From Armatimonadota bacterium (GTDB lineage Bacteria; Armatimonadota; Fimbriimonadia; Fimbriimonadales; Fimbriimonadaceae), in NCBI GenBank assembly GCA_027451905.1, contig DAIDHV010000002.1:1-64000 (forward strand): 64,000 nt of DNA, in the 5' to 3' direction. Below are positions 1 through 64,000 of the stretch, piece after piece. The notes beneath the pieces are model-generated. The model was not told the DNA's origin and searched no databases. It saw only the letters and a list, made by a program, of their open reading frames with translations. Position numbers and translations under genes: made by a program. How positions within the stretch are numbered: position 1 is the first letter of the stretch; each line of letters starts with the position of its first letter.

Positions 1-844
1 CAACTTCAGAATTGGATCTTCGGTGCATCGTCACAACAATTTTGTGGCTAACAAATCTGCCAACAAGTTCGGTGGCCTGCTCAAGGAGTCCGCCTGGGTT
101 TCCCCGCAAATCAATAATGAGCCCCTTTAAGGGATGGGCTCGAAGCTTGGTGAGCTCCGCATCAAATTGGGTCACCGTCGGCTCACTGAAGGTAGCAATC
201 GCAAGGTATCCAATTTGCTGAGTTGCAAAGTAATGAGAAGCCACCGTGGGAACGAAGACTTGGGCTCGAACTGGCTTAACAATTTCGGCAGGGGGCTTTC
301 CGTTAGGAAGAATCTTCAGGGTTACCGTGGTGCCTTTGGGCCCTCGGATCATGTTGACGATCTTGTCGGAATTGATTCCTCCAACCGATTTTCCGTTGAC
401 GCCTATGATCACATCTCCAGGCTTAATTCCTACTTTGCGAGCCGAACCATCACTAAAGACTTTTTCAACCTTAACCCCGCGAGGATCGGTTAAAAGTGAA
501 CATCCGATGCCAAAGAAATTTGCGCTTGTGGTTGCATCAAAGCTTTTGAGATCGGTAGGAGGCATGAAGACGGTGTGAGGGTCTCCCAAACTCGCAACCA
601 TGCCCGATAAAGCGGCGTACTTCAGCTTTTTCAGATCAAGGGGCTTTTCATAATCGTTGCGGATGTACGTATTGGCATCCACAACTTGATCAACTGCGTT
701 TTCTGGCTCTTTTCCACCCAACAGCCCTAGAATTTCGCTTCGGCTGGGCAATCTGTCATTAGAGAAATCTTTAATGCTAAATCCCAAGGCAAATAGAGCT
801 AGGCTGCCAAATGCGGTCAGCAAAATCCACTTAAGAGACTTCAC
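1..844 (-). CDS. S41-family C-terminal processing peptidase (3' end outside window)
   Basis: Reading from a GTG at 844, the frame stays open to the window edge (281 codons), so the C-terminus is missing. Residues 5-25 form an uncleaved-looking membrane anchor or signal peptide. An S41 N-terminal helical region follows, with the motif SLGDPHTVFMPP, then a PDZ domain (about residues 105-180, containing GIKPGDVIIGVNG), then the start of the protease core (IGYLAIATFS and LIIDLRGNPGG). The catalytic Ser/Lys segment lies beyond position 1. CtpA/Prc-type enzymes trim or degrade envelope proteins in the periplasm. The start overlaps the upstream stop as GTGA, so translation is probably coupled to the degenerate S41 gene upstream. 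Family assignment is secure; the substrate is unknown. Confidence 0.9.
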   Translation of the reverse strand, partial: MKSLKWILLTAFGSLALFALGFSIKDFSNDRLPSRSEILGLLGGKEPENAVDQVVDANTYIRNDYEKPLDLKKLKYAALSGMVASLGDPHTVFMPPTDLKSFDATTSANFFGIGCSLLTDPRGVKVEKVFSDGSARKVGIKPGDVIIGVNGKSVGGINSDKIVNMIRGPKGTTVTLKILPNGKPPAEIVKPVRAQVFVPTVASHYFATQQIGYLAIATFSEPTVTQFDAELTKLRAHPLKGLIIDLRGNPGGLLEQATELVGRFVSHKIVVTMHRRSNSEV

Positions 845-2151
845 TTGGCTGTGCCTCCTGAAAGACTAAAGTGGCCAAGGGCAAGCGTGTACGCGCACCC
901 CGTAGGCAAGGGCTTATAGGCAACAACGATTGGGTTAGAAGAGCTTAATTGCCCGGTAAGAACCGCGACACCCGCTTTTTGTAAGATGAGCGCAAATATT
1001 GCGGCAGCTCCTCTTGTCGTTTGATCCACCAGCAAATGAATGTGGACAGTAGAACCTTTTCCGCGAATTGTCAGCGGGCTGGATTCGCCGTCACGCTGGG
1101 TAACAATTTCTCCGTAGGTCCCGCTTGGTAGAAGAAGGCTTAGGCACCTCTTCATTGCCGAGAAACTGCCGTCGGCTTGATTCCGCAAATCGAAGGTTAC
1201 ATCTTGGCCCTTGAGCTGAGAGCTGACAAAAGCCGCCGCTCCAGGCGCGAATCGAAGGACTAAGCCATGAGATGAAGAGCTAGGGGCGGCAACAGTGTCC
1301 CCATTTTGCAGGGTGGACGTCTTGGCTAGCTGCATGGTCTTGGTTATCGCTGCGCCATTGCGCAAGATTCCAACCGTCACGGTTCCACGGGTGCCGGTTT
1401 GCAGCAATTGCATGGCTCGATCGGGAGTCATAGAGTTCTCAGAAAGCAGTCTGATCTTGATCAGCAGTTGATTGAACTGATTTGCGGCACTTTTATCTTT
1501 TGGCGCCTTTTTAACGAGGGCCTCTAACTGATCCAAAGGGGCCTGGTTGACAACCCAATGGCCATTGACAAAGTTGATCTGATCACCAGGCTTTAATCCT
1601 GCTTTATCGGCGGGACTTCCCGGCGCAATCGAATTGATGATGAGGTCCGGCAGTCTTCCCACTTGCACGTCGCTTGTAGGATGAAGGGCGGAAGCATCAA
1701 TGATTGATTTGGCATTGCTTTCGTAGGTTTCTAAGTCCACACCAATGCCCTCGTAGATCCCTTTTTGCCTCTGCAAGTACGCGGTTGCTAAGTCCGGCGA
1801 GTAAAAGTAGCTGTGGGTATCGCTTAAACTTCGCACCATTCCCTTAATGGCACCCATTGCCAAGGCATTTTCATCGGTGACTTTTTCGACATACTTCTCT
1901 TTCAGCATTTCTTCTACCTTGGTGTAGTAGGTAGCAAGCGGGATATGAATCGGGGCCTCATCGGTCTGAGAAATGGCGTTGGAAAGAGTATGAGGAGGAA
2001 TGACAATTCCCCTTGCATCCAACCGGCTGCGCAACTTGACTCCGAGGATCAACGCCAAGCAAAAAAGGACAACCGTGAAGCTAGAGCGAACGGTCCCCCA
2101 GTGACTAGGCTCGTTGGATTTGGAAGGAAGCGGCGGGATTGTTTGGCTCAT
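841..2151 (-). CDS. Degenerate S41-type PDZ protease homologue, probably catalytically inactive
   Basis: This 436-residue protein has a cytoplasmic N-terminus and one membrane helix (about 24-39). An S41-like helical region (with SLSDTHSYFYSP near 109-119) is followed by a PDZ domain (about 130-270, with AGLKPGDQINFVNG) and a C-terminal S41 core. In active S41 enzymes the core carries a nucleophile segment like GSASASE and a Lys segment like GKG. Here the equivalent stretches read VDQTTRGAAAI (375-385) and GQLSSSNP (400-407), so neither Ser nor Lys is in place. I infer a pseudoprotease that may bind substrate or scaffold its active neighbour. The stop overlaps the GTG of the next S41 gene, suggesting coordinated stoichiometry. 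Confidence 0.8.
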   Translation of the reverse strand: MSQTIPPLPSKSNEPSHWGTVRSSFTVVLFCLALILGVKLRSRLDARGIVIPPHTLSNAISQTDEAPIHIPLATYYTKVEEMLKEKYVEKVTDENALAMGAIKGMVRSLSDTHSYFYSPDLATAYLQRQKGIYEGIGVDLETYESNAKSIIDASALHPTSDVQVGRLPDLIINSIAPGSPADKAGLKPGDQINFVNGHWVVNQAPLDQLEALVKKAPKDKSAANQFNQLLIKIRLLSENSMTPDRAMQLLQTGTRGTVTVGILRNGAAITKTMQLAKTSTLQNGDTVAAPSSSSHGLVLRFAPGAAAFVSSQLKGQDVTFDLRNQADGSFSAMKRCLSLLLPSGTYGEIVTQRDGESSPLTIRGKGSTVHIHLLVDQTTRGAAAIFALILQKAGVAVLTGQLSSSNPIVVAYKPLPTGCAYTLALGHFSLSGGTAK

Positions 2152-2210
2152 GATGGGCGCTTTAGCAATAAATTGGTTAGATTCCTCGAACTTCTAAACA
2201 CTGATTCCAT

Positions 2211-4715
2211 CTACGGTAGTTTCTTTGCCAACTGCACAATTTGAAAATCCTGTGAGCCAAGAAGATCATTCTTGATGTCATCAGGAAGTTTCCAACCACA
2301 TTTAATAGCGGCTTGAATAAGGGCCAACTGTACGGTTGGATGCAAAATATCTTGCAAAGAGGCAAGCTGTTGGCTGCTAACGGTGGTTGCCCCCGTGATG
2401 CCTAAGGCATTGATTGCTGCCGCTTCGACTTGGGGATTGGCGTCTTTTAACTCTTCGTTGATCGAGGCATCAAGTTGACTTTGGTTGAGGCCACTTTTGA
2501 ATCCAGTTGAGACAGCTAATTGGGCGCAGGATTCGATTAAATTTGCCCGAACCCACCAAGAAGAATCAGAGAATCCTGACATGGCCTGGCTTTGCAAGGT
2601 CGTTTCACCGTATTGAAATACCTTTATGTAAGCAGCAAGACGCACTGCATCGGAACCATCATTGACGGCGACGTAGAGAACCTTGCCGAGCCCTTTTTGA
2701 TCGGTGCCACTCATTGCAAGAACCGCATGAAGCCGAACTTGGGGGTCAAAATCGGAAAGGAACGGCTCAAGATACCGGTCAATCAAATGGTCAGGATCAC
2801 TTGCTTGCGCATTCAAGGTGGAAAGGGCTTGAACCCCTGCATACCGTGCGTACCAATCTTTTTGGGCCAATAAAGATCCAATCCTGCTTCCGTACCCAAC
2901 GATTCCACTGTGGGCAAGAGCCATGGCTGCATCGGCTCTTGACCTCGGATTGATGCCATGGACGGTTGCAAAAACTAAATAAGCCCTAGCTGCCGGCACA
3001 TTTTGGTGAGCTAAAGCGGCTGCGTCTGCATCAACGATGGTTGGGTTTATCGAGGTGAAGTCATTGATAATCGAGGCTACAACTGATGAGCCATCCACAT
3101 GACAAAGTGCCTTCAGCGCATTCAACAGAACTAAATCGCGATGATCAGCAAGAGCCCTTTCAAAGTTCGTCTGAAAGCTAGGATCGGTCGCATCTTTCCA
3201 AGTCCAAACAGCAAGGGCGTCCCGCTCCGTAGGAAACATTGGCCGAGGTCTGACCTCAACTGCGTCCGCGCTTGGAGATGCAGAAATTGAAAAGTCAGCA
3301 AATTCGGCGGTGTCGGCTAGGTAACTGATTTTGGGAACTTTAGTGAGGTCGGAATTAGCACCAATCACCACCGCTTGGGCGTTGGGATCTTTTTGAAAGG
3401 CTTCTTTGAAAGAAATGCTCACTTGGTGCCAGGCTCCATCTGATGGAACATTAGCAGCCGCTCCTTGTTCTAAGCCATCTCCGAGGGCAACAACGTCGGT
3501 CAACTCAGCGCGGCCACCGATCAGAACATGGAATGGGTCCTGAGATTTGGTTTTCACCAAAAAGTTTAGGTACTGGCCACTTTTGAGGTCCGCGATTGCC
3601 TGAGAGCTTAACGGCAGGGCAAAACCGCCTCTTCGCCTCAACCCGGTCCAAGTTGCGCTGAGAGCGGAATACTTGCCATCTCGAACCGTTGAGAGGGCCA
3701 CATTGTGGGATTGAGCAGCAAATGAAGACAGGCTCAAAATAAAATTCGGTTTCATCAATGGAGGAGACTTGCCATTGCTTGCATAACGAGCCCCATCAAC
3801 CCAAAAGTTCTTGGCAATCAAATTCGGAGTAGCGGAGAGTCCTAAAAATGGATTTGAAAATCCGCCGGTTATTTCACCACCACCACTGACTCGATACCCT
3901 TGATCTTGGGCTGCATCCAGAACAGAGCTATTAAGGGCCGACAGAACTTGAGTTGTAAAAATTCCTGGGCTCAGGTTGCTCATCATGGTCGATATGACAG
4001 TGACTTTTGTACCGTGGATTGTGAATGTCTCAACCGGAACCGTTGGCATGGGCCAAAAAACAAGAACAGACCGATAGGGCCCCCGATAGAGTTGATCATT
4101 GGCAGTAAATGACCCTCCGTTGAATCTTGCATCCAAATAGGCTTTTAGATTCGCTTCAATATCATTTTTGCCGTCCGGCGTCTCATTCCATATAAAGGGA
4201 TGTTGATCTTGAGTTACCGAGTAGTTGACATCTAAGGTGGATTTTGACGCACCTTGGAATACGGCTTTTGCCCTTACTAAAGACTCTAAGATAAGGTTGA
4301 TGCGCCTTGATTCGATCGTAGCCCGATTATTGGTTACTAAACCACTGGCGGCCTGAGACTGTCCCTCGGACCGCCGAAAGATGAACACGCGGACCGGCCA
4401 TTGAGCTGCAGATGGGCCTGATTCTAGCTTGGCCAAGTTCCAAATTGTATTCCAAGCACCATCCACCGCAAATGGAGTCGGAAAGTCAGGCTTTTGACCA
4501 CCGGTCAGACCACTCCAGCCACTCCAGTTTTCAACTGACGGCACCAATTTGATCCCGTCACCGGCGTCTGGCTCTGTCAGCTTGACCCATCTTTCAAGCA
4601 AAAACATCCCATTGGAAGGTGATTCACCCTTAGGACGGGACTGCTGAACAAAACCCGTAGGCTGGTCAAGACCAATTCGTTGGTACTGAAGAATTAGAGC
4701 TGGTAAAAACATCAA
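2211..4715 (-). CDS. Large HEAT-like repeat protein of unknown function
   Basis: This 834-residue protein has no family I can name. The N-terminal half (about 1-500) is beta-rich with many Gly/Ser/Asn, typical of an extracytoplasmic domain, although the N-terminus is only a short hydrophobic start (MMFLPALILQY) rather than a classical signal peptide. The C-terminal 300 residues consist of repeated alpha-helical units rich in Ala/Leu (for example segments with ARYAGVQAL, VRLHAVLAM, VRLAAYIKVF and VEAAAINALG), the pattern of HEAT/PBS-type repeats that bind other proteins. It starts inside the stop of mtnP (ATGA overlap), so it belongs to the same transcript. The real start could be slightly downstream. 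A scaffold or surface role is only a guess. Confidence 0.65.
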   Translation of the reverse strand: MMFLPALILQYQRIGLDQPTGFVQQSRPKGESPSNGMFLLERWVKLTEPDAGDGIKLVPSVENWSGWSGLTGGQKPDFPTPFAVDGAWNTIWNLAKLESGPSAAQWPVRVFIFRRSEGQSQAASGLVTNNRATIESRRINLILESLVRAKAVFQGASKSTLDVNYSVTQDQHPFIWNETPDGKNDIEANLKAYLDARFNGGSFTANDQLYRGPYRSVLVFWPMPTVPVETFTIHGTKVTVISTMMSNLSPGIFTTQVLSALNSSVLDAAQDQGYRVSGGGEITGGFSNPFLGLSATPNLIAKNFWVDGARYASNGKSPPLMKPNFILSLSSFAAQSHNVALSTVRDGKYSALSATWTGLRRRGGFALPLSSQAIADLKSGQYLNFLVKTKSQDPFHVLIGGRAELTDVVALGDGLEQGAAANVPSDGAWHQVSISFKEAFQKDPNAQAVVIGANSDLTKVPKISYLADTAEFADFSISASPSADAVEVRPRPMFPTERDALAVWTWKDATDPSFQTNFERALADHRDLVLLNALKALCHVDGSSVVASIINDFTSINPTIVDADAAALAHQNVPAARAYLVFATVHGINPRSRADAAMALAHSGIVGYGSRIGSLLAQKDWYARYAGVQALSTLNAQASDPDHLIDRYLEPFLSDFDPQVRLHAVLAMSGTDQKGLGKVLYVAVNDGSDAVRLAAYIKVFQYGETTLQSQAMSGFSDSSWWVRANLIESCAQLAVSTGFKSGLNQSQLDASINEELKDANPQVEAAAINALGITGATTVSSQQLASLQDILHPTVQLALIQAAIKCGWKLPDDIKNDLLGSQDFQIVQLAKKLP

Positions 4716-5566
4716 TCTAAGATTTCATAGAGTCTGCGATCCAAAGAGGATGAAGCCACTCCATCTCCTCGAGTGAATTCAAGACTCGCGTAGGCGCAAG
4801 TTTCCGATAAGTCAGCAGGAAGTTTTTCGATGAGCCGAAGAACCACCTTCTTGATGTTCTCAGAATTCTCTTTGAAGACTTCTAAAACTGAACGTGCATC
4901 AACCGCTTCCGTATCAGCATGCACGCCGCTGTCATAGTCTGTAATCAGCGAGATATTCACAACCCCCATGCCTAGCTCTTTGCACAGAAAGGCTTCTGGA
5001 TACTGGGTCATATTGATGACTTCCCATCCTGCGTCGTGGAACCATTTGCTTTCCGCCTTTGAGCTAAAGCGTGGGCCCTGAATCACAACAACGGTGCCGG
5101 TTGGGCGGCATGGGATTCCCAATTCTTGAATCACCTCAATCGCTAGTCTTCTTAGCTGCGGTGAATAGGTCTCCGCTGCGCTGACATGGGTTACGATGGG
5201 ACCGTCATAAAAAGTATCTGCTCTTCCAGAGGTGCGGTCCACAAATTGGTCACAGACCACGAAGGTTCCGGGAGGAACTTCGCGCTGAAGGGATCCGGCT
5301 GCGCAGGGTGAAATAACCGCTTGCACTCCAAGGGATCGCATAGCCCAAACGTTGGCTCGATAATTAACCTTGTGAGGTGGAATTGTATGATGCCGGCCGT
5401 GTCGAGGAATAAATGCCACCGACCTGCCTGCAACCTGAGTTAGAAAAACGGAATCCGAGGGTGCTCCGTAAGGCGTATCAACCTTTAACTCTTGAACATC
5501 GGTTAACAGGCTGTAGAATCCAGATCCTCCAAAAACTCCAATTTCGGCAATTCTCTGTTGGCTCAA
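4712..5566 (-). CDS. mtnP: S-methyl-5'-thioadenosine phosphorylase
   Basis: The product is a 284-residue member of the purine nucleoside phosphorylase family, the normal length for MtnP/MTAP. It phosphorolyses methylthioadenosine to adenine and methylthioribose-1-phosphate, salvaging the by-product of polyamine and quorum-signal synthesis. Visible family signatures are GVFGGSGFY at the N-terminus (phosphate loop), IPRHGRHH, ISPCAAGSL, VVIQGPRFSSKAES, NMTQYPEAFLCKELGM and the base-recognising ITDYDSGV, whose Asp residues favour 6-aminopurines over 6-oxopurines. It overlaps both neighbours by 4 bp (ATGA). With ahcY near 19 kb it forms part of SAM by-product recycling. A closely related 6-oxopurine phosphorylase is the main alternative. 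Confidence 0.92.
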   Translation of the reverse strand: MSQQRIAEIGVFGGSGFYSLLTDVQELKVDTPYGAPSDSVFLTQVAGRSVAFIPRHGRHHTIPPHKVNYRANVWAMRSLGVQAVISPCAAGSLQREVPPGTFVVCDQFVDRTSGRADTFYDGPIVTHVSAAETYSPQLRRLAIEVIQELGIPCRPTGTVVVIQGPRFSSKAESKWFHDAGWEVINMTQYPEAFLCKELGMGVVNISLITDYDSGVHADTEAVDARSVLEVFKENSENIKKVVLRLIEKLPADLSETCAYASLEFTRGDGVASSSLDRRLYEILD

Positions 5567-6441
5567 TGGCTTCTTAAGAGGCTCCCCATAGCCTGATGAA
5601 GTTCTTTGATCGCGGTGTTCACCCGATCGCCCCGTCTTAAAACTAAATCTGGATCAATGCCAATAACATGCTTGTCTTTGACTGCGGCCAAGCCTGCAAA
5701 TCTTGGATCTTTTAACAGGACGTTGTAGTTTCCACCTGGAGCAGCCACAACGATGATGTCGGGATTGAGTTTCATGAGCGCCTCGGGGTCAATCGTCACA
5801 AACTGATTACCAGTTGGCCCCACAGGGTTTCCGGCTGCACATCGAATGAGGTCGTCATAAAAGGAACCAGTCTCTGCAATCATTGGGTTCGAATCGGGAC
5901 TCACCATGAGCAACGCAACATTGTGGGGTTGTGAGAAGGGATCGCCTTCGGCAGCGGCTCTTTCTTGCCTAATAAACTCAACATAGTCATTAATGTTGGT
6001 TTCCGATTGAGTTGCTGCTCCGAGTGCGTATAGGCTCTTGATGAATTGGTGCACCGAATCACCAGTGACTTGGATCATGGGGACGTTCAGCTGTTTGAGC
6101 TTGGCGAGGTCACCGGCATTGTATAAAGACGGGTCAAGAACTATTAAATCTGGCTTTAACTTCGCGATCATCTCGTAATCTGGCTTTACGTTCGCCACGA
6201 TTGGCAAGGATTTGATGCTGACCGGAAAGTCATCGGAAGCAGTTCTTCCGATGAGGTGACTATTAAGAACCGACATAAATTCGCTGGTTCCTGGCGACAA
6301 ACTTATCCAAGTTTTAGGTGGGTTCTTGAGGACATTGGGATTAATGGTTGCCCCAGGAGATCCACACCCTGCGCCTGAAATGGCAACTAGAAGGGTTGCC
6401 GCGATTCCGAGGCATAAGGATGACCAGCTTTTTTTCATCAT
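5563..6441 (-). CDS. BtuF/FhuD-type ABC transporter substrate-binding lipoprotein
   Basis: This is a periplasmic binding protein of the helical-backbone class (Peripla_BP_2) used for cobalamin, heme or ferric siderophores. From the ATG at 6441 it has 292 residues, beginning MMKKSW, then a hydrophobic stretch ending near GAGCGS, a lipoprotein-like cleavage site. Family signatures are WISLSPGTSEFMSVL, VKPDYEMIAKLKPDLIVLDP, an interlobe helix around residues 130-160 and LMKLNPDIIVVAAPGG. An in-frame ATG 33 bp upstream (6474) is also possible; neither has a clear Shine-Dalgarno. No permease or ATPase gene follows; instead mtnP overlaps its stop. The ligand is not determinable from sequence alone. 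Confidence 0.8.
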   Translation of the reverse strand: MMKKSWSSLCLGIAATLLVAISGAGCGSPGATINPNVLKNPPKTWISLSPGTSEFMSVLNSHLIGRTASDDFPVSIKSLPIVANVKPDYEMIAKLKPDLIVLDPSLYNAGDLAKLKQLNVPMIQVTGDSVHQFIKSLYALGAATQSETNINDYVEFIRQERAAAEGDPFSQPHNVALLMVSPDSNPMIAETGSFYDDLIRCAAGNPVGPTGNQFVTIDPEALMKLNPDIIVVAAPGGNYNVLLKDPRFAGLAAVKDKHVIGIDPDLVLRRGDRVNTAIKELHQAMGSLLRSH

Positions 6442-6492
6442 ATGATTTTGTAACAGTTTACGTTTTTGTTTCATTCAAGGCTTGTCAGGGTC

Positions 6493-6522
6493 TTGATGGA
6501 AGAGTAGGCTTTCCGGTAATCT
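6493..6522 (+). promoter_or_regulatory. Promoter of tRNA-Trp
   Basis: A -35 box TTGATG (6493-6498), an 18-bp spacer and a -10 box TAATCT (6517-6522) sit 9 bp before the mature 5' end of the tRNA. This is the spacing expected for a sigma-70-type promoter with a very short 5' leader. Confidence 0.6.
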
Positions 6523-6531
6523 TTAAGTAGT

Positions 6532-6607
<76 letters not shown>

Positions 6608-6641
6608 TTTCTTTACAAATCTAAGTTGTGCCGAGCCACGC

Positions 6642-7388
6642 TCATCGCACGTGAATGGAGTTTGCAATAGACTCCAAATCGCTCTCACTGTGCTTGCCAA
6701 CCAAGACCAACTGGTACCCTCCTTGCCTCCAGTTCAGGCAATTGCATGGGCCCACGTTTCCAACCCAGTAGTGGCTTTGAGCAGTCCCATCAATGGGATG
6801 AACACCCTGAATTGGGTTGCTGCTGTTGACGATAAACAAAGTGTATGGGTCCGATGGGTTTCCGAGAATAACCCGCGCTGCAGGAACGCCTCCCATGGAA
6901 CCGACATCTTCCTTCAGTACCCGCAATGGTGCGGATTGCTGAGCCGGTGAGCCAACGATTAACCTTTTAAGCCAACTTGCAATTCCCTGCGGTGCATTAT
7001 CAAGGGTGGGGGAAACTAATCCCGCGCTGTAGCCAGGAACATCTGAAAGGCCCACAGAATTGCCATGAAGGCGAGTATAAGCTCCTGCTCCGACGATGGT
7101 TAAGAGGACAATTCCGCACAAGCCCCATGCATATCGGCTGACAAACTGATCCGCTTTTTTGACTCGATCAATTTCTGCAAGGCGGCTTTTTACCTGAATC
7201 ATCAATTCAGGCTGAGCTTCCTTGGGAAGCTGAGACACTGCTAGCTTGATGTTGACAATAGAAGCGTAGTGGATTGTTAATTGAGGATTTGCTTGAACAA
7301 GTTTCTGAATCTCCTCTGCTTTGGCTTTAGTTAAATGCCCATCGGCCAACGCGTTTAATTCTTCAATCAAGGCTTCTTTGTCTGTCAT
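6642..7388 (-). CDS. Probable membrane anti-sigma factor for the adjacent ECF sigma factor
   Basis: The 248-residue protein has a cytoplasmic helical N-terminus (1-80), a single membrane helix (about 87-104) and an extracytoplasmic domain ending with a segment containing YQLVLVGKHSESDLESIANSI. That ending resembles the sensor domains of DUF4367/MucB-like anti-sigma factors. It starts 2 bp after the sigma gene stop, the classic sigma/anti-sigma pairing. The N-terminal domain lacks the HxxxCxxC zinc motif of ZAS anti-sigma factors, so it would use a zinc-free fold. A CNC sequence in the outer domain could respond to redox or metal. Role is inferred from context and topology. Confidence 0.75.
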   Translation of the reverse strand: MTDKEALIEELNALADGHLTKAKAEEIQKLVQANPQLTIHYASIVNIKLAVSQLPKEAQPELMIQVKSRLAEIDRVKKADQFVSRYAWGLCGIVLLTIVGAGAYTRLHGNSVGLSDVPGYSAGLVSPTLDNAPQGIASWLKRLIVGSPAQQSAPLRVLKEDVGSMGGVPAARVILGNPSDPYTLFIVNSSNPIQGVHPIDGTAQSHYWVGNVGPCNCLNWRQGGYQLVLVGKHSESDLESIANSIHVR

Positions 7389-7390
7389 AT

Positions 7391-7960
7391 TTATCTTTCG
7401 TTCCTTATGTATCCTTGCTCCAAGGCAAATTCAGTCAAAGCATTTCTTAGCTCTGCGCGACCACGAGAGATTCTGCTTCTGACGGTTCCAATAGGAACCC
7501 CCGTCACTTCTGCAATTTCTTCGTAGCTCATGCCTTCAATATCGCAAAGTATGATTGCGTTTCTACGATCATCCGGCAATTTCGCTAAAGCGTTCTCTAC
7601 TTCACCTTGTAACATGCTTGAAGTTAGAAAGGTTCCGGGATCATCAATTTCTTCAGAAACTGGTTCTTTTGCGGAATCATCATCCAACGAAGTTGTGTAT
7701 GCCGACCGTTTCCGTTTACGATAATCGTTAATGTACTGGTTGTGAATGATCGTAAAAAACCAAGATTTAAAGTTCTTGCCATCAAACTTGTCGAAGGCTT
7801 CATAGGCTCTGACGGCTGCCGTCTGCAGTAAATCTGAAGCGTCATCATTAGAGCGCGTCAATTTCTTGGCATAGTTAAAGGCTGCATCAAAAACATTTGC
7901 CAAATGCCCTTCAAAGGCCTCCTTTTGCCGGGATTTGCTACCCCATTTGCCTAACAGCAT
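7391..7960 (-). CDS. ECF-family RNA polymerase sigma factor
   Basis: At 189 residues this is standard for a SigE/RpoE-type ECF factor. Region 2 spans about 20-95 (with DDASDLLQTAAVRAYEAFDKFD and the -10 recognition segment FKSWFFTIIHNQYINDYRKRKR). Region 4 spans about 125-180 (LPDDRRNAIILCDIEGMSYEEIA and the helix-turn-helix VPIGTVRSRISRGRAEL). It directs polymerase to stress or envelope promoters when released by the membrane anti-sigma encoded immediately downstream. A TATACT box lies 9 bp before the ATG, and AGGGAAAG just before the ATG could be a ribosome site. The divergent neighbour is the cytochrome b/c fusion gene. Confidence 0.93.
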   Translation of the reverse strand: MLLGKWGSKSRQKEAFEGHLANVFDAAFNYAKKLTRSNDDASDLLQTAAVRAYEAFDKFDGKNFKSWFFTIIHNQYINDYRKRKRSAYTTSLDDDSAKEPVSEEIDDPGTFLTSSMLQGEVENALAKLPDDRRNAIILCDIEGMSYEEIAEVTGVPIGTVRSRISRGRAELRNALTEFALEQGYIRNER

Positions 7961-7969
7961 CTTTCCCTA

Positions 7970-7975
7970 AGTATA
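7970..7975 (-). promoter_or_regulatory. -10 box TATACT close to the ECF sigma gene start
   Basis: TATACT on the minus strand lies 9 bp from the ATG at 7960. If used, the transcript would begin within about 3 nt of the start codon. The alternative is that AGGGAAAG acts as a Shine-Dalgarno from a promoter farther upstream. Confidence 0.4.
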
Positions 7976-8111
7976 CGGATTCAAACAATATCTGCTTTCA
8001 CCAGCCATCATCAAGAAGTTCTTTGAGAATCTTGGGATTTCTTGGTAGTTTTGAATTATTTGATCACTTAGATTGTTAGGTTAAGGCAGAATCAATAGTT
8101 CAGTTCACTTT

Positions 8112-9368
8112 ATGAAACTCTTCACCGAAAAGAATCTCAGGGCCCTCGAGGTTGGCCTTGCCTTGCAAATTGCACTCCAGTTCTTGGTTGGAGGACTTCT
8201 TGCAACCCAATATCATTCGGGCAGCCAAGCCTATGCTTCCGTGCACGACATGAGGCAGGTTAAGTTTTGGAGCATCCTTGCCGGCATTCATTATTGGGGA
8301 AGTTCATTACTGATTCTATCCAGCCTTGCGACCCTTTTCGTTATGATCTTTACAGATCGATATCGGGTTAAAATCGCAGAGTGGTATGGAGCCCTCGTCG
8401 TCTTTTTGGGTGCCTATGGCGCCCAGCTGTCCGGAAACGTTTTGCCGATGGATCGCCACGGAGTTCAAACCGCCAATATCGAAACGGGCTTGATGTCTTC
8501 GGTACCCATTATTGGTAAAGCGATGCACAATTTTGCCTTAGCTGGCACCACATTCTCTCCTGCTACTGCTTCAAGATGGTTCCTCTTTCATGAAATCCTC
8601 ATTACGATTCTGCTTTTGGTCGGGGGAATCATGCTACTAAAAGACAAGTTCAAATCTGGCAAAGAATTGATCACTACGGTTGCATTTGCGCCAATTGCCT
8701 TCTTAATTGCCTTGTCTCTTATCGTGCCTCCTCCTCTAGGAAATCCGGCAGCCCCCATTGATTACACTCAATTTGAGGCCTATGTGAGTTGGTACACCTG
8801 GCCCCTCCATGGCATGCTTCAAGTTTTTACAAGGCTGAATCCCAACTGGGGCTTTCTTGGCTTTGGAGTTGTTCCAGGATTGTTTGTAGCCTATTTGCTT
8901 GTTGCCCCCTTTGCAGGCAAGAAATTCAAAAAAGCGGTGGCTCAGGCGATACCAACTTTTTTCTGTCTTGCCTTTCTTGCCGCCGGACTTGCCTATGGTG
9001 GACCCATTGCAAAACTCACCGGAAATCGAGATCCGGCTCCAATCCAGGCGATTGCGGCTCCAACAACCCCAATGACGACGGCGGATTTGAACGCGGCAAA
9101 ACTGGGCAGAGGCTTGTTCAATAGTCAGGGCTGTTCAGGCTGCCATGGGAAAGATGGAGACAATGGATCGGTAGGTCCTACCCTCACCAACGAGCAGCAG
9201 CTTGAATCAGCAACCTGGGTTGCCAAATTTATACGGAACCCCAAATCTATCCGCCCAAGCTCTACCATGCCTGCGTTTTCAAACCTCACCACCACCCAGG
9301 CAAACCAGATTGCAGCTTGGATTTGTCTAACTCCTGCCGAAAAGAAGGCAATCCAGTCGGGAAAGTAG
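8112..9368 (+). CDS. Cytochrome b (b6/subunit IV-like) fused to a cytochrome c domain
   Basis: This 418-residue membrane protein has a cytochrome b core of about 7-8 helices (1-300), followed by a C-terminal c-type heme domain with CSGCH at 341-345 and a likely axial Met in TMPAF (M386). It should carry electrons from a quinol to a c heme in the membrane. Helix B has H60 in LAGIHYWGSS and helix D has H160 in SRWFLFHEIL, 100 residues apart as in canonical cytochrome b. The partners expected 14 residues later are T74 and M174, so only one b heme appears to be ligated. The Qo-site PEWY is VSWY (225-228), without the Glu. No Rieske gene is nearby. The partner complex is unknown. Confidence 0.85.
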   Translation: MKLFTEKNLRALEVGLALQIALQFLVGGLLATQYHSGSQAYASVHDMRQVKFWSILAGIHYWGSSLLILSSLATLFVMIFTDRYRVKIAEWYGALVVFLGAYGAQLSGNVLPMDRHGVQTANIETGLMSSVPIIGKAMHNFALAGTTFSPATASRWFLFHEILITILLLVGGIMLLKDKFKSGKELITTVAFAPIAFLIALSLIVPPPLGNPAAPIDYTQFEAYVSWYTWPLHGMLQVFTRLNPNWGFLGFGVVPGLFVAYLLVAPFAGKKFKKAVAQAIPTFFCLAFLAAGLAYGGPIAKLTGNRDPAPIQAIAAPTTPMTTADLNAAKLGRGLFNSQGCSGCHGKDGDNGSVGPTLTNEQQLESATWVAKFIRNPKSIRPSSTMPAFSNLTTTQANQIAAWICLTPAEKKAIQSGK

Positions 9369-9394
9369 GCTTGGTGAGCAACCCTTTCAAAACC

Positions 9395-9428
9395 CTAAGA
9401 GCCTAGGGCTATGGCCCTAGGCTCTTAG
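9395..9428. terminator. Bidirectional hairpin terminator between convergent genes
   Basis: A perfect 15-bp inverted repeat (ctaagagcctagggc / gccctaggctcttag) with a 4-nt loop lies between the plus-strand cytochrome gene and the minus-strand lipoprotein gene. On the minus strand it is followed by GGGTTTTG, a weak T tract. Confidence 0.7.
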
Positions 9429-9454
9429 AATCAAACCTTAGACTTTGCCTTCTC

Positions 9455-10291
9455 TTAAGGAGTGCAGCCAGCAGGCGGTGGAGGCGTGACCGCGGCCCCA
9501 CTGATTGTAAATGCGGCGATGATTGTTGGATTATTTGGCATAGCCGTTACCTGACCGTTTGTCAATGCAGGTAGCGGTGCTCCGCAGTTGCTGTTGAAAT
9601 CGTAAGTTCCGCTTCCGTAATCAAACTCCTGGTAGTAGCCCATGGATGGGATTTTGGCGGCATTTTGCATGATAGGAATTGACGAGGCAACAAACCCAAA
9701 TCGAACGGCAGACGTGGGAACGGAAGCGGTGAAGGCTCCATCTAATCCAGCAACAGAACTGCCAACCTGCGATCCACTTGAATTGTAAAACACCACGTTG
9801 GCAAAAGGCACCGCATTCCCATTTGTGTCTTTCACCGTCCCCGTCACAAGGGCTTGGATAGGATTCACTGCATAAGACTCGGAGTAGTTCGTTCCATTTG
9901 CGGTCCCCGTCATTGTAAATGACTGAGTTGAAGACACGTTTCCCGCCGTATAGGCTCCTGTTGACGGATTGAGGATGCCAGCGACCCCGCTAGTATCGGT
10001 AGTGTTAAAACTGACTCCACTAATTTTTGTGACCGCCAAAGTCGCAGAATTGATTGTCACCACCTCGAAGGTCACCTGATTTCCGGGCTCCAGGTTAAGC
10101 GGATCAACAATCTGACCGGAAGGATTCACTGAAACCAACATGGGACCAACTGCAACGCCGGTCCCTCCACCGTTGCTCCCCGCTGAACTTCCTCCCGACC
10201 CACTTGCTGAAGAGCCACCGCCTCCGCCGCATCCAATCACTGCTGCTACCGCAACAAAAACAACCCCCCAGATCCAAGAACCCTTTGTCAT
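9455..10291 (-). CDS. Lipoprotein with carboxypeptidase-regulatory-like beta domain
   Basis: The start is the ATG at 10291, set by AGGAG six bases upstream; the longer open frame lacks such a site. The 278-residue product begins with a lipoprotein signal (MTKGSWIWGVVFVAVAAV, then IGC), a poly-Gly/Ser linker and a beta-rich body. Residues around 170-225 (TVKDTNGNAVPFANVVFYNSSG) match the CarboxypepD_reg/Cna-B-like beta-sandwich found in surface proteins. It is likely tethered to the outer or inner membrane and faces outward. No catalytic motif is visible. It is transcribed alone, downstream of cdd by about 160 bp. Confidence 0.75.
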   Translation of the reverse strand: MTKGSWIWGVVFVAVAAVIGCGGGGGSSASGSGGSSAGSNGGGTGVAVGPMLVSVNPSGQIVDPLNLEPGNQVTFEVVTINSATLAVTKISGVSFNTTDTSGVAGILNPSTGAYTAGNVSSTQSFTMTGTANGTNYSESYAVNPIQALVTGTVKDTNGNAVPFANVVFYNSSGSQVGSSVAGLDGAFTASVPTSAVRFGFVASSIPIMQNAAKIPSMGYYQEFDYGSGTYDFNSNCGAPLPALTNGQVTAMPNNPTIIAAFTISGAAVTPPPPAGCTP

Positions 10292-10450
10292 AAACACTCC
10301 TATTTTAACTGAAATTACCTGTTGCATCGGAGTCACCACAGTTCTTGCCAGTGATCCGCTGCATGATAGTCGCAATTAGTTGCGGATTCGTTCAAGTTAA
10401 CTTTCTATACCCAGACGGGTTGGCATTTGGGGCAAATCGCGGCAAAGTGT

Positions 10451-10864
10451 TCAGGTTTCGCGCTCGAAAGGCGCTGCAAAGGTAGAAAACGGATGAGGCA
10501 GCAGGTGCCGAAGAGATGTTTCTTGATAGGCATTCCCAGATTCTTTGCACAAAAGGATTGCTACGTCTTCTCCTCCACAAAATTCATTGAGAACCTGCAG
10601 ACACATGCCGCATGGCTGACCGAAATCCACAGTGGCAATCACCAGTTCCGCGACCTTAATTTCTCCTGCCGCAATCATCGCCGCGATTGCATTGCGTTCT
10701 GCACAAATCGTAGCCCCAAAGCTAACGTTTTCTACATTGCAACCCGTAAAAATCCTTCCCGAAGAGCTGACAACCACCGCGCCAACCCTGTACCCACTGT
10801 ATTTGGCATAGGCATTGAATCGAACCTTTTGGGCTTCAATAATCAGTGCTTCCCTACTCATCAT
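10451..10864 (-). CDS. cdd: Cytidine deaminase
   Basis: This 137-residue homotetrameric-type CDA deaminates cytidine and deoxycytidine to uridine forms in pyrimidine salvage. The zinc site is intact: CAERNA supplies one Cys and the catalytic Glu, and PCGMC supplies two Cys. The substrate-binding AYAKYSGYRVGAVV and GCNVENVSFGATICAE are typical. Three in-frame starts lie together (GTG 10867, ATG 10864, ATG 10861); the overlap with the mutS2 TGA suggests translational coupling, and I chose the first ATG. The usual CxQ segment after PCG is MCLQ rather than MCRQ, a minor variation. It is the last gene of the UDP-sugar/mutS2 operon. Confidence 0.93.
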   Translation of the reverse strand: MMSREALIIEAQKVRFNAYAKYSGYRVGAVVVSSSGRIFTGCNVENVSFGATICAERNAIAAMIAAGEIKVAELVIATVDFGQPCGMCLQVLNEFCGGEDVAILLCKESGNAYQETSLRHLLPHPFSTFAAPFERET

Positions 10865-13209
10865 CACTTTATTACGGCAATTGTGACTCCATCTCCGCCT
10901 TCTGTAGCATCCCCTCGATAGAATCTTGAGATTTGAGGATGGGAACGGAGGATTGATTCGGTAACCGATCTTAGTATGCCTTCCCCTTTTCCATGGACAA
11001 TTCTGACGCGGTCCAGCCCTGCCAAAACCGCATCGTCTAAATACTTCATGAGGACCAGTTCAGCCTGGTCTACTCTCATTTTTCGAATCGTTATTTCTGG
11101 CGACACCGAAAAGGCTTTCTGGAGTTTCATTTCGCTAAGTTGCCGGTTTCCGGTCAAGGCACGGGCAGGGCTAGGGGCTGGTTCAATTTCGGCAAGGTTT
11201 AGCCTTATTTTCAGTGCCCCAACCTGCACTAATCCTTCTTGGGAACTAACCTCCAACAAAGTGCCAGTTTGGTTAAAGCGCAGAACTTTCACAAACTCTC
11301 CGACTTGGTATGCCTTTGGCGCCGTCGTAGATTGCCTCTGAGGCAAACCGCCAAGATTAAGCCTGCCGAGCTTCTTTCTTGCCTTTGATTCTAGATTGCC
11401 AACTTCAGTTTTTAGCTTCTGGATGTCAGAAGAGCTTAGCTTCCCTCTTGCTTCATCAAGGACTCGGTTGGCTTCAAGGCGCACCTGCCTAAGGGCGACT
11501 TCAAGATCTTGCATTGTCTTTGCCCTCAGGTTCGATTGAAGTTCTTCCAGAGATTGGCGCGTTGCGCTGGCTTCGGCAAGTTGTTTTTGCAAGAGGGCGG
11601 CTTCCCTATCGGCTGCAGATTGGGCATTTCGTGCTCTTTTCGCAGCTAGGTCAAGTTCTTCCATAAGTTGGGAGATTTGGACTTGCCCTTGATCAATTTG
11701 CACTTTGGCATCTTCAACAACCCTCTTAGGCAGACCATATTTTTCGGCAATCTTAAACGCATGGCTAGCCCCTGCCGCCCCCATGATAAGCCTATAAGTT
11801 GGAGACAAAGACTTGGAATCAAATTCCATGGAGGCATTAGAAAACCCCTTTGTTTCAAAGGCGAACGCTTTTAGCTCGCCAAAGTGGGAACTAGCAAGGA
11901 TAGCGCACTCTTTCCGCTGAAATTCTATCAAAATCGCTTTCGCAAGGGCAGATCCTTCCGCAGGGTCTGTTCCCGCCCCAAGTTCGTCAATGAGGACCAA
12001 AGCGTAAGGCTCCGCGGTCGCCAAAGCAGACGCGACGTTTCGAATGTGACCGCTAAAGGTCGAAAGCGATTGCTGCAAACTTTGTTCGTCCCCAATATCA
12101 GCAAATATGCCGCTAAAAGGACCTAGTTTGCAGTGACGGGCCTTTGGGAAAATTCCGCACTGAGCCATTGCCGCTGCAATACCGACGTTTTTGATAGCAA
12201 CCGTCTTTCCCCCTGTATTCGGCCCTGTTACAACAAGATTTTCATAGTGACTAACCTTTATGTCAAGCGGAACAACCGATTGTTCCGCTAACAAAGGATA
12301 ACGTGCTCCTTCGAGTTCAATCGAGCCCCGAGTACCTTTATTTGGCATATTTCCTCGAAACTCTATGCTTAACCTTGCTTTTGCAAAAACAAAATCGATC
12401 TGAGAAGCTGCCAACATTCCCGCCGAGATACGGCCGGCTTCGCTTCCAACCTTGCCAGAAAGAACCGTCAAGACCCGCTGAACTTCTTCTCGCTCGGTGC
12501 CTTCTAGAGATCGAACCCGGTTTCCCATTTCCAAGATGTCTTCAGGCTCTACATAGAGGGTCGCCCCTGATGAACTGGAGTCATGAACGATGCCTTTGAC
12601 CTTTCCCTTATGTTCCGCTTTAACAGGAAGGACATATCGACCAAACCTTGATGTGTAAATTGGGTCAGAGAGATAGTCTCGATATTTGCCGGAAGCATGA
12701 GCTTGAATGCGCTCTACAATGCGCTGGCGCGATTGCACGATGAGACGGCGGGTCTCGGCAAGCAACGGGCTTGCCGAATCCAAAACTTCACCGTCTCCTG
12801 CAATTGAAGCAAAGACCTGATCCTCTAGCTTTGCAAGGACAGGCAGGCCCATACTGAGATCTTTTAACAACTGAACGTGCGGTTGATGACGCTCAAAGTA
12901 CTGCCTAAGAAGCCTTGTGGCCCTTATCGCGTTGCCGATCGCAATAATTTCCTTCCCTCCAAGCTGTCCGCCTTTTTGAACAAACTCAAGTTCCGCTTGC
13001 AAATTGATGAGAGCAAAAAGGGACGGCGGTGCTGCCAAAGTGATCAGTTGAATGGCTTCTTGCGTTTCAGAAAGCAATTGCCAGACTGCGTCCTCTTCAT
13101 AAAGTGGTTCAAGGTTTAAACAATAACCTTGCCCAAGCTCCGTTTCGGCTTCTTTGGCTAAGCGTTCTTGGATGCGGTCAAATTCTAAGACCTTCAGGGC
13201 ATGGTTCAT
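10864..13209 (-). CDS. mutS2: MutS2 ATPase/ribosome-rescue protein with Smr domain
   Basis: The 781-residue protein has the MutS2 layout: clamp/lever helices, the MutS-family ATPase with Walker A GPNTGGKT (329-336) and Walker B LVLIDELGAGTDP (about 405-415), a long coiled coil (about 515-620), then a KOW-like region and a C-terminal Smr domain (about 705-781, with HGKGEG). MutS2 proteins suppress recombination and in some bacteria split collided ribosomes. The Smr LDxR motif reads ITIRK here, so nuclease activity may be reduced although HGKG is retained. AAAGGAG lies 7 bp before the ATG. The gene follows the epimerase gene by 11 bp and overlaps cdd. Confidence 0.93.
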   Translation of the reverse strand: MNHALKVLEFDRIQERLAKEAETELGQGYCLNLEPLYEEDAVWQLLSETQEAIQLITLAAPPSLFALINLQAELEFVQKGGQLGGKEIIAIGNAIRATRLLRQYFERHQPHVQLLKDLSMGLPVLAKLEDQVFASIAGDGEVLDSASPLLAETRRLIVQSRQRIVERIQAHASGKYRDYLSDPIYTSRFGRYVLPVKAEHKGKVKGIVHDSSSSGATLYVEPEDILEMGNRVRSLEGTEREEVQRVLTVLSGKVGSEAGRISAGMLAASQIDFVFAKARLSIEFRGNMPNKGTRGSIELEGARYPLLAEQSVVPLDIKVSHYENLVVTGPNTGGKTVAIKNVGIAAAMAQCGIFPKARHCKLGPFSGIFADIGDEQSLQQSLSTFSGHIRNVASALATAEPYALVLIDELGAGTDPAEGSALAKAILIEFQRKECAILASSHFGELKAFAFETKGFSNASMEFDSKSLSPTYRLIMGAAGASHAFKIAEKYGLPKRVVEDAKVQIDQGQVQISQLMEELDLAAKRARNAQSAADREAALLQKQLAEASATRQSLEELQSNLRAKTMQDLEVALRQVRLEANRVLDEARGKLSSSDIQKLKTEVGNLESKARKKLGRLNLGGLPQRQSTTAPKAYQVGEFVKVLRFNQTGTLLEVSSQEGLVQVGALKIRLNLAEIEPAPSPARALTGNRQLSEMKLQKAFSVSPEITIRKMRVDQAELVLMKYLDDAVLAGLDRVRIVHGKGEGILRSVTESILRSHPQISRFYRGDATEGGDGVTIAVIK

Positions 13210-13220
13210 TACGATCTCCT

Positions 13221-14228
13221 TTAGATTTGATAGTATTTATGAAACCATTCTGCAAATCGTCCTAACCCGTCCGCTAAATCAGTGCGGGGGCGAAATCCAA
13301 CCAGTTCGGAAAGGTCATCCACATTGGCAAACGTTTCTAAAACATCACCAGGTTGCATGTCTGCCATTTCCATCACCGCTTCTTTGCCCAATGCCTTTTC
13401 CATCGTCTTGATAAAAGTCATCAGTTCTACCGGTTGGTTGTTGCCGATGTTAAAGATTCGATAAGGCGCGGTGCTTGTGTTTGGATGGTTCAATAAGCAA
13501 GGCTGGTTAGGCTGAGCCTTGGGGGCGGCTTCCAAAACCTTAACAACTCCCTCCACGATGTCATCAATATAGGTAAAGTCTCGCTTCATTTTGCCGTGGT
13601 TAAAGACTTTAATCGGCTCGCCCGTAAGGATTGCGGAGGCAAAAAGAATGGGAGACATATCGGGACGGCCCCATGGCCCATAGACCGTAAAAAACCGCAA
13701 CCCCGTAGTGGGCAAGCCGTACAGGTGGCTGTAAGTGTGGGCCATCAATTCATTGGATTTCTTTGTTGCCGCGTAGAGGCTTACCGGGTGATCAACCGGA
13801 TCGGTTGTTGCCAAAGGCATCTTAGAATTGAGCCCATAAACCGAGCTGCTCGAGGCATAGACAAGGTGCTCAACCTTGTTGTGTCGACAGCCTTCTAAGA
13901 TATTGCAAAACCCAACCAAGTTTGATTGGATGTAAGCATGAGGATTTTGCAAACTGTATCGAACTCCAGCCTGGGCACCGAGGTGAATGACCTTTTTTAT
14001 TGCCCTTGCACCAAATAACTTTTCTACAACCGGCAAATTGGCAAAATCTCCTTCCACAAATTCAAAGTGGTTAGAATTGATTTGTTTGAGTCGATCTTGT
14101 TTTAACTGAGGGGAGTAATAGTCGTTTAAGTTATCAACCCCTACAACCTCATATCCTAACTCTAACAGCTTTTTGCAAGTATGAAAACCGATAAAACCGG
14201 CGGCGCCGGTGACAAGAACCTGACTCAT
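13221..14228 (-). CDS. UDP-glucuronate 4-epimerase-like SDR (GAE/CapI type)
   Basis: This 335-residue extended SDR has the NAD-binding [12 protein letters not shown], the Ser motif [14 protein letters not shown] and the catalytic YxxxK as YAATKKSNE, followed by [17 protein letters not shown]. These signatures are close to bacterial UDP-glucuronate 4-epimerases, which interconvert UDP-glucuronate and UDP-galacturonate for capsule or exopolysaccharide. The stop is 11 bp from mutS2 and its ATG overlaps the stop of the UDP-xylose synthase gene, so both enzymes compete for UDP-glucuronate from one transcript. UDP-galactose 4-epimerase activity is a possible alternative. Confidence 0.85.
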
Positions 14229-15175
14229 GATTTGGCGGCAGCCCCTATCGACCTTTGGAAGCTTTCCATTGTCTGCCTCAGGCCATCTTCAAGACTGACC
14301 TTTGCTTGCCAATTTAGAATTTCCCTGGCTCTTGTAAGATCCGGCCTGCGCTGCCGAGGATCATCCGGCAATGGATCGTGAAAACTGAGTTGGCTAGAAG
14401 AGCCCGAAATCTTAATCACCAACTTTGCAAAATCCAAGATCGTAAATTCGTCATGGGTCCCTAAATTGACCGGTTCATGAAAGTTAGACATTGCGAGCCG
14501 ATAAACTCCTTCGATAATATCGGCATAGTAACCAAAGGATCGCGTTTGTTTTCCGTCTCCGTAGATTGTCAGGGGTTCACCTTTTAGTGCCTGAGATACA
14601 AAATTGGGTACGACGCGGCCGTCATCAAGCCGCATTCTTGGCCCGTAAGTGTTGAAAAATCGAACAATATGGGTGTCTACTCCATGAAAACGGTGGTAGG
14701 CCATCGTCATAGCTTCCGCAAACCGTTTGGCCTCATCATAGACGCCTCTTGGTCCAATGGAGTTGACATTTCCCCAATAAGTCTCTGGCTGAGGTGACAC
14801 TAACGGATCTCCGTAAACCTCACTGGTTGATGCAAGAAAATACTTGGCCCCTTTTGCTTTGGCAAGCCCCAAGGTGTTGTGAGTGCCCAAGGCGCCTGCC
14901 TTGAGCACGGGGATAGGAAATCTAACAAAATCCAAAGGGCTTGCGGGACTAGCGAAATGAAATACGTAATCTACTTCACCGGGCACATCCAAAAAAGAGG
15001 AAACGTTGGCTTCGATGAATACAACGCGGGAGTCACCTTTCCAGTGGGCAATGTTTTCTAATGAACCTGTAATAAGGTTGTCGATAATCACCGCCGAATG
15101 CCCCTCTTTCACCAGGCGATCAACCAAATGTGACCCCAAAAATCCGGCTCCTCCTGTTACCACTGCACGCATCAT
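14225..15175 (-). CDS. UDP-glucuronate decarboxylase (UDP-xylose synthase)
   Basis: The 316-residue extended SDR is nearly a textbook [14 protein letters not shown] (NAD), [33 protein letters not shown], catalytic YDEAKR, and [20 protein letters not shown]. It oxidises and decarboxylates UDP-glucuronate to UDP-xylose in the cytoplasm. It heads the operon that continues with the UDP-glucuronate epimerase, mutS2 and cdd, and overlaps the epimerase by 4 bp. Two adjacent ATGs (15175 and 15172) are possible; a TAGACT box directly upstream would give an almost leaderless transcript from the second. UDP-xylose would feed surface polysaccharide or modified lipid. Confidence 0.92.
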
Positions 15176-15249
15176 TTCAGTCTATCCGTTCTTGCCTTAC
15201 TGCCATCCAGCCTCGATTCCAATTCAATTTGGTAGCCTGTGGATACTCA

Positions 15250-15594
15250 ATGTTTGATGAGCCTATTCCCATTGACGGAATTGAAGTTGATGAGCAGGGC
15301 CGATGCAAGCACTACCACTCAAAACTCGACATCCTTGCCATCCAGTTTCCATGCTGCAAGAAGTTTTATGCCTGTTTTGACTGCCACCGGCAGTGTGAAT
15401 CGCATCCGCCCAGAAAGTGGTCTGCCAAGGAATTCAAGGAAAAAGCATTGCTATGCGGTCACTGCCGGCAGACATTCAGCATTACTCAGTATTTAAGTTC
15501 ACCCGATCAATGCCCCCAGTGCCAGGCCAGGTTTAACCCAAGGTGTTCATTGCATCATCACCTTTATTTTGATGTTCCTGCCCCAGAAGGGTAA
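15250..15594 (+). CDS. CHY zinc-finger protein
   Basis: From the ATG at 15250 the product has 114 residues with a dense Cys/His pattern: CKHYHS, FPCCKKFYACFDCHRQCESH, CGHCRQTF, CPQCQARFNPRCSLHHHLYF. This is the CHY zinc-finger family (named after its Cys-His-Tyr start), small proteins that bind several zinc ions; the bacterial function is unproven. The open frame extends upstream to 15130 but that part overlaps the divergent UXS promoter and looks non-coding. It converges on pth with only 3 bp between stops. It has no clear Shine-Dalgarno. Confidence 0.8.
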   Translation: MFDEPIPIDGIEVDEQGRCKHYHSKLDILAIQFPCCKKFYACFDCHRQCESHPPRKWSAKEFKEKALLCGHCRQTFSITQYLSSPDQCPQCQARFNPRCSLHHHLYFDVPAPEG

Positions 15595-15597
15595 ATG

Positions 15598-16215
15598 CTA
15601 ACTAGCCTGATTACAGGCGGCAATCAGCTCTTGAGCTGCTGAAAATCCATCCCGAACAAGGGCCGTGATCGCTTTGACTCCACAATTCAGAGCGTCCACA
15701 ATCAAGGCGGTCTCCTGCTGATCCATTCTGCCAAGAACGTAGTCAATTTGGTCACCAGAAGGTTTTCCAACTCCTATCCGAAGCCGAGGATACTCGGTTG
15801 TTTGTAAGGAGTTTGCAATGGATTTGTGGCCATTGTGACCGCCGGAACTGCCCTTTTCTCTCAATCGAATGACGCCAACATCAAGATGGATGTCATCGGC
15901 AATAACAAGGACGCGGCTTGCAGGAACGTTGAATTGCTTGACCCAAAGAAGAATGGACTGGCCGCTGACATTCATGTAAGTTAAGGGCTTGACTAACAAA
16001 ACCGAAGCGCCGTTGATGCTTCCGAATCCATATAAAGAACGGTGCCGACCAGTATTGACTTTAATGCCTAGGCTTTCCGCCAACCGATCAATCTGGTCAA
16101 ATCCAACATTGTGCCGTGTCCACCTGTATTCAGGACCGGGATTGCCTAGCCCAACAATAATCCACTCCGGCTCGATTGAAGGGGCCTTTTTGCCCAATTT
16201 GTTCCACTTTAGCAT
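15598..16215 (-). CDS. pth: Peptidyl-tRNA hydrolase
   Basis: This enzyme releases peptides from peptidyl-tRNA lost by stalled ribosomes. Family motifs are complete: VGLGNPGPEYRWTRHNVGF with the catalytic His in TRHN, PLTYMNVSG, VIADDIHLDVG with the catalytic Asp, and the signature segment LREKGSSGGHNGHKSI. At 205 residues it carries about 16 extra N-terminal residues compared with E. coli Pth; an internal start is possible but no good ribosome site is visible. The gene overlaps wecB by 7 bp at the end of the dCMP deaminase/wecA/wecB operon. Confidence 0.95.
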   Translation of the reverse strand: MLKWNKLGKKAPSIEPEWIIVGLGNPGPEYRWTRHNVGFDQIDRLAESLGIKVNTGRHRSLYGFGSINGASVLLVKPLTYMNVSGQSILLWVKQFNVPASRVLVIADDIHLDVGVIRLREKGSSGGHNGHKSIANSLQTTEYPRLRIGVGKPSGDQIDYVLGRMDQQETALIVDALNCGVKAITALVRDGFSAAQELIAACNQAS

Positions 16216-17339
16216 TGCGGCGGCGGTTCCGGAGAAGTCAAACCCAAGGATTTAAGCAACTGGAATCGAATCCTCTCAGAGGCGTGGCCATCTCCATAGG
16301 GGCTTGATTTCACAACCATTTGAGCATGGAGCCTTGGGTCGGTTAGCAGGGCAACTGCCCCCTCTACAATAGCCTCTGTTTGAGTCCCCACCAGTTTCGC
16401 GGCTCCTGCCTCGACTCCTTCTGGCCTTTCCGTTTCTTCTCTTAATACCAAAACCGGAATCCCAAGCGCAGGGGCATCCTCTTGCACTCCGCCCGAATCG
16501 GTCAAGACTAAGTGACTTGATTGCATGAGTTTAACAAATTCAAAGTAACCAGGTGGCTCAATCAAAGAAACACGAGGATGGGCACCTAAAATCTTTGTAA
16601 GGGTCTCTCTTACTTGGGGGTTGCGGTGCATTGCCACAACCGCTCTTGCAGAAGGAACCTGATCTAAAATCTGGGCAACCGCGGTTGCAATTCTTTCTTG
16701 AGGCTCACCCCAGTTCTCTCTCCGATGAGTCGTGACGAGGATCAATGGATTTTCAGAACCTGAGTTGATGGCGGCTTTGGTGTTTTCTTTGGCGCAATGC
16801 AGCACGGCATCCACCCCCGTGTTGCCAGTGAGATGAACAGAAGCCGGATCGTAGCCCTCCGCAATCAGCCGATCGGCTGCCCTTTGGGTCGGTGCAAAAT
16901 GGATTTTGGTCACCAAACTCACTGCTCTTCGGTTAAACTCTTCCGGAAATGGCAGATCTATGCTTGAAGTTCTGAGGCCCGCCTCGATGTGGGCAAACGA
17001 AACTCGGTTGTAAAATGCGGCAATAGCAGCAGCCAGAACCGTGGTTGTGTCTCCTTGCCCAACAACCCATTGGGGTTCTTTTTCTTTAATGATGGAATCT
17101 AAACCCATCAGGGCTCGACTGGTGATTTCAGGCAAAGTCTGCCCCTGCTGCATGAGTTCCAAATCGATATCTGGAGTTAATCCAAATGGCTCCAGAGCCT
17201 GAACAAGCATTTCTTGATGCTGTCCGGTAGAGACCAAGACCGTTTCCACCACGTGGGAGTACTTGCGAAGTTCGAGAACAACCGGAGCAACCTTTATCCC
17301 TTCTGGCCTGGTGCCAATGATAAAGATGATTTTAGGCAT
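16209..17339 (-). CDS. wecB: UDP-N-acetylglucosamine 2-epimerase (non-hydrolysing)
   Basis: The product interconverts UDP-GlcNAc and UDP-ManNAc, a precursor for enterobacterial-common-antigen-like or teichoic-type polymers. It has 376 residues when read from the ATG at 17339 (other in-frame starts at 17345 and 17354). Signatures are FIIGTRPEGIKVAPV, STGQHQEML, VVGQGDTTT, HIEAGLRT, PFPEEFNRR, TGNTGVDAV, TTHRRENWG and LTDSGGVQEDAP. It overlaps the WecA/MraY-like transferase gene upstream and pth downstream. The combination suggests synthesis of a lipid-linked GlcNAc/ManNAc surface glycan. Confidence 0.94.
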   Translation of the reverse strand: MPKIIFIIGTRPEGIKVAPVVLELRKYSHVVETVLVSTGQHQEMLVQALEPFGLTPDIDLELMQQGQTLPEITSRALMGLDSIIKEKEPQWVVGQGDTTTVLAAAIAAFYNRVSFAHIEAGLRTSSIDLPFPEEFNRRAVSLVTKIHFAPTQRAADRLIAEGYDPASVHLTGNTGVDAVLHCAKENTKAAINSGSENPLILVTTHRRENWGEPQERIATAVAQILDQVPSARAVVAMHRNPQVRETLTKILGAHPRVSLIEPPGYFEFVKLMQSSHLVLTDSGGVQEDAPALGIPVLVLREETERPEGVEAGAAKLVGTQTEAIVEGAVALLTDPRLHAQMVVKSSPYGDGHASERIRFQLLKSLGLTSPEPPPQC

Positions 17340-18336
17340 GTCCATACCGTACAACTACCGCAACCAAAATTAAGGAAAGCGTGGCGGCTACGGTGAAGAG
17401 TACCCATACGGTTTGACGCTGAGAGAGCCCCTTGGCCAGCAAAGTGTGGTGAAGGTGACGTTTATCGGGCTGAGTAATAGGCTGACCACTTAAAAGTCGG
17501 CGCACAATCACAAAAAAGGCGTCGAAGATGGGGATGCCAAAAGCAAGCACGGGAATGAGGATCGAAACGGTTACCGCTGATTTAAATCCACCCAAAATGC
17601 TGACGCAGGCAAGCATGAATCCCAGAGTGTAGGCGCCTCCGGTGCCCATGATGACTTTGGCAGGATTATAGTTTTGATAAAGAAATCCCAAGGCGCCGCC
17701 ACCAATGGCAGCCGCAATTATGGCGACGGACGGAACTTTGGCAAGCCAGGCCAAAAAGGTAAAGGTCACCGAGCAGATCACGGCAATGCCGCTTGCAAGC
17801 CCATCCACGCCGTCAATTGTGTCCATGGTTTTTGTGATGACAAAGATATAAATGGCGGTAAACGGTAAGGATGCCCAGCCCAAATCTACAATATGGCCAA
17901 AGAACCCAAGGCTCCTAATTTCTACTTTGGGTGTTCCATGTCCGCCAAAGAACTGAACAATGACCCCTGCCCCCAACAGCGCGATCAGCTGTAATTTGGC
18001 ACTGAACTGTTTGATGTCGTCCAAAGCACCAAAAACAACCAGGGCCAAGGTTGTGACCAACATTCCAACCATGTAGGCGGGAAATCCAAGTTGGCGCAAG
18101 GGAAATGCTACTAAAATAGCAGCTGCAATCCCTGTGAAAATAGCAAATCCACCCCAACGAGGCAAGACCTGAGTGTGGATGCGTCGCTCATCTCGGTTTG
18201 GATCATCAACCGCGCCAAACCTGACTGCCATTTTCTTGGAGAGAGGGGTTGCAATGAGGCAAACGATGGCAGCAATAATTGCGGTAGCAACCGAGCTGCC
18301 AAAACCTCCTAAAAACTCTTTAGATGGAGATGTCAA
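17332..18336 (-). CDS. WecA/TagO/MraY-family polyprenyl-phosphate sugar-phosphate transferase
   Basis: The 334-residue multi-pass membrane enzyme (about 10-11 helices) transfers a UDP-GlcNAc-type sugar phosphate to undecaprenyl phosphate, the first step of lipid-linked glycan assembly. The catalytic Asp-rich loop FGALDDIKQFSAKL, the loop TMDTIDGVDGLA, the motif MGTGGAYTLGFMLA and the His-rich cytoplasmic loop DKRHLHHTLLAKGLS match the WecA/TagO branch rather than MraY. Its ATG overlaps the dCMP deaminase stop, and wecB follows immediately. Sugar specificity is inferred from wecB. Confidence 0.9.
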   Translation of the reverse strand: MTSPSKEFLGGFGSSVATAIIAAIVCLIATPLSKKMAVRFGAVDDPNRDERRIHTQVLPRWGGFAIFTGIAAAILVAFPLRQLGFPAYMVGMLVTTLALVVFGALDDIKQFSAKLQLIALLGAGVIVQFFGGHGTPKVEIRSLGFFGHIVDLGWASLPFTAIYIFVITKTMDTIDGVDGLASGIAVICSVTFTFLAWLAKVPSVAIIAAAIGGGALGFLYQNYNPAKVIMGTGGAYTLGFMLACVSILGGFKSAVTVSILIPVLAFGIPIFDAFFVIVRRLLSGQPITQPDKRHLHHTLLAKGLSQRQTVWVLFTVAATLSLILVAVVVRYGHA

Positions 18337-18809
18337 GGTGAACCCCTTGGCGAATCTGGGTTTGGTTGTACATACCGCTGAAGGGAAATACCAGATTCGG
18401 TAAATATCTCAAGGGCAAACTCATCGGGATAATCGCCTTCATAGATCACCTTGGCGACCCCTGCATTAACAATCATCTTAGCGCACATATTGCAAGGCTG
18501 ACAGGTGACATATAGATCGGCCCCCTCACAAGAAATACCTATTTTTGCGGCTTGAAGCAGCACATTCTGTTCGGCATGCAAAGCGCGAATACAGTGGCCA
18601 GCTTTGAGGCAGCCCAAAGGCCAGTCATTTTTGCCACCATCTATCGGGCAATGAGCCATTTTTCTTGGTGCCCCGTTGTATCCGGTTGCCAAGATGCGCC
18701 GATCCTTGACCAGCACGGCTCCCACCGAGCGCCGAGGGCATGTGGCTCGAGTTGCCACCAAATGGGCAATATCCATAAAATAGGTCTCCCAAGAGGGTCG
18801 CTCCCGCAT
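18333..18809 (-). CDS. dCMP/deoxycytidylate deaminase-like protein (ComEB type)
   Basis: This 158-residue cytidylate deaminase family enzyme makes dUMP from dCMP for thymidylate synthesis. Zinc and catalytic motifs are intact: HAEQN (His and catalytic Glu) and CQPCNMC (two Cys). SVGAVLVKDRRILATGYNGAP is the usual family segment. I chose the ATG at 18809; a TTG at 18815 is in frame. It is the first gene of an operon with WecA-like transferase, wecB and pth, an odd mix of nucleotide and envelope functions held together by 4-8 bp overlaps. Regulation by dCTP/dTTP is not evident. Confidence 0.9.
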   Translation of the reverse strand: MRERPSWETYFMDIAHLVATRATCPRRSVGAVLVKDRRILATGYNGAPRKMAHCPIDGGKNDWPLGCLKAGHCIRALHAEQNVLLQAAKIGISCEGADLYVTCQPCNMCAKMIVNAGVAKVIYEGDYPDEFALEIFTESGISLQRYVQPNPDSPRGSP

Positions 18810-18820
18810 CTCCAAAAAAG

Positions 18821-18850
18821 TATATAGAAACAGGCTCTAGCCTTGCTCAA
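18821..18850 (-). promoter_or_regulatory. Promoter of the dCMP deaminase operon
   Basis: On the minus strand TTGAGC (18850-18845), an 18-bp spacer and TATATA (18826-18821) form a good sigma-70-type promoter. The -10 box ends 11 bp before the ATG at 18809, leaving only about 4-5 nt of leader. Confidence 0.6.
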
Positions 18851-18891
18851 CACAAGGGCCGATCACCAGCAAAATCTAAGGAAAATCCACC

Positions 18892-20178
18892 GTGCCAAGG
18901 TATTCTGAACTTATGAAGACGGTGGAACATCATATTGCAAACTTGGACCTTGCCGATGCGGGGCGCAAGAGAATCGAATGGGCAAACCGCGAAATGCCGG
19001 TTCTGAGTGCGATTCGCGATCGCTTTCGCACCGAAAAGCCACTTCAGGGCCATCGAATTGTTGCTTGCCTACACATCACAACCGAAACCGCAAACTTGCT
19101 GAGGACCCTTAAAGAAGGCGGAGCCGAAGTGACGGCTTGTGCCAGCAATCCGCTAAGCACCCAAGATGATGTTGCCGCCGCTCTTGTTGCCCATTATGGG
19201 ATTTCTACCTTCTGCATCAAGGGAGAAGATAACGACACCTACTATCAGCACATACAATCCGCACTGAATAGTAAGCCTACAATCACAATGGATGATGGAG
19301 CCGACACCGTCGGCATCATCCACAGCGAGCGTAGAGAACTTCTTGAGACTATTGTTGGGGGAACTGAGGAAACCACAACCGGAGTGATTAGGCTGAGAGC
19401 CATGGCAAAAGACAATGTGCTGCAGTATCCAATCATCGCCGTCAACGATGCCGACACCAAGCATCTGTTTGATAATCGGTATGGCACCGGTCAAAGCACC
19501 TTAGATGGAATTTTAAGGGCAACGAACACCCTTATAGCTGGCAAGGTTGTGGTTGTATGCGGATATGGATGGTGTGGCAGAGGAGTTGCCAAACGAGCCG
19601 ATGGCCTGGGTGCCCGAGTGATCGTCACTGAAATTGACCCAACGAAAGCCCTAGAGGCGGTTATGGATGGTTTTGAAGTGTTGCCAATTCTACAAGCTGC
19701 CGCTATCGGAGACATTTTCATTACTCTTACCGGCAACAAAAAAGTCATCTCGAGAGAGGTCTTGATGAACCTTAAGTCGGGAGCTATGATTTGCAATTCT
19801 GGTCACTTTAACGCCGAAATTGACATCCCTGCCCTCCATTCTCTTGCTTCCTCTCATCACGAATCTCGAGAATTTGTAGAAGAGTTTCAACTCAACAATA
19901 ATCGGTCTGTGTACTTATTAGGGGAAGGGCGATTGATCAACCTTGCCGCCGCAGAAGGACACCCTGCTAGCGTGATGGATATGAGCTTTGCCAACCAGGC
20001 TCTTTGCTCTGAATACTTAGTCCAAAATGTTTCAAAAATGGACCGTAACGTTTATTCGGTTCCCACGTTGATTGACAAGATGGTAGCGCAGCTAAAACTT
20101 GATGCCATGAACGTAAAGATTGATCAACTAACCGAAGAGCAAGAGCGTTACATGAATTCATGGAATGAAGGCACCTAG
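18892..20178 (+). CDS. ahcY: S-adenosylhomocysteine hydrolase
   Basis: The enzyme cleaves S-adenosylhomocysteine to adenosine and homocysteine, relieving product inhibition of methyltransferases. It starts at a GTG with AAGGA eight bases upstream and has 428 residues, the length of the shorter archaeal/Thermotoga-like branch. Motifs seen are LADAGRKRIEWANREMPVL, CLHITTETANLLRTL, MDDGADTVG, the NAD-binding GYGWCGRGVA, and ICNSGHFNAEID with VYLLGEGRLINLAAAEGHPASVMDMSF. The active-site His/Asp/Glu contexts look intact. It is divergent from the dCMP deaminase operon and followed 27 bp later by a SIMPL-domain gene, so the two may be co-transcribed. Confidence 0.95.
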   Translation: MPRYSELMKTVEHHIANLDLADAGRKRIEWANREMPVLSAIRDRFRTEKPLQGHRIVACLHITTETANLLRTLKEGGAEVTACASNPLSTQDDVAAALVAHYGISTFCIKGEDNDTYYQHIQSALNSKPTITMDDGADTVGIIHSERRELLETIVGGTEETTTGVIRLRAMAKDNVLQYPIIAVNDADTKHLFDNRYGTGQSTLDGILRATNTLIAGKVVVVCGYGWCGRGVAKRADGLGARVIVTEIDPTKALEAVMDGFEVLPILQAAAIGDIFITLTGNKKVISREVLMNLKSGAMICNSGHFNAEIDIPALHSLASSHHESREFVEEFQLNNNRSVYLLGEGRLINLAAAEGHPASVMDMSFANQALCSEYLVQNVSKMDRNVYSVPTLIDKMVAQLKLDAMNVKIDQLTEEQERYMNSWNEGT

Positions 20179-20205
20179 TTTTGCGCCATCAGTTAAGGAA
20201 AGACA

Positions 20206-20955
20206 ATGAACAAAGCGCCCGCGATTGGGCTTGTATCCACTCTCATCATTTCAATTTCAGTTGTTTTGGCTGCCGAAATCGTTGGCTCGTCTGCGGTCCG
20301 TGCCAAGTCCGGAAACGACGTCATTTCAGTGACGGGTTCTGCGACCATGCCGATCAAGAGCGATCTTATTATTTGGACTGGAACCGTTACCGGGCAGAGT
20401 CCAACCATGTTTGCCGCCTATCAGCAGGTGAAGTCAGGAACGGCTCAGGTTATTGGCTACCTTAAGAAGAATGGAGTTGATCCTGCTGATATTAGCACGG
20501 CTGCCATTCAAACCAACCCCCAAACTGAAAATGTGGTGACCGCATCAAAGGGTCAAAGACAAAGTTTTCAACAAACGATAGGTTATATCCTTACGCAACA
20601 AGTCACGGTTAGGTCAAAAAATGTTGATCTCGTCAATAAAGTCAGCCGGAATGTGACTGACCTACTTTCTTCAGGAATCAACTTTCAAAGCAATCCGCCT
20701 GAGTTCCTTTATACAAAGGTTGACAAGGCAAAAATTGAGATCCTTTCCAAAGCAACCGCTGATGCTCGCAATCGTGCAGTGCACATGGCGCAAAGTGCGG
20801 GGGCTCGGCTTGGGACGGTGCGATCCATGCGTATGGAACCCTTGCAAATTACCCCTCGGGATAGTACGCAACTTTCCTACGATGGTGCATACGACACAAC
20901 GACCCGTAATAAGTCCATTACTGCAATTGTGAAGGTAAAGTTCGGCGTCCACTAG
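20206..20955 (+). CDS. SIMPL (DUF541) family secreted protein
   Basis: This 249-residue protein has an N-terminal signal or anchor helix (about 6-26) and one SIMPL domain. The domain is recognisable from ISVTGSATMPIKSDLIIWTGTV at its start, the central ADISTAAIQTNPQ, and the end containing ADARNRAVHMAQSAGARLGTV and ITAIVKVKFGV. SIMPL/YggE-like proteins form periplasmic or outer-membrane oligomeric rings implicated in stress tolerance; precise function is unsettled. AAGGAAAG precedes the ATG at a normal distance. It follows ahcY closely. Downstream lies a 270-bp non-coding stretch. Confidence 0.88.
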   Translation: MNKAPAIGLVSTLIISISVVLAAEIVGSSAVRAKSGNDVISVTGSATMPIKSDLIIWTGTVTGQSPTMFAAYQQVKSGTAQVIGYLKKNGVDPADISTAAIQTNPQTENVVTASKGQRQSFQQTIGYILTQQVTVRSKNVDLVNKVSRNVTDLLSSGINFQSNPPEFLYTKVDKAKIEILSKATADARNRAVHMAQSAGARLGTVRSMRMEPLQITPRDSTQLSYDGAYDTTTRNKSITAIVKVKFGVH

Positions 20956-21179
20956 ATCAGCATTGGTTCGAGTCGACTTCTATCAAGAGCCATTTAGGTA
21001 TACGTTCTTCAACTACACATTGGAGAACGCATACTTAGGACTGCGAAGTCGCCGAACGTGATGTTGCGGCATAGTCGGTGCGAATGCCTCTACTTTCAAT
21101 ACTAACAAGAAGACATGTGCCCTGTCAATCGCTGCCCTGATATGTTAAGCACAACCGGTCTTGGTCTATAAAATCTGTG

Positions 21180-21196
21180 ATTCTTATCATAAGAAT
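21180..21196. promoter_or_regulatory. Palindromic operator-like site upstream of the 681-residue protein gene
   Basis: The 17-bp palindrome ATTCTTATCATAAGAAT (8-bp arms around one C) starts 7 bp after a TATAAA box (21167-21172), where transcription would begin. It lies about 30 bp before the GTG at 21226. A repressor site is a reasonable inference. The rest of 20956-21225 shows no gene; a partly paired stretch near 20998-21034 could be a weak hairpin after the SIMPL gene. Confidence 0.4.
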
Positions 21197-21225
21197 TTCA
21201 CGACAGCAATCGGGTTGGCGGTATT

Positions 21226-23271
21226 GTGGATAATGAGCCGGTCTCGCCTACAATAATAGTATTAAGCATGATTTTCGTAGCACCCTTGTCTTTGTTCTTC
21301 CTCACCAGACCAAGTCTAAACCACCCGATATCCTTCTCTAACCCTGGGATCACTCTCGAAGGTTTTTGTAAAGCGGTAAGTCCGCTCGCCAAGGTGCCTC
21401 TGACTGCGACGGGAGCGGCCAGCAGCCTCGAAGTAACCATCAGAATTGATCAGCAGCCGCTTTCGGAGGTTCTCAAAAAAATAGAAGAGGTGACGTTCAC
21501 TCGATTGGATTGGACAGGAAAAAGCTACAAGTTGAGTCTTGATCACGATCGGATCCAAGATGCCCACCAAAAAGAAATTGCCAGGAGAACCTCCGATTTT
21601 GAATCCGCGATTGAACGGGTTATGGAGCCAGAGCCAACCACACCCCTATCTCAAGAAGACTCGGTTGCTCTTGCCAAGAAAATTGATCAGGCAATGAGTC
21701 AACTGATACCCGGCAGTCTCGAAAAGCAGCTCATGATTTCTAGCGATCTGGAACTTCAAACACCGGTAGGAAGAGCCTTCCTTATGATTTTATCTTCCCT
21801 GCCAGTTAAGAAATTAGTCCAATATAGGCTGCTAGACTCGCCTGGAATCGTCTTTTCTAGCCAACCATTACCCGACCAACTGCCAATTGATCCCGCCGTT
21901 TATCAAAAGGCATACTCAGAAATTCAAGCCAATCAGCCCGCCTATCGAGCGGCGGTGATTTCTTGTTTCCCCAACGAAGCCAATGCTGGAACAAGAGACT
22001 ATGTGCTAGCCAACGATTTAAGCTCACTTGATCATGTAGAGATCGAGAGTTTTAACCGAGGCTCCATGTTAGAGTTCATCTTGTATAATGCCTTGCTCCA
22101 GCCTATTTTAAAGTTTGAATACAGCCCCTCAACCCCTCAGCAAGCTTGGAAAGCTTTGGGCCTCACATCAAATGTAAAAGTTCCTCCACTGTATGCTGAA
22201 AGTTCACCAGAAAACCATGCCATTGACACGCTCATTTCATCGCCTGATAATTCCAAAGATGCCAAAGACATTTGGATTGAGCCCGCAACAAAGGCTATGG
22301 TGCTGCATCCCGATCTTTATGATCCGCTAAGATGCACTGTCGGCGAAGAAATGGTTGAGCTAGCCAAGCTAAAGGGATTCAACCTGATAATGCCTCTTGA
22401 TCCTGAATTCATCTTTCACTACAATCCGGATGAAATGAGTGGACATACGAACTTAATGCGCTCTGAACTTGCTGTTCATACAGTTGACCAAGTTACCGAA
22501 AAAAACGGTTGGTATCTCGCTGTTCCTTCTGATCCTTCGATCCAAGTTGAAAAGCCTTGGTCGGATACTGATCTCGCTAAGTACCTTGCTAAGGCTTTGG
22601 CTGGCAAAGCTGATTTTGACTCATTAGCTAAGTTAGCAGCTAAAACTCCATCTTCTTTAGTCGACCCGCTGGGGAATTATATAGACTATGTGTACATTTC
22701 TGGGCTTAGGCAAGCATTCCCGGGATTAAAAGGACTCTCCTGGGCACACCCGACATCCTGGCCAGCTACTGTCTTTTGGGGTCTGCTCACGCCCCAAAAT
22801 AAGGCAAAGTTCTTGCAACAAACCAGCTTTTTGGGCAACATTCCAAAAGCTGCAGTCACTGCCTTGGATTTCATGGTGATGGACCATGAACTCGTCCCGA
22901 AATCAATTCATAGTTCAAATGGTCAGGGCAGGTCAGAAGTGTCTCTAAGCGACGCTTGGCCACTTGGTCTACCTGATTCGGGTGGAGAACTTTACGTAGA
23001 GAAGAAGGTCGAGACGGGGATAAAGTTTAACTTCGGAAGCTACCATTTAACGTACAGCCTTGATCAATTGAAAGGCTTTAAGCATCCGAGTTTTGTAGAA
23101 GCCGGTGCCGTTGGTTTCACACCGCTGGCTGGCGAAGCGTATGATTTTCACTTTACTTGGCAAAACCGAAATATCAAGGCAACTTGCTCTGTGTATAGTC
23201 TCCGCCCAAGTGGCCCTGAAGTTGCATCGATAAAGCTCTTGCCTCCCGATCTCGCCGCCGCTGTGAAATAG
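21226..23271 (+). CDS. Large secreted protein with an STN-like N-terminal segment; unknown function
   Basis: The 681-residue product is unrecognised overall. Residues 15-30 are hydrophobic and could be a signal sequence, particularly if translation begins at the ATG at 21268 rather than the GTG at 21226; neither has a convincing ribosome site. Residues about 46-106 (containing ITLEGFCKAVSPLAKV, LSEVLKKIEEVTFTRLDWTGKSYKLSLD) resemble the STN/secretin short N-terminal fold used by TonB receptors and secretins. The remaining 550 residues are a mixed alpha/beta region without visible catalytic motif or repeats. A relict prepilin start lies just downstream, so an ancient link to a pilin or pseudopilin locus is possible. 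Confidence 0.6.
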   Translation: MDNEPVSPTIIVLSMIFVAPLSLFFLTRPSLNHPISFSNPGITLEGFCKAVSPLAKVPLTATGAASSLEVTIRIDQQPLSEVLKKIEEVTFTRLDWTGKSYKLSLDHDRIQDAHQKEIARRTSDFESAIERVMEPEPTTPLSQEDSVALAKKIDQAMSQLIPGSLEKQLMISSDLELQTPVGRAFLMILSSLPVKKLVQYRLLDSPGIVFSSQPLPDQLPIDPAVYQKAYSEIQANQPAYRAAVISCFPNEANAGTRDYVLANDLSSLDHVEIESFNRGSMLEFILYNALLQPILKFEYSPSTPQQAWKALGLTSNVKVPPLYAESSPENHAIDTLISSPDNSKDAKDIWIEPATKAMVLHPDLYDPLRCTVGEEMVELAKLKGFNLIMPLDPEFIFHYNPDEMSGHTNLMRSELAVHTVDQVTEKNGWYLAVPSDPSIQVEKPWSDTDLAKYLAKALAGKADFDSLAKLAAKTPSSLVDPLGNYIDYVYISGLRQAFPGLKGLSWAHPTSWPATVFWGLLTPQNKAKFLQQTSFLGNIPKAAVTALDFMVMDHELVPKSIHSSNGQGRSEVSLSDAWPLGLPDSGGELYVEKKVETGIKFNFGSYHLTYSLDQLKGFKHPSFVEAGAVGFTPLAGEAYDFHFTWQNRNIKATCSVYSLRPSGPEVASIKLLPPDLAAAVK

Positions 23272-23292
23272 CGGCATACGTTGCAGCAACGA

Positions 23293-23373
23293 GTGTTCAA
23301 CGACTTCGTTCTTCGACCCCGAAAGGGATTCTCCCTCATCGACCAAACCGTGCTCGGATTGACTGAGTCTTAG
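23293..23373 (+). pseudogene. Relict prepilin-type N-terminus
   Basis: A 27-codon reading (GTG start, TAG stop) gives MFNDFVLRPRKGFSLIDQTVLG followed by five more residues. KGFSLIDQTV matches the prepilin peptidase cleavage/methylation motif (K/R-G-F-[ST]-L-[IV]-[ED]), but the hydrophobic helix ends after only a few residues and the pilin body is absent. I read it as the surviving 5' end of a decayed pilin-like gene; chance similarity cannot be excluded for so short a match. The rest of 23374-23563 shows no gene. Confidence 0.4.
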
Positions 23374-23563
23374 CCAACCATGCCCACCTTCGAGTCAATT
23401 AAGCTATTGAGTATTGTCCTAAACTTGGTGGCAAGCCAAAAACCTAGGAGACTGCTAATAGCCTAAATTGATTGGTGTTAACCACCCTTAGAAATCAACC
23501 TTGAAATAGTATCAGTTTGCGGATTCAATTCTCCAATTTGAACCTAAAAGGTATCCTCTGACC

Positions 23564-25351
23564 ATGACCTTTCAGAAACGGACGCACGATTGCGGTGCCC
23601 TTAGACTAACCCACAGTGGCGAAACCGTGACCCTCAATGGTTGGGCTCATCGAATCCGAAACCTAGGAGGCGTCTGCTTTGTAGACCTCAGGGATAGAAC
23701 TGGGCTCACCCAGGCGATCTTTGACCCTGCTAAGTTCTCTGATCTCGATGAAATCCGTCATGAATGTTGCCTAGAAGTCACAGGAACGGTTGCTGCCAGG
23801 CAGCCAGAAACCCGCAATCCAAAGATGGAAACGGGAGACGTTGAGCTGCAGGTAATGTCCTACCAAATATTGGGACCTGCCAAACCCATACCCTTCCCGG
23901 TGAGCGATGAAGATCAAATGACCACCGTCAATGAAGAGCTTCGCGTCAAATATCGCTATTTAGACTTAAGGCGGCCCTCTATGTACCGCCGCCTTGCGAT
24001 CCGCGCCAATTTGATTAGTCAAATGCGCAAATATCTAGATGCCAAGGGTTTTGTAGAAGTCGAAACTCCAATCATCACCAAATCTACACCAGAAGGAGCT
24101 AGAGACTACTTAGTGGCCTACCGGCTTGATCCGGGTAAATGGTATGCCCTGCCCCAAAGCCCCCAGCAGTATAAGCAGCTTTTAATGGTCTCTGGCGTGG
24201 AAAAGTATTATCAAATCGCAAAGTGCTTCCGGGATGAAAGCCAGCGGGCAGACCGTCAGCCCGAATTTACCCAATTAGATATTGAGATGTCATTCTGTAG
24301 CCAAGAAGATGTTCTCAACCTCGCCGAAGGCATTATCCGCACCTGTATGAACCATACAATCGAAGCCTTTGGATTGGATAAAGAGCCTCTAGTCGAATTC
24401 CCTCGCCTAACTTATGATGAATCCATGCGCCTGTATGGAAGTGATAAACCCGACCTGAGGTTTGGGTTGCCCTTGTTTGACCTTACCGACATCAGCGCAA
24501 ACAGCGGGTTCGGAGTCTTTAAAAACGCCATTGAGGTAGGCGGAGTGGTGAAGGCAGTTCGATACCCAGGGGGTGCCCAGCTCTCACGAAAAGAGATTTC
24601 TGTTCTAGAGGAGTTTGCCAAAGAATTTGGCGCTAAGGGATTAGCGGTCACAACCGTAGTGGAAGAATCTGGCGAGGTCCAGCTTTCCGGAGGAATTGCC
24701 AAATTCCTTTCCACGGAGGAAAGCCAGGCGATTATCAAGCGCGGACAAGTTGAAGTTGGAGACCTTATCGCCTTTGTTGCCGACGGCGAATCGACTGCCT
24801 ACAACGTACTCTCCAGGCTTCGATTAGAAATTGGTTCAAGACTGGGTCTGCGTGATCCTCGCAAACTAGCTTTCGCATGGATTTTGGACTTCCCCTTGGT
24901 GGAATGGGAGTCGGAATCCGGAAGATGGTCGCCTGCCCATCATCCGTTCACAATGCCCAAAGCCGAGGATCTTGCAAAGCTAGAGGATGATCCAGGCGCA
25001 GTTCGGGCAGATTGCTACGACTTGGTCTGCAATGGTTCAGAGTTGGCCAGCGGCTCTATAAGAATCCACAGGGCTGATATCCAAGAAAGGATTTTTGATT
25101 TGCTAAAAATTGATCGAGCAACTCAGCAGGAAAGATTTGGCCACATTTTAGATGCGTTTTCCTATGGTGCGCCGCCCCACGGAGGCATTGCTCCTGGAAT
25201 CGATCGACTGATTATGCTTCTCACAAATACTGAGAACATTCGAGAGGTCATCGCCTTTCCAAAAACCGGCGGAGGCTATGATCCTATGATGGATGCCCCA
25301 TCAACCATTGATCCTCAACAATGGGCAGAACTGGGTCTGCGTTTAGGCTAA
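23564..25351 (+). CDS. aspS: Aspartyl-tRNA synthetase
   Basis: At 595 residues this is a full bacterial-type AspRS: N-terminal OB-fold anticodon domain (1-110, with VTLNGWAHRIRNLGGVCFVDLRDRTG), class II catalytic core with motif 2 FRDESQRADRQPEFTQLDIE, the bacterial GAD insertion (about 285-420), and motif 3 GIAPGIDRLIML. It charges tRNA-Asp; whether it also charges tRNA-Asn depends on a gatCAB system not visible here. A TATCCT box lies only 6 bp before the ATG, suggesting a leaderless transcript. It ends at a strong hairpin shared with the convergent STAS-like gene. Confidence 0.96.
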   Translation: MTFQKRTHDCGALRLTHSGETVTLNGWAHRIRNLGGVCFVDLRDRTGLTQAIFDPAKFSDLDEIRHECCLEVTGTVAARQPETRNPKMETGDVELQVMSYQILGPAKPIPFPVSDEDQMTTVNEELRVKYRYLDLRRPSMYRRLAIRANLISQMRKYLDAKGFVEVETPIITKSTPEGARDYLVAYRLDPGKWYALPQSPQQYKQLLMVSGVEKYYQIAKCFRDESQRADRQPEFTQLDIEMSFCSQEDVLNLAEGIIRTCMNHTIEAFGLDKEPLVEFPRLTYDESMRLYGSDKPDLRFGLPLFDLTDISANSGFGVFKNAIEVGGVVKAVRYPGGAQLSRKEISVLEEFAKEFGAKGLAVTTVVEESGEVQLSGGIAKFLSTEESQAIIKRGQVEVGDLIAFVADGESTAYNVLSRLRLEIGSRLGLRDPRKLAFAWILDFPLVEWESESGRWSPAHHPFTMPKAEDLAKLEDDPGAVRADCYDLVCNGSELASGSIRIHRADIQERIFDLLKIDRATQQERFGHILDAFSYGAPPHGGIAPGIDRLIMLLTNTENIREVIAFPKTGGGYDPMMDAPSTIDPQQWAELGLRLG

Positions 25352-25396
25352 AGAGGCCCAGTTTACGCGATCAAAATCAAATTAAGAGGCCCTAAA

Positions 25397-25441
25397 CCTG
25401 AAACGGCTCGCTTGGACACATGCCAAACGAGCCGTTTCAGG
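25397..25441. terminator. Bidirectional hairpin between aspS and the STAS-like gene
   Basis: A perfect 14-bp inverted repeat (cctgaaacggctcg / cgagccgtttcagg) with a 17-nt loop lies between converging genes. On the minus strand it is followed by TTTAGGGCC and then T-rich sequence; the plus side lacks a T run. Confidence 0.65.
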
Positions 25442-25451
25442 ATGGAGGAGT

Positions 25452-25850
25452 TTAAGCGGCAAGTCGTATTTCTTCGGGGAGAGCAAACGGTGTGAATTGG
25501 GCATAGGCAGAATCCAAAATGAACTCTTCTTGGCCCCCCATCACATGGTTCAGTCTCCTAGAAATTTGATGCTCCATCACCTGTTCGTTGGGGACCACGC
25601 TAGAAATTTTTTGCGCACCAAGCTCATGGCACAAATCTCTAACCTCACCAAGAAGCTGCAGAACAGAGTCGTCAATCCCCTTAGCTTTGGAAAAATCCAA
25701 AAGCATATTAAAGGGTCGTCCTTCTAACAAAGAGACAACCTCTACAACCTCTTCTCCAAACACTTCCACTTCACCTGCGGTGACCTTGCCACCGAGACTC
25801 GCTTCGATCATTCGTCCTTTTTCAAAGTAACTGATTAAATACACTTGCAA
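25452..25850 (-). CDS. Small STAS-like (anti-anti-sigma-type) protein
   Basis: The 132-residue product has the alternating beta/alpha pattern of a STAS domain: an opening strand pair (YLISYFEKGRMIEASLGGKVT), a helix with EVEVFGEEVVEVVSLL, a central strand FNMLLDFSKAKGIDDSVLQLL and a C-terminal helix around ISRRLNHVMG. The typical phosphorylatable D-S-S-G context is replaced by FSKAKGIDDS, so regulation may differ. The start is uncertain: TTG at 25850, GTG at 25844, or ATG at 25811, the last with AAGGA just before it; the domain favours the longer forms. It stands alone, convergent with aspS. It may act in a partner-switching pathway. Confidence 0.55.
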   Translation of the reverse strand: MQVYLISYFEKGRMIEASLGGKVTAGEVEVFGEEVVEVVSLLEGRPFNMLLDFSKAKGIDDSVLQLLGEVRDLCHELGAQKISSVVPNEQVMEHQISRRLNHVMGGQEEFILDSAYAQFTPFALPEEIRLAA

Positions 25851-26139
25851 TCATGGGCACCTTTAACTGCACCCTTTCCTCCACAGTGAGTTTTCCGTAT
25901 TTGATCAGTTAAGACCCTAGTAATGAATCCGGTACCGATAAAACCTGTCATTCATGCTATCTTTGAGCCCTCGCTGCAATCCCAGGTTTAGGTTCAATTA
26001 TCGGCTAAATCAGCAATACCATAGAGCAAAATCTTTGAATCATAAGGCAGGTTCCGTGAACAATTTTGGAGATTTACCGTCAGCCCCAATGGCAGCCAAT
26101 GAGGGCTCCAAACCCGCTCCCATTTTGGAGAATCACGCC

Positions 26140-27435
26140 ATGGACTGCAAAAACCAACCTCAAACCACCCCCAATCCTCGTCCCCAACTTCTCTGGGCTG
26201 CGTCTCTCACCCTCCTCCTCATTGCCATCATTGGATGCGGAGGTTCTGGTGGTTCTGGGTCTGGCGGCCTCACTACCTCAACAAGTTCTTCAAGCGGATC
26301 TGGCTCTTCTGGTACCTCTTCAGGTTCAACCAGCAGTACCGGTTCAACTTCGGGGCAAACTGGTTCAGGTTCCACATCCGGCTCAACAAGTTCAGGTGGT
26401 TCCACAGGTTCAAGCACTGGATCGTCGGGCGGAAGCGGAGTCAAGCCAATCTTGAAAGGACTGGTCACGATGGGCAATGAGGACTTTGTTTCGACGGGCG
26501 CGCCCCCTCAAAATCAAATGGAAGAGATCAACGCCCATCCGGGCGTCTATTCAGGAGCCGTCATTGAACTCCAATGGTCTCAATTGGAGCCACAGGAAGG
26601 GGTTTTTGATGACAGTTCGCTTGTAAGCGCCCTCAGTACCATCCAAGCATACAACGCCCTTTATCCTGCTACTCCAGTTGTTGCCAAGCTCAGAATTTTT
26701 GCAGGACGTGGCACTCCAAACTGGGTCATTCAAAACACAGGAGGGGTTTCAATTACAGATTCAAACGGAAACTCACTTACGGTAGGAAAGTTCTGGACCA
26801 CTCAATACCAATCCTACTGGCGCGGGCTGCAGAACCACCTTGCGTCTGAATATGATTCCAACCCTCTCATTGGAGAAGTTGCCATTTCCTCTGGCTGCAC
26901 TTTGACTGCTGAGCCCTTTATTTTGCCGCTGGCTTCGATGTCTGCCCTGCACTAAGCCGGATACACGGACTCGCAGATGGAATCTATCCTTTCGGAAGCT
27001 CCTCAGGACTACGCGGCTTGGGTACAAACACCTTTGGACTACACGATCAATACCTTCATTGCCACCGATTCTGGCCATGGAGTTGAAGATCCTAGTTTCT
27101 CCGACCAAGTCATGGATCAATTCCGGTCCAGCCTTGGCACAAGGGCTGTGGTAGCCAACCACGGGCTTAACGCCCCCCTTTCACCTGCCGCCGTACCAAT
27201 CTATGACAATTTTCAAACTCTATATAGCCAAGCTATTGGAATGAATCCTCCCCAGTTGTCTCCGCTCGAGTTTCAAACAGACGGCCCTACCGTGGATTGG
27301 CCGATAGTCGTTGCTTACGGCTTAACCTACCATCCTACCGAAATAGAAATTTGGGATACAACCGCAGCTGGAGGCGTCGCCAATATCAGCCTCTCTGAGT
27401 TGCAAAGCTGGGCGGCAAGCCTCAAAGGCCAGTAG
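26140..27435 (+). pseudogene. Lipoprotein with glycoside-hydrolase-like body, interrupted by one in-frame TAA
   Basis: The frame runs 431 codons from the ATG at 26140 (GGAG about 9 bp upstream) with a single TAA at 26953-26955; reading resumes in the same frame with AGYTDSQMES. The N-terminus is a lipoprotein signal (LLLIAI, then IGCGG), followed by about 60 residues of Ser/Gly/Thr linker. The body looks like a TIM-barrel glycosidase-type domain: GAVIELQWSQLEPQEG near the start, VAKLRIFAGRGTPNWV, and SSGCTLTAEPF. The conserved body continues past the stop to a natural end, so the stop is a recent nonsense mutation, a sequencing error or, less likely, a readthrough site. The 25851-26139 stretch before it shows no other gene. 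Confidence 0.65.
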
Positions 27436-27451
27436 CGACTGGTACCCAAAT

Positions 27452-27486
27452 AAGAAGGGGCAGCCTTCAAGCGGCCGCCCCTTCTT
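27452..27486. terminator. Bidirectional hairpin terminator
   Basis: A 10-bp stem (aagaaggggc / gccccttctt) continues after one mismatch with 3 more pairs around a 7-nt loop, located between the interrupted lipoprotein gene and clpX. T-rich edges occur on both strands (CTTCTT on plus, CTTCTTATTT on minus). Confidence 0.8.
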
Positions 27487-27506
27487 CTGGCACAATAAAG
27501 AACCTT

Positions 27507-28811
27507 TTAGCTTGCTTGCCGAATTTGATCTTCAGTTAGCAACAGCGGAGGATGATTTTGGGAGATAATGCCCTCCGAGACAACAACCCGTTTGACATCG
27601 GTTAGAGATGGCGCTTCATACATCACATCCATCATAACTTCTTCGATAATGGCCCTGAGTGCACGAGCACCCGTCTTGCGCTTAATCGCTTCGCCTGCAA
27701 TTTCCCGAAGGGCATTTGGCTCAACAACCAGTTCCACACCATCCATCTCGAAGAACTTCGCGTACTGCTTGAGAAGTGCATTCTTTGGCTCGGTTAAGAT
27801 TCTTTGCAAAGCTTCTTCATCCAAAGAATCCAGCGTTGCAATAACTGGCAGTCGGCCAATAAACTCAGGGATCAATCCGAATGTCAGCAAATCTTCTGGC
27901 AACAAGTTTCTAAGCACTTCGTTTCCGCCAAAATCCTTTGATAATGGGCTGCTATTGAATCCGAGAGCCGATCCTTTCATCCTTCTTCTAACCGTCTCTT
28001 CAATGCTCTCAAAGGCGCCACCACAGATAAACAAGACATGAGACGTATCAATTTGAATGTACTCCTGCTGAGGATGCTTCCTGCCTCCTTGCGGCGGAAC
28101 ATTGGCGACGGTGCCCTCTAAAATCTTGAGCAGAGCCTGCTGAACACCCTCACCGCTGACGTCTCTTGTGATGCTTGGGTTATCGCTTTTTCTGGCGATC
28201 TTATCAATTTCATCAACATAGATGATGCCTCGCTCAGCAGCCGATTTCGGATTTTGCGGATCGATGCTTTCTGCGGCTTGATACAGTTTTAGAAGGATGT
28301 TTTCAACGTCCTCACCCACATAGCCTGCCTCGGTAAGCGCGGTTGCATCGGCAATGGCAAATGGCACGTGAAGCATTTTTGCCAAAGTTTGAGCAAGCAA
28401 GGTCTTTCCAGAGCCGGTTGGCCCCACTAGAAGTATGTTGCTCTTTTGCAGTTCAACATCTTCGTCATCCTGCTTTCGAATCCGTTTGTAGTGATTGTAA
28501 ACCGCAACGCTAAGAGCCCGTTTTGCATAGCTTTGACCAATTACGTACTGATCTAGGTACTTTACAATCTCTTTTGGCTTCGGAACCTCTTCTACGGCGG
28601 GAGCCACAGGACTCTTTCTAGCAGGCGCGACGGAAGGAAATGATGACGCGGGCCGAGGCGATTTATCATCCGTATGCAAGATGTCATTGCAAAGGTCAAT
28701 ACAATCTGAACACACAGCCCCGCTTAAACCGACAATCAGTTTTTTAACCTGATCTTTTGGTTTGCCGCAAAGGCAACAGAGTGAAGGTGAGGCTGGTGGT
28801 CTAGTGGTCAT
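27507..28811 (-). CDS. clpX: ATP-dependent Clp protease ATP-binding subunit ClpX
   Basis: The 434-residue AAA+ unfoldase has an N-terminal C4 zinc domain (Cys 12, 15, 34, 37), a Ser/Pro/Ala-rich linker longer than usual (about 48-78), Walker A GPTGSGKT (130-137), Walker [11 protein letters not shown], and the pore/ClpP-docking region with [21 protein letters not shown] and [19 protein letters not shown]. It unfolds tagged proteins and feeds them to ClpP, encoded 36 bp upstream. AGGAG precedes the ATG by 6-7 bp. The order tig-clpP-clpX is the common bacterial arrangement. Confidence 0.97.
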
Positions 28812-28847
28812 TCATTTCTCCTAACGTAAATTTTGTGGTGCCGTGTT

Positions 28848-29432
28848 TCAGCGGGCCTCGCTTTTTACAACTCGGTCTACTAAGCCGTACTCTTTGGATT
28901 CCTCAGCCGACATCCATTTGTCGCGATCGACATCCTTGCGGAGCTGCTCCTCGCTTTTGCCGGTGTGCTTGGCAAGAATCTCCATAAGGCTGTCCATCAT
29001 GCGATTGGTTTCCGCAACCTGCACATTGATATCGGCAGCCGTGCCCCGAAAACCTGAAGAAACCTGGTGAATCATTACCCGAGAGTTGGGCAAGGCAGAT
29101 CGCTTATCCTTGGCGCCTCCTGCCAAGAGCACAGCTCCCATGGAAGCAGCCATGCCAACGCAAGTTGTGGCTACATCAGGCTTGATGATTTGCATCGTGT
29201 CGTAGATTGCTAAGCCCGCATAGACAGATCCACCGGGGCTATTGATGTAGAACTCAATATCTTTATCCGGATCTTCTTTTTCTAGAAAGAGAAATTGGGC
29301 CACGATGAGGTTAGCAACGTAGTCATCAACCTCTGTGCCAAGAAATACAATTCTGTCTTTAAGAAGCCTTGACCATAGATCGTAGCTGCGTTCACCCTTC
29401 GAAGTTTGTTCGATAACATAAGGAACTCCCAT
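28848..29432 (-). CDS. clpP: ATP-dependent Clp protease proteolytic subunit ClpP
   Basis: This 194-residue serine protease forms the tetradecameric chamber used with ClpX. The catalytic triad is visible at the canonical positions: Ser97 in [10 protein letters not shown], His122 in VMIHQVSSG and Asp171 in [27 protein letters not shown] and the C-terminal EYGLVDRVV are standard. It lies between tig and clpX. A TATAAA box 7 bp before the ATG suggests its own leaderless promoter in addition to read-through from tig; no Shine-Dalgarno is present. Confidence 0.97.
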
Positions 29433-29439
29433 ATATTTC

Positions 29440-29445
29440 TTTATA
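29440..29445 (-). promoter_or_regulatory. -10 box TATAAA adjacent to clpP start
   Basis: TATAAA on the minus strand ends 7 bp before the clpP ATG (29432) within the 62-bp tig-clpP gap. The ATG has no Shine-Dalgarno. This would start the mRNA at or within a nucleotide or two of the start codon. Confidence 0.5.
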
Positions 29446-29494
29446 TTGCCCCGAGACCGGTTCTGTTTGCAGGGCCCATCACCTTGAGCATTGA

Positions 29495-30808
29495 TTATTC
29501 AGCTTTTGCTGACTTCTTTGCTTTGGGTTTTGTTGCTTCTTTAATATCGGCATTCGCAAGCAAAAACTCGCTGACTTTTGTGGAAATTGCTCGGAATTGC
29601 AGCTCTTCTAAACTGTTGTTCTTCTTTAGCACGTCAAACATTTCTGCTGGTGAAACCTGAAACTCGTACGCCATTGTCACTAACTCTTGGTTCAGGTCTT
29701 GATTGGTGAGCTGCATTTGCTCGGCGGCAAAAATCTCCCTAATCAAAAAGGCGCGCTTAATATACAATTTTGCTTTTTCTTGCCAAGCTTGAACCAACTC
29801 TTCCAAAGTCATGCCGTTTTCACTGGCATAGGTCTCCATGGACTTCCCTTGCTGCCCTTGCTCAGTCGCCGTTTCTTGCAACCTTCGGTTGGCAATATCT
29901 TCCCAAGCATTGTCGGCGACTTCTACCTCGGAACCAGCAAGTAATTTCTCCATGATCTGCTCTACCATAATGTCTCGCCCCATCGATTCCTTGGCCGCCT
30001 CTAGAGTTTCAGTGACCTTGGTTCTGAGGTCGGTCACATCACTGGCATTGAGCGACTTAGCAAATTCATCATCCAGTTCTGGCAATTTGACCGCGCTAGC
30101 CGAGTTTAATGTCAGCTGCACCTTTTTGGTCTTCCCAGCCCAATCTTTTTCTTGAAAGTTGGCAGGAAATGTCAGCTCCACATTTTTCATTTCTTCAACC
30201 TTCAAGCCTTTCACCGCTTCGTCCAATTCAGGGAAAGTTTGGCCAACACTGGTCATGAAGTTTCTTCCTGTCTGATCACCTTCTGGCTTGATGTTCACAA
30301 ACGCAACATCTCCCGCGTCAACGCCGCGGTCCGTGAGGGGTACGCGAGAAGACTTCCTTTTGCGAAGATCGTCAATCTGATACTCAATTTCTTCGTTGGT
30401 GACCTCTAATTTAGGCTTTTCTAAACTTAATCCCTTGTACTCTCCCAGCTTCACAATCGGTGCCAGCGGTATCTTGGCGGTGTAGACGCACTCTTTGGAA
30501 TCTACATCCAACTTCTCTAACGAAACGGAAGGGCGATTGCCGGGGAACGGCTCGATGCTTTCTTCTTTCAGAACTTTCGTGAGGGTGCTTCGGACGATTT
30601 CATCGGCTGCCTCTTGGTTAAGCTGATCTTTGGACACCATTCCTTCAACCATGGCTTTAGGGGCATGCCCGGGCCTAAACCCAGGAAGACGAATCGACTT
30701 GGAAATCTTTTTTAGGGCTCTTTCATATCCCTGAGCAACATCGTTTGTTTCACAAACAACAGACAGTTTAATCGTGCACGGGTTGAGCTTTTCGGTGGTA
30801 ACTTGCAT
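29495..30808 (-). CDS. tig: Trigger factor
   Basis: The ribosome-bound chaperone has 437 residues from the ATG at 30808 (a TTG at 30814 is also in frame). The N-terminal ribosome-binding domain contains the signature [11 protein letters not shown] (variant of GFRxGKxP). The FKBP-like PPIase domain (about 150-245) includes [19 protein letters not shown] and [22 protein letters not shown], and the C-terminal helical arm ends in a Lys-rich tail ([11 protein letters not shown]). It sits immediately upstream of clpP and clpX. The usual signature GK is GH here, a small change at the ribosome-contact loop. Confidence 0.95.
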
Positions 30809-30834
30809 AGTCAAAAAAGGGAAGCAGTAACTTT

Positions 30835-31761
30835 CTATCTTACCTTGACAAGGGGCCCTAATTCGACTAGCACACTTTCAAGACTTGGGTATTGAAACGA
30901 AAAGCCTTCATTTTCTAACCGATTTGGAACCATTCGTTGGCTGTCCGACAAAAGTGAAGTTGGAAACTTCAGAAAAGCACCAATACGAAGTGCCAACGTT
31001 GGGATTCCAAGTTGAAGTGGGCGGCGGGCAAAATCCTTCATCGCCCCCGAAAATTGGAAACTGGTAACGGGATTTGGGCTGCTTGCAAGGATCACTCCCG
31101 AAAGTTGGCGATCTAGAATCAGGTTCAAAACTCGGGCTACATCTTCTATGTGAACCCAAGGGACGTACTGCTTGCCATTTCCGACTTTTCCGAAGAGGCC
31201 CCAGCTGGTCAGTGACCAAAACCTTGGAAACGCGCCCCCTGAACTGCCCAACACCACTCCTAGCCTGACAATAGCTAGGCTCACCTCCGGCGGACAAGAT
31301 TCCAAAGCGCACGCCTCCCAGGCTTCGCAAACTTCTGCAAGAAATCCGGTGCCACGGGGAGAATCTTCGGTTAGAATCTCATCATCTCGGTTTCCAAAAA
31401 ACCCAGAAGCAGAAATGTTAATCCAAATCTTAGGAGGGTGTTTTGCATTTTGGATCGCCGAACCCACTCGTTTTGTAGTCTGAACTCTGCTTTCTAGAAT
31501 CCGCTTCTTTGCGGTGACCGTCCAACGCTGGGCAATGGTTTCACCCGCTAAATTGATGACGGCATCGCTGCCATCTATGGCATCAAACCATGGGTCACGG
31601 ACTGCCGCTGCCAATTCAGAATCCGCCGATGATGAAGAATGGTTTCTGCTAAGAACAACAACTTCAATCCCTTCATCCGTCAATTTTGATTTGACATAAG
31701 ATCCTATGAAGCCTGAGCCTCCGACCAGAACAATTTTCTGCAAACCAATGTTTCCTATCAT
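30835..31761 (-). CDS. SDR39U1/YfcH-type NAD(P)-dependent epimerase (TIGR01777 family)
   Basis: From the ATG at 31761 the product has 308 residues. Signatures are VLVGGSGFIGSYVKSKL (nucleotide-binding), DAVINLAGETIAQRWT, a segment with SRVQTTKRVGSAI, ISASGFFGNRDDEILTE, and PWVHIEDVARVL. These define the TIGR01777 group of atypical SDRs, whose substrate is unknown; homologues are linked to cell division inhibition or cofactor metabolism without firm evidence. The longer frame to 31818 would overlap the upstream beta-barrel gene and lacks a ribosome site. It lies 20 bp upstream of tig and may share its transcript. Confidence 0.85.
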   Translation of the reverse strand: MIGNIGLQKIVLVGGSGFIGSYVKSKLTDEGIEVVVLSRNHSSSSADSELAAAVRDPWFDAIDGSDAVINLAGETIAQRWTVTAKKRILESRVQTTKRVGSAIQNAKHPPKIWINISASGFFGNRDDEILTEDSPRGTGFLAEVCEAWEACALESCPPEVSLAIVRLGVVLGSSGGAFPRFWSLTSWGLFGKVGNGKQYVPWVHIEDVARVLNLILDRQLSGVILASSPNPVTSFQFSGAMKDFARRPLQLGIPTLALRIGAFLKFPTSLLSDSQRMVPNRLENEGFSFQYPSLESVLVELGPLVKVR

Positions 31762-31771
31762 CGAGGAATCG

Positions 31772-32575
31772 CTAAAAACTAAAGTTGAGGCTCCAATAGG
31801 CGTATTTTGCTCGAACAAGCCCCATCATTAGGGTGGATTGCACCTGTCGGCCCCCTAACTTGACACCTCTAAAAAGCTGGGGATCCCATGCTAGACCCAA
31901 GTTGAAGTTGAATCCATCATGCTCCAGCATGAACTTGAATCTCTTTTGGATAGGAACGGAAACGTTGAAAAATCCTTTTTGCCATCTTTTGACTCCCCAC
32001 CCCGCACTGGCATAGATGCCATGAGCAAATGGCATGGTCACCGCTCCGTACCAAGATTGGCTTCTGTACTGCCCTAAAGGATTTGTACTTGGCCCAGTAC
32101 CAACGCGACCGTACCAATCTTGGACGCCGAGGCTCACCCCAATGTTGTGCCAGTGAATGGGCAACTGATATTGAAAGTTTAAGGCTTGGTCTAAAAATGC
32201 CGACAGAATCCAGTAAGAGGCAGTAAACGATCCAAAGCGGCCCAAAGGTATGCCAAACATGAAATAGGCCTTTCCGATGCTGCTGGTGCTTTCGTTTCTG
32301 GCAAGGTGGATGAATTTAAACAGGCCCGTATTGCTGGTGTTGGCAGTGTCCATCGCCACATGCCAGTTGCTGAGCGAGTAACCGATCGGCGTGCTAAAAC
32401 TCATCGCTCCGTTAAAAGAGGGGGTACCGTCTGGCAAGATGCCAAACCCCGACCCGGGCAGTCCAGACAGGGTGCGAAACTGAGGATATTGCCCTAACTG
32501 TTCTAAATCAACTTGACCAAAGGCAACAGTGCTTAAACCAGCAAAGGTAGCGAGAATGACGAGCGACTTCTTCAT
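31772..32575 (-). CDS. Outer-membrane beta-barrel-like protein
   Basis: The 267-residue product begins with a clear signal peptide (MKKSLVILATFAGLSTVAFG, then QVDLEQ) and is otherwise made of alternating aromatic/polar segments with repeated Gly and Tyr/Trp (for example AYFMFGIPLGRFGSFTASY, GIYASAGWGVKRWQKGFFN). It ends WSLNFSF, the terminal Phe being the usual BAM recognition signal of outer-membrane barrels. This supports a diderm envelope. It precedes the SDR39U1 gene by 10 bp on the same strand. No porin family can be named, and a transport or structural role remains open. Confidence 0.72.
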   Translation of the reverse strand: MKKSLVILATFAGLSTVAFGQVDLEQLGQYPQFRTLSGLPGSGFGILPDGTPSFNGAMSFSTPIGYSLSNWHVAMDTANTSNTGLFKFIHLARNESTSSIGKAYFMFGIPLGRFGSFTASYWILSAFLDQALNFQYQLPIHWHNIGVSLGVQDWYGRVGTGPSTNPLGQYRSQSWYGAVTMPFAHGIYASAGWGVKRWQKGFFNVSVPIQKRFKFMLEHDGFNFNLGLAWDPQLFRGVKLGGRQVQSTLMMGLVRAKYAYWSLNFSF

Positions 32576-32778
32576 TTTAATCTAGCTATTTTACTGGTTC
32601 TTTTAGATTTATCTTGAGGCTATTGCTTTGTAGGTTTGCAGATTGCCTAGCGGTTTGACTTCTTGTGTCTAATTCTGCTGGAATCAAGCTCAAAAAGGTT
32701 TTGACTAGAAATGGCGATTTACCAAAACTCTATTTGAAGGGCTTGGTGTTTTTCAGTCGAACTACTCATAAGAATCAA

Positions 32779-33681
32779 ATGTTTGATCCTATTCGTTATA
32801 AGCTTTGTATGTTGCCTTTCCTACCTGTTTTCTTTGTCACCCAAACGTTCTCACCCAATGCCAAACCAGACTTTTTGGCTTTGCCAGGTTTGAAAGACAT
32901 TTGGTATGCCAAAAGCGGCAACCCGGTGCCGTCTTCAAAGCTTTGGTTTCATACCCTTCACGAAACGCGACTAGACAAAGGGGTTGTGTTTTTCATGCTA
33001 GACAATTCGCGGCTCGTAAAAATGTCTTCACTAGATGCCTCTCAATTGCAACTGCTGGCAGGAATTGTAAAGTCACCAAAGTCAGCAAGATTACAAGAGA
33101 AATACCTGGGCAAAAAAACCTGGTTTTACGGCGGTACCAGCTTTTTGAACGTAAGTAGCGGGGACCAGCGCAGCAACTACGGTTTTGGATACGGCAACGA
33201 TTTGCCCTTCTACCGCTCTAGGAAGGTTAAAGTAATTTACGTTTTGCAAAGAAGGTCCATTTTTAACAAGCCAGAAAAGCAACAATGCTTAGAGCCACCT
33301 GCCCGTGCGGACGCTCCGCTTCCTTCATTTTGGGCCAATTCTCCAGACGTTCTCATTCAATTTTCAGGGGGTGATTACTTAGTGTACAACCTCTACAATC
33401 CCCTAAAGTACATAGTTTCTCTCCTGCCCCCTGATCAAGGTGCAATGAGGGTTAGCAACACATCGGTCCCTTTGGATATCGGAGACGACACTAAGTATTT
33501 CAAGGGCGACAGTCGGTTAGACATCGCTTGGGTCTATGGCTTTCCCCGAAATGAGTTCAGCGCTTACCCAATAGTTCAAAAGGAGCCAATGAAGGCAACC
33601 GCCTGGCACTGCGGATGTTGTTACGTTTTTGAATTCAAGAACGATAAAGTAGTTTCAAGTTACGAAGAAATGTCGCATTAA
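32779..33681 (+). CDS. Secreted protein of unknown function
   Basis: I chose the ATG at 32779 because it gives a signal-peptide-like N-terminus (MFDPIRYKLCMLPFLPVFFV); the open frame continues upstream to a GTG at 32665 without a ribosome site. The mature part of about 270 residues is rich in aromatic and basic residues, with a run of Phe/Tyr strands in its first half and a Cys-rich spot WHCGCCYVFEF near the C-terminus. No domain is recognised. It is divergent from the beta-barrel gene and converges on pstCA. Its base and codon use look like its neighbours. Confidence 0.6.
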   Translation: MFDPIRYKLCMLPFLPVFFVTQTFSPNAKPDFLALPGLKDIWYAKSGNPVPSSKLWFHTLHETRLDKGVVFFMLDNSRLVKMSSLDASQLQLLAGIVKSPKSARLQEKYLGKKTWFYGGTSFLNVSSGDQRSNYGFGYGNDLPFYRSRKVKVIYVLQRRSIFNKPEKQQCLEPPARADAPLPSFWANSPDVLIQFSGGDYLVYNLYNPLKYIVSLLPPDQGAMRVSNTSVPLDIGDDTKYFKGDSRLDIAWVYGFPRNEFSAYPIVQKEPMKATAWHCGCCYVFEFKNDKVVSSYEEMSH

Positions 33682-33777
33682 GAAGGTTGGCCAGCCCTCG
33701 CGACTCGCGCCACAACTTTGCGCATTCCCTTTATTGTCCTCTATTCGCCTTCGAATCTAAGAACGGGTTGGAAGCCA

Positions 33778-35823
33778 TTACGTAACCCGGTATCGGGTCC
33801 GTGTGGCTAGTTTCGAAAGCAAGCTAATGACAAATATCAGGACCAAGAGAACCACTGCGCCAGCCCAAGCTTGTCGAATCCACACATCATAGGGTGAGGT
33901 TGCGTATTGGTAAATGATGAGGGTTAAAGATTCGATGGGCTTGGTTGGAGACGTGCTTAAACTGGGGCTACCAAACGCGGTAAATAAGAGAGGAGCGGTT
34001 TCTCCGGCAACTCTTGCGATCGCAAGCATGATCCCAGTAATAATGCCGTTTCTAGCCGCTGGGATCACCACAAACAGAATCGTTTGTAGGCGGCTGGCAC
34101 CTAACCCCAAAGACGCTTCTCGAAGCTCTTTCGGGATCAATCGCATCATCTCTTCTGAGGTTCGGATGATGGTAGGAATCATCATGACAGCAAGGGCGAC
34201 GCCTCCCGACCAAGCTGAAAATCCAAAAGGAAGCACAAAGGCGCTGTAAGCAAAAAGTCCAATGACAACCGATGGAATTCCACTAAGCACTTCGGAGCAG
34301 AACCGAATAAATCCCCGCATCCGTCCCTTGCCATACTCGGAAACGTAGATTCCACCCAGCAAGCCAATCGGAATGCCGATTGCAGAGGAAATCACCATCA
34401 ATACCAAGGTTCCAACTATTGCATTTTTGACACCGGTGGTTGCATCAGTAGGATCACCCGGCAATTTGGTGAACAGGTTTGCATTGATTCCCGGCAGGCC
34501 TTGCTTGACCACATAAATAAACAAGGCAATCAGCACAAAAACCCCGAGAAAGGCGGATAACGCTAACATTGAGCGCATAAAGCCAGAGTTAAAATTTCGC
34601 CAAGGCTCGATAACCTTTGGCAGTTCTGTGATCTTTCTTAGCTCAATCAAACCTACAATAAAACCTAAGCCAGCAAGCACCTTTACCGAATCTGCCCCAA
34701 TGCTGTGACCAGGAAGCACTTTTTGGAAAACTGAGTAGCCGATGATGAAGGCAAAGAACCCAGCGATGAAACTTCCAAAGTTCATCTTTTTATCCTTGAA
34801 CTTCAAGTCTTTGTACCGCTTACCGCGTTGAGCCTCTTTAATCTTCTTTTGAGAAAGAACTAGTAGTCCCCGTGCAAACACGTTGACGATCATGGTGATG
34901 ACAAACAAAAGCAGGGCAATTTCCAGCAGAGCCGACCTTTGTTCAGGCACGTTGAAGGCTTCGCTGAATTGGTTAGCTAGCAAAGCCGGCATCGTATACC
35001 CAGCTTTCAGGATGGAAAGGTGCATATTAATATCGCTTCCAATCACCATGACAACAGCCATTGTTTCTCCGATGGCGCGTCCCAATCCAAGCATGACTCC
35101 GCCCGCAATGCCGCTTTTGGCTTCCGGAAGAACAATGTTCTTGATCGTTTCCCACTTGGTTGCTCCAAGCCCGTAGGCGGCAAACCTTTGGTCGGTGGGA
35201 ACCGCTTTCAGCACAGAATAGGCAACCGAGCTTATAAATGGCATGACCATGATCGCAAGCACAATCCCCGCGGCTAGCATACTTGTACCAACACTTGGCC
35301 CTCTAAAAATTGGCAACCAGCCAAGGGTTTTGATGAGCCACGGATACAAACTACTTTGCAAAATGGGGCAAAGGACCAAAAAGCCCCAAAGCCCAAAAAT
35401 GATTGAAGGCACCGCTGCGATCAGTTCGATAAAAAAGGAAAGAATGTTGGCGAGCCATTTGGGTGCGTATTCGGAAAGGAAAATTGCCGCCATCACCGCG
35501 ATAGGAACGCTAAGGCAAAGGGCTACGACCGAGGTGATGATCGTCCCCACCACAAAGGGCAAGGCGCCGAAGATGTGGTGAACATTATCCCAATCGGACC
35601 CAGTGAGAAACTTAAATCCAAACTCTTTTTGGGTAATTCTGCTCTCTACAAAAAGCTGCAGCCCGATCCAAATAATAAGCGCCACCACAACAAAAGCCAT
35701 GGCGGCGCACAATCCGGCAAAACCCCGATCCATCCAGTTGGAAGTCCGCTTAGAGGGCCGCAGCGAACGCCAGGTATTGGCGCCAGGTGCAACCTGCTTT
35801 GGCGGTTCTTCCAGGATGGCCAT
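33778..35823 (-). CDS. Phosphate ABC transporter permease, PstC-PstA fusion
   Basis: The 681-residue protein contains two complete phosphate-permease modules. The PstC-like half (about 30-330) has its permease signature AYGLGATKWETIKNIVLPEAKSG; the PstA-like half (about 400-675) has ASLGLGASRLQTILFVVIPAARNG. They are joined by a basic linker (KDLKFKDKK) and an extra membrane pair near 345-385. Each half ends its core with GETMAV or GETAPL, as expected. PstC and PstA normally are separate proteins that heterodimerise; the fusion fixes their ratio. The gene follows pstS by 11 bp. No pstB ATPase or phoU gene is next to it in this window, so the ATPase must be encoded elsewhere. Confidence 0.92.
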   Translation of the reverse strand: MAILEEPPKQVAPGANTWRSLRPSKRTSNWMDRGFAGLCAAMAFVVVALIIWIGLQLFVESRITQKEFGFKFLTGSDWDNVHHIFGALPFVVGTIITSVVALCLSVPIAVMAAIFLSEYAPKWLANILSFFIELIAAVPSIIFGLWGFLVLCPILQSSLYPWLIKTLGWLPIFRGPSVGTSMLAAGIVLAIMVMPFISSVAYSVLKAVPTDQRFAAYGLGATKWETIKNIVLPEAKSGIAGGVMLGLGRAIGETMAVVMVIGSDINMHLSILKAGYTMPALLANQFSEAFNVPEQRSALLEIALLLFVITMIVNVFARGLLVLSQKKIKEAQRGKRYKDLKFKDKKMNFGSFIAGFFAFIIGYSVFQKVLPGHSIGADSVKVLAGLGFIVGLIELRKITELPKVIEPWRNFNSGFMRSMLALSAFLGVFVLIALFIYVVKQGLPGINANLFTKLPGDPTDATTGVKNAIVGTLVLMVISSAIGIPIGLLGGIYVSEYGKGRMRGFIRFCSEVLSGIPSVVIGLFAYSAFVLPFGFSAWSGGVALAVMMIPTIIRTSEEMMRLIPKELREASLGLGASRLQTILFVVIPAARNGIITGIMLAIARVAGETAPLLFTAFGSPSLSTSPTKPIESLTLIIYQYATSPYDVWIRQAWAGAVVLLVLIFVISLLSKLATRTRYRVT

Positions 35824-35834
35824 TTTGCTTTTGG

Positions 35835-36929
35835 TTAGCTTTTTACTTTGTCTAGCTGAGCATTGTCAAGATCAACAATAGACTTTGGTAGTGCCGCATA
35901 CTGAAGTGAAGCACCCAAAGCCTGACCGTCTCCAATGCAATAGCGAAGGAACTTCACAACCGCCGGTGAATTCTTTGCCGCATCTCCACTTGGAGCTGTG
36001 CAAACCAAAGCATAGGTAAAGCCAGCAATCGGATAGGCATCCTTTGCCGGTGAGTTGACAATTGGATTGCGCAAGTCTTTAGCCAAAACCGATGCCATGG
36101 ATTGTTCCGCTGCTGTTGTACCATCCAAGGTTGGGCTCATGTAAACACCGGCTGCATTTCTCAAGAGAGCTTCCGGCATTTTTGCCTGGATTGTGTAAGC
36201 CAATTCAACATATCCGATTGAGCCTTCATTTTGCTTGATTTGACCAGCAACTCCAGAGCTTTGAGCGCCACCGATTCCAATTGGGAACTTGGCAGCCTTA
36301 TCGGCTCCAACTTGACTCTTCCATTGGGGGCTAACTGACGACAAGTAGCTTGTGAAAATGTACGTTGTTCCCGAAGCATCGGAACGGTGGACAACAATGA
36401 TCGGCTCGTTGGGCAAGTTGACACCTGGGTTTTGAGCAACAATGCGAGGATCATTCCAAGACTTGATTTTTCCGAGGTAAATGTCGGCAAGAACGTCACC
36501 GGAAATCTTGAGTCCGGTTCCCACACCCTTCACGTTGTAGCTAATGGCAACGCAGCCGCAAGCAATCGGAAACTGAATGGTTGGCTTGCCAAGCCCCGCA
36601 ACATCCTTATCGTTAAGAGGGGCATCAGACGCGCCAAAATCAACCGTTCCCGCTTGGTACTGCGAAATACCAGCCCCAGAACCTTTGGCCTGATAGTTGA
36701 TCGTAACGTTGGGGTTCTGCTTTTGATAGTTAGAAACCCACTTTTGCAACACGGGATACACAAAAGTTGAACCGGCCCCGGTGATAGTTACCGAAGCAGT
36801 TGAAGAACCAGTAGACGAGCCACCTGTTGTTGTAGAACCTGCACTGTTGTTGGAAGTTCCACAACCAACCAAGATCATTGATGCAGAAAGAACGGCTACA
36901 AAACCTGAGAGACCTTTGACTTTCATCAT
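35835..36929 (-). CDS. pstS: Phosphate-binding lipoprotein PstS
   Basis: This periplasmic phosphate receptor delivers ligand to the fused permease encoded 11 bp downstream. From the ATG at 36929 it has 364 residues: a lipoprotein signal ending SMILVGCGTS, a Ser/Thr/Gly linker, then the PstS fold with ITGAGSTFVYPVLQKW, YQAKGSGAGISQY, FGASDAPLNDKD, VVHRSDASGTTYIFTSYLS and GSIGYVELAY. These carry the phosphate-contact Ser, Asp and Arg residues. A tandem ATG at 36926 is equally possible. Three 11-bp-spaced TTAACA-like repeats upstream indicate phosphate-dependent control. Confidence 0.95.
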   Translation of the reverse strand: MMKVKGLSGFVAVLSASMILVGCGTSNNSAGSTTTGGSSTGSSTASVTITGAGSTFVYPVLQKWVSNYQKQNPNVTINYQAKGSGAGISQYQAGTVDFGASDAPLNDKDVAGLGKPTIQFPIACGCVAISYNVKGVGTGLKISGDVLADIYLGKIKSWNDPRIVAQNPGVNLPNEPIIVVHRSDASGTTYIFTSYLSSVSPQWKSQVGADKAAKFPIGIGGAQSSGVAGQIKQNEGSIGYVELAYTIQAKMPEALLRNAAGVYMSPTLDGTTAAEQSMASVLAKDLRNPIVNSPAKDAYPIAGFTYALVCTAPSGDAAKNSPAVVKFLRYCIGDGQALGASLQYAALPKSIVDLDNAQLDKVKS

Positions 36930-36971
36930 TTTTTTGTAAGGAATACGCTTTTCGGCGTTTCCAACCAATTT

Positions 36972-36999
36972 TGTTTTTGAATTGTTAAGAAAATGTTAA
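36972..36999 (-). promoter_or_regulatory. Pho-box-like direct repeats upstream of pstS
   Basis: On the minus strand TTAACA occurs at 36999-36994 and 36988-36983, separated by 5 bp (TTTTC), with a weaker copy AAAACA at 36977-36972. The 11-bp phase and sequence match the TTAACA-N5-TTAACA type of PhoP/PhoB box known from Bacillus and similar to cyanobacterial boxes. It ends about 43 bp upstream of the pstS ATG. Confidence 0.75.
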
Positions 37000-37076
37000 G
37001 GCAAGTAGAGATCAAACCCAGTTTTCCCCTTCATGTATCCTTAATTTAGGTTCATTTTATTGCTCCGCCAAAAGAA

Positions 37077-38450
37077 GTGGAAAATAACTCATTGCCCCAG
37101 GCCAGACGCCAAGGAAGACGCCAAGTTGGGACCTTACTCCTTGCCTTTTCAGTCTATTGTGCGGTCAGCGGAGGACCGTTTGGTCTGGAACCAGCCATCA
37201 ATGCCTCTGGTGCCCTATTTGCCCTTTTGCTGATCCTTGTTTTGCCGTTTATTTGGGCTTTGCCCGATGCTTTAACCACTGCCGAGCTCTCTTCGGCGAT
37301 CCCAGAAAGTGGGGGATACGTGGTTTGGGTGCATCGAGCTTTCGGACCCTTTGCCGCGTTCCTTAACGCATGGTGGACTTGGCTTTACTCCCTTGTTGAT
37401 GCTTCGATCTATCCGGTAATGTTCGTCACCTATTTCAATCGGCTGCTTCAGCTTTTGCATCTGCCCGATCCCATTGCCCACAATCCGGCTGCAAAATGGC
37501 TGGTTGCAGTAGGAGTTATTGTTGCGTTTTCCTATCTCAATATCAGAGGAGCCAAACCGGTTGGTAAGGCAAGCGTAGGCTTTTCCATCGCCTTGATTTT
37601 GCCATTTGCCTTGATGGTCGCCATTGGCTTTTGGAGGGCAGTGGCTCACCACCATCCTCTGATCTTAGAAGCCTCGGCTCAGAACAAGAGCTGGCACGAA
37701 GCAATTTCGGCTGGGCTGGCGGTGGCAATGTGGAATTACCTTGGCTGGGACTCTTTATCGACCATTGCCGGTGAGGTGGAAAACCCAGGAAAAGCTTTTC
37801 CTAGAGCCATGCTTTGGGGCTTGCCCTTGGTGGCCATTGTTTATCTGTTACCGACTCTTATTGGTTTGATCTTTGTGCCCAACCCAGCCGAGTGGAAAGA
37901 TGGCAGTTGGCTTCATATTTCTGCGGTCACTGGCGGGCTTTGGATCGGTGTTGCGGTTGGGCTGGCGGGTCTGATTTCACCGATTGCACAATTTTCGGCG
38001 TCACTTCTTGGTTCGTCACGAATCCCTCAGGGCCTTGCCGAGGATGGATTTTTGCCACGATTGTTCATTGATCTGCATCCCAAGTACCAAACGCCAGCTA
38101 AGACGATTGCCCTCAGTGGCTTTATTTTTGCGATTTTGGCTTTTCAGTCCTTTCAAAATCTGGTCAGCCTCAACGTCATCTTGTTTTCATCTGCTTTGCT
38201 TTTAGAAGGGCTCTCCTTGCTGAGATTAAGAAATTTAGAACCCAATCTGCCAAGGCCCTTCCGGGTTCCGGGTGGAAAAATAGTGCTGTACTGCGTTGCT
38301 CTGTTGCCTGCACTTCTGAGCCTTTTTCTGATTGTTTCTTCGATCCAAGAAGACGGATGGTTGGCTCAGCTTCCAACAATTGTCGCCGTCCTTTCCGGAC
38401 CAATTCTCTATGCAGCCATCTCACGCCAAAAAGGCAAATCAACTGGCTAG
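37077..38450 (+). CDS. APC-family amino acid/polyamine permease
   Basis: The 457-residue membrane protein has 12 predicted helices and the APC signatures GPFGLEPAINASGALFAL in helix 1, TAELSSAIPESGGYVVWVHRAFGP, and EVENPGKAFPRAM. The sequence WNYLGWDSLSTIAGEVENP resembles the plant/bacterial polyamine (PUT/LAT-like) branch. It probably imports an amino acid or polyamine in symport with protons. The start is a GTG at 37077, without a strong ribosome site. It is divergent from pstS; the Pho-box repeats lie about 80 bp upstream, so phosphate control of this gene too is possible but unproven. Confidence 0.88.
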   Translation: MENNSLPQARRQGRRQVGTLLLAFSVYCAVSGGPFGLEPAINASGALFALLLILVLPFIWALPDALTTAELSSAIPESGGYVVWVHRAFGPFAAFLNAWWTWLYSLVDASIYPVMFVTYFNRLLQLLHLPDPIAHNPAAKWLVAVGVIVAFSYLNIRGAKPVGKASVGFSIALILPFALMVAIGFWRAVAHHHPLILEASAQNKSWHEAISAGLAVAMWNYLGWDSLSTIAGEVENPGKAFPRAMLWGLPLVAIVYLLPTLIGLIFVPNPAEWKDGSWLHISAVTGGLWIGVAVGLAGLISPIAQFSASLLGSSRIPQGLAEDGFLPRLFIDLHPKYQTPAKTIALSGFIFAILAFQSFQNLVSLNVILFSSALLLEGLSLLRLRNLEPNLPRPFRVPGGKIVLYCVALLPALLSLFLIVSSIQEDGWLAQLPTIVAVLSGPILYAAISRQKGKSTG

Positions 38451-38566
38451 AGTCTTCGTTTTCTGTTTTCACTAAATCTCGGCTGCCTCACCCATTTTGA
38501 CAAGAGAATAACGGGCAACGCAGACCGTTTTGGAAGTTCGTTCAAAAACAATTCAGACCAGAGCGT

Positions 38567-38572
38567 TATAAT
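38567..38572 (+). promoter_or_regulatory. -10 box TATAAT adjacent to gpsA start
   Basis: A consensus TATAAT ends 9 bp before the gpsA ATG at 38582, placing the expected transcription start about 3 nt before the codon. No Shine-Dalgarno is present and no good -35 is visible. Confidence 0.6.
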
Positions 38573-38581
38573 CCTAAGAGC

Positions 38582-39586
38582 ATGAAGGCAGCCGTGATTG
38601 GTTCAGGAAGTTGGGGCACCGCCTTGGGTTTGCTTCTGGCAAGAAATGGGCATCATGTGTGGCTTTCTGGCCGCGACATCGAAGAAGTTTCGTCTATTCA
38701 ATCTTGTCGAGAAAATTTAAGGTACCTGCCAGGATTTATCCTCCCCGAAACCGTCACCGCACTGCCTTTCCAAGACCTTGTCGGCCCCTTTGACTTCACG
38801 GTGATCGCGGTTCCCACCAACGCAATTCGAGGAGCCCTAACCCAGATTGGCGCGGACTCTCAAATTGACCAAACTCCGATTCTGCTTGCCTCAAAGGGGC
38901 TGGAATCTACATCGGGGAAAATGCCAACCGACATCGTGCTAGATACCTACCCCAATGTGCCAGTCGGGGCAATTTCGGGACCAAACCTTGCCCTCGAAGT
39001 CGCAAGAGCGATCCCCACCGCGGCGGTGGTTGCTTTTAACGATTTACTTATTGCCGATAAAGTTAGGTCTGCCTTCAATTGCTCTTCTTTCAGAGCCTAT
39101 AGAACCACAGATCTCATCGGAGTTGAATTGGCAGGAGCCCTCAAAAACATCCTCGCGATTGGAGCGGGGCTAAGCGACGGAATGGGATTTGGTGACAATA
39201 CCAAGGGCGCCCTGATGGCGCGAGGTCTGCGTGAAATGCTTATGATAGGAGAAGCCTTGGGTGCCAAGCACGAGACTTTTTTAGGTATCGCAGGGGTGGG
39301 AGACTTGTTTGCAACTAGCAATTCTAAGCTAAGCCGAAATTATAGGCTAGGAGAAATGTTAAGCAAGGGCCATTCGGTAGAAGAAGCCCTACAACTGATT
39401 GGCCAAGTTGTGGAAGGCGTATCAACCAGTGAAGCAGTCGGCGCCATTGTGAGGCCCCTTAAGATTGATGCCCCGATCTTTGAAGGAATTGGCCTTGTGC
39501 TTGATGGCAGGTTGGACCCCCGGTCTGGAGTAAGGCTCCTCATGGAGAGAGTAACCCCCGACGAGCGCATCTCCATTCGACAGTAA
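38582..39586 (+). CDS. gpsA: NAD(P)+-dependent glycerol-3-phosphate dehydrogenase
   Basis: The 334-residue enzyme reduces dihydroxyacetone phosphate to sn-glycerol-3-phosphate for phospholipid synthesis. Signatures: N-terminal dinucleotide-binding GSGSWGTALGLLLARNGHHV, LRYLPGFILPETV, ASKGLE, ISGPNLALEVA, the catalytic-lysine region GVELAGALKNILAIGAGLSDG and the loop GIAGVGDLFATSNSKLSRNYRLGEML. Length and motif order are normal. It stands as a single gene with a promoter directly abutting the start codon. Confidence 0.96.
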   Translation: MKAAVIGSGSWGTALGLLLARNGHHVWLSGRDIEEVSSIQSCRENLRYLPGFILPETVTALPFQDLVGPFDFTVIAVPTNAIRGALTQIGADSQIDQTPILLASKGLESTSGKMPTDIVLDTYPNVPVGAISGPNLALEVARAIPTAAVVAFNDLLIADKVRSAFNCSSFRAYRTTDLIGVELAGALKNILAIGAGLSDGMGFGDNTKGALMARGLREMLMIGEALGAKHETFLGIAGVGDLFATSNSKLSRNYRLGEMLSKGHSVEEALQLIGQVVEGVSTSEAVGAIVRPLKIDAPIFEGIGLVLDGRLDPRSGVRLLMERVTPDERISIRQ

Positions 39587-39760
39587 ACAATTAAGGAACC
39601 ATCTTTAACTTATCTTTTTCTTTCAACAATTTTAAAAGTCCTTCGACGGAATCCGGCTTTGCTAGGTTCCTAGTTTATGCCTGTTAGTGCTTGCTTTCGG
39701 CATCGTAAATCTCCATCAAACCCAACTCAACTTGCCTAGCAGTCAACGAGAGTTCTCTGG

Positions 39761-39766
39761 CATAAT
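39761..39766 (+). promoter_or_regulatory. -10 box CATAAT adjacent to a small membrane protein gene
   Basis: CATAAT ends 8 bp before the ATG at 39775. The following bases GATAGGGG resemble those between TATAAT and the GTG at 52823 (GATGGGTT), suggesting a shared leaderless promoter style. Confidence 0.5.
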
Positions 39767-39774
39767 GATAGGGG

Positions 39775-40125
39775 ATGAAAAAAAGGCAGATTGATAATCC
39801 GTGGCTCAAATTTGTTCTACCGGTTGTGCTTTCCACTTACGGCTTCATTGCGGGTTGGATTTTTGGCCCGATTTTGTATCCTGCCCCTGTTCGACATCCT
39901 GATACAGACCTTTACACCTATGGATTCCACCGAAACATTGTGGTGGGGGTTGTCGGACTGATCTTTGGATTCTGTTTGGCGCTTGGTATTTTGGTCCAAT
40001 TGCATGAGCAAGCCAACATCAAGATTCCCGATGAGACTCTTGGCCACAGTGATGATCCTGAGCTTGACGCCATCAACGGTTGGCATCCAAGCGGCCATAC
40101 TGGGTCCGAACAGCCTAATCACTAA
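39775..40125 (+). CDS. Small two-helix membrane protein
   Basis: This 116-residue protein of unknown function has two membrane helices (about 12-32 and 53-78) joined by a polar loop with YPAPVRHPDTDLYTYGFH. Its C-terminal tail is His/Asp-rich (HSDDPELDAINGWHPSGHTGSEQPNH) and cytoplasmic or periplasmic. The first helix contains GFIAGWIFGPIL, the second GVVGLIFGFCLALGIL, both with Gly packing motifs. The tail might bind metal, but that is a guess. It converges on a glycosyltransferase gene and is not in an operon. Confidence 0.65.
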   Translation: MKKRQIDNPWLKFVLPVVLSTYGFIAGWIFGPILYPAPVRHPDTDLYTYGFHRNIVVGVVGLIFGFCLALGILVQLHEQANIKIPDETLGHSDDPELDAINGWHPSGHTGSEQPNH

Positions 40126-40173
40126 ATCGCAATCTCGTTTGATAGCCTCACGGCACTCACGTTTTCGGGCAGT

Positions 40174-41262
40174 TTAGGCATAGTTGCGCCCCTTCCAAAT
40201 TACCTTATTGCGGTATTTCCACCAGCTACTTCTGAAGACAGTGATGGCGCCAATCGAAATGGTGACTGGAGCAAGAATGGCCAAATACCATGGGCTTTTG
40301 GTGCCTTTTGCCGAGAAACCTCCACTTATACACAGCAAAGTTAGAGGTATCCAAAAAAGACTTCTGCTTGCCGCCCAACCCCAACCGGTTGCCAGCAAAA
40401 AGAGAGCCAGGCACCAAGTCAGAAGATGGTTCCCCATGATTTCATAAGAGTTTTTGCTTAGTCCATCAAAGCATTCGCGCCAATTCTTATACATATAGGT
40501 TTGAAACTTATCGGAAAGGTCTAAAACCAAGATTCTAATCTTCTTCTTTGCCAAAAGTCTGCCAATCCTTGCATCTTCGAGGACCGCGCCTCGAAGGGTG
40601 GAATGGGGCCAAATTTCTTGATAGACGGACTTCTTCCACAGCACAATCTGCCCATTTGTAAAAAAGTTGTGGCCCATGCCAGTTCTCGCGACAAGCCAAA
40701 ACGGGTTGCTGCTCAGCAAAATCCACGGCACCCACGCCAAAAAGAGGGGTTCAGGAAACGTTCCATGGATGAGCCACGGCATTCCTGTCACAACTCCAAT
40801 AGGCAGTTTGGCATCCATCATTGACTCAACGATGCCCTCAAGCAGACCCGGCCTTACTTCGGTGTCGGCGTCAAGAAATAAGATGCATTCTCCTGAAAAA
40901 TCCTCGATTGCCGCCTTGGCCAAGGCATCACATGCCCTATTTTTGCCTGTCCAACCAGTTGGCAGTGGTTCGGTCGGGCAAAGTACAACGGCTCCAGCCC
41001 TCCGCGCAACTTCTGCAGTTCCGTCGGTTGATTCATCATCAAAAACATAGATTTTAATGCCCGCATAGGCACTTTGCAATGACTGTAAGAGCCGCGGTAA
41101 ATTCTCTTCTTCGTTTCTTGCCGGAATGAGGACCGCGACTGTGCCAATGATGTTGGGGTGGGCCGATTGAATGCCTTTAACTTTAGGCATCAGAAGGGCG
41201 TTCGCCATCGAATTGGTAGCGAGCCATCCATAAAAGAGACATGAAATATCAAATAAAATCAA
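40174..41262 (-). CDS. Membrane glycosyltransferase family 2 (CrtQ/HpnB-like)
   Basis: This 362-residue GT-A glycosyltransferase has an N-terminal membrane helix (about 3-25), a catalytic domain with VAVLIPARNEEENLPRLLQSL, YVFDDESTDGT, LFLDADTEVRP and AVLEDARIGRLL (the ED of the catalytic base), and three C-terminal membrane helices ending in SSWWKYRNKVIWKGRNY. That ending is typical of the carotenoid/hopanoid-associated glycosyltransferases that modify membrane lipids. The open frame begins at a TTG (41262); the only early ATG (41208) would remove most of the first helix. Substrate is inferred only by family. Confidence 0.85.
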   Translation of the reverse strand: MILFDISCLFYGWLATNSMANALLMPKVKGIQSAHPNIIGTVAVLIPARNEEENLPRLLQSLQSAYAGIKIYVFDDESTDGTAEVARRAGAVVLCPTEPLPTGWTGKNRACDALAKAAIEDFSGECILFLDADTEVRPGLLEGIVESMMDAKLPIGVVTGMPWLIHGTFPEPLFLAWVPWILLSSNPFWLVARTGMGHNFFTNGQIVLWKKSVYQEIWPHSTLRGAVLEDARIGRLLAKKKIRILVLDLSDKFQTYMYKNWRECFDGLSKNSYEIMGNHLLTWCLALFLLATGWGWAASRSLFWIPLTLLCISGGFSAKGTKSPWYLAILAPVTISIGAITVFRSSWWKYRNKVIWKGRNYA

Positions 41263-41392
41263 GGTTAATCAAGAAATATTGGAGTTTTTATTTCATGGAG
41301 ATAAAGAAAGAGTCGGGAACGATTTCTCCGGTACTTTTAATTTCTATGCCTCCCCATGAGTTTGGCAAGAGATTTCTTAATGCGTCAAAACC

Positions 41393-41467
41393 TGGAGCCG
41401 ATGACCGGATTTGAACCGGTGACCTGCTGTTTACGAAACAGCTGCTCTACCACTGAGCTACATCGGC
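41393..41467 (-). tRNA. tRNA-Thr (anticodon CGT)
   Basis: On the minus strand the acceptor gccgatg pairs with catcggc, with D-arm gctcagtggtagagc, anticodon stem gctgt/acagc around loop ttcgtaa (anticodon CGT, reading ACG), and T-arm ccggttcaaatccgg. The CCA end is encoded. Length is 75 nt. Confidence 0.97.
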
Positions 41468-41479
41468 CAACGCTATGGA

Positions 41480-41509
41480 AGGATACCGCTCTCGCCCTCC
41501 AATTGTAAA
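41480..41509 (-). promoter_or_regulatory. Promoter of tRNA-Thr
   Basis: TTTACA (41509-41504), an 18-bp spacer and TATCCT (41485-41480) on the minus strand lie 12 bp before the mature tRNA. The remaining non-coding stretch to 41734 holds a palindrome tatgccaatggcata (41558-41572) of unknown role and no gene. Confidence 0.6.
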
Positions 41510-41734
41510 TCAGGTTCAGCCTATCTGCCGAGATCTTGACGACCCCGATGCACCGTTTATGCCAATGGCATAGCTTGCAAACTCACTTGCCTAACAACTC
41601 AGCCACCCACCACCTAGGTTCAACCACAAGCCGGACGTCCTGCGAACTTTCCCAAACAAGAACCAAAGCACCGAAGAACCAATGCCGCGCAACTTAAAAT
41701 CCGCAGCCCAGCCTTTTACAAGCCTCCATAAATC

Positions 41735-42280
41735 TTAACGCGACCTGAAAAGAAACTCTTCCAGCAATGAAGAGGCTAACTGCTTAGCGGAGGCAGCCGA
41801 TGTATCCAAAACACCATCAAACTGAACCGGCTCTTCAAACGGCGAAGAGATGCCGGTAAATTCAGCAATCTCCCCCCGCGAAGCCTTTGCGTACATCCCT
41901 TTAGGGTCTCTGCGAACGCATTCCGATAAGGCAGTCTTTACCCACACAAGAACCCCATTGGATCCTAAGATAGCCCGAACCAAGGCTCGATCAGACTCAA
42001 GAGGCGAGATAAAGGTTGCAATGACCGGGCATGGAATCTCAGAAACATACTTGGCAACGTGGGCGGCCCGCCTTAAATTTTCGGCCCGATCTTGGCCAGA
42101 AAAACCTAGGTCTCGGCAAAGACCAGTTCTCAACACATCTCCATCAAGCCTTGCACATTTTATGCCTTTGAGTTCAAGGATTTCAGCGGCCGCGTCTCCA
42201 ATTGTTGATTTGCCCGCACCCGGCAGGCCAAAAAGCCATAGGACTTTGGCTGAACCCTCTGCTTGTGTGCTCCTATTCAT
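41735..42280 (-). CDS. cysC: Adenylylsulfate kinase
   Basis: This 181-residue APS kinase phosphorylates adenosine 5'-phosphosulfate to PAPS, the donor for sulfation and substrate for one sulfate-reduction route. The P-loop GLPGAGKST is at 18-26, followed by LDGDVLRTGLCRDLGFSGQDRAENLRRAAHV and the lid region with CVRRDPKGMYAKASRGEI, then FTGISSPFEEP. All are standard for CysC. No cysN, cysD or cysH is adjacent; the gene stands alone between tRNA-Thr and comF. Start at ATG 42280 gives the expected length. Confidence 0.93.
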   Translation of the reverse strand: MNRSTQAEGSAKVLWLFGLPGAGKSTIGDAAAEILELKGIKCARLDGDVLRTGLCRDLGFSGQDRAENLRRAAHVAKYVSEIPCPVIATFISPLESDRALVRAILGSNGVLVWVKTALSECVRRDPKGMYAKASRGEIAEFTGISSPFEEPVQFDGVLDTSAASAKQLASSLLEEFLFRSR

Positions 42281-42354
42281 GCTTCTTTAACCAGCTTCTT
42301 AAACCTTCCCTACCTTTAATCACTGTCAATTTTGTGCCAAATACGATCCCATCC

Positions 42355-42999
42355 CTACGGAACGCAAGCAAATGAAAGCGCGTTTACCTGTTTGGCTCCT
42401 GCCAATTTGAGGGCGTGGCCGCACTGCTCTATCGTTGCTCCGGTCGTAATCACGTCGTCAACAAGCAGAATCCGTTTACCATGCACCGCCTTCGACGCGT
42501 TAAACGCACCCTTTAATGAATTCAGCCGATGAGCCCGATCTAGGCTTGCCTGGGCCGATGTTGGCTTGATCCTTTGTAGCCCTTTGCAAAAGAGTTTATC
42601 GGCCGGCAGTGCCATGGCAAGCATCTCCGACTGATTAAACCCTCTTTCAAATCGGCGAGTCCAATGGATGGGCACCGGAACAATCCAATCTATTTGGTCG
42701 GCAAAATCTTGAGTGTAGGCAAGTGCCATGAAATCCGCCATAGCCCCAGCAAGTTGGGTGGCAGACCCGTACTTTAGCATCCTCACCGCTTGAGACGCGC
42801 GCCCTTCATACCAATAGACGCTCAATACCTTCTCGATGCCTTGAATGGTTGGGCTTGCCACCGGTTTGAGCTCTTCCTGACAAAGATCACAAATCGGCGT
42901 GTCGCTCCAGCTGCTACACAATCCGCATTTTGCGGGATAGACGGCAGATTGCAGCTCATCAGAGAAGCTGTTCCACAAGCGCTTGGCTGTGTTTATCAA
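42355..42999 (-). CDS. comF: ComF-family phosphoribosyltransferase-like protein
   Basis: The 214-residue product has the ComF architecture: an N-terminal double-Cys zinc knuckle (CGLCSSWSDTPICDLC), a linker with WYEGRASQAVRMLKYG, then a type I PRTase fold with VPVPIHWTRRFERGFNQSE and the PRPP loop ILLVDDVITTGAT. ComF proteins are needed for DNA uptake in competent bacteria, but most orthologues have no known partner and no other competence gene is present here. The predicted start overlaps the upstream DUF1854 gene by 41 bp, so a later non-ATG start (for example the TTG at residue 8) is possible. Confidence 0.88.
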   Translation of the reverse strand: MINTAKRLWNSFSDELQSAVYPAKCGLCSSWSDTPICDLCQEELKPVASPTIQGIEKVLSVYWYEGRASQAVRMLKYGSATQLAGAMADFMALAYTQDFADQIDWIVPVPIHWTRRFERGFNQSEMLAMALPADKLFCKGLQRIKPTSAQASLDRAHRLNSLKGAFNASKAVHGKRILLVDDVITTGATIEQCGHALKLAGAKQVNALSFACVP

Positions 43000-43456
43000 G
43001 CTGGTCTAAATCCTCTATTTCAAATCTTTGCCCATCTACCGCAGTGATGTGCCACCGACCCGACTCAATCTCATGAGAATTTTCTCGCCAATTTCTCACA
43101 AAGAATGTGATTTCGCCACGATTTGTCTTCACATGAAAGCTCCACATACCTGGAACAGACTTTACTGCAAGGATTTGGGTGATTTTTGGAGAAAAATACC
43201 GGCGATCAAACTCTTCTTCTAAGAGCTTTAGAGTTTCTGGTTCCGTGCCATCTAAGGTCTTAAGGATCGCCACTTCTTTATCGTCTTCGGTTTGAATGCT
43301 AAAGTAGTTTTCTGGATCGCTAAGGGGGAAAACTCTTTTGATCCGCGCCGAAATTACGCAAAATTGATCAACAATTTCAATGCGCAAGTGGCTTGATCCG
43401 TCAACGCGGCTGGCCTTGATTTGGGCGCCCTCACAGTACAACGCTTCAGAATTCAT
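42959..43456 (-). CDS. DUF1854-type protein
   Basis: This 165-residue protein matches the DUF1854 pattern: IKRVFPLSDPENYFSIQTEDDKEVAIL, a helix LLEEEFDRRYFSPKITQILAV, then WSFHVKTNRGEITFFVRN and a closing DGQRFEIEDLDQLDKHSQALVEQLL. The family is found in bacteria near peptide or cyanophycin-related ATP-grasp enzymes, but its role is unknown. It has no signal peptide or membrane helix. It overlaps comF downstream. No associated amino-acid polymer gene is visible in this window. Confidence 0.72.
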   Translation of the reverse strand: MNSEALYCEGAQIKASRVDGSSHLRIEIVDQFCVISARIKRVFPLSDPENYFSIQTEDDKEVAILKTLDGTEPETLKLLEEEFDRRYFSPKITQILAVKSVPGMWSFHVKTNRGEITFFVRNWRENSHEIESGRWHITAVDGQRFEIEDLDQLDKHSQALVEQLL

Positions 43457-43579
43457 CCTAACAGTTTACTGAGGGCTGGCTTCAAATGACACCTTGGCTA
43501 GCCTCGAGTTTGGTGAATTTGCAATCTGAACGTGGTCCGAGCCCAAAAAAGATGGAAGCCAAGAACCAAAAATAGAATA

Positions 43580-43607
43580 GGGTGCAACAACCTACGCTGC
43601 CGCACCC
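43580..43607 (-). terminator. Possible terminator of the LuxR-type regulator gene
   Basis: The arms gggtgc/gcaccc enclose 16 nt; on the minus strand the hairpin is followed by TATTCTATTTTT. It lies 30-57 bp after the regulator's stop codon. The stem is short, so confidence is moderate. Confidence 0.5.
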
Positions 43608-43636
43608 TTTGTCTTGTCAACGATCCTATTGTGTGT

Positions 43637-44122
43637 CTAAGAGTCTCCGTGGGAAAATCCAAAACTTGGTTCAAACGGAATCAACCCCATCCTTGTTGCG
43701 GCGCGAAACGCCTGAACTCGGTTTGTCACCTGAAGCTTATCATACACGTTTGCCAAGTGGAAATCCACTGTTCGTTTCGACACGACCAAGCGCTCCGCAG
43801 CTTCCTTGCTGCTAAACCCTTGGGCAATAAGACTCAATACTTGTACTTCCCGTTTGGTGAGCCTTACAGCCCCCTGGGAACTTTCTGCTCGCATCATGCT
43901 TGCTATTGGCAATTGTCCACCCCTCTTTACCGCTCCACTAAACCTTTCCACGATTTGCCTCAAAACAACAATACTTTTTTGCGATTCTTTACTTTTGACT
44001 CTAGCCCAGGTCGGCAATCGAGCCTTTAAAGTACTAACGATGATTCTTTGACGAAGTTGAGATGATTTTTGTGCCCGAAGGCGATTCTCCTTTTTGTTTA
44101 GATCAAAATCAGGTCCGATCAA
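43637..44122 (-). CDS. LuxR/GerE-type helix-turn-helix regulator
   Basis: The 161-residue product has a C-terminal GerE helix-turn-helix (about 88-148: LTKREVQVLSLIAQGFSSKEAAERL, then VSKRTVDFHLANVYDKLQVTNRVQA), which binds DNA as a dimer. The N-terminal 85 residues are basic and lack a receiver or autoinducer domain, so the input signal is unclear. The open frame starts at a TTG (44122); an ATG at 44126 is in another frame and stops at once, so the true start is uncertain and could lie downstream at a non-ATG codon. TATATT lies 8 bp upstream of the TTG. Targets are unknown. Confidence 0.7.
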   Translation of the reverse strand: MIGPDFDLNKKENRLRAQKSSQLRQRIIVSTLKARLPTWARVKSKESQKSIVVLRQIVERFSGAVKRGGQLPIASMMRAESSQGAVRLTKREVQVLSLIAQGFSSKEAAERLVVSKRTVDFHLANVYDKLQVTNRVQAFRAATRMGLIPFEPSFGFSHGDS

Positions 44123-44194
44123 ACATGACTAATATATTGCATAAAAAATACAAGAATTCAACTGCCTCAAGAGTTTCTCAGAAAATGAACCCTT

Positions 44195-45340
44195 TTATGA
44201 AAGCAGCCTAGCACCTTCCGCTAGTCTGCAGATGGTAAAGCTTCCCCGGACTTTCACTTTCAGCTTATAAGCCGCCGACGTCTCTTTGATAAACTCATCG
44301 GCCATTTCCTTTTGAACCATGGCAATACAGGCTCCGCCAAAACCACCACCCATCAATCTGGCACCGTAACATCCCGTTGATTTCCTTGCCGCTTGGGCCA
44401 TGGCGTCTAAGGCAGGGCTGCTGACCTTAAATTGGTCTCGAAGGCTTGAATGGCTCCTACAAATTAGCTCTCCCGCCTTCGCCAGGTCTCCTTTTTGGAG
44501 GGCGTCCAAGAATTTTAGGCATCTTCCATTTTCCGTCACCACATGGCGGGCACAATAATAAACTTTTTCACTTTCTTCCAAAAGGGGGCGGATCATTTCT
44601 AAATCAGCTTCCCTCAGAAAATCAATGCCAAGCCACGCACAAGCCGATTTCACACAATCCCTTCGCTGGTTGTATTTACTATCCGCCAGCTCTCGTTTTG
44701 TGTTGGTATCACACAAAACAAAAACAACAGAGTCCGGTACCACTACGGTTTGATATTCCAGCGTTTTTGTATCTATAAAAAGAGCCCGATCTTTTTGTCC
44801 AAGAGCACTTGCCAACTGATCCATGCAGCCCGATTGCAGGCCGATGAATCCATTTTCTGCTTTTTGCCCCGCTAAAGCAATTTGAACCTTGGATAGAGAC
44901 GCCTGTTCAAAGTGGTTCCACAAGGTCCCAAACGCAACTTCCAAGGCCGCACTGCTACTGATTCCAGCCCCCATAGGCAGATTGCTCACAACAACCCCAT
45001 CAAGATTCCCGCATGAGGTGCCGTAGAGTTGATTGAGCGCCCATGCAGTGCCGGCCGGATACTTGCCCCAATCCGTTACGTCTTGTGGCACAACTTTCCG
45101 AGAGTCAAAATTCTGGCTAGCACCAAGATCTGCAGAAAAGAGCTGAGAGTGATCGACTTTCGCCGGTGAAGCCGCCACGCAGACCCCTTGCTCAATGGCA
45201 GCAGGGAAGACAAATCCCTCACTGTAATCCGTGTGCTCTCCGATCAGGTTAATGCGGCCAGGTGCAAAGGCAATGGCAGTTGGGTCGTGGCCAAACTGAG
45301 ACCGAAAAAGCTGCTGCGCCTTGTCGCGAAGTTCGCTCAT
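44195..45340 (-). CDS. galK: Galactokinase
   Basis: At 381 residues this is a normal-length GHMP kinase that makes galactose-1-phosphate. The three family motifs are present: GRINLIGEHTDYSEGFVFP near the N-terminus, LPMGAGISSSAALEVA (ATP loop), and ARLMGGGFGGACIAM near the C-terminus. FCDTNTKRELADSKYNQRR is also typical. Neither galT nor galE is adjacent, so it is a stand-alone gene. A CATAAT box lies 10 bp before its ATG, and the divergent acetyltransferase gene starts about 110 bp away. Confidence 0.95.
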   Translation of the reverse strand: MSELRDKAQQLFRSQFGHDPTAIAFAPGRINLIGEHTDYSEGFVFPAAIEQGVCVAASPAKVDHSQLFSADLGASQNFDSRKVVPQDVTDWGKYPAGTAWALNQLYGTSCGNLDGVVVSNLPMGAGISSSAALEVAFGTLWNHFEQASLSKVQIALAGQKAENGFIGLQSGCMDQLASALGQKDRALFIDTKTLEYQTVVVPDSVVFVLCDTNTKRELADSKYNQRRDCVKSACAWLGIDFLREADLEMIRPLLEESEKVYYCARHVVTENGRCLKFLDALQKGDLAKAGELICRSHSSLRDQFKVSSPALDAMAQAARKSTGCYGARLMGGGFGGACIAMVQKEMADEFIKETSAAYKLKVKVRGSFTICRLAEGARLLS

Positions 45341-45350
45341 GCAATATCTT

Positions 45351-45356
45351 ATTATG
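45351..45356 (-). promoter_or_regulatory. -10 box CATAAT adjacent to galK start
   Basis: CATAAT on the minus strand ends 10 bp before the galK ATG (45340). The intervening bases AAGATATTGC contain no Shine-Dalgarno, suggesting a very short leader. Confidence 0.45.
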
Positions 45357-45453
45357 ATGCCAAACCCTAAGTTTGCGCCGTTTATATCAACCGATTTCGG
45401 CCTTGATCTCGGCAGAACAATCCCCTGGAAAAGTAACCTGAAGACGGATATAA

Positions 45454-46002
45454 ATGAGTCGAATCGGTGCTGATGCCTTTACGATCCAACTTGCCACTGC
45501 CGCTGATTCGGCCCACGCGGTAGAAGTGGTGAAAGAGGTTTATGACGAATATGGATTTGGGTGGTTTCCAGACACCTATCACGCCGATCTTTATGATCTT
45601 GATTCCTATTATCTCAAACGTGGCTTTCCGTTCTGGATTGCCTTTAGTGCGAGTCAAAAACCGCTTGGCACCGTTTCATTGGAATGGATAGATCCACCGA
45701 TTCCCGCAGGAAATGGCATTCAAATGGTTGACGGATATGAGCGCGCGGCGGGCGCGGACTGCGCTCTCAACCGACTCTATGTTTCACCCCAAACTCGAAG
45801 AATGGGGATCGGAGAAGCGCTAGTCAAGACGGTTATTTCTTTTGCTCAGGCTTCTGGCAAGAAGAAGTTAGAACTTTGGAGTGACAAGAGATTTGAAAAG
45901 GCTCACAAACTTTACGAAAAGCTAGGCGCGAAAGTCATTGGAGATCGCATTTGTCACGATCCAGAGCAAAGCCCTGAATGGGGACTATTGCTTGAACTTT
46001 GA
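45454..46002 (+). CDS. GNAT-family N-acetyltransferase
   Basis: The 182-residue protein fits the GNAT fold: an N-terminal strand-helix (FTIQLATAADSAHAVEVVKEVYDEY), a beta hairpin with PLGTVSLEWID, the acetyl-CoA motif with LNRLYVSPQTRRMGIGEALVKTVISFAQ (Q/RxxGxG/A), and a final strand with ELWSDKRFEKAHKLYEKLGAKVI. It would transfer an acetyl group to an unknown amine. It is a monocistronic gene between galK and the efflux operon. Substrate cannot be predicted. Confidence 0.85.
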   Translation: MSRIGADAFTIQLATAADSAHAVEVVKEVYDEYGFGWFPDTYHADLYDLDSYYLKRGFPFWIAFSASQKPLGTVSLEWIDPPIPAGNGIQMVDGYERAAGADCALNRLYVSPQTRRMGIGEALVKTVISFAQASGKKKLELWSDKRFEKAHKLYEKLGAKVIGDRICHDPEQSPEWGLLLEL

Positions 46003-46032
46003 ACTATGCAAGATTTAAGGGCTGCTGAGACT

Positions 46033-46797
46033 TTAACTTGCTGATGCTACTGGCACGTCCTCATCCAGATTCGGCATTTTGGCAAGCATTTCTGAAGCTA
46101 TGATACGGTCTTTAACCGGCTCATCAGACACGATTCGGCCATCTTTAAAGCGGACAAGCCGCTTGCTGTGTCTGGCAATGTCTTCTTCGTGGGTGACAAT
46201 CACAATGGTTTTGCCCTGCTCATTGATATCCTGAAAAAGAGCCATGATTTCTTCCGAGACTCTTGAGTCTAGGTTGCCGGTGGGCTCATCCGCCAAAATC
46301 ATGACCGGATCGTTGACAATCGCCCTCGCGATCGCAACTCTCTGCTGCTGCCCTCCCGACAGTTCATTGGGTTTGTGGTGGATTCTTTGACCAAGGCCTA
46401 CTTTTTCGAGAGCTTCTTTGGCACGTTCGTATCGGTTTTTAGCCCCCGCATATTCCAAAGGCATCTCCACATTCTTAATCGCCTCAGTTCTGGCAAGCAA
46501 GTAAAAACTTTGAAAGACAAACCCTATGAATCGGCAGCGAAGCTCGGCAAGCTCATCATCATTTAGCTTGCTTACGTCTTGACCGGCAAGGAGAAATTTG
46601 CCTTTACTAGGGCGATCAAGGCAGCCCAACACATTCATAAACGTGGATTTACCAGAACCAGAGGGGCCCATAATCGCAACAAACTCTCCCTCATTGATAT
46701 GAAGGTTTACGCTTCTTAGCGCATGGACAATGTTTTCGCCGGTCACATAGTCTTTGCTGAGGTCTTCGATTTCGATGATTGGCTTTGTTTCAGACAT
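46033..46797 (-). CDS. MacB/LolD-type ABC transporter ATPase
   Basis: From the ATG at 46797 the product has 254 residues with complete nucleotide-binding motifs: Walker [17 protein letters not shown], signature [14 protein letters not shown], Walker [15 protein letters not shown] and the switch His in VIVTHE. It belongs to the MacB/LolD branch that drives mechanotransmission rather than substrate translocation through a channel. It follows the FtsX-like permease gene by 7 bp and completes the tolC-adaptor-permease-ATPase operon; the ATPase and permease, fused in E. coli MacB, are separate here. Confidence 0.93.
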
Positions 46798-46804
46798 GAT
46801 AGGG

Positions 46805-48010
46805 TTATTCAAAGCGGAGGGCTTCAATGGGTTGCAGTCGGCTGGCTCTAATCGCAGGATAGAGTCCAAAGAAAACGCCTACAAACAAACTAAAGAGCAC
46901 CGCCATCAGCACGGCTTGGGTGTTCACAATGGTTGGAACATGCATCAATGGTGCCACTAAATGAACGCCACCGCCACCAAAGACGATTCCTAAAAATCCG
47001 CCAATTGAGCACATAACCACGCTTTCCAGTAGAAACTGACTCAAGATCGTGCGTCGTTTTGCTCCAATCGCCTTCCGCAGGCCAATTTCACGGGTTCTTT
47101 CTGTGACGCTCACCAGCATGATGTTCATAATTCCAATTCCGCCTACCAAAAGTGAGACCGAGGCAATGCCAGCCAACAAAATTCCAAGCAAGGAAGACTG
47201 TTGCTGAGCTTGCTGAATCATGTCGCCTTGGTTCAGAACCATGAACAAACGCTGCCCCGCGGCGTTGGTCCGAAGAGCATCTAAGGTGTCCTCGATTTGT
47301 CCCTGAGCAAGAATCATTAACTTGGGATTGGCAACCTGGATATCAATCGAATCAAGCTTCGTCTTGCCAAATAGCCTTTCCATTGCGGTGGAAAGGGGCG
47401 TGTAAATCTGATCATCTGGATTCCAAAATCCACTTCCCCCCTTGTAAGATACAACTCCAAGGACCTTAAAATTATCTTGATTGATGCGGATGGTTCTGCC
47501 TACAACGTCAGTCCCCATTCCAAACAGGTCTTGGTAGACTTTGAATCCGAGAACGCATACCCGTTTGCTTACCTTTTCATCAGCATTGTTGTAAAATCTG
47601 CCTTCTAGCATTTGGCAGTTTCGGATGTATTGGATATTGGGGTCTGCCCCTGTCACTTGAGTGTTGGTTGTACTATCTGCGTAGCTTGCGGTAACCGAGC
47701 CACCAACTTGGCCGGTGGCATATTTCACCAAAGGAACGTTGCGGACGATAGCCCGAACGTCGGTTTTTTCTAAGACAGGGACCGAACCTCCATGAACATG
47801 CCCGTTGCGCCAGTTTGGCCACACAATAAGCATATCAGTGCCCATTCGCTGCAGGTTGCGCAGGGATTGCTCTTTTGTTCCCTGGCCAATCCCGATCATC
47901 GCAATTACTGACCCCACTCCGATGACAACGCCAAGCATCGTCAGCATGGACCGCAGTTTGTTTGCAGCAATGGCACGAAGCGCTGAATTAACTTGATCTT
48001 GTACGTTCAT
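46805..48010 (-). CDS. MacB-type FtsX-family permease
   Basis: The 401-residue permease has the MacB topology: first membrane helix (about 17-40), a large periplasmic domain (about 45-270, with a MacB-PCD-like core), then three C-terminal helices with GGIGIMNIMLVSVTERTREIGLRKAIGAKRRTILSQFLLES, the hallmark FtsX coupling segment. It works with the adaptor (4-bp ATGA overlap upstream) and the ATPase downstream to export a peptide, macrolide or lipid through a TolC-like channel. Substrate is undetermined. Confidence 0.93.
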   Translation of the reverse strand: MNVQDQVNSALRAIAANKLRSMLTMLGVVIGVGSVIAMIGIGQGTKEQSLRNLQRMGTDMLIVWPNWRNGHVHGGSVPVLEKTDVRAIVRNVPLVKYATGQVGGSVTASYADSTTNTQVTGADPNIQYIRNCQMLEGRFYNNADEKVSKRVCVLGFKVYQDLFGMGTDVVGRTIRINQDNFKVLGVVSYKGGSGFWNPDDQIYTPLSTAMERLFGKTKLDSIDIQVANPKLMILAQGQIEDTLDALRTNAAGQRLFMVLNQGDMIQQAQQQSSLLGILLAGIASVSLLVGGIGIMNIMLVSVTERTREIGLRKAIGAKRRTILSQFLLESVVMCSIGGFLGIVFGGGGVHLVAPLMHVPTIVNTQAVLMAVLFSLFVGVFFGLYPAIRASRLQPIEALRFE

Positions 48011-49785
48011 TTTCCTTTCGTCGCACTTGTGGCAGGTGGCGCAGCTTTGGCTGCATTAAGATTCAGAGCTGGCTTCTTGGGGGTCTTTGTTCGATAACTC
48101 TTTGGACCCTTTCGACCGCCTCCGGCAAGACCGCCCTGAGCGTCTTCTTGCATCTGTTGCTGAATCTCTTCATCCAGCTTGATGTTGATGGTTGCACTGA
48201 CGACCTCTTCGCCTTCGGTTAACCCGCTCTTGATCTCCACGTTGTCATCGCCACTTACACCAACTTCAACCGGAGTCTTAACCGGCTTAGTTCCTGATTT
48301 TGGCTTGACCAAGACGTACGCGCCGTTACTATCTTGGTGGATCGCCTCGCTTGGCACATAAAGCACATTCTGACGATCTAAAGTAATGAACTCGCATGTT
48401 GTGTTCATTCCCGGCAAAAGTTGGACTTTTCGGTTAGGATCCGGCAAAATGTGAACGCGGGCTGTTATCGTCGTGACATTGTTTGTGGTGACGGCAGTTG
48501 GATCAATTCTGTCAACCACCCCCCAAACCGGATCACTCTTATAGGCTTCTGCCGTCACTAAAACCTTTTGCCCAGGTTGCACATGAGAAATGTCAGCTTC
48601 ATCTACAAGGCAGTTGACGTAAAGCTGGCTCACGTCACTGACCTGAACTAAGCTGGTCCCCTGAGAAAAAAGACTGGTTCCAGGAGGGATAATTGTTCCT
48701 GCTGCCAGGTATCGAGTGGTTACCACTCCATCCATCGGCGCGGTGACGGTGGTGCTTTCTAACTGGACTTTGGCATTCCTTGCCGCCACTTGGTTTCCAA
48801 CAATCGCATCGTCTGCCGCCAACACGTCTTGCAGCTTCACTTCATTATTCTTTTCACTGATGATCGCATTGTTTAATGCCGTCTTTGCTTCATCAACTGC
48901 GGTCTTTGCGGCCGCGTAGTTTTGCTTTTGCAGCGTGATATCGTTTGTGCCTTGCTCGGCTTGGTAAAGCAGGGCTTTGGCTTGTTGGACAGACGCTTCT
49001 TGGGCATGGAGATCAGTAGAAATTTCATTCTCCATGGTTCCTCTGCGCTCGACGGCCAGTTCATAGGCTTGCTTGGACGCGGCTACCGCTGCCTTATCTT
49101 TGCTAAATTGGTTTTGGCTAATAAAGCCTTTGGCAAGAAGACCCTGATCGGTATTGAACTGGGCCAAATCAGATTCATACTGAGCATGAGTCTGGTTGAC
49201 GGCTCCCACCTCATCACTTCTAGTCTGAGGAATCGTTACTTGCTGAAGCTTTGCAAGGTTATCTAAAGCCGATTGATAAGATGCCTTAGCCTGGGCGATC
49301 GAAGCCTGGGTTAGCGCGGGCTGCTCACCCGATTGAACTTTGGCTCGCTCCATTTGGATGATGGCCGCTTGCAGTGCTTCCCTTGCGTTTTCGACTCCGA
49401 TTTTGCTTTGGGAAATTTGCAATTTGTAGAGGTCTTCTGCTTGCAACGATTTGGCCTGGGCAGAATGAAGATTTGCCTCTGCCTGCTGGTAAGCGGCTTC
49501 TGTGTCGGTAGGGTCAATGTAGGCAATAACTTGCCCTTTCTTAACCACCGAGCCAACATGCACGAGGAGTTTTTCGACAATGCCGCCTGCTTTAGACTTA
49601 ACGTCAACTTGAACCAAAGAAATGATCTGGCCGGTTGCCTGAATAGACTGGGCAACTTCACCGCGCTTAACCTTGGTGTACTTATACTGGATTGATTGGC
49701 CGCTGTCTTTATGGCGGAACATAAAGGCACCAAGCCCAAATAAAGCCAGCACGATGACGGCAATGACTATAAGTAATTTCTTCAT
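48007..49785 (-). CDS. MacA-like periplasmic adaptor (membrane fusion) protein
   Basis: This 592-residue adaptor has an N-terminal anchor helix (MKKLLIVIAVIVLALFGLGAF), a split lipoyl-like domain (VKSKAGGIVEKLLVHVGSVVKKGQV and STTVTAPMDGVVTTR), a very long coiled-coil hairpin (about 85-330) and beta-barrel/membrane-proximal domains. MacA is about 370 residues; the extra length is mainly in the hairpin, suggesting a long reach to the TolC partner. The C-terminus is Lys/Ala-rich. It follows tolC by 10 bp and overlaps the permease gene. Confidence 0.9.
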   Translation of the reverse strand: MKKLLIVIAVIVLALFGLGAFMFRHKDSGQSIQYKYTKVKRGEVAQSIQATGQIISLVQVDVKSKAGGIVEKLLVHVGSVVKKGQVIAYIDPTDTEAAYQQAEANLHSAQAKSLQAEDLYKLQISQSKIGVENAREALQAAIIQMERAKVQSGEQPALTQASIAQAKASYQSALDNLAKLQQVTIPQTRSDEVGAVNQTHAQYESDLAQFNTDQGLLAKGFISQNQFSKDKAAVAASKQAYELAVERRGTMENEISTDLHAQEASVQQAKALLYQAEQGTNDITLQKQNYAAAKTAVDEAKTALNNAIISEKNNEVKLQDVLAADDAIVGNQVAARNAKVQLESTTVTAPMDGVVTTRYLAAGTIIPPGTSLFSQGTSLVQVSDVSQLYVNCLVDEADISHVQPGQKVLVTAEAYKSDPVWGVVDRIDPTAVTTNNVTTITARVHILPDPNRKVQLLPGMNTTCEFITLDRQNVLYVPSEAIHQDSNGAYVLVKPKSGTKPVKTPVEVGVSGDDNVEIKSGLTEGEEVVSATINIKLDEEIQQQMQEDAQGGLAGGGRKGPKSYRTKTPKKPALNLNAAKAAPPATSATKGK

Positions 49786-49795
49786 TCGATAGTTT

Positions 49796-51205
49796 CTACG
49801 GGATTTGAACCGCAGTTTCTTCCGGTAGCGGCTTTCCGGTTGCCAACCTGAGACTTAAATCAGATTCGGCAAAATCGTACACGGCTTGGATCAGGTTTGA
49901 TTCTGCCGTTACTTGGCTAACCTGAGCGGTCAGCACGTCCAAAAGAGAAGAAGATCCTAGCAAGTAGGATTGGTACACGTCTTGGTAGTTGATCGTAGCC
50001 GCATTGTCTGCCTTTGAAGCGGCAGTAAGGCGCTGAGCATTTTGAGTGTAGGTTAAATAATCCGATTCTATTTCGGACTTTGCCGTTCTTACCGCCTGAA
50101 CATAAGACTGCTTGGCGGCGTCTTCTTGATACGCTGACGAACGTGCGGCTGCCCTGCTTGCGCCGCCATCAAACAATGGGTAACTAGCGGTTAAAGTCAA
50201 AATTCGATCTTGCAAGGTATGTGGCGCCAGCGTCTCATTAAAAGTTGCGTTGAGGCTGAGGCTTAACGACGCGTTGAGGTTTTGCAAGCGTCGTGAATCG
50301 TCAAGCGAATCAATATTTTCGCGGAGGGCCATGAGATCAGGACGGGCTTTTACCCCTTCAACAAGAAGTTGCTGCAGGGTTGGCAATTCCACTTTTGAGC
50401 TTGGATTCTTGATCGGCTGAAGTTCTGGCAGCAATTGTTCGGCCGGGTAACCGATCAAACTTTTTAATTGGGCTGAGTTGGTAGAAATTGCATTTTGGGA
50501 TTGAAGCAAAGTGACTTGAGCATTGTCGAGATCTGCTTCAACCTGATAGATAGCCACCTTTGCGGCTCCTCCTTTTTCGATATTGAGCTTGGTTTGGTCA
50601 TAAATCGCCTGAGCTCTCTTCACCTCTGCTTCCGACACTTTCTTAAGCTCTTGGGCGCGCAGAGTTTCGTAATACTGGTTTTCTGCATTGAAAATGGTTT
50701 GGCGCAAGGTTTGAACTGCGTTTTCCTTTGCACTCTTTGCCGAGTGCCTAGCCGACTGCAATTGGAACTCGCGATTGCCTAGATCAAGAATTTCCCATGA
50801 AGCATCAACTCCGGCAACGCCTCCTTCATTTTGGCTAAAGATCGTATTTCCACCAACGTAGCTTGAATTGCGCTGACTTGTGTAGGTGTAATTTGGGGTA
50901 ATAGTTGGCAAAAACTGGGCAAATGCCTGCACAATGCCTTGCCTAGAACTCAGGTAATTGTCCACTGAACTCAGGTAGGTGCCGTTTCTGGTTGCCGCGA
51001 GCCTGGCGACGTCAGCGAGAGTCAATACTTTAGTCGAGGCAGATTTTTCTTGGTGCCCTCCTTCGGTTCTAGATGAGTTTGCCAATCCCGGCGAAATTGT
51101 TAGAGCTAGGGCCAAACTCACCAGCCAAATCTTATTGGCACGAATTTGAACTTCCTTTATCTTTTTTAAGCCCGGAGTTGAAATGAATCGCTTATTTGCT
51201 TGCAT
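49796..51205 (-). CDS. TolC-family outer-membrane efflux protein
   Basis: The 469-residue product carries a signal peptide (hydrophobic VSLALALTISPGLANS near residues 29-45, after a basic start) and two repeated helical/strand halves, the OEP pattern. Segments such as LRQTIFNAENQYYETLRAQELKKVSEAEVKRAQAIYDQ and YQSYLLGSSSLLDVLTAQVSQVTAESNLIQAVYDFAES are the coiled-coil helices of a TolC-like trimer that spans the outer membrane. It heads the operon with the adaptor, permease and ATPase. A CATAAT box lies 8 bp before the ATG. A possible later start removes the basic N-terminal 20 residues. Confidence 0.9.
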   Translation of the reverse strand: MQANKRFISTPGLKKIKEVQIRANKIWLVSLALALTISPGLANSSRTEGGHQEKSASTKVLTLADVARLAATRNGTYLSSVDNYLSSRQGIVQAFAQFLPTITPNYTYTSQRNSSYVGGNTIFSQNEGGVAGVDASWEILDLGNREFQLQSARHSAKSAKENAVQTLRQTIFNAENQYYETLRAQELKKVSEAEVKRAQAIYDQTKLNIEKGGAAKVAIYQVEADLDNAQVTLLQSQNAISTNSAQLKSLIGYPAEQLLPELQPIKNPSSKVELPTLQQLLVEGVKARPDLMALRENIDSLDDSRRLQNLNASLSLSLNATFNETLAPHTLQDRILTLTASYPLFDGGASRAAARSSAYQEDAAKQSYVQAVRTAKSEIESDYLTYTQNAQRLTAASKADNAATINYQDVYQSYLLGSSSLLDVLTAQVSQVTAESNLIQAVYDFAESDLSLRLATGKPLPEETAVQIP

Positions 51206-51213
51206 GGATTAAA

Positions 51214-51219
51214 ATTATG
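51214..51219 (-). promoter_or_regulatory. -10 box CATAAT adjacent to the tolC-like gene start
   Basis: CATAAT on the minus strand ends 8 bp before the ATG at 51205. No Shine-Dalgarno is present in the intervening TTTAATCC. It would drive the four-gene efflux operon as a leaderless message. Confidence 0.5.
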
Positions 51220-51407
51220 AAGCCTGCGGAAAGACCTTTGCCTCACTTGCCGCTTCATTATTACGCACCGCAAATTGGTTTCTGTTCCAAGACATAGGAC
51301 TAACTTTTCGGACCATTCGCTTCAAGCCCCTTTTCAAGACAGAGTGTTACCGTGGTTAGCTTCAAAACCGTGTTCAGTTCTCCGCCATTTCAACCGGATG
51401 AACCTAT

Positions 51408-52694
51408 TTACCAGATCAGATTTTCATGGATGACAATAGTCTCATCCCGATCCGGCCCGATCGAGAGGACGGCAATCGGCGTCTTCGTAAACTCTTCGAT
51501 GAACTTCATATAGTTTCGGGCAGCCGGGGGAAGATCGCTTAGCTTTCTTGCCGACCTTAAATCTTGATCCCACCCTTCAAATGATTTATAAACTGGCGAA
51601 ACTTGGGCAAAATCGTGGAGATTCATCGGTATGGAGTGCACGTTTCCACGAGGAGAACTGTATTCCACTGCCGCTTTGACTTCAGAAAGTCCGCTAAGAA
51701 CATCCAATCGGGTGAGAACCAATCCCGTGATGCTGTTCAGCCGACAACTCTGCCTTAACTGCACCAAATCCAGCCAGCCACATCGTCTAGGACGGCCGGT
51801 TGTCGTTCCAAACTCATGGCCTACTTGTCGAATCGTCTCTCCCACGTCATCAAGCAATTCAGTGGGAAAAGGTCCTGCTCCCACCCGAGTTGTGTAGGCT
51901 TTGCAGACTCCAAGAACATGTCCAATCGCCCTTGGGCCAATCCCGGTGCCTAAACATGCTCCCGCCGAAGTGGGATGGCTTGATGTCACGTAAGGATAGG
52001 TTCCTGCGTCTATGTCCAAAAAGGAGCCTTGGGCTCCTTCGAAGAGAACTTTATCGTTGGCCTCAACTGCATCTTGAATGATGGGATCTGTATCTTGTAC
52101 ATACTTGGCTAGCTGAGATGCATATTGGCTGTACTCATTTAAGATTTCGTTGTAATCAAATGGCTCGCTGCCATAGACCTTTAGAATTTGGTTTTTCACC
52201 GATAACACTTCTTTGAGCCTTGCCGGAAACAACTCGGGTTGAACAAATTCTCCCATTCGGATGCCAATTCTTGCAATCTTATCTTGATAAGCGGGACCGA
52301 TTCCACGCTCTGTTGTGCCAATTCTATTGCTTCCTCTGGCTTCTTCTTCTAACTTATCCAGTAGCCGATGGTATGGAAAAACAACATGCGCGGCGGGAGA
52401 AATGAGCAGCTTTCCTAATTCCGGTTGCTTTTTTCTTGTCTCATCAAGTTCTTTCAGCAGTTCCTTTGGGCAAACCACCATCCCCGAGCCAATGATTGAA
52501 GTTGTAAGGGGATGCAAAATGCCAACTGGCAGCAAGTGAAATTTGTATTCCTGCCCATCCGTCACCACGGTATGCCCGGCATTGTTGCCACCGGAATACC
52601 TCACAACCACATCTGCCTGTGAACCTAAAACGTGGACGAGTTTCCCTTTTGCCTCGTCTCCCCACTGAGCACCGATAACAACTGTTGCTGACAT
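51408..52694 (-). CDS. purA: Adenylosuccinate synthetase
   Basis: From the ATG at 52694 the enzyme has 428 residues, the family norm; the longer open frame runs through the divergent promoter and is not coding. It joins IMP and aspartate with GTP in AMP synthesis. Signatures include VVIGAQWGDEAKGKLVHVLG (P-loop), YSGGNNAGHTVV, GTTERGIGPAYQDKIARIG, LFEGAQGSFLDID, TTGRPRRCGWLDL and GPDRDETI. Two imperfect arms (52709-52718 with 52731-52740) could form a hairpin just upstream of the ribosome site. It is monocistronic. Confidence 0.96.
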   Translation of the reverse strand: MSATVVIGAQWGDEAKGKLVHVLGSQADVVVRYSGGNNAGHTVVTDGQEYKFHLLPVGILHPLTTSIIGSGMVVCPKELLKELDETRKKQPELGKLLISPAAHVVFPYHRLLDKLEEEARGSNRIGTTERGIGPAYQDKIARIGIRMGEFVQPELFPARLKEVLSVKNQILKVYGSEPFDYNEILNEYSQYASQLAKYVQDTDPIIQDAVEANDKVLFEGAQGSFLDIDAGTYPYVTSSHPTSAGACLGTGIGPRAIGHVLGVCKAYTTRVGAGPFPTELLDDVGETIRQVGHEFGTTTGRPRRCGWLDLVQLRQSCRLNSITGLVLTRLDVLSGLSEVKAAVEYSSPRGNVHSIPMNLHDFAQVSPVYKSFEGWDQDLRSARKLSDLPPAARNYMKFIEEFTKTPIAVLSIGPDRDETIVIHENLIW

Positions 52695-52784
52695 ACTTTC
52701 TTCACTCCGGTGCCCCGGATAGAAAAGAGACCGGCGCACCCATCGAGGATCCGCCGGCCTTGGCCTGGTGAGCCTTATCTCAAC

Positions 52785-52814
52785 TTTACTTAAGTATACA
52801 CCAAAGGGTATAAT
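52785..52814 (+). promoter_or_regulatory. Promoter of the 90-residue membrane protein gene
   Basis: TTTACT (52785-52790), an 18-bp spacer and consensus TATAAT (52809-52814) end 8 bp before the GTG start at 52823. Transcription would be expected to begin within 1-2 nt of the start codon. Confidence 0.65.
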
Positions 52815-52822
52815 GATGGGTT

Positions 52823-53095
52823 GTGGCGGAGGCTCCTGCAAAAAAGAGTAAAAGTATCCAAGCCCCAAAGTGGTGGCTAAACACCTATTTTTGGTGGTCA
52901 GGGGCAATTTTTATCCTTTCCATCGGAGGCTTGATCAAAGGCGTTGGCGTCATTACCGATCCCGGACAAAGACCAGAAAAGTATCTTGTTCTTGTCTACT
53001 TCGGAGCGGGAGTTGTTATGCTCATCAATGGCTTGATGAGCCACAGCCAAGCGGTTCAGGCGTATTACGCTAAAGTTCGCTCTGAGGACCTCTGA
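52823..53095 (+). CDS. Small two-helix membrane protein
   Basis: This 90-residue protein of unknown function has a basic, Ala/Lys-rich start, then two membrane helices (about 22-43 with YFWWSGAIFILSIGGLIKGV and 57-75 with YLVLVYFGAGVVMLINGLM), and a short polar C-terminus. The only plausible start is the GTG directly behind the TATAAT promoter, with no Shine-Dalgarno, so the message is probably leaderless. A zinc-ribbon gene follows 51 bp later on the same strand and may be co-transcribed. Confidence 0.7.
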   Translation: MAEAPAKKSKSIQAPKWWLNTYFWWSGAIFILSIGGLIKGVGVITDPGQRPEKYLVLVYFGAGVVMLINGLMSHSQAVQAYYAKVRSEDL

Positions 53096-53146
53096 AAATT
53101 AGGAAGCCAGTTGCTAAACTTGCCGTCCCCTACGTAGAAAAAAATT

Positions 53147-53377
53147 ATGGTTAAATGCAGCTTTTGCGGTAAAGAGATTGACAAGATTCCTTCTTGGATG
53201 CAATCTATTGACGTGCCCTATGTGTGCACCAACTGCCCAAACAATAACATCCGAAACATTGCCACTATTGACTTCATGACCGAGATCCTTAAGAAGCCGC
53301 CTGTTGAAGAAAAGGTTGCCGAGCCGACGATTGTCGTCGCTGAGTTTGAAGAAGAAGTCGAAGCTTCCGAAGAGTAG
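53147..53377 (+). CDS. Small zinc-ribbon protein
   Basis: The 76-residue product has one zinc-ribbon: CSFCGKEID near the N-terminus and CTNCPNNN near residue 30, spaced as CxxC-(~21)-CxxC. The rest is acidic, with the C-terminal third almost entirely Glu/Val/Ala (a tail containing VAEFEEEVEASEE). Such acidic small zinc-ribbon proteins often bind nucleic-acid or transcription complexes, but nothing here identifies a partner. It lies 51 bp after a small membrane protein gene and before a long non-coding stretch. Confidence 0.65.
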   Translation: MVKCSFCGKEIDKIPSWMQSIDVPYVCTNCPNNNIRNIATIDFMTEILKKPPVEEKVAEPTIVVAEFEEEVEASEE

Positions 53378-53998
53378 CCCACTTGGTCTCATTGGCTTGG
53401 AACTGCTGATTAGCGGTTCGTGACAATGAGATCATTCATGATTTTGCCTCTTCCTCTTGGCGGACTCTGGTTACGCCAAGCAAAATGCCTGATTTGTGTA
53501 GGCTTTCACCCTCTAAGTTCTTTGCTTTTCCAGATTTGGCATCTTAAAAGCGTTTAAGCTAGGAAGTCCCTAGCTTTCCCCATAACGACTCTGGATACTC
53601 GCCTAGAGTATAATTGAACCTATTCAGCAATTGCGGACCAAAGCGCTTCTTCTTGTTTTTAGATCTTGGTCAAGAGTCGGCAGATAGAATAGCAGGCACC
53701 AAAGTGGCTTGCGTAGGCAGTTTAGGTTTCGCGATAGAATAACAAAATTGGGGGTAAGAAAATGAGGACAATCTTGGGCGGAGTTGCCTTAGGAGACCAC
53801 TGGCGTCGGCAGGTTTTCTTGTTGATGGTCCATTTATTTCCCTTGCCAAAACTTCTCGATTCCACTCCTGCCAGCCACGGGTCAAAATTCTTTTCTCTTT
53901 CGCTAGTGGTTGGAGTCGGCAATGACTTTGGCCAAGGTATGAGCAAGGCCAGTAGGGCAAGGTATGAGCAAGGCCAGTAGGGCAAGGGCTCTCAGTCC
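53378..53998 (+). other. Long stretch without a convincing gene
   Basis: No reading frame looks coding. A consensus TATAAT (53609-53614) without a good -35, a hairpin cttggcg/cgccaag (53456-53480), another aagctagg/cctagctt (53556-53576) and two gatagaata repeats (53684-53692 and 53732-53740) are visible. An open frame at 53762-53980 has no recognisable features and runs through the tandem duplication, so I do not call it. A small RNA started at 53620 is possible but unsupported. Confidence 0.5.
53933..53987. repeat. Tandem duplication of a 25-bp unit
   Basis: The unit caaggtatgagcaaggccag plus taggg is present twice without mismatch (53933-53957 and 53958-53982), followed by the first 5 bases of a third copy. 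It ends 12 bp before the ZIP transporter start, so copy number could affect its expression by shifting the leader. Confidence 0.85.
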
Positions 53999-54706
53999 GT
54001 GCTAGAGATTCTTCTTGGCTTATGTGCGGGGGTCAGCACTGCCCTTGGCGGACTCTTTGCCTTAAAGAGGCGCGATAATTTGCATCTGATCCTTGGTTTC
54101 AGCGCAGGAGCCGTTATCGGAGTTGCCTTCTTTGACCTGCTTCCTGAGGCCCTCAACATGGCCGAAAAGCGATATCAGCACATGGTGGTGACTTCAACCG
54201 CTGCCTGCGGATTCCTAGCTTTTATGCTTCTGAACCGCATCGTTTCGGCTCAGATTCAAAAAGAGCCCAACAGCCCCCGTCATTTGGAAGCCCTAGGCTT
54301 GACCATGCACAGCATCTTAGATGGGCTTGGCATGGGGCTTGCGTTTCGAGTGTCACCGTCTCTCGGGTTCGTGGTCGCTGCCGCCGTCCTTGCCCATGAC
54401 TTTTCCGACGGCATCAACATCGTCAGCCTTGTTTTACAAGAAAATGGGAGTCAGTCCCCCGCCCTAAGATGGTTATGGATCAACTCACTTTCACCTTTGT
54501 TTGGAGTTTTAATCGCTCAAGTATTCAGGGTTCCCCAAACCACGCTTGGCCTGCTTCTGGCTGTTTTTTCTGGGTTCTTTATCTATATCGGCGCCAGCGA
54601 GCTCATACCAGAAAGTCAGCACAAGCATCCCTTATTTTCAACCAGTCTATTCACGGTTTTGGGTGCCGCTGTCATTTTTGTCGCCGTGCAATTCGCCCAC
54701 TTCTGA
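53999..54706 (+). CDS. ZIP-family metal transporter
   Basis: The 235-residue protein has seven to eight membrane helices and the ZIP metal-site motifs HSILDGLGMGL in helix 4 and AHDFSDGINI in helix 5. These hold the binuclear metal centre of Zn2+/Fe2+/Mn2+ importers. EALGLTMHS and ELIPESQHKH further match the family. The start is a GTG at 53999 after a tandem repeat; no clear Shine-Dalgarno is visible. It is monocistronic. The ion cannot be told from sequence. Confidence 0.88.
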   Translation: MLEILLGLCAGVSTALGGLFALKRRDNLHLILGFSAGAVIGVAFFDLLPEALNMAEKRYQHMVVTSTAACGFLAFMLLNRIVSAQIQKEPNSPRHLEALGLTMHSILDGLGMGLAFRVSPSLGFVVAAAVLAHDFSDGINIVSLVLQENGSQSPALRWLWINSLSPLFGVLIAQVFRVPQTTLGLLLAVFSGFFIYIGASELIPESQHKHPLFSTSLFTVLGAAVIFVAVQFAHF

Positions 54707-54760
54707 GCGGCCATGGCAAAACCCAACCGCCCTGTTAGGTCCTGCGGACTATAAATTCTT

Positions 54761-54956
54761 CCCTCCCTTTCATCACGAAGTGTTAGGAGGGAGGGTCAGG
54801 GAGGGAGAGCACATACTTCTTGGGACACGGTCGATTACCACTGAGGCCCCAAAACACTTGCGGAGTAAGCATTGCTAGGAGCTTAATCCGCAAGTTCAAT
54901 CCTCTCCACCCCTGCCCCTCCTCTCCATGACCCTTGCAGGGCAAGGAAAGGAGGGG
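54761..54956. repeat. Composite REP-like palindromic element
   Basis: Two homologous hairpin arms face each other: left 54761-54809 (ccctccc ... gggaggg with gtcagggagggagag) and right 54901-54956, which as reverse complement reads the same way (cccctcctttcc ... ggagaggagggg, then caggggtggagagg). Between them a third hairpin, 15 bp with one mismatch (acttgcggagtaagc / gcttaatccgcaagt, 54856-54895), has a 10-nt loop. The arrangement is that of a REP doublet (BIME) or small non-autonomous element. It fills most of the 325-bp gap between the ZIP and fhs genes; nothing else is visible there. Confidence 0.7.
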
Positions 54957-55031
54957 AATCATTAGCTAGCACAATAAATTGATTACCAAAACCCAACAGC
55001 CTTCTCAAAAGTTGTAAGCCTGAGGGTCTGA

Positions 55032-56717
55032 TTAAAAGAGACCGAATACGGTGCCATCGGAGTTGATGCCCATGGTTTCAGCCGAAGGATGCTTACCGAG
55101 GCCAGGCATCAAAAGAATGGGTCCGCACACCACGACAATAAAACCAGCCCCCGCTGATAGCCTTAGCTCTCTTACATGAATGATGAAGCCGGTAGGAGCG
55201 CTTAGAAGTGCAGGATCATCACTAAAACTATATTGAGTCTTGGCAATGCAGATTGGTAAATCACCGTATCCCGCCGACTTTAACCATCTTAGGGTGTTCT
55301 CAGCTGACTCTGAGAGTTCAAACCCGTCAGCTTGGTAAACCTTTTCGCATAGTACTTGCAGTTTTTCTTCAAAACCATCTCCTTCGGTGTACAGGGGACG
55401 AAAGCCTTCTTTGCCTCCTTGTAGCGGCTCTGATTCTTGTGAGCGCTCTTCCGATATTTCTAAAGCAGACGATGACTGACAGGCTTTCGCAAGAGCTTTG
55501 GCTGCCTCGAGGCAACCTTGCCCTCCACCGCTCCATGGATCTGCCAACTCAAATGGCATTCCATGTGTTCGACAGGTATCTGCTAGCCACTCGATATCCT
55601 CCAGCGGATCATCGGCCCGTTTGTTCAGCACAACAAGCACCGGCACGTGGTAGCTAGAAAGATGCCTAAAATGGCGCGCTACATTTTCAAATCCAGATTC
55701 TAAGCTGCCACTGTCTCCACCATGGTGTCGAATAGCCCGAATTGTAACAACGAGAACTATGGCGTTAGGACCAAACCCTTGGCGAGGACACACGATGTTA
55801 AGGAACTTTTCCCCTCCTAAATCAGAGCCAAATCCACCCTCCGTAAGCACAAAATCGGCAATTCCTAGCCCAACTTTTGTGGCGGCAAGAGAGGAACATC
55901 CATGAGCAATATTGCCAAAAGGGCCCCCGTGCACTAAAGCCAAACCATTTTCGATGGTTTGCACCAAATTAGGTCGGATCGCGTTCTTGAGGAGGATTGC
56001 CATTGCGCCTGTAGCCTTCAATTGCCTAGCCGTAATGGGCTTCCCTTCCTTATTTCTAGCCACAACTATGTTGTTGAGATTAGCCTGAAGAGATATCAAA
56101 TCCGGTGACATGCAAAGAATCGCCATGATCTCGCTGGCAGGGGCAATGACGAACCCTGAAGATCGCTCTTGCTTGCCATTATGAATCAGTATTGACCTTA
56201 AAGCTCTATCATTCATGTCCAAGGTGCGCGGCCAAGAAATAGAATCAACGTCTATTTCTAGCTCATTCCCTTGGAAAAGATGATTGTCCAACATGGCAGA
56301 TAGCAAATTGTGGGCCGCGGCGACCGCAGGAAAATCACCAGTAAAGAACAGGTTGATTTCCTCCATGGGTAGAACTTGGCTATAGCCACCGCCGCAGGCA
56401 CCACCCTTCATACCAAAAATCGGACCTAAAGCCGGCTCTCTGGTGGCAGAAACCGCAATGTGGCCAAGCTTTTGCAAACCCTGAGTGAGTCCGATCGTGG
56501 TTGTTGTCTTGCCCTCCCCTGCCGGAGTTGGGCTCATGGCGGAAACCAAGATCAGCTTTCCCCGCTGAACCTTGCTGAGAGATTCCACGGCTTCGGAGGT
56601 TAGCTTCCCCATAAATGGGCCATATTGATCAAATTGATGAGGCTGAATTCCCACACTTTTTGCCACCTCTGCAATGGGCAATAGTTGGGCCGCCTGGGCG
56701 ATTTCGAGGTTATTCAA
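55032..56717 (-). CDS. fhs: Formate-tetrahydrofolate ligase
   Basis: This 561-residue enzyme makes 10-formyl-tetrahydrofolate from formate, ATP and THF, supplying one-carbon units for purines and formyl-Met. Motifs: SPTPAGEGKTTTTIGL (nucleotide site), SATREPALGPIFGMKGGACGGGYSQVLPMEEINLFFTGD, WPRTLDMNDRALR, GGPFGNIAHGCSS and EGGFGSDLGGEKFLNIVCP. Length is normal. The start is a TTG preceded by GGAAAG. It is divergent from the DAHP synthase gene. No other Wood-Ljungdahl genes are nearby. Confidence 0.95.
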   Translation of the reverse strand: MNNLEIAQAAQLLPIAEVAKSVGIQPHQFDQYGPFMGKLTSEAVESLSKVQRGKLILVSAMSPTPAGEGKTTTTIGLTQGLQKLGHIAVSATREPALGPIFGMKGGACGGGYSQVLPMEEINLFFTGDFPAVAAAHNLLSAMLDNHLFQGNELEIDVDSISWPRTLDMNDRALRSILIHNGKQERSSGFVIAPASEIMAILCMSPDLISLQANLNNIVVARNKEGKPITARQLKATGAMAILLKNAIRPNLVQTIENGLALVHGGPFGNIAHGCSSLAATKVGLGIADFVLTEGGFGSDLGGEKFLNIVCPRQGFGPNAIVLVVTIRAIRHHGGDSGSLESGFENVARHFRHLSSYHVPVLVVLNKRADDPLEDIEWLADTCRTHGMPFELADPWSGGGQGCLEAAKALAKACQSSSALEISEERSQESEPLQGGKEGFRPLYTEGDGFEEKLQVLCEKVYQADGFELSESAENTLRWLKSAGYGDLPICIAKTQYSFSDDPALLSAPTGFIIHVRELRLSAGAGFIVVVCGPILLMPGLGKHPSAETMGINSDGTVFGLF

Positions 56718-56860
56718 AGCTTCTTTCCAAGTATATCTATGAACCTTAAAAACATTGCCCGGGGATTTCTTTATTCAAGAATTTGCCCCAGTGCCAATGG
56801 AAGAGATGGATACTTGCCTGCTGATAGGCAGTGGACTGCCGGCGAAGCCTCTCAAGGACT

Positions 56861-56866
56861 CATAAT
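56861..56866 (+). promoter_or_regulatory. -10 box CATAAT adjacent to the DAHP synthase start
   Basis: CATAAT ends 9 bp before the ATG at 56876. The bases between are AAAGAGGAC, so GAGG could alternatively act as a close Shine-Dalgarno. A small hairpin tgcct/aggca lies about 30 bp further upstream. Confidence 0.4.
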
Positions 56867-56875
56867 AAAGAGGAC

Positions 56876-57934
56876 ATGCGGATTCACACAGACGACGTTC
56901 GGATTGCAAACGTTCGTCCCCTGTTGCCAGCTGCAATCCTGATAGAAGAGCTTCCCATCTCGGAAAAAGCAGAGTCGCTCATTATTCAAGCCAGACAGAG
57001 CATTTCTCAGTGCCTTGCCGGACTGGAAAAGCGTATGGTGGTGGTGGTTGGTCCTTGCTCCATCCATGATGAAACGTCCGCTTTGGAGTATGCAGACAGG
57101 CTCAAATCATGCTCGGATAGGTTGTCTGATGACCTCATCATTGTCATGAGGACCTATTTCGAAAAGCCCAGAACGACGGTCGGCTGGAAAGGGCTCATCA
57201 ATGATCCGTTTATGGATGGATCTTTCCATGTTAACCAGGGGCTGCGTCTCGCCCGCAAAATTCTCTGTCAAATCGGAGACCTTGGCTTGCCCTGTGCGGC
57301 CGAGTTTTTAGATACAACTTTGCCACAACACTATGCAGATCTCATCTCGTGGGGAGCGATTGGAGCGCGGACATCAACCAGTCAAATCCATCGAGAAATG
57401 GCTTCTGGCCTATCGATGCCAGTTGGCTTTAAGAATGCAACCGACGGCAGCGTGAAAGCCGCTTCCGACGCTATTTTGGCGGCCAAACACTCTCACTGGT
57501 TTGCAGGCGCAACCAAGGATGGAATCAGTGCCCTCATTCAAACCAACGGAAACGCGGATTGCCATCTTATTTTAAGAGGCGGCGACAATGGGCCAAATTA
57601 CGACTCTCAATCCATTGGTAAAGCGGTGCGATCCATGGCAGATCAAGGACTTCCAGAGGCGGTTATGATAGATGCGAGCCACGGAAATTCTAACAAGGAT
57701 TATCGAAGGCAGTCTGTGGTTTGTGATTCGGTAAGTGGCTCTATTGAACAGGGCATGCCAATTTTGGGCGTCATGTTAGAAAGCCATCTTCACGAGGGCA
57801 GACAAGAATGTGGTCCGCTGGAAACCTTAAAATACGGAATCAGCGTCACAGATTCTTGTATCTCTTGGGAAACAACCGTGATCCTGCTAGAAAAAATTGC
57901 CCTTGCCAACAAAAACAGAAAAAAAGCTTTATGA
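56876..57934 (+). CDS. 3-deoxy-7-phosphoheptulonate synthase (type I, AroFGH-like)
   Basis: The enzyme condenses phosphoenolpyruvate and erythrose-4-phosphate, the first step of aromatic biosynthesis. From the ATG at 56876 it has 352 residues. Type I alpha signatures are clear: VVVVGPCSIHDETSALEYADRLK, MRTYFEKPRTTVGWKGLINDPFMDGS, WGAIGARTSTSQIHREMASGLSMPVGFKN, HLILRGGDNGPNYDS and MIDASHGNSNKDYRRQ. The N-terminal segment involved in feedback inhibition is intact, but which aromatic inhibits it cannot be read. The stop overlaps the next start (ATGA), coupling it to a deacetylase-type lipoprotein. Confidence 0.95.
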   Translation: MRIHTDDVRIANVRPLLPAAILIEELPISEKAESLIIQARQSISQCLAGLEKRMVVVVGPCSIHDETSALEYADRLKSCSDRLSDDLIIVMRTYFEKPRTTVGWKGLINDPFMDGSFHVNQGLRLARKILCQIGDLGLPCAAEFLDTTLPQHYADLISWGAIGARTSTSQIHREMASGLSMPVGFKNATDGSVKAASDAILAAKHSHWFAGATKDGISALIQTNGNADCHLILRGGDNGPNYDSQSIGKAVRSMADQGLPEAVMIDASHGNSNKDYRRQSVVCDSVSGSIEQGMPILGVMLESHLHEGRQECGPLETLKYGISVTDSCISWETTVILLEKIALANKNRKKAL

Positions 57935-59997
57935 ATAAGCCAAAACTAGCTTTAACCGTACTTAGCGTGATCTGCATCGGCCTGATTTTGGCGTCTGGAT
58001 GTCACCCTAAGGCAAAGGCACCTGTCAGCCAAAATTCTGGCGCGGCCCCAACGCAAACTGCGGCTGACCTTGACGCAGTTAAAGAAATACCAGGAAGAAT
58101 CTCGATTGCGGCTATGGACCGAAGGGTGCCCGTCATCATGTTTCATGATGTGGTTCCTCAACGTGGCCCAGGTTCTGTTTGGTTTGATGACACTCAGGCC
58201 GAGTTTTTATCGCAAATGCAGTTCATCCATGATAACAACCTGGTGCCCATCACTGTGAAGCAGTTGTACGATCATTTGGTGAAGGGGACCGACGTCCCCG
58301 TCAACGCGATCTGCCTAACGTTTGATGATAATTATTTGGGTTTTTACCAATACGCCTATCCCATTCTCAAACAATTTAACTACCCAGCGGCTATGTTTGT
58401 GCACACGAACTATGTGGGAGACGAACAAGGCTCGCACCCAAAGATGAACTGGCAGCAGCTTCAAACCTTGGTCAAAGGGGGATTGGTTACCATTGGCGCC
58501 CACACTGAATCTCACCCGCTGGACATGACAACTTTGACCGATCACCAGCAGACAACCGAAATTGCGGGTTCAAAAGTTATATTAGAAAAGCATCTGGGGG
58601 TGCCCATTGATTTTATGGCTTGGCCTAATGGCAAGTTCAATCAAACTTCGATTGATATTGCCCAAAAGGCTGGCTACAAAATGGCGTTTGCAATGGATCA
58701 TGGATTTGCAGAAGAATCGCCCAATATGTTTGCTATTCACCGCTTTAGCTGGGAAAAAATGGAAACCGCGGTTCAAGAAAGAGACCAACTGGTTAACGAC
58801 GCCCCAATTGCCATCGATCAAAACACGTGGGTAAGTCAGCCGGTCAAGCTCCATGTTAAAACCGTGGATGGACTTCTCATTTCTTACGTCACAGGAGGTT
58901 CGCCCCAGACTTTGCTTTCTGACATGAGAGAAGGTGTCGAACAGTTTGTCCAGCAGTCAGGAGCGGCAGCAGGGGTGAATGGAGGTTTTTTTGCGATGGC
59001 AAGCCTTTATTCCACCTCCAATGTGATGATTGGCCCCTGCTACACCTCAGATCGAAAACAGTTTACAACTGGCACAGAAGCTGGTCTTATTGAGCGATTA
59101 AAGAACCGTCCGGTCATTTTTTGGAGCAATCGAAGAATCGCAATCGCTCCTCTTCAGCCAGACACAATGGACGATGAACCGATCTACCGCGCGTTCATGC
59201 CCAACTTCACCAATTTGTTTGTTGCTGGCGCCTGGATGATCCATCAGGGAATACCGATGACCGATTCTCAGATGTTGGAGTTTGATTCGAAGGATCTTGC
59301 TGATCCCCGCCGCAGAGTCTTTTTTGGCTGGATGAAAGACGGAGAACCGGTAGCTGGAGCCAGCCTGCAAACCTGCACAACCGAGCGACTTGCCCAGGTT
59401 GCGGCAGAAGCTGGTGTTGAAGATGCGGTTCTTTTGGACAGCGGGTTTTCAACCTCGGTTGTCTTTAATAACAAGATCATTGTCACTGGCCATACCGCTA
59501 AAGATATCCCCTCTCGACCAGTTCCTCATGCCATTGTTTTTATGGGCCAAATTGACTTGACTAATTTTGATCAGAAATTAAAAGAAGCCGCGATTGGCGC
59601 TATTGACCCCGCCGATATTGTTGGGGCAAGAAGAGGCAGGCTGCGTCGGCGACAGCCCGTCAAAAAGCTGATTCCGCTTGGCAAATCAGACGTCAAGGTA
59701 AAAGTTCTTGGCGGTGGAGGGGACGAAGGTTCAACAAGCACCAGTGGCACAAGCGGAGCCTCGGGAACAGGTACAGGATCAACTGGATCTGCAACCGGAA
59801 GCACTGGCGCAGGTACTGGCTCGGAATCCACTTCAGGTTCTGGTAGTTCTGGCTCAACCGGAGCCGCTACCGGTGGATCGGCAACTGGCGGAAGTTCCAC
59901 AACCGGAAGCACAACTGGAACTGAACAAAAGGAGACAGGATCAAACGGAGGACAAACTAGCGACGGAAGCAGTTCTGGCAAATCTACAGGCTCATAG
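57931..59997 (+). CDS. Lipoprotein with polysaccharide deacetylase and phosphodiester glycosidase-like domains
   Basis: The 688-residue product has a lipoprotein signal with Cys24 (LILASGC). A NodB-type polysaccharide deacetylase domain (about 65-285) follows, with FHDV, TFDD (130-133) and HTESHP (191-196) supplying the catalytic Asp and metal-binding His residues. Next is a domain (about 300-570) resembling NAGPA/phosphodiester glycosidases, with AGVNGGFF (347-354) and a degenerate LLDSGFSTSVVFN. It ends with about 95 residues of Ser/Gly/Thr repeats. It probably remodels N-acetylated wall or capsule glycans outside the cell. The 4-bp overlap with DAHP synthase is unexpected functionally. Confidence 0.85.
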   Translation: MNKPKLALTVLSVICIGLILASGCHPKAKAPVSQNSGAAPTQTAADLDAVKEIPGRISIAAMDRRVPVIMFHDVVPQRGPGSVWFDDTQAEFLSQMQFIHDNNLVPITVKQLYDHLVKGTDVPVNAICLTFDDNYLGFYQYAYPILKQFNYPAAMFVHTNYVGDEQGSHPKMNWQQLQTLVKGGLVTIGAHTESHPLDMTTLTDHQQTTEIAGSKVILEKHLGVPIDFMAWPNGKFNQTSIDIAQKAGYKMAFAMDHGFAEESPNMFAIHRFSWEKMETAVQERDQLVNDAPIAIDQNTWVSQPVKLHVKTVDGLLISYVTGGSPQTLLSDMREGVEQFVQQSGAAAGVNGGFFAMASLYSTSNVMIGPCYTSDRKQFTTGTEAGLIERLKNRPVIFWSNRRIAIAPLQPDTMDDEPIYRAFMPNFTNLFVAGAWMIHQGIPMTDSQMLEFDSKDLADPRRRVFFGWMKDGEPVAGASLQTCTTERLAQVAAEAGVEDAVLLDSGFSTSVVFNNKIIVTGHTAKDIPSRPVPHAIVFMGQIDLTNFDQKLKEAAIGAIDPADIVGARRGRLRRRQPVKKLIPLGKSDVKVKVLGGGGDEGSTSTSGTSGASGTGTGSTGSATGSTGAGTGSESTSGSGSSGSTGAATGGSATGGSSTTGSTTGTEQKETGSNGGQTSDGSSSGKSTGS

Positions 59998-60096
59998 GAT
60001 TATGCTTTTTACCCACTGAGTTGTCTTTTCAAAACCAAAACAGTTGAGTGCTATGCTGACTATGAGAAAAGTCAGTTGTCTATAGGATTTAATCGG

Positions 60097-60552
60097 CTAA
60101 GCTTTACGTTTGCTCATGTGAGCAAGCACAACTCTATCGGTCATTTGTTCAAATTCGTCAACACTGTAGCCTCGATGCAAGTAGAACTCAACGTTCCCAG
60201 GTACCAAAGTATTTGTAGTGAGCTGAAAACGGGAGACTAGTTGATGAAGCCTTTCTATCTCTTTCAGCAGATGACTCCCTAAACCTTGCCCCTTGATCTT
60301 TGGTTCCACGATGACTCCTCGCACCGTGCAAATGTCTCCAACCACAAGACCTCGCGCCGAGCCTAACAATTGGGTTCCTTTCATCGCCACGATCACGGTT
60401 TGAGACAAAATTTGGCTCTTAATTGCCTCCACTGTTTCCAAAAGTGGAGGAATCTGGTTGGTGCCGCAAAGCCGACCTTCTTCTGCAAAGGCTCGCATTT
60501 GGAGGGCGTGAATAGCGGAAGCTTGTTCTTCGGAAGCAAGGATTAATTTCAT
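60097..60552 (-). CDS. GNAT-family N-acetyltransferase
   Basis: The ATG at 60552 is supported by GGAGAG five bases upstream; the product has 151 residues. The GNAT core is visible as SARGLVVGDICTVRGVIVEPKIKGQGLGSHLLKEIERL (acetyl-CoA motif QGLGS) and VEFYLHRGYSVDEFEQMTDRVVLAHM. It resembles small-molecule or antibiotic-type acetyltransferases only generally. It converges on the deacetylase lipoprotein gene and is monocistronic. Substrate unknown. Confidence 0.82.
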   Translation of the reverse strand: MKLILASEEQASAIHALQMRAFAEEGRLCGTNQIPPLLETVEAIKSQILSQTVIVAMKGTQLLGSARGLVVGDICTVRGVIVEPKIKGQGLGSHLLKEIERLHQLVSRFQLTTNTLVPGNVEFYLHRGYSVDEFEQMTDRVVLAHMSKRKA

Positions 60553-60567
60553 TGAAACTCTCCGCAA

Positions 60568-60858
60568 TAACTTTCAACCTGCGCCAACTGATTATAACTT
60601 AGATCTTGCTGAATTTGGCTAGCCTCTAATTTGGGACCCGTGTTCATTAGCCAGGTGGTGCCGTTCGTTCAAGAAAGTGGGTTGACTTAATTCGAAAGGT
60701 TCTCGAAACGTGCTTCGGACTGTATATGATTCACGAAGAAGTCGACGGAGTGTTCTTACCCATTCACAAGGGGCCATTGACTATCCTAGTTGAAATCGCT
60801 ACTTGAAGAAAATTGAATCACGCCCTGCGCCCAACCGGCAATAAGAACAACGCAAAAG
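60568..60858. other. Non-coding stretch with a short relict-looking frame
   Basis: No gene is evident. An open frame of 52 codons on the plus strand (60651-60806) reads through VRSRKWVDLIRKVLETCF and ends FLPIHKGPLTILVEIAT, but has no early start codon or ribosome site. The end is faintly like HicA-type toxins; I treat it as possible decayed sequence, not a gene. Confidence 0.3.
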
Positions 60859-63498
60859 TCAATCTGTTGGGTTGCTGACATACAGCTGATTAATGATTTT
60901 GGCGATCATTGCCGTCCAACCGGTTTGATGGCTTGCTCCGACCCCTCTGCCTGTATCCCCATGAAAATACTCATAGAAAAGCAGCAAATCTTTCCACTGC
61001 CCAGAGCGGGCGTATTGAGAAACGTGGTTATGGACTGGGCGATTGCCGGTGCTGTCAAACTGGAAAATCGAAACCAATCTCTTCTCTAAGCCGGCAGCAA
61101 CTCTATCGAGGGTTGTGCTTTCTCGAGATCCAGTTGGATATTCCACAGTAAACGTGTCTCCATAGTAATAGTCAAACTGTTGCAAAGACTCAACCAGCAA
61201 ATAGTTTATTGGCATCCAAATTGGCCCCCTCCAGTTTGAGTTTCCTCCAAAGCTGCCGGTTGTCGATTCTCCTGGCTCGTAATCTACCGAGAAAGTCGCC
61301 CCTCCTAAATTGAGGGAATAAGGATGATCGGCATGGTACTTAGAGAGAGCCCGGATTCCGAAGTCTGATAAGAACTCACCGGGATCAAGTACTTTGCCAA
61401 GAATTTGCTGGAGTTGGTCTCGGCTAACGATCGAGAGCAGCCTCCTTTTGTGCATACCGAGGTCTTCCATGTAGGTGACGTTTTGGGTCAACTGAGGTTT
61501 GTTGGCTAAAAACCACTCGACGTGCTTTTTAAAATTGGGAAGCCGGTCCAAATCTTCGGCATCCAAGGTCGTCACCGCGAACAAGGGGATGATTCCTACC
61601 GCGCTGCGGACCTTCATAAAGGTTCGCTCACCGTTGCAATCAAGTACATCGTAATAGAATCCATCCTCTGGATTCCAAAGGGAATCATTCATTCCACCTT
61701 CCCCATTGATGGCAGCCGCTATGTACAAGAAATGCTCAAAAAACTTAATTGCAATATCTTCATAGCTCATGTCCTCCTTGGCTAGTTCCAAGGCGATTTT
61801 AAGCATTTGGATGCAAAACATAGCCATCCAACTGGTGCCATCGGACTGCTGAAGCCGATCGCCCTCTGCTAAATGCATGTTTCGATCGAAAACTCCAATA
61901 TTATCGAGGCCCAAAAAACCTCCTTCAAAAACATTGTTCCCTTCTTGATCCTTGCGGTTCACCCACCAAGTAAAGTTGATCAACAATTTGTGAAAAATGC
62001 GCTGCAGGAATTCTCGATCGCCTTTTTCGGTGATTCGTCGGTCAATTTGATAGATCCGCCAAGCAGCCCAAGCATGAACAGGGGGATTAACATCGCCAAA
62101 AGCCCACTCATAGGCAGGAATTTGGCCATTGGGGTGCATGTACCACTCCCTTGTGAGAAGGCGAAGCTGCCGTTTTGCAAAAGCAGGATCAATCAGCGCA
62201 AATGCAACGGTATGAAACGCCAAATCCCAAGCCGCAAACCATGGATACTCCCACTTGTCTGGCATCGAAAGGACCTCGGCACTGCCAAAATGGCGCCATC
62301 GACAATTTCGGCCCGACTTGCGAGATTCAGGAGGAGGAGGCTCACTTGGATCGCCATCTAGCCACCGATTGACGTCATACCGATACAACTGCTTTGTCCA
62401 AAGCAAGCCCGCAAAACACTGCCTGTGAACGAGGTTTAAATCTGCTTCGAGACCCGGACTTACGGTCTCATAAAATTCATCCGACTCATGCTGCCTTAGT
62501 TCAAACAGGTCTGCAATTTCGGTTAACGAGAGGTTTGGGGCAGATTCTGGTTGAATTGCGAAGTAGCAGACACTGGTTTCCTGAGCCGCCAATGTGATTG
62601 CATATCGAGCGGCGGCTTTTGTCCCAACATTAGCAGGATTAACCACAGTGGGATCACCGTTAACAACAAACCGGTGGAAGGCGTCCTTCACATACGGAGT
62701 TCGATTAGGCGTTCCGAAAAGCTTTGAGGAATTGGTTTCATTTTCAGTGAAAATCCATTCTGGCTTGCTATAGGCTACAAATCGATGATTGCCGAGCCGC
62801 TGGCACTGAACCTGAATTGAATTCCCTCCTTGGTTTAAGGATAACTTTGGGGGCTGAACTTTATTATTCCATGACCATACGTTGGTCATCGCAACTTGGC
62901 CTAAGAGATGAATGTTGGCAGCCGAACTGCTGCAGTTTTTAATTTCCACTCGAATGGCAGTTTGATCGGTATCAATCTTTGCATAACTAACCGTAACGTC
63001 AAACCACCCGTCACGAAGTGCTGCCGAATCAACCAATTCGTACTCAGGCTGATACTTGCCGCGGCTCTTATTGGTCGCAACAAGGTCCTCATAAGGATAG
63101 GATTGAATGGGATATTTATACAGTGCCTTCATAAAGGCCCCGCTTGGCAATCCATCAAGGTAATAGTAAAGTTCCTTGACATCCTCGCCATGGTTGCCCT
63201 CGCTATTGGTCAATCCAAACAGACGTTCTTTGAGAATGGGATCCCGCTCATTCCAAAGTCCAATAGAAAAATTGAAGTAGCCACCTTCGTCGCACCACCC
63301 AAGCAGACCATCTTCACCCCACCTGTAGGCACGTGACCGGGCCTGATCATGGGGCAAATAATCCCAAGCCCCACCGTCTGCGGAATAGTCCTCGCGCACG
63401 GTACCCCATTGACGTTCCGCCATGTAGGCACCCCACTTGCGCCAGACTCCGCCTTGGGCGTCGTCTTCTTTTAGGCGCTGAATCTCTGCATCAGCCAT
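60859..63498 (-). CDS. GH63-like glucosidase (MGH1-type)
   Basis: The 879-residue cytoplasmic protein has no signal peptide. An N-terminal beta-sandwich-like region (1-350, with ARSRAYRWGEDGLLGWCDEGG and LYYYLDGLPSGAFMKALYKYPI) precedes an (alpha/alpha)6 barrel with WEYPWFAAWDLAFHTVAFALIDP, GQIPAYEWAFGDVNPPVHAWAAWRIYQ, and GGNSNWRGPIWMPINYLLVESLQQFDYYYGD. These match the bacterial glucosidases of the GH63/mannosyl-oligosaccharide glucosidase type, whose substrates are alpha-glucosides such as glucosylglycerate. Asp in AAWD and Glu in AYEW are likely catalytic or substrate contacts. It overlaps the upstream SDR gene by 8 bp, so both are likely one operon. Confidence 0.85.
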   Translation of the reverse strand: MADAEIQRLKEDDAQGGVWRKWGAYMAERQWGTVREDYSADGGAWDYLPHDQARSRAYRWGEDGLLGWCDEGGYFNFSIGLWNERDPILKERLFGLTNSEGNHGEDVKELYYYLDGLPSGAFMKALYKYPIQSYPYEDLVATNKSRGKYQPEYELVDSAALRDGWFDVTVSYAKIDTDQTAIRVEIKNCSSSAANIHLLGQVAMTNVWSWNNKVQPPKLSLNQGGNSIQVQCQRLGNHRFVAYSKPEWIFTENETNSSKLFGTPNRTPYVKDAFHRFVVNGDPTVVNPANVGTKAAARYAITLAAQETSVCYFAIQPESAPNLSLTEIADLFELRQHESDEFYETVSPGLEADLNLVHRQCFAGLLWTKQLYRYDVNRWLDGDPSEPPPPESRKSGRNCRWRHFGSAEVLSMPDKWEYPWFAAWDLAFHTVAFALIDPAFAKRQLRLLTREWYMHPNGQIPAYEWAFGDVNPPVHAWAAWRIYQIDRRITEKGDREFLQRIFHKLLINFTWWVNRKDQEGNNVFEGGFLGLDNIGVFDRNMHLAEGDRLQQSDGTSWMAMFCIQMLKIALELAKEDMSYEDIAIKFFEHFLYIAAAINGEGGMNDSLWNPEDGFYYDVLDCNGERTFMKVRSAVGIIPLFAVTTLDAEDLDRLPNFKKHVEWFLANKPQLTQNVTYMEDLGMHKRRLLSIVSRDQLQQILGKVLDPGEFLSDFGIRALSKYHADHPYSLNLGGATFSVDYEPGESTTGSFGGNSNWRGPIWMPINYLLVESLQQFDYYYGDTFTVEYPTGSRESTTLDRVAAGLEKRLVSIFQFDSTGNRPVHNHVSQYARSGQWKDLLLFYEYFHGDTGRGVGASHQTGWTAMIAKIINQLYVSNPTD

Positions 63499-64000
63499 TG
63501 GTAGAAAAACCAGGATAGAGGGTCATGCCGCCATCCACAAATAAAGTCGTTCCCACCAAGTAATCGCTGGCATCGCTCGACAGCCAAACTGCCGCTTGGC
63601 CGATGTCGTCTACAATTCCCACTCTGCCGTAAGGGATCAGTTCCAGCAGCTTCGATTCTGCCTCTGGGGTATCCCAAGCTGACTTATTGATGGGAGTTTT
63701 GATGGCTCCAGGGCCGATTCCATTAACCCTGATCTTTCTTGGTGCAACTTCCTGAGCAAGCGATTCCATCATGAGCTTAATTCCTCCTTTGCTTGAGGCG
63801 TAGTTGAGGTGCCCAGCCCAGGGAATGATCTGGTGGACGCTGCTCATGCAGACAATTTTCCCGTTTGCGGTGCTAACACGGCGGTCGACTTGCTTATCAA
63901 ATTGCTTGACTGCTTCTCTGGCGCACAAAAACTGACCGGTTAGATTGATGCCAATGACCGTGTTCCACTGAGCCAATGTCATGGCTTCGATGGCGGAATC
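63491..64000 (-). CDS. SDR-family dehydrogenase, glucose-1-dehydrogenase-like (5' end outside window)
   Basis: The frame is open to the window edge (the visible ATG at 63982 is internal), so the N-terminal Rossmann motif TGxxxGIG lies outside. The visible 169 residues include INLTGQFLCAREAVKQF, catalytic Ser in VCMSSVHQIIPWAGHLN, YASSKGG (Tyr/Lys), RVNGIGPGAIKTPIN and FVDGGMTLYPGF. The SSVH-IPWAGH-NYA pattern is typical of bacterial glucose 1-dehydrogenases. It is upstream of, and overlaps, the GH63-like gene, suggesting release of glucose followed by its oxidation to gluconolactone; that pathway is an inference. Confidence 0.88.
   Translation of the reverse strand, partial: DSAIEAMTLAQWNTVIGINLTGQFLCAREAVKQFDKQVDRRVSTANGKIVCMSSVHQIIPWAGHLNYASSKGGIKLMMESLAQEVAPRKIRVNGIGPGAIKTPINKSAWDTPEAESKLLELIPYGRVGIVDDIGQAAVWLSSDASDYLVGTTLFVDGGMTLYPGFSTNG

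Follow-up and report, generated by a model that had tools for sequence, protein, structure and literature searches.

The Q cycle depends on a parting of the electrons of quinol, one of which goes to the Rieske cluster and the other through hemes bL and bH. A gene at positions 8112 to 9368 of the window (the whole 64,000-nucleotide stretch of Armatimonadota DNA analysed here) was predicted from its sequence to encode a cytochrome b that keeps the ligands of only one b heme, has an altered PEWY motif and carries a fused cytochrome c. This raises the question of whether heme bH has really been lost from this protein and its relatives, and what such a protein might do.

Gene, fold and distribution of the fusion protein

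The open reading frame is as described in the original prediction, with a cytochrome b followed by a C-terminal CSGCH motif (residues 341 to 345). Pfam recognizes both parts, Cytochrome_B at residues 16 to 169 (E = 1.7e-14) and Cytochrome_CBB3 at residues 328 to 404 (E = 6.6e-9). The gene and its parts are as follows.

8112..9368, + strand: mono-heme cytochrome b–cytochrome c fusion gene (ATG start, 418 amino acids plus stop; open reading frame and Pfam; orthologues in 29 genomes)
8112..8996, + strand: cytochrome b domain, residues 1–295 (helices A–D, E, F and G in the AlphaFold2 model)
8997..9077, + strand: linker, residues 296–322 (low confidence in the AlphaFold2 model, residues 312–318 under 50)
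9078..9365, + strand: cytochrome c domain, residues 323–418 (Pfam Cytochrome_CBB3; AlphaFold2 model)
9132..9146, + strand: heme c attachment motif C341-SG-C344-H345 (CSGCH), invariant in the family
9267..9269, + strand: M386, presumed sixth ligand of heme c, invariant in the family

The AlphaFold2 model, built from nine sequences (mean pLDDT 82, pTM 0.78), contains helices corresponding to A–G of cytochrome b together with the cd1/cd2 and ef helices, followed by the cytochrome c domain. The count of transmembrane helices would place this fused domain on the P side. The best fold matches in Foldseek are bc1 cytochrome b chains (E about 3e-8, over 320–380 columns), and the best PDB sequence match of a profile of the mono-heme family is cytochrome b6 (2zt9, E = 8e-38).

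We searched 113 genomes of the class Fimbriimonadia and 291 genomes of the phylum Armatimonadota. The gene is present in 29 of the 113 Fimbriimonadia genomes, as 28 full-length copies including the window's own and one copy split by a frame change (G094), and the family spans more than 20 genera. The bacteria that carry it make up a small family and come from soil and fresh water. Beyond Fimbriimonadia, no mono-heme member was recognised among the 291 phylum genomes, where the sole outside match read (L089) is a canonical fusion with all four His. A single-protein search of named genomes gave no match to the mono-heme fusion, and plasmids and viral contigs searched for the family gave none. 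A sub-alignment search matched eight named MAGs, the named contigs being those of Fimbriimonadaceae or Armatimonadota. The 25 aligned proteins are highly diverged, with about 24–37% identity to P0001, and their frames are open.

Heme ligands and the outer quinone site

We counted residues in 25 aligned family members and in six canonical relatives from the same phylum. The positions that bear on the two b hemes are as follows.

8289..8291, + strand: H60, heme bL ligand in helix B (invariant, 25/25; also in the canonical relatives)
8589..8591, + strand: H160, heme bL ligand in helix D (invariant, 25/25; aligned to yeast H183)
8331..8333, + strand: T74, lost heme bH ligand position in helix B, +14 (His in 6/6 canonical relatives and 5/25 family members)
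8631..8636, + strand: M174-L175, lost heme bH ligand positions in helix D (His absent from all 25 members; found at +15 in 6/6 canonical relatives)

The predicted bL pair, H60 and H160, 100 residues apart, is thus found throughout the family. For the second pair, predicted as T74 and M174, the helix-B position at +14 was borne out, but the helix-D equivalent had to be corrected to L175; neither residue is a His. A bc1-type spacing of +14 leads to M174 and a b6-type spacing of +15 to L175. All six canonical relatives have the b6-like spacing of 15, and this position is equivalent to yeast H197 (in an alignment with yeast cytochrome b fragments). T74 and M174 were also considered as heme ligands in their own right, and were rejected because neither is conserved.

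Homologues with the His restored, which would suggest a local error, were sought across the family. No member has a His at the helix-D position, at either +14 or +15 (0/25, versus 6/6 canonical relatives at +15). The helix-B His, present in all six canonical relatives, is absent in 20 of the 25 members; it is retained in L002, L005, L007, L076 and L081, and the residue otherwise varies. This loss of bH ligands across the family is far beyond chance and does not reflect an error confined to one locus. The glycines at the two heme sites follow the same division: those of the bL site are kept (helix A, 23/24; helix C, 25/25), whereas those of the bH site are mostly gone (6/22 in helix A and 1/25 in helix C), and all are present in 6/6 canonical relatives. 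Also missing, in 22 of 25 members, is a conserved Arg that lies three positions ahead of the first His. Because the ligands and, independently, the heme-packing glycines split alike, the supported reading is a single b heme, namely bL, with the bH site lost as predicted and the loss shared by the aligned orthologues. The five members bearing H74 may hold a five-coordinate second heme.

The outer quinone (Qo) site has been altered at the following positions.

8784..8795, + strand: V225-S-W-Y228, PEWY equivalent without the Glu (Glu kept in only 4/25 members)
8457..8459, + strand: H116 in LPxDxH, Qo-side, at the yeast M139 position, new to the family (His in 23/25; Lys/Leu in canonical relatives; mapped via L021)
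8481..8483, + strand: E124, Qo-side, at the yeast I147 position, new to the family (Glu in 25/25; Gly in 6/6 canonical relatives)
8808..8810, + strand: H233, at +7 from the PEWY Glu, yeast Y279 / bovine Y278, new to the family (His in 25/25; Phe/Tyr in canonical relatives)

The predicted VSWY, without the Glu, lies at residues 225 to 228, although the family places this change later than the loss of heme bH. The Glu is absent in 21 of 25 members, with VSWY in the window, P[SNAG]WY or similar in other Fimbriimonadaceae and PMWY in family f5, and it is retained, as PEWY, in the four earliest-branching members (L010, L012, L015 and L020), which nevertheless lack bH. Other newly conserved residues are T120 (24/25), D217 (24/24) and P231 (25/25). 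On yeast cytochrome b fragments, E124 aligns directly to I147, and positions 116, 120 and 233 correspond, via the canonical L021, to M139, G143 and Y279. PMC6467933 quotes all four of these yeast positions in its list of QoI-resistance sites. An outer quinone site that is altered and yet conserved argues for use and against decay.

The b-domain tree sets the 25 mono-heme proteins apart as one clade, divided from the six canonical ones by a branch with 100/100 support. When the tree is rooted on the canonical proteins, the four members that retain PEWY are the first to split off, and the 21 members without the Glu group together (support 100/99). The loss of bH and the gain of E124 and H233 therefore preceded the loss of the PEWY Glu, and the order can be read from the tree: bH gone and E124 and H233 fixed, and only then the Glu lost.

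Rieske partner and cellular setting

No Rieske motif was found near the gene at any of the 29 mono-heme loci (423 kb in six frames; some loci are two copies of one species), in a scan that detected 6 of 7 control loci. The canonical fusions L021, L022 and L089 directly follow a Rieske gene; this upstream position was read at L050 (by Pfam), L110 and L089. Six host genomes (G020, G037, G039, G042, G050 and G051) lack a bc-type Rieske protein; their Rieske proteins are of the oxygenase or ferredoxin type only, as typed by length, motif and context, and in G051 by length alone. The window genome (G000) has one Rieske gene (G000:C9:31857-32114), which lies within a molybdopterin oxidoreductase operon. 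After these locus and genome searches, a linked or unlinked Rieske partner for the mono-heme fusion was rejected. An anatomy of one b heme, one c heme and no Rieske protein is very probable for the family.

In the operon around the G000 Rieske gene (L051:3705-10382), the TAT-like Rieske protein is encoded together with a molybdopterin oxidoreductase, a 4Fe-4S protein, a Crp-type regulator and two further proteins without assignment. Rieske proteins similar to that of G000 occur in G006, G026 and G054.

G000 encodes alternative complex III beside a COX2-fused cytochrome c (caa3-type) oxidase, and also a bd oxidase; alternative complex III and caa3 form the main chain of the hosts. Fimbriimonas ginsengisoli has MK-10 and MK-11, and according to its genome paper its chain includes complexes I and II, cytochrome c oxidase and bd (PMC4072686). 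The fusion gene is patchily present beside a complete ACIII–caa3 chain, and is therefore non-essential.

The neighbours of the orthologues, which the original prediction proposed to inspect, include no Rieske gene at the 29 loci, and the conserved ones are signalling or envelope genes, none of them respiratory. In six Fimbriimonadaceae genomes (L031 and L033–L037), the divergent neighbour of the fusion gene encodes a conserved membrane protein in which an N-terminal domain of unknown type is joined to a Guanylate_cyc (class III cyclase) domain. In family f5 (L040, L042 and L046–L048), the genes upstream encode a GAF histidine kinase, a LytR-CpsA-Psr protein, a protein of about 270 amino acids that no Pfam family matches and also, at four of these five loci, a PilZ protein, and in some loci these genes overlap by a few bases. 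In the window itself, positions 6642–7960 (− strand) encode, divergently from the fusion gene, an ECF sigma factor together with a protein laid out like an anti-sigma factor, with one likely membrane helix and no Pfam match; none of the other loci read showed this pairing. Farther upstream, positions 841–2151 (− strand) encode a Ctp-type S41 peptidase with a PDZ domain, in which the S41 match covers a short stretch (319–433). Elsewhere, at L023–L028 (genomes G024, G010, G003, G032, G021 and G016), a weak match to cytochrome bd subunit I occurs about 1 kb downstream of a canonical cytochrome b, an arrangement that is possibly a linked bc/bd-like gene cluster.

Possible functions and known systems

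From this anatomy, we consider it an even chance that the protein is an auxiliary, linear menaquinol:cytochrome c oxidoreductase that works without a Q cycle. Menaquinol would bind at the rebuilt Qo-like site on the outer (P) side, and its two electrons would pass, one after the other, through heme bL to the tethered cytochrome c, which would hand them on to another cytochrome c, either soluble or part of an oxidase. Both protons would leave to the P side, probably carried by H116, E124 and H233, which would stand in for the PEWY Glu. Because heme bH and the Rieske protein are both absent, there would be no bifurcation and no Q cycle, so the energy yield would be about one charge per electron at most. 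The hosts have alternative complex III as their main quinol:cytochrome c enzyme, and the fusion would give them, beside it, a simple route that conserves less energy. We infer the quinol substrate, the electron direction, the proton path and the partner alike.

Three considerations weigh against this linear mechanism: canonical Qo oxidation requires the Rieske protein as first acceptor, whereas here two electrons would have to leave through a single low-potential heme; the conserved neighbours of the gene are not respiratory; and the gene is patchily distributed beside a complete ACIII–caa3 chain. In its favour are the complete cytochrome b fold with the cd and ef regions that form Qo, the retention of the bL and heme c ligands beside the lost bH site, the new residues at Qo positions, the conservation of a single clade over more than 20 genera, the lack of a Rieske gene at the 29 loci, the presence of ACIII and caa3 in G000, and the Rhodobacter capsulatus mutant H212N, in which removal of one bH ligand abolishes Qi function while heme bL is still reduced (PMC4330944). 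The chance falls just short of even that the family is a natural class of quinol oxidases, in which a Rieske-free, bH-free Qo site sends both electrons of menaquinol by way of a single heme bL into the tethered cytochrome c and a Glu/His proton path has newly arisen. If active, the family would be a natural test of which Qo parts are needed for quinol oxidation and of how short circuits are controlled; if the proposal is true, it would show how a cytochrome b fold can lose electron bifurcation.

The linear mechanism has two main rivals: the protein could be a redox sensor, or it could let electrons out on the P side to some other partner. As a sensor, the protein would use bL and the Qo-like site to sense the quinone pool or the periplasmic redox state and would signal to partners encoded next to it, with little flux. 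The divergent class III cyclase-like membrane protein in six Fimbriimonadaceae copies, the GAF histidine kinase, LytR-CpsA-Psr, unknown and PilZ genes that the fusion gene follows in family f5, and the ECF sigma factor gene divergently upstream in the window all fit such a role. However, these neighbours vary between families, no signalling domain is fused to the cytochrome b–c protein, and a His/Met-ligated cytochrome c domain is typical of electron carriers, which leaves a sensor unlikely. An outlet for periplasmic reductases, or reverse flow from cytochrome c, superoxide or another donor to quinone, would make the protein something other than an oxidase feeder. CybB, a P-side quinone protein of the cytochrome b561 type with superoxide:quinone activity, illustrates that proteins of this kind exist, and a small c domain could serve several partners. 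Against this, there is no correlation with cytochrome c peroxidase genes (PF03150) across 61 genomes, no reductase is linked at the loci read, and transfer from cytochrome c to menaquinone is energetically uphill; we regard this role as quite unlikely.

The remaining readings would bring the protein back to a canonical complex, working or decayed. A still-bifurcating cytochrome bc complex would draw its Rieske protein from elsewhere in the genome and hold an unrecognised second heme, for which one could point to the single Rieske gene of G000 and to the helix-B His in 5 of 25 members, which might hold a five-coordinate heme. That Rieske gene sits in a molybdopterin oxidoreductase operon, however, the helix-D ligand is absent in all members and the bH glycines are mostly gone, and the six host genomes without a bc-type Rieske protein already contradict this reading, making it very improbable. 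Decay of a canonical bc complex into something like a pseudogene could account for the loss of bH, the Rieske protein and the PEWY Glu, and for the split copy in G094, but it is barely credible for 25 highly diverged, open-frame proteins that keep, without exception, the ligands of bL and heme c as well as E124 and H233.

Among known systems, the fusion resembles the Rieske/cytochrome b complexes bc1 and b6f in its fold, its bL ligand pair and its cd and ef Qo regions. Unlike these complexes, which have two b hemes held by four His, a Rieske protein as a rule encoded with cytochrome b and a PEWY-type Glu at Qo, the family lacks the helix-D bH His in 25/25 and the helix-B bH His in 20/25 members, has a Rieske gene at 0/29 loci and keeps the Glu in 4/25 members (VSWY in the window), with a fused cytochrome c and a rebuilt Qo site. 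Because two b hemes and a Rieske partner were both looked for and neither was found, the fusion is not a member of this group, although it would work in a similar way. The canonical Armatimonadota fusions L021, L022 and L089 likewise join cytochrome b and a C-terminal cytochrome c in one chain, but they differ in having the complete set of four b-heme His, a PEWY motif and, immediately before the fusion gene, a gene for a Rieske protein. Alternative complex III, present in the same genomes, shares the role suggested for the fusion, that of a Rieske-free menaquinol:cytochrome c oxidoreductase. It nevertheless consists of unrelated proteins, with NrfD-type membrane subunits and no b heme; the fusion has no homology to ActB, ActC or ActF, being of another fold and other families, and G000 encodes alternative complex III separately. 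Searches of the open-licence literature turned up no natural cytochrome b of this fold that lacks bH. A counterpart in the bH site is R. capsulatus H212N (PMC4330944), in which the site is likewise removed and bL kept, although that protein is engineered at one residue and Rieske-dependent rather than a natural family. Laboratory bH-less mutants lose Qi function and the normal cycle, whereas here evolution has removed both bH and the Rieske protein across a clade.
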